NCBI GenBank assembly: GCA_017538685.1
Contig: JAFYIK010000025.1
Span: 1 to 9,429 of the forward strand
Origin: Bacteroidales bacterium
GTDB lineage: Bacteria > Bacteroidota > Bacteroidia > Bacteroidales > UBA932
Reading direction: 5' to 3'
DNA: 9,429 nt
Shown here piece by piece: positions 1-9,429 of this stretch. The translations under genes were made by a program, and so were the position numbers. The notes under the pieces were generated by a model. That model was not told where the DNA came from. It worked only from the letters and a program-made list of their open reading frames with translations, and made no database searches. Within the stretch, counting starts at the first letter, position 1, and each line of letters starts with the position of its first letter.

Positions 1-489
1 CACGTCAAGCCGGGCAAGGGCCCCGCTTTCGTGAAGACCAAACTCCGCAACCTGGAGAACGGCCGCATCCTGGAGAACACCTTCACCGCAGGCGCCAAGA
101 TCGAGACCATCGAGGTCGAGCGCCGTCCTTACCAGTTCCTCTACGACGACGGTGAGGCATTCAACTTTATGCACGAAGAGACTTACGAGCAGATCACTCT
201 GCCCCACGACGTTGTGGAGAATTCCGACCTTATGAAGGAAGGACAGCACGTCGAGATGATGTTCGTTACCGGAGACGAAGAGCGCTGCCTCACCTGCGAA
301 CTCCCGACTTACGTGACCCTCGAGGTTACTTATTCCGAGCCCGCAGTCAAGGGTAATACCGCCACTACCTCCGCTCTCAAGGAAGTCACCCTCGAGACCG
401 GCGCCAAGATTATGGTTCCTCTCTTCATCGAGCAGGGCGACAAGATCACCGTGAACACCACCGACCGCACCTACGGTCAGAGAGTCTAA
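1..489 (+). CDS. efp: Translation elongation factor P, 5' end missing
   Basis: EF-P binds ribosomes stalled at consecutive prolines and promotes peptide-bond formation from between the P and E sites. The gene enters the window already open in frame 1, and 162 residues remain of a family usually about 185-190 long, so roughly 25-30 N-terminal residues lie upstream. The first visible residues, HVKPGKGPAF, are the tip of the domain I loop. The lysine of PGKG (codon at 16-18) aligns with E. coli Lys34, the residue modified in many bacteria; because it is lysine, the arginine-rhamnosylated (EarP) type is unlikely. The two OB-fold domains follow, with family landmarks such as FNFMHEETYEQ, a TLEV...G(N)TA stretch, TGAKIMVPLFIEQGDKI and the terminal YGQRV. 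The stop is TAA, and rlmH begins five bases later, suggesting co-transcription. Identity is secure; only the 5' end and promoter are unseen. Confidence 0.97.
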   Translation, partial: HVKPGKGPAFVKTKLRNLENGRILENTFTAGAKIETIEVERRPYQFLYDDGEAFNFMHEETYEQITLPHDVVENSDLMKEGQHVEMMFVTGDEERCLTCELPTYVTLEVTYSEPAVKGNTATTSALKEVTLETGAKIMVPLFIEQGDKITVNTTDRTYGQRV

Positions 490-494
490 GACGG

Positions 495-965
495 TTGCGG
501 GTTTCGCTGCTGACAGTCGGTAAGACCGACATTAAGTGGGTATCTGAAGGCCTGGAAGTGTATTCTTCCAGGCTTCAGCACTATATACCCTTCGAGGTCA
601 GGGAAATTCCCGAGCTCAAAAACGTGTCGGCCCTCTCGAAGGAGCAGATCAAGACTTCCGAGGGAAAGCTCATACTGAAAGCAGTGAAAGACTCCGACGA
701 ACTCATCCTCCTGGACGAGCGCGGAAAGGAATTCCGGTCGGTGGAATTCTCCGACTGGCTTGGGCGCAAGTTCCAGCAGGGCCGCGACCTCGTTTTCGTC
801 ATCGGCGGGGCATACGGCTTCAGCCCTGAAGTTTATCATAGGGCGAACGGGATGATCTCCCTCTCGAAGATGACTTTTTCGCACCAGATGGTGCGCACGA
901 TTTTTGTTGAACAGCTATACCGCGCTCTCACCATCCTGAAAGGGGAGTCGTATCACCACGAATGA
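495..965 (+). CDS. rlmH: 23S rRNA (pseudouridine-1915-N3)-methyltransferase RlmH
   Basis: This SPOUT-class enzyme uses S-adenosylmethionine to methylate pseudouridine 1915 in helix 69 of 23S rRNA. The product has 156 residues, against 155 in E. coli. The knotted C-terminal half carries the expected landmarks: LDERGKEF, the glycine-rich cofactor loop VIGGAYGFSP (about residues 100-109), LSKMTFSHQMVR, EQLYRA and the characteristic terminal YHHE. The start is TTG at 495. It is preferred because MRVSLLTVGKTD matches the family N-terminus and no in-frame ATG occurs until about residue 114, inside the core fold. No clear Shine-Dalgarno is present, as is usual in Bacteroidota. The gene follows efp by five bases and its TGA overlaps the ATG of the kinase gene (ATGA), so translation of the two is probably coupled. 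Confidence 0.96.
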   Translation: MRVSLLTVGKTDIKWVSEGLEVYSSRLQHYIPFEVREIPELKNVSALSKEQIKTSEGKLILKAVKDSDELILLDERGKEFRSVEFSDWLGRKFQQGRDLVFVIGGAYGFSPEVYHRANGMISLSKMTFSHQMVRTIFVEQLYRALTILKGESYHHE

Positions 966-3900
966 AAGTCAGTCGCAAACTTCTATCGGCCATTTTCATA
1001 GGCGCGGCAGTGCTGCTGTTCGCCATCTCGCTTTTCACCCCGGAGGCCAAGGGGGATACCAAACGCGCGGCCCGCAGGGTCGAGGCTGTCCTGAGCCACA
1101 GGCTGGAAACGCTCGACTCCTTCGCCGAGAAGGCCTTCGAAGGCTCGTCCGAGCAGTGGATGGACCTTGGAAAGCTGCCGGCGGATATGGTCGTCTACCG
1201 CTATGTCAGCGACCGCCTTCAGTCGTGGACTAACCAGTTCCCGGTCAGTAACGACGACATAGTCCGAAGGACCTACGTCACGCGCTACCGTCGCCGTGGC
1301 ATCATCCAGACCCCGTTCCTGGACCTTAATTCATATTACACCTATATTAAGCTCAGCCCGACGGCGAGCTATCTGGTGAAGCGGGTGGACCGCGGTCTGG
1401 TGACTGTGGTCGTGGGCTTGAAGCTGGATGGAAACGAGAGGCTCCTGCTGGGCGACGGCTACTCCATCCGCAGCCTGCATACCCCCGACGGCACTGGCGT
1501 CACATACGCCGGTCAGCCCGTGTTCAAGGTGGTCTACGAGTCGCTGCCGGTGCGCAGCAAGCTCCCGACGCACCTGGTCTGGATCGCGTTCGCGCTGTTC
1601 GCCGTGGGCATCATTATGCGCCTGAAGAGCTCTCCCAGCGTGCGCGGGTCGCTCGCGTCCATAGGTCTGCTGCTCCTGTCCACCGTCGCGCTGGCGAAAT
1701 GGTTCCCGATTACGGAGGGCGAGCTGAGTCAGATTTCGGTCATCCTCGTGATCAACCTGATCACGTTTATGATATCGCTGTGCCTGTACCTCTGCCGCGA
1801 AAGCATTTGGGCGGGGTTCAAGAGCCGTGTCGGCAGAATTGTCGCCGGCATCGCTGACGTCGTGGCCATCCTCGGCATCTTCGCGTTCTCTTATATAGAG
1901 CTGTTCAAGGTCTTCGTCTACACGCACATAAGCCTGGATCTTACGAAGCTCGACCTGCTGAGCTGGGAATCGGCCGCCGTGATGAGCACTTTCGTGCTGA
2001 TGCTGGTTTCCACTATGCTGCTGGCCGTGCTGCTTATGCCGGCGGTGACCCGCAACGCCCGGAAGGTGAACATCTTCTCCGTGCCAGGAAGGGTGATAGG
2101 CTCGCTCGCGCTGGCGCTTTATCTGGTGCTGGTGACGACCTCGATGGGCTTCGAGAGGGAGCAGATGGTGGCTTCGTCGTGGGCGGAGAACCTGGCAAAC
2201 GACCGCGACAACGCGGTGGAGGAGCAGCTGAAGAGGGCGGAGAACCAGATTGCCTCAGACGAGGTGCTCGGCCGCGCTTCGGGCTCGGAAGACAATGCCC
2301 AGATCGCACGTGAGCGCATTATCGACAACTATCTTTTCAGGGTTCTCTCTGACTACGACGTAAGGGTGCAGATAGGCGGCGACTCGGATGCCCTCGGACT
2401 CGAATCCGGCACCCGCATCGACCAGAATTCCCGCTTCTTCTACGCGCCGCTTTCCGGCCAGAGAAGCCGCTATGTGGGCGTGTTCCAGTACTATGTGGAG
2501 GAGCAGGGCCAGAACACTATTTATGTCAGCATCGAGCCCAAGTCGGGCGATGCAGGGCGTTCGCTTTCGTCTGTCCTCGGTCTGGGAAACAAGGCCGACG
2601 AGATTCCCTGGAGATATTCTTACGCAAAGTATAAGGGCCGCGACAGGCAGTACCTGAAAGGCTCTTACGCATATCCTACCCGCCTGACTGAAGAAAAGCT
2701 TGCCGGTTTCCGCTCGCTTCAGGAGACCGATTATGTGTCCGGCGGTTACCTGCACTTCGTGAACAAGGTTTCCGAGGACGAAATAATCATCATCTCCCGC
2801 CAGTACAAGAACGTGGATTCGAACCTGCTGGCGCTCGCTATGGTGACCCTCGTATTTTTCCTCTTCGCCAGCATTTTCTCGGGCAAGAGCTCGCGGGCGC
2901 CGCTGCCACCGAACTCATTCAAGAAGACCATCACCATCCTGACCACGGTCTCCCTGACTGTCACTATGGCGGTGCTCGCCACCTTCAGCGTCACCTTCGT
3001 CTTCGGCCGCAACGAGGCCAACGCCCGGACTATGATGTCGGACAAGACCAACTCCATCCGCACTATGCTCCAGGCCGGGCTTCGCAGTTACAGCTCGACC
3101 GACGCTCTGTTCTCGCGTGAGACCCTGGCGCTCATCCGCCGCATTTCGGACAACACCGGCTCGGACATCTCCATCTTCCGCCCGGACGGCCGTATCCTTA
3201 TGTCCACCTCTCCTGAGGTCTTCGAAAAGATGGTTCTCGGCAGCCGCCTGAACGAGACGGCGTACTACCATATAATGTATCTCAGCGAGGGACATTTCAT
3301 CCAGCGCGAGAAATACGGTTCACGCTGGATCTACACTATGTACGCTCCGGTGATGGGCGCGGACGGAAGCATAGTCGCTATCTTCTCGTCGCCTTATATG
3401 GAACGCAGCTACGACTTCCAGCTCGACGCTGTGACGCACACTATCAGCATCCTGATAGTTTTCGTGATTCTGCTTCTGCTCTCGCTGGCGCTGATGTCCT
3501 ATGCGGTAGACAGGACCTTCAGGCCCATCTCTGAAATGAGCCGCAAGATGGAGGCCGGCGGAGTGGACCGTCTGGAATATATCTCCTACGACCGTCAGGA
3601 CGAAATTTCCTCGCTGGTGCAGTCGTATAACCGTATGGTCACCGATCTTACCGCCTCCACCAAGGCGCTGGCCCAGGCCGAGCGCGACAAGGCCTGGAGC
3701 GAGATGGCGCGCAACGTGGCCCACGAAATCAAGAATCCTCTGACGCCTATGCGCCTGCAGATTCAACGCATCCAGCGCCTGAAGGCCAACGGCGACCCCA
3801 GCTGGCAGACCAAGTTCGACGATATGGCCACCATCCTGCTGGACCATATCGACGTGCTGACCGAGACGGCGAACCAGTTCTCCGATTTCGCAAAGCTCTA

Positions 3901-4354
3901 TTCCGAGGAGCCGGTGGAGATTAAACTCGACGAACTATTGAAGGACGAAGTGGATATGTACGGCGCCCGTCCCGGCGTGGACTTCGAGTACCTCGGCCTG
4001 CCCGGCGTGGTGATCCTCGGTCCCCGTCCTCAACTCGTGCGCGTGTTCGTGAACATCCTCAACAACGCCGTTCAGGCCTGCGAAGGCAAGCCGGACGCGA
4101 AAGTGCTCGTGTCTTTGCGCAACGGCACCGATCCGGGATTCTACGAAATAGTCTTCGAAGACAACGGCCCCGGCGTGGACGAAGAGCACCTCTTCAAACT
4201 CTTCACCCCGAAGTTTACCACCAAGACCGGCGGCAGCGGCCTTGGCCTCAGCATCTGCAAGAGCATCCTGGAGCGCTGCGGCGCCGCCATCGCCTACTCG
4301 CGCAGCTTCAAGCTCGGCGGCGCCTGCTTCACCATCCGGTATCCGAAGGACTGA
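962..4354 (+). CDS. Large multi-pass NtrY-like sensor histidine kinase
   Basis: A 1130-residue membrane histidine kinase. Hydrophobic segments are visible near residues 7-25, 203-220, 230-247, 259-278, 293-320, 336-361, 378-397, 622-640, 657-682 and 827-849. Two long polar regions, about 400-620 and 683-826, probably lie outside the membrane as sensor domains. A HAMP-like linker (about 850-905) leads to the H-box AHEIKNPLTP, where His921 is the predicted phosphorylation site; this wording of the motif is typical of NtrY-type kinases. The ATP-binding domain has an N-box (NILNNA, Asn1035), a G1 box (EDNGPG, 1066-1071) and a G2 box (GGSGLGLS, 1090-1097), so the catalytic residues look intact. 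There is no receiver or output domain, and no response regulator gene in the window. The ATG overlaps the rlmH stop. The kinase assignment is firm; the signal, the partner and the exact topology are not known. The NtrY comparison is by motif only and does not imply nitrogen control. Confidence 0.93.
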   Translation: MKVSRKLLSAIFIGAAVLLFAISLFTPEAKGDTKRAARRVEAVLSHRLETLDSFAEKAFEGSSEQWMDLGKLPADMVVYRYVSDRLQSWTNQFPVSNDDIVRRTYVTRYRRRGIIQTPFLDLNSYYTYIKLSPTASYLVKRVDRGLVTVVVGLKLDGNERLLLGDGYSIRSLHTPDGTGVTYAGQPVFKVVYESLPVRSKLPTHLVWIAFALFAVGIIMRLKSSPSVRGSLASIGLLLLSTVALAKWFPITEGELSQISVILVINLITFMISLCLYLCRESIWAGFKSRVGRIVAGIADVVAILGIFAFSYIELFKVFVYTHISLDLTKLDLLSWESAAVMSTFVLMLVSTMLLAVLLMPAVTRNARKVNIFSVPGRVIGSLALALYLVLVTTSMGFEREQMVASSWAENLANDRDNAVEEQLKRAENQIASDEVLGRASGSEDNAQIARERIIDNYLFRVLSDYDVRVQIGGDSDALGLESGTRIDQNSRFFYAPLSGQRSRYVGVFQYYVEEQGQNTIYVSIEPKSGDAGRSLSSVLGLGNKADEIPWRYSYAKYKGRDRQYLKGSYAYPTRLTEEKLAGFRSLQETDYVSGGYLHFVNKVSEDEIIIISRQYKNVDSNLLALAMVTLVFFLFASIFSGKSSRAPLPPNSFKKTITILTTVSLTVTMAVLATFSVTFVFGRNEANARTMMSDKTNSIRTMLQAGLRSYSSTDALFSRETLALIRRISDNTGSDISIFRPDGRILMSTSPEVFEKMVLGSRLNETAYYHIMYLSEGHFIQREKYGSRWIYTMYAPVMGADGSIVAIFSSPYMERSYDFQLDAVTHTISILIVFVILLLLSLALMSYAVDRTFRPISEMSRKMEAGGVDRLEYISYDRQDEISSLVQSYNRMVTDLTASTKALAQAERDKAWSEMARNVAHEIKNPLTPMRLQIQRIQRLKANGDPSWQTKFDDMATILLDHIDVLTETANQFSDFAKLYSEEPVEIKLDELLKDEVDMYGARPGVDFEYLGLPGVVILGPRPQLVRVFVNILNNAVQACEGKPDAKVLVSLRNGTDPGFYEIVFEDNGPGVDEEHLFKLFTPKFTTKTGGSGLGLSICKSILERCGAAIAYSRSFKLGGACFTIRYPKD

Positions 4355-4359
4355 TACTG

Positions 4360-4391
4360 CGAAACTTAGTCATTTTTAATGCTAAGCTTCG
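4360..4391 (+). terminator. Imperfect hairpin after the kinase gene, possible terminator
   Basis: Six bases past the kinase stop, CGAAACTTAG (4360-4369) pairs with CTAAGCTTCG (4382-4391) with one A-C mismatch. The intervening bases add CATT/AATG pairs around a TTT loop, leaving one bulged T at 4370. The result is about 13 pairs. There is no T-run after it on either strand, so it is not a classical intrinsic terminator. Its position, between a finished operon and the next promoter, favours a terminator or a 3'-end stabilising role. Confidence 0.4.
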
Positions 4392-4407
4392 AACCGGAGA
4401 CAAACGC

Positions 4408-4423
4408 TAGCAAATTTTTGCTA
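4408..4423. promoter_or_regulatory. Perfect 7-2-7 palindrome overlapping the engB promoter
   Basis: TAGCAAA-TT-TTTGCTA is a perfect inverted repeat with seven-base arms and a two-base centre. Its last two bases are the first two of the promoter element at 4422. An operator for a dimeric regulator placed here would cover the core promoter. No regulator gene is nearby. Because the arms are AT-rich, chance is a real alternative. Confidence 0.35.
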
Positions 4424-4429
4424 TATTTG
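4422..4429 (+). promoter_or_regulatory. -7 promoter element (TATATTTG) for the engB operon
   Basis: TATATTTG matches all fixed positions of the Bacteroidota primary-sigma -7 element TAnnTTTG. I see no convincing -33 TTG at the usual distance. Transcription should start a few bases downstream, near 4433-4436. That would put a GTG at 4429 within the promoter and leave the ATG at 4447 behind a leader of about 10-15 bases. It would drive engB, prs, the small membrane protein gene and der. Confidence 0.6.
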
Positions 4430-4446
4430 TGACGGTTAGGGTCGAT

Positions 4447-5043
4447 ATGAAAATTAGCAGCGCAAAATTTGCCGGAAGCAGCACCAGAGTGGCTGGAAAG
4501 CCGCAGAGGAAGCTGCCGGAATTTGCGTTTATCGGCAGGAGTAACGTAGGCAAGAGCAGCCTCATCAATATGCTCTGCCGGAACAGTCGCCTGGCGATGA
4601 CTTCAAGCACTCCGGGAAAGACAAAACTCGTCAATCATTTTCTCATCAATGACCAGTGGTATCTGGTGGACCTTCCCGGATACGGCTATGCCAGGATGGG
4701 GCAGAAAGGCCGCGACGAATTGAAGACGGTCATCAATGACTATATCCTTGGCAGCGAAGAACTTGTGATGCTTTTCGTGCTGGTGGACAGCCGTCACGAC
4801 ATAACGAAAATAGACCAGGATTTCATCCGCGAACTTGGCGAAAACGGGATACCGTTCGGAATCATTTTCACAAAAGGCGACAAATCCGGCCCGAACGTGC
4901 TTAAAGCGCAGATTGAAAAGGACAAGCAGATCCTTTCCCAAGAATGGGAAGAGATGCCGCCTATGTTCGAAAGTTCCGCTCAATCGGGCGCGGGGCGAGA
5001 AGAGATACTCGATTATATAGACAATATACTGAAATCTTTATAA
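4447..5043 (+). CDS. engB: Ribosome biogenesis GTP-binding protein EngB/YsxC (YihA)
   Basis: EngB is an essential small GTPase needed for assembly of the 50S subunit. From ATG 4447 it has 198 residues, a normal length. The GTPase motifs are complete: G1 GRSNVGKS (30-37), switch-region TPGKT (55-59), G3 DLPGYG (75-80), G4 TKGD (142-145) and G5 SSA (176-178). An in-frame GTG at 4429 would add six residues. I reject it because it lies in the predicted -7 element and because MKISSAKF matches the usual family N-terminus (short strand beginning M-x-I-x-x-A-x-F). The first ~20 codons use more A-rich and AGA/AGG codons than the neighbouring genes, common near starts. prs begins four bases after the stop, so the two share a transcript. 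Confidence 0.96.
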   Translation: MKISSAKFAGSSTRVAGKPQRKLPEFAFIGRSNVGKSSLINMLCRNSRLAMTSSTPGKTKLVNHFLINDQWYLVDLPGYGYARMGQKGRDELKTVINDYILGSEELVMLFVLVDSRHDITKIDQDFIRELGENGIPFGIIFTKGDKSGPNVLKAQIEKDKQILSQEWEEMPPMFESSAQSGAGREEILDYIDNILKSL

Positions 5044-5047
5044 CCCT

Positions 5048-6022
5048 ATGCAACACAATCACAGAATGGAGTTGTTTGCGTGCGATGCCTCGAGGGACTT
5101 CGCGTGCAGAGTCGTTGAGGAGTTGAACAAAAACACACGCGAAGACTTTGAAGGCCCGTATCATATCGGGGATATGTCGGTCACGCGTTTCAGCGACGGT
5201 GAGTTCCAGCCCCAATACAATGAGAGCGTGCGTGGCGCCTCAGTCTACATCATCCAGTCTACGATACCGCCGGCAGACAATCTGATGGAGCTGCTGCTCG
5301 CTATCGATGCCGCGAAGCGCGCCTCCGCCGACACCGTGGTTGCAGTCATCCCTTATTTCGGCTGGGCCAGGCAGGACCGCAAGGACCGTCCGCGTGTCGC
5401 CATCGGCGCGAAGCTGGTCGCTAACCTTCTGACCGCGGCCGGCGCCGACCGTGTGATGACCTGCGATCTGCACGCTGACCAGATCCAGGGCTTCTTCGAC
5501 ATCCCGGTGGACCACGTTTCCGGTTCGTGGGTGTTCCTACCTATGCTCCGCCAGATGAATATCGAGGACCTTTCGATAGCGGCTCCGGATATGGGCGGCG
5601 CAAAGAGGGCGCATCTTTACGCGAAGGCGCTCGGCACCCCGATGGTCATCTGCCATAAAACCCGTGAAAGGGCGAATGTGGTCGGCAGCATCACCGCCAT
5701 CGGCGATGTGGAGGGAAAGAACATAGTGATTATCGACGATATGATCGACACCGCCGGCACCCTCTGCAAGGTGGCCGACGTGCTTATGTCTATGGGCGCG
5801 AAGAGCGTGCGAGCCTGCGCGACCCACGGTATGCTCAGCGGCGAAGCGGTGCAGCGCATCCACGATTCTTCGCTCAACGAGGTGTTCATCACGGACACCA
5901 TCCCGCACCCCGAACTCGCCAATGATCCGAAGATCAGGATAGTGTCTATGGCGGCCGTGTTCGCTTCCATCATAGACAAGGTCTACAACTACGAACCCAT
6001 CAGCCCCGAATTCGACAAGTAA
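5048..6022 (+). CDS. prs: Ribose-phosphate pyrophosphokinase (PRPP synthetase)
   Basis: Transfers pyrophosphate from ATP to ribose 5-phosphate to make PRPP, the precursor of purines, pyrimidines, NAD, histidine and tryptophan. The 324-residue product is close to the usual ~315. Visible landmarks are RFSDGEF with NESVRG near the N-terminus, IIQST, the catalytic flexible loop PYFGWARQDRKDRPR (102-116), the metal/ATP site DLHADQIQGFFD (from Asp140, with His142), KTRERANV, and the PRPP-binding loop DDMIDTAGTL (230-239). The sequence reads as the Bacteroidota type, with GWARQDRKDRPR. About six extra residues (around EDFEGPY) precede the first conserved block. The start could be ATG 5048 or ATG 5066 (MELFACDASRD); the latter gives an N-terminus closer to the family. 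The TAA shares one base with the ATG of the next gene. Confidence 0.97.
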   Translation: MQHNHRMELFACDASRDFACRVVEELNKNTREDFEGPYHIGDMSVTRFSDGEFQPQYNESVRGASVYIIQSTIPPADNLMELLLAIDAAKRASADTVVAVIPYFGWARQDRKDRPRVAIGAKLVANLLTAAGADRVMTCDLHADQIQGFFDIPVDHVSGSWVFLPMLRQMNIEDLSIAAPDMGGAKRAHLYAKALGTPMVICHKTRERANVVGSITAIGDVEGKNIVIIDDMIDTAGTLCKVADVLMSMGAKSVRACATHGMLSGEAVQRIHDSSLNEVFITDTIPHPELANDPKIRIVSMAAVFASIIDKVYNYEPISPEFDK

Positions 6023-6291
6023 TGACCACCTTCATAGCAGCGGCGATAGTGCTGGGCCTTGGCATCCTCGGGATGTGCGTCTTCCTTCTGAAGAAGGACG
6101 GCGAGTTTCCGAAGTACGACGTGGGCTCCAATCCCGAGATGCAAAAGCGAGGGATACGCTGCTTCAAGGATGTGGACGCCGAACTGCACGACCGCCCGGT
6201 CAAGTGCGACGGCAATTACTCCGACGCTTGCAAGAGCTGTCAGTTATACACCAGTCATCCCCGACCTGATCGGGGGTCTTTACCCCAATAG
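6022..6291 (+). CDS. Small Cys-rich single-pass membrane protein, function unknown
   Basis: An 89-residue product with one N-terminal hydrophobic segment (about residues 3-23) followed by KKDGEFPKYDVGSNPEMQKRG and a short polar domain. That domain holds cysteines at 47, 62, 70 and 73; the last three form C-x7-C-x2-C, which could bind a metal or form disulphides. Small proteins with a membrane anchor, a KxGxFP..xxxN-P/K motif and a conserved Cys are familiar from Bacteroidota genomes, but I cannot name a family with a known role. The ATG overlaps the prs stop (TAATG) and der starts three bases after its TAG, so it is embedded in the operon and probably translated. The last residues, from about His79 to Ser86, are encoded by a repeat-like palindrome, so the tail may not be ancestral. 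Confidence 0.75.
   Translation: MTTFIAAAIVLGLGILGMCVFLLKKDGEFPKYDVGSNPEMQKRGIRCFKDVDAELHDRPVKCDGNYSDACKSCQLYTSHPRPDRGSLPQ
6257..6277. repeat. REP-like GC-rich palindrome just upstream of der
   Basis: CCCCGA (6259-6264) and TCGGGG (6270-6275) pair around a five-base loop. One G-T and one A-T pair extend the stem to eight. It sits in a context (TCATCCCCGACCTGATCGGGG) resembling short palindromes that are dispersed through many bacterial genomes. It overlaps the end of the small membrane protein gene and ends 17 bases before the der ATG. TCTTTA follows, too short for a good U-tract, so attenuation before der is possible but weak. Whether it is repeated in this genome cannot be seen here. Confidence 0.55.
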
Positions 6292-6294
6292 CAT

Positions 6295-7602
6295 ATGAGT
6301 CTAGTCGCCATAGTCGGCCGGCCGAATGTCGGCAAAAGTACCCTGTTCAACCGTCTGGTGGGAATGCGCCAGGCGATAGTAGACGACACCGCGGGCGTTA
6401 CCCGCGACCGCCACTACGGCCGCTGCGAATGGTGCGGCCGCGAGTTCTCGGTCGTGGACACCGGCGGTTACACCACCAACTCCGAGGACGTTTTCGAAAG
6501 CGCCATCCGCGAACAGGTGCAGATTGCCATCAATGAGGCCGACGTGGTCCTGTTTATGGTGGAGGCCGCGACGGGCGTTACCGACTACGACGCAGAGATC
6601 GCGGACGTGCTGCGTCGGGCAAAGAAGCCCGTCGTGCTCTGCGTGAACAAGGTGGACAGCGGCGAAAAGATGTTCGACGCCTACCAGTTCTATTCGCTGG
6701 GACTGGGAGAAATCTTTAGCATTTCGGCTGCGAACGGCTCCGGCACCGGCGACCTGCTTGACGAAATAGTCAAGGTCCTGCCCGATGAACCGGAGGTTGA
6801 GGACCCGCATAAAGACTTGCCGCGCATCGCCATAGTCGGCAAGCCGAACGTCGGCAAATCTTCCATCACCAACGCGCTGCTCGGCGAGGAACGCAATATC
6901 GTGACTCCCGTCGCCGGCACGACCCGCGACTCCATCGAGACCTATTACAATAAGTTCGGCCACGAATTTATGCTGGTGGACACCGCCGGCATACGCCGTA
7001 AAGCCAAGGTCCACGAAGACCTTGAGTTCTATTCGGTTATGCGTTCGATCCGCGCTATCGAACACTCTGACGTGTGCGTTATGATGATCGACGCCACCAC
7101 CGGAATGGAGGCGCAGGATATGAATATCTTCAACCTTATCCTGAAGAACCGCAAGGGCTGCGTGCTGGTCGTGAACAAATGGGACCTCTTCATCAAGGAC
7201 AGCAATACCCTCCGCGACTACGAAAAATCTCTCCGCGAGCGTATCGCTCCGTTCACGGATGTGCCTGTCATCTTCACCTCGGTACTGAAGATGCAACGCA
7301 TCAGCGACGTGCTGGACGCCGTGGCTATGGTCTACGACAATTATTCCCGTAAGATCCCGACCGCAAAACTCAACGAAGAACTTCTCCCCATCATCGAGGA
7401 GACCCCTCCGCCGAGCACGAAGGGCAAGTACATCAAGATCAAGTACATCACCCAGCTCCCGACGCGTTTCCCGTCCTTCGCATTCTTCTGCAACCTCCCG
7501 CAGTACATCAAGGACCCGTACAAACGCTTCCTCGAGAACCAGCTCCGCAGCCGCTTCAACCTCACCGGCTGCCCCATCCAGATTTTCTGCCGGCAGAAAT
7601 AG
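6295..7602 (+). CDS. der: Ribosome assembly GTPase Der (EngA)
   Basis: Der is an essential GTPase with two tandem G domains that acts late in 50S assembly. The 435-residue length is normal. Domain 1 has GRPNVGKST (8-16), DTGG (55-58) and NKVD (118-121); domain 2 has GKPNVGKSS (182-190), DTAG (229-232) and NKWD (294-297). Between them is a short acidic linker ([13 protein letters not shown]). The C-terminal KH-like domain (from about 350) ends in the usual form: [21 protein letters not shown], then [10 protein letters not shown] and the G-x-P-I final strand. The ATG at 6295 is three bases after the preceding stop and 17 bases after the palindrome. It is the last gene of the engB group before a 313-base gap. 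Confidence 0.98.
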
Positions 7603-7624
7603 CCAGCCCTGCACTACGCCCCTT

Positions 7625-7662
7625 AATTTGGTGAGTAAAATAGCGGTTTTACTCACCAAATT
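7625..7662. repeat. Perfect 16-bp inverted repeat downstream of der
   Basis: AATTTGGTGAGTAAAA (7625-7640) is followed by the loop TAGCGG and its exact complement TTTTACTCACCAAATT (7647-7662). All 16 pairs match, and a T-G pair could extend either end. It starts 22 bases after the der stop. It lacks a following T-run, so a terminator role is unproven, although a hairpin this stable could protect the mRNA 3' end. Confidence 0.85.
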
Positions 7663-7680
7663 GCTTTACCGGTGTCGTTT

Positions 7681-7708
7681 CGTGTGAAAAACGGCAGTTT
7701 TACACACG
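7681..7708. repeat. Second palindrome related to the one at 7625
   Basis: CGTGTG (7681-7686) pairs with CACACG (7703-7708); after one A-A mismatch, AAAAC pairs with GTTTT around a GGCA loop. This gives 11 pairs. The core (GTG, A-run, CGG, TTTTAC, CAC) follows the same plan as the palindrome 18 bases upstream, as if both came from one family of repeats. Confidence 0.65.
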
Positions 7709-7711
7709 GAC

Positions 7712-7868
7712 GGGTGACGCGCGGCGCCGAAATGAGGGTTTTTGGCGCCGATTGGGGTCGCGGAAGGGTGATTTGGCGCTTTTTTGGGCGTTTTTGGCGC
7801 CGGTTGGGTGGTGAGTGGGTGATTTGGCGCCGAAATGTGGGTTTTTGGCGCGAGGGATCGGGAAGTGA
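7712..7868. repeat. Three tandem copies of a ~52-bp GGCGCC-containing repeat
   Basis: The copies run about 7712-7765, 7766-7816 and 7817-7868. Each starts with GGGTGA and holds two GGCGC boxes 21 bases apart. The box positions are 7723/7744, 7775/7796 and 7826/7847, so the period is 51-52 bases throughout. Copies 1 and 3 agree at 25 of 27 positions across the box-to-box core (7723-7749 against 7826-7852). Copies 2 and 3 share GGGTGATTTGGCGC exactly. The outer parts have diverged. Spacers are not unique sequences and there is no short conserved repeat of CRISPR type. Confidence 0.8.
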
Positions 7869-7901
7869 GGGCGGGGGAGGAGAACGTGAGGAAAATTTTC
7901 G

Positions 7902-7909
7902 TATCTTTG
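7902..7909 (+). promoter_or_regulatory. -7 promoter element (TATCTTTG) for xseA
   Basis: TATCTTTG fits the Bacteroidota element TAnnTTTG at every fixed position. The xseA ATG begins only six bases after its last base, so the predicted transcript has almost no leader. No clear -33 TTG is present at the usual spacing; that area is the purine-rich stretch. Confidence 0.55.
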
Positions 7910-7915
7910 AGTGTT

Positions 7916-9019
7916 ATGGAGTACGTGGATCTGCTGACACTTCAAAATACGATCAGGGAGGGGCTGACGGAGCTCTTTCCGGAGAGCGTGTGGGTGAAGG
8001 CGGAGATCGCGGCGGTGCAGACGAGAATGAACGGGCATTGCTATCTGGATCTGGTCCAGAGCGAGGGCGGCCGGCAGCTCGCGAAGGTCAAAGCCGTGAT
8101 CTGGAAATCGAAATTCCCGATGCTCCGAGCTTTCTTTAAAGACGCGACAGGAAAGGACCTTGAAGTGGGGCAACAGATACTCGTGCTGGCGGAGGTGAAT
8201 TACTCCGAACTCTATGGGCTGAGCCTCATAATAGACGACATCAATCCCGAATTCACCCTTGGCGATGCCGAGCTGAAAAAGCAGCAGACTATCAAGATGC
8301 TGCAGGCGGAAGGGATGATGGACCTTCAGCAGAAGCTGGAGCTCCCCGCGATTCCCTACAGGCTGGCCGTCATCAGCGCTCCGGATGCTGCCGGTTTCGG
8401 GGATTTCAAGCGCCATCTGACGGAAAACCAGTACGGATTCTATTTCGAAGTGGATCTCTATCCTGCGGCTATGCAGGGCGAAAAGGCCCCGGAAAGCATC
8501 GCGGACGCGCTCGGCGCGGTCGAAGCGGCGGGTGGATACGACGCAGCGCTGATCCTGCGCGGCGGCGGCTCGAACCTGGACCTCGCCTGCTTCGACGACT
8601 ATGGCCTCGCGCTCGCGATCGCCCAGTGCCCGATACCCGTCTTCACCGCCATAGGCCACGACAAAGATTATCACGTTGCCGATATGGTCGCGTACCGTTT
8701 CGTGAAGACCCCGACGGCGCTGGCGGATGAGTTCATCGATATGTATTCCGCGGAAGATGAGCGGATCGGAAGTCTCGGGGCGCGGCTGGCGCGGGCTTTC
8801 GCGGCGAAGATTCAGCAGCGCCTCTCGGCGCTCGATGAATTGGACCGCCGCATCAAGGCCGCCGACCCACGCGCCGTCCTCAGCCGCGGTTACACCCTCG
8901 CCGTGGACGCAAAAGGCCGCGTGATCAAATCAATCAAAAACGTCGCAAAAGGTGACACCATCGACATAATGTTATCCGACGGAACCATAACAGCAACAAT
9001 AGAAAAAATAAAAACGTAG
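7916..9019 (+). CDS. xseA: Exodeoxyribonuclease VII large subunit, compact form
   Basis: XseA is the catalytic subunit of exonuclease VII, which with XseB degrades single-stranded DNA from both ends. From ATG 7916 it has 367 residues, against 456 in E. coli. The N-terminal OB fold begins at LLTLQNTIREGL and includes VWVKAEIA and HCYLDL. The nuclease core follows, with LILRGGGSNLDLACFDD (Arg215, Gly216-218) and AIGHDKD (His248, then Asp249 and Asp251), matching the family's RGGGS and GHE/D signatures. The coiled-coil between the core and the C-terminal RGYTLA strand region (from Arg324) is only about 50 residues, much shorter than in E. coli, and accounts for the missing length. The reading frame extends upstream to 7835, but those codons lie in the repeat and promoter. 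The last ~12 codons are strikingly A-rich. xseB follows after the fold-back element. Confidence 0.93.
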   Translation: MEYVDLLTLQNTIREGLTELFPESVWVKAEIAAVQTRMNGHCYLDLVQSEGGRQLAKVKAVIWKSKFPMLRAFFKDATGKDLEVGQQILVLAEVNYSELYGLSLIIDDINPEFTLGDAELKKQQTIKMLQAEGMMDLQQKLELPAIPYRLAVISAPDAAGFGDFKRHLTENQYGFYFEVDLYPAAMQGEKAPESIADALGAVEAAGGYDAALILRGGGSNLDLACFDDYGLALAIAQCPIPVFTAIGHDKDYHVADMVAYRFVKTPTALADEFIDMYSAEDERIGSLGARLARAFAAKIQQRLSALDELDRRIKAADPRAVLSRGYTLAVDAKGRVIKSIKNVAKGDTIDIMLSDGTITATIEKIKT

Positions 9020-9130
9020 ATGAGGGGATCACCCCCGAGACCTGTGGCCGCCCGTGGCCACATGAACGGGAGGGGCCCACGAAGTGGGAGGGATGAGCGA
9101 AGCGAAGGTTTTCGGGGGTGACCCCTCATC
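9019..9130. repeat. Fold-back (MITE/REP-like) element between xseA and xseB
   Basis: The ends are near-perfect inverted repeats: GATGAGGGGATCACCCCCGA (9019-9038) against the complement of 9112-9130, with every base paired except one extra A at 9028. With a G-T pair and one bulge the stem continues to about 9043/9106. Inside are two more hairpins: TGTGGCC/GGCCACA (9043-9049, 9056-9062) and CCCAC/GTGGG (9076-9080, 9084-9088). GGGAGGG and GCGAA motifs recur in the loop region. No protein is encoded and no clear target-site duplication flanks it. The first base is the last of the xseA stop codon, and it ends three to nine bases before the possible xseB starts. The form suggests a dispersed, non-autonomous element, or a structured intercistronic RNA. 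Confidence 0.7.
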
Positions 9131-9139
9131 GAAGTGCCA

Positions 9140-9331
9140 ATGAATATGGAAGAAAATTTCGATTACGCGAAGGCGATAGGGCGGTTGGAGGAGATCGCAA
9201 GGAAGGTGGAGGATCCGCAGACGGGGCTGGACGAGATGGACAAGTATCTCGCCGAGTCGGAGGAGCTGATTGCCAAGTGCAGGGAATACCTGCGCACGGC
9301 GCGCGAGAGACTCGCGGAGTTGGACGCATAA
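9140..9331 (+). CDS. xseB: Exodeoxyribonuclease VII small subunit
   Basis: XseB is the small helical subunit of exonuclease VII. From ATG 9140 it has 63 residues, somewhat shorter than the 80 of E. coli. The family pattern is clear: FDYAKAIGRLEEIARKVED, then GLDEMDKYLAESEELIAKCREYL and ARERLAEL, forming the two-helix hairpin. Three starts are possible, GTG 9134, ATG 9140 and ATG 9146; the two ATGs are favoured, and 9146 gives MEENFDYAKA. No Shine-Dalgarno is visible. Unusually, the gene is separated from xseA by a ~112-base fold-back element rather than by the usual short gap or overlap. Confidence 0.92.
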   Translation: MNMEENFDYAKAIGRLEEIARKVEDPQTGLDEMDKYLAESEELIAKCREYLRTARERLAELDA

Positions 9332-9360
9332 CGACGAACACAGATAATAACACTAACCAT

Positions 9361-9429
9361 ATGCAGAAGATTTACAAATCGGACCCGTGGCTGGAGCCGT
9401 GGAAAGCCAAGATCGAGGCGAGACACACC
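9361..9429 (+). CDS. glgB: 1,4-alpha-glucan branching enzyme, N-terminal fragment (probable)
   Basis: Only 23 codons are visible before the window ends. MQKIYKSDPWLEPWKAKIEARH fits the start of Bacteroidota glycogen branching enzymes, which open with a short basic stretch, then (N/S)DPWLEP, then a helix with I-x-x-R-H/Y. These enzymes form alpha-1,6 branches in glycogen. The preceding 29 bases are A-rich (ATAATAACACTAACCAT) without a Shine-Dalgarno or a TAnnTTTG element, so expression from an upstream promoter is likely. The call rests on a short stretch remembered from the family and should be read as probable. Confidence 0.6.
   Translation, partial: MQKIYKSDPWLEPWKAKIEARHT

Follow-up and report, generated by a model that had tools for sequence, protein, structure and literature searches.

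The tetramer CATG has been almost completely removed from the analysed stretch of Bacteroidales DNA (the window, 9,429 bases, 57.1% GC), and the pattern of its loss indicates that selection acted against the word itself, very probably through a CATG-cutting Type II restriction-modification (R-M) system carried now or until recently. CATG occurs once where a maximal-order Markov model expects 32.5 (z -7.4), and its observed/expected ratio (O/E) of 0.03 is the lowest among the 256 tetramers; the second lowest, CTAG, a word often rare in bacteria, occurs 2 times against 10.3 expected. A sequence-only reading of this DNA had located the same single site, outside all genes, and its rough expectation of about 35 proved a good estimate. 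The site lies inside a fold-back element (Table 1) with an RNA fold of -59 kcal/mol (9020-9135), whose 87-base core matches, at 97.7% identity, a copy lying in inverted orientation at the corresponding junction of the related locus L001; no match to the element was found in L002, L003, L004 or L006.

Table 1. Features of the window.
Feature	Position	Strand	Remarks
Elongation factor P	31..489	+	N-terminal domain only partly matched; without CATG
RlmH-type SPOUT methyltransferase	495..965	+	PF02590; not a DNA methyltransferase; gene name RlmH and rRNA role presumed
Sensor histidine kinase, 1130 aa	962..4354	+	five Thr-Met pairs, all ACT
EngB/YihA-type GTPase	4429..5043	+	Pfam match; gene name EngB/YihA presumed
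Ribose-phosphate pyrophosphokinase	5048..6022	+	
Small ORF	6022..6291	+	no family in Pfam search
Der/EngA GTPase	6295..7602	+	
Exonuclease VII large subunit (XseA)	7913..9019	+	start uncertain
Fold-back (terminal inverted repeat) element	9020..9129	.	between xseA and the next gene; contains the lone CATG
Sole CATG of the window	9061..9064	.	inside the fold-back element

Codon choice in the window, counted from eight gene models built for this analysis, bears out the earlier claim of selection rather than composition. Codons ending in C never precede ATG (0/58 against 32.9 expected, P(0)=5e-25; 35.0 expected and P(0)=2e-32 when the control is codons preceding other codons that begin with A). 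The pairs cited in that claim largely hold, since the Thr-Met pairs of the kinase are as described, the five Pro codons before Met are three CCT and two CCG, never CCC, and Asp before Met is always GAT; the Asp-Met pairs number ten rather than nine, and the example positions given for them, off by 1 to 32 bases, are corrected to 1184, 3821, 5171 and 8681. Histidine codons, absent from the earlier reading, also support avoidance: before G, they comprise 15 CAC and 0 CAT, compared with 14 CAC and 13 CAT elsewhere (p=0.001). The remaining phase, NCA before TG, is uninformative in the window (0/14 with about 1 expected; 44/604 elsewhere, p=0.6).

Related loci (L001-L006) were located with the sensor histidine kinase as the query. 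CATG O/E is graded from 0.36 to 1.12 across these close Bacteroidales relatives, and avoidance therefore does not characterise the wider lineage as a whole. None of the relatives' aligned CATGs is retained in the window (0/17 from L001, 0/10 from L002, 0/13 from L003, 0/42 from L004, 0/9 from L005 and 0/41 from L006, the six sets overlapping), and TATG is the commonest replacement. For the control words GATC, TGCA, GTAC, TCGA and GGCC, 29-71% of sites are retained (L001, L004 and L006). CTAG, retained at 0/3 sites from L004, 0/2 from L006 and 2/2 from L001, counts against the R-M reading. Between L004 and the window, wobble C is kept at 0/26 codons before ATG versus 188/244 before other A (p=1e-15); between L004 and L006, the values are 21/27 and 191/256. 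It is possible, if doubtful, that the window records a system already lost from its lineage. As expected of relaxed lineages, L001 (CATG O/E 0.54) and L002 are partly depleted, including at His before G, where mechanically called ORFs use CAT in 6/59 and 4/35 cases, respectively, versus 70/150 and 60/107 elsewhere, and the portions of PMC4687349 drawn on here report avoidance without a cognate system as a trace of lost systems. Against this, none of about 31 expected coding sites remains in the window (95% upper O/E 0.097), so any loss would be young compared with the divergence from L001.

Avoidance is patchily distributed within the genus, which was surveyed in 250 genomes with GCATGC per Mb as a proxy for CATG. 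A cut at 60 GCATGC per Mb, chosen by eye at a shallow valley, places 33/250 genomes below it (the low group). CATG O/E was at most 0.32 in 20 of the 23 low genomes sampled, and the proxy errs in both directions: G180 was placed in the low group despite a normal O/E of 0.80, and G070, G128, G155 and G053 fell outside it with values of 0.14-0.29 in short stretches. Across stretches of 20 low genomes, O/E was 0.00-0.15 in 18 and 0.38-0.42 in 2; those 18 held 82 coding CATGs against 1117 expected and 5 intergenic ones against 15, so intergenic DNA is depleted too. The near neighbours G052 and G028, 90% identical at the locus compared, have CATG counts of 2 against 23 expected and 15 against 28, respectively.

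The lowest genome, G181, shows the action of selection in all three codon phases, of which two are significant in the window. Based on 423 mechanically called genes, from which 12 with at least three CATGs were dropped, twofold codons before ATG comprise 7 ending in C and 1235 in T (control, 11004 and 2537), His CAT stands before G in 4/760 cases (control, 998/2194), and NCA before TG in 7/856 (control, 2502/6076). With the 12 genes dropped, the odds of a C at the wobble position preceding Met are down about 700-fold (log ratio 6.6); with no genes dropped, the log ratio is 5.4 and the three counts become 23/1285, 16/792 and 22/892, respectively. Within G181, 68 of the 96 sampled CATGs fall into six clusters covering 18.8 of 603 kb, outside which O/E is 0.011, and avoidance is likewise weaker in some accessory stretches of both G181 and G052.

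These phases bear directly on mutational bias, which the earlier reading had kept as an alternative. Deamination of methylated C in CATG would be one such bias; it would be consistent with TATG as the main replacement and with the excess of T among the non-C bases of fourfold codons before ATG in G181 (0.51 versus 0.33 elsewhere), but C5 methyltransferases were found in 4/20 low and 3/26 other genomes tested, which also sets them aside as a common cause. Deamination of C is rejected because CAT|G sites were lost through T-to-C changes and NCA|TG sites through replacement of A, neither of which it could produce. Each phase of G181 has lost CATG at a different wobble position, where C, T or A was replaced, and a mutation specific to one base does not account for all three; the base-specific form of the alternative is unsupported, and mutational bias as a whole is highly improbable.

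A candidate for the system itself was found in a few congeners. The ICEA nuclease family (PF05315) was detected in 2/250 genomes, G221 (E 4e-117) and G158, both in the low group (P=0.017), and close homologues of the associated MTase1 in 3/250, all low (P=0.002). The cassette has the order MTase1 - ICEA nuclease - D12 MTase2, and a 20-kb stretch of G221 holds two CATGs, both within it. Similarly to NlaIII and IceA1 - HpyIM, an ICEA-family nuclease is encoded beside methyltransferase genes in G221 and G158; the arrangement differs in that the nuclease is flanked by two methyltransferases of different classes. The iceA1 product of Helicobacter pylori is given as 52% identical to NlaIII in the part of PMC2749054 cited here, where a reference title assigns CATG specificity to HpyIM, and a value in PMC3849833 (O/E 1.25 relative to the G+C expectation) indicates that CATG is not avoided in H. 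pylori. An NlaIII-like cassette, presumably CATG-specific, thus co-occurs with CATG depletion in related genomes. That the window lineage carries this same cassette is rather unlikely, as its close MTase1 homologues account for only 3/33 low genomes, with no ICEA match in the relatives G001 and G006 and no D12 match in G001-G006. The earlier interpretation is partly supported: selection on the word strongly so, and a CATG-specific system as its best explanation, but most low congeners have none detectable by these family searches.

Other candidate enzymes were considered, the absences of methyltransferases resting on metagenome-assembled genomes (MAGs), which may be incomplete. No D12, C5, N6_Mtase or MT-A70 match was found in G001-G006, which counts against the R-M reading. 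In G181, D12, C5 and N6_Mtase gave no match (PF01555 lay outside that search), and the roughly 40% of the genome read by eye for the methyltransferase motif held few motif-bearing ORFs, none R-M-like. As common causes, D12 (6/33 low versus 45/217 other genomes), N6_N4 (61 genomes searched) and Eco57I were rejected, the latter two not being shared by the low genomes tested; weak Eco57I hits were inspected and are taken to be PrmC or TrmN6. MT-A70 is not shared by the low genomes tested, a weak negative since control genomes were silent as well. N6_Mtase matched in 9/22 low and 0/20 other genomes tested; by length and profile, we take these hits to be of Type I or IIG. Sites of these classes are described as seldom avoided in host genomes in the cited part of PMC4687349, and N6_Mtase was rejected as the cause on this ground. 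Pairs of D12 and N6_N4 methyltransferases are also present in congeners. They are presumably DpnII-type GATC systems and were set aside as such (4/17 carriers are GCATGC-low); congener GATC depletion tends to accompany them, with exceptions such as G021, and they differ from the CATG case in their word, GATC standing at 41 against 54 expected in the window. A candidate CATG cutter in G189, combining an EVE-like domain with a weakly EndoMS-like nuclease, occurs in 2/250 genomes, in one as fragments only. A nuclease acting without protective methylation and tolerated in a site-free genome is very unlikely: no methyltransferase class was found throughout the low genomes tested, as it would predict, but it should cut the up to 25 CATGs that share a contig with purged DNA in G181, although contig chimerism is possible there.

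Avoidance of R-M sites is itself a known kind of effect, the cited parts of Rusinov et al. 2015 (PMC4687349) reporting Type II sites as under-represented genome-wide in hosts. The present case is alike in concerning a short palindrome, which in their data is at times depleted where only relatives carry the cognate system. The normal range of Kr is given as 0.78-1.23 in one of its figure legends, compared with the same sort of ratio of 0.03 in the window and 0.011 in G181 outside clusters; the present case differs in this extreme degree and in the change in avoidance between near neighbours. No literature on a CATG methylation motif or CATG avoidance in Bacteroidales was found, judged mostly by titles. 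We infer that the window lineage has or had a CATG-cutting Type II system of NlaIII-like specificity. Under such a system, each CATG would be slightly hazardous at any time when methylation falls behind; mutations destroying sites at the cheapest, synonymous position would be fixed, and those creating sites would be removed. If CATG systems are repeatedly gained and lost within the genus, close species could range from almost CATG-free to normal, and newly arrived DNA would still carry CATG and stand out; in one relative, CATG seems to mark recently arrived genes. More speculatively, and with little likelihood at present, most CATG-free congeners might use an undescribed modification-and-cutting system, its modifier outside the searched methyltransferase families or on a mobile element that dropped out of the MAG bins, and this system would hold hundreds of kb nearly CATG-free, so that CATG would distinguish acquired from native DNA.

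The genus offers a natural experiment, since its many species include both those that have lost one word almost entirely and those that have not, a contrast that extends to near neighbours diverging by about 10% at one locus. How strongly and how fast self-restriction acts can thereby be measured. Where a genome has been purged, runs of CATG, at loci we take to be polysaccharide-utilisation-like clusters and an insertion sequence, may flag recently acquired loci by eye.

A single CATG is found in the 9429 bases of the window (57.1% GC), whereas tri- and dinucleotide counts predict 32.5 (z -7.4), and this ratio is the lowest among all 256 tetramers; the near-total avoidance proposed in the sequence-only reading thus holds. 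Across the eight gene models, mostly ordinary housekeeping genes, codons ending in C precede a Met codon at none of 58 positions, against 32.9 expected from each amino acid's codon usage away from Met, and T is the third base in all ten Asp and all five Thr codons that precede Met. Likewise, His before G is CAC in 15 of 15 cases, against 14 of 27 elsewhere. Two further tetramers were scarce, CTAG (2 against 10.3 expected), which is low in the six relatives as well, and ACTG (12 against 27.8).

These relatives, all titled Bacteroidales and two with the rumen named in their titles, were obtained by searching 84,980 species genomes once with the sensor histidine kinase of the window as query. The observed/expected ratio (O/E) of CATG in their loci was 0.54 (L001), 0.36 (L002), 0.57 (L003), 1.12 (L004), 0.67 (L005) and 0.96 (L006). 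In DNA alignments whose site sets overlap, the window kept none of their CATG sites (0/17, 0/10, 0/13, 0/42, 0/9 and 0/41, respectively); at 24 of the 42 L004 sites it carries TATG, followed in frequency by CACG, CGTG and GATG. Among the CATG common to L004 and L006, 21 are lacking in L001 as well as in the window and 7 in the window only, which suggests that the purge probably started before these two split and continued in the line of the window. For some of the 21 shared sites, a gain of CATG in the L004-L006 line is an alternative.

The codon positions involved point to selection rather than base chemistry as the cause of the loss. Where amino acids are conserved, wobble C was kept from L004 to the window at 0 of 26 positions before ATG, against 188 of 244 before other A, the corresponding values between L004 and L006 being 21 of 27 and 191 of 256. 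In G181, a genome of the same genus, genes were long ORFs chosen mechanically, some of which will be false (in the window such ORFs give 26 His-before-G pairs against 15 by hand-made gene models). After dropping the 12 of 423 genes with three or more CATG, NNC before ATG in twofold codons occurred in 7 of 1242 cases (control 81%), CAT before G in 4 of 760 (control 45%) and NCA before TG in 7 of 856 (control 41%); with all genes, the counts were 23/1285, 16/792 and 22/892. The base lost differs by codon phase (C, T or A). Applied to L004 and L006, this filter leaves just 6 genes, and without it the pair shows 55 C against 22 T before ATG. In fourfold codons of G181, T makes up 0.51 of the non-C bases before ATG against 0.33 elsewhere, an excess that fits either removal by the commonest mutation or an added C-to-T bias.

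The extent of depletion was followed by counting GCATGC in 250 tool-drawn genomes of the genus, which we guess to be Cryptobacteroides. The distribution has a low mode, with 33 genomes below 60 per Mb, a cut set by eye at a shallow valley. CATG O/E in stretches of 20 chosen low genomes was at most 0.15 in 18 (G007 0.42, G025 0.38); in a pooled sample of 23 of the 33 low genomes, O/E was at most 0.32 in 20 (G211 0.38, G007 0.42, G180 0.80), G180 being a false positive of the GCATGC proxy. Values of 0.14-0.29 were found in short stretches from four genomes not in the low group (G070, G128, G155 and G053). On a quick 62-row kinase tree with long branches at G060 and G040, the low label, a hand list including the window, requires at least nine changes for 11 low rows, a count made with no shuffled control. 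Near neighbours on it are G052 (low, 2/23) and G028 (intermediate, 15/28), whose kinase loci are 90.3% identical and in which 11 of 13 G028 CATG are changed in G052.

CATG clusters may mark new DNA. G181 has 96 CATG against 2572 expected in 603 kb (61 stretches), 68 of them in six clusters totalling 18.8 kb under a rule set after the data were seen (five or more CATG, gaps below 1.5 kb), with an O/E of 0.011 outside. These dense loci are read as accessory, amid an otherwise nearly CATG-free genome; the wider regions presumably hold SusC/SusD-type polysaccharide loci, an IS200/IS605-like TnpA-TnpB pair and fimbria-like genes. The clusters could also stem from contig chimerism or misbinning. In G052, a stretch with genes that we take to be Type IIG-like has 20 CATG in 7.8 kb, then 2 in 12 kb, and two more around methyltransferase matches have 38 in 20 kb and 24 in 15.6 kb; because of such stretches, its pooled O/E is raised to 0.32.

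The only CATG of the window lies in a fold-back element. The core of this element, 87 bases long, recurs in inverted orientation at the corresponding junction of L001 with 97.7% identity, against 85.8% for the aligned DNA of the two, while the outer arms differ. Since L002, L003, L004 and L006 gave no match, the element looks, from these alignments, recently moved or converted. Partial copies occur in L023 and L020, and these elements may form a family of small mobile or invertible sequences within the genus.

Coordinates of the features discussed
Feature	Stretch	Positions
Fold-back element	window	9020-9129
Sole CATG, within the element	window	9061-9064
Inverted copy of fold-back core	L001	18942-19028
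CATG-dense locus, G181	L223	9154-17197
CATG-dense locus, G181	L240	6937-12096
CATG-dense locus, G181	L261	2566-8034
CATG-dense locus, G181	L271	
CATG-dense locus, G181	L254	16269-17712
Protein in nuclease slot, G189	L106	5503-6654
Remnant of that protein, G221	L091	about 12873-13182

A candidate CATG-specific cassette of the NlaIII type was found in G221, in which an N6_N4-type methyltransferase (MTase1), an ICEA-family nuclease (PF05315, E 4e-117) and a D12 methyltransferase (MTase2) are consecutive; G158 has the same order, with MTase2 truncated by the contig end. ICEA occurs in 2 of 250 genomes (chance 0.017) and high-score MTase1, a count excluding eleven more genomes with only short, weak matches, in 3 of 250 (chance 0.002), all in the low group; the cassette would account for 3 of 33 low genomes. 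In G189 a different protein occupies the nuclease slot, and G221 retains its remnant between the full-length ICEA and MTase2. With 2662 database hits, this protein is a member of a large family, and fold prediction matched it to PH1033-like domains, which we take to be EVE, to the restriction enzyme VcaM4I and, weakly, to EndoMS (E 0.012); possibly it is a nuclease that reads modifications. In searches by family, no class of methyltransferase was shared by the low genomes tested, the PF01555 search covering 61 genomes and MT-A70 matching no control genome either. With GATC as yardstick, five of eight kinase loci with GATC O/E below 0.45 are in genomes with a D12 gene of what we assume to be the DpnM type, assigned by score and length; detection of cognate systems in these genomes is therefore incomplete, yet better for GATC than for CATG. 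Separately, GATC O/E was 0.02 in G048 and 0.06 in G289 (L089 and L090) with no D12 match, nor any N6_N4 match in G048, and G060 (L100) showed AGCT at 0.06 and ACGT at 0.12 in 7 kb. N6_Mtase (PF02384) was present in 9 of 22 CATG-low genomes against 0 of 20 others, and R-M systems as a whole may be more frequent in CATG-low genomes.

Genomes that avoid Type II sites, in some cases as the relic of a lost system, have been described (PMC4687349), and in H. pylori CATG stands at 1.25 of expectation (PMC3849833). The CATG depletion observed here thus adds a new and extreme example to a kind of avoidance that is already known.
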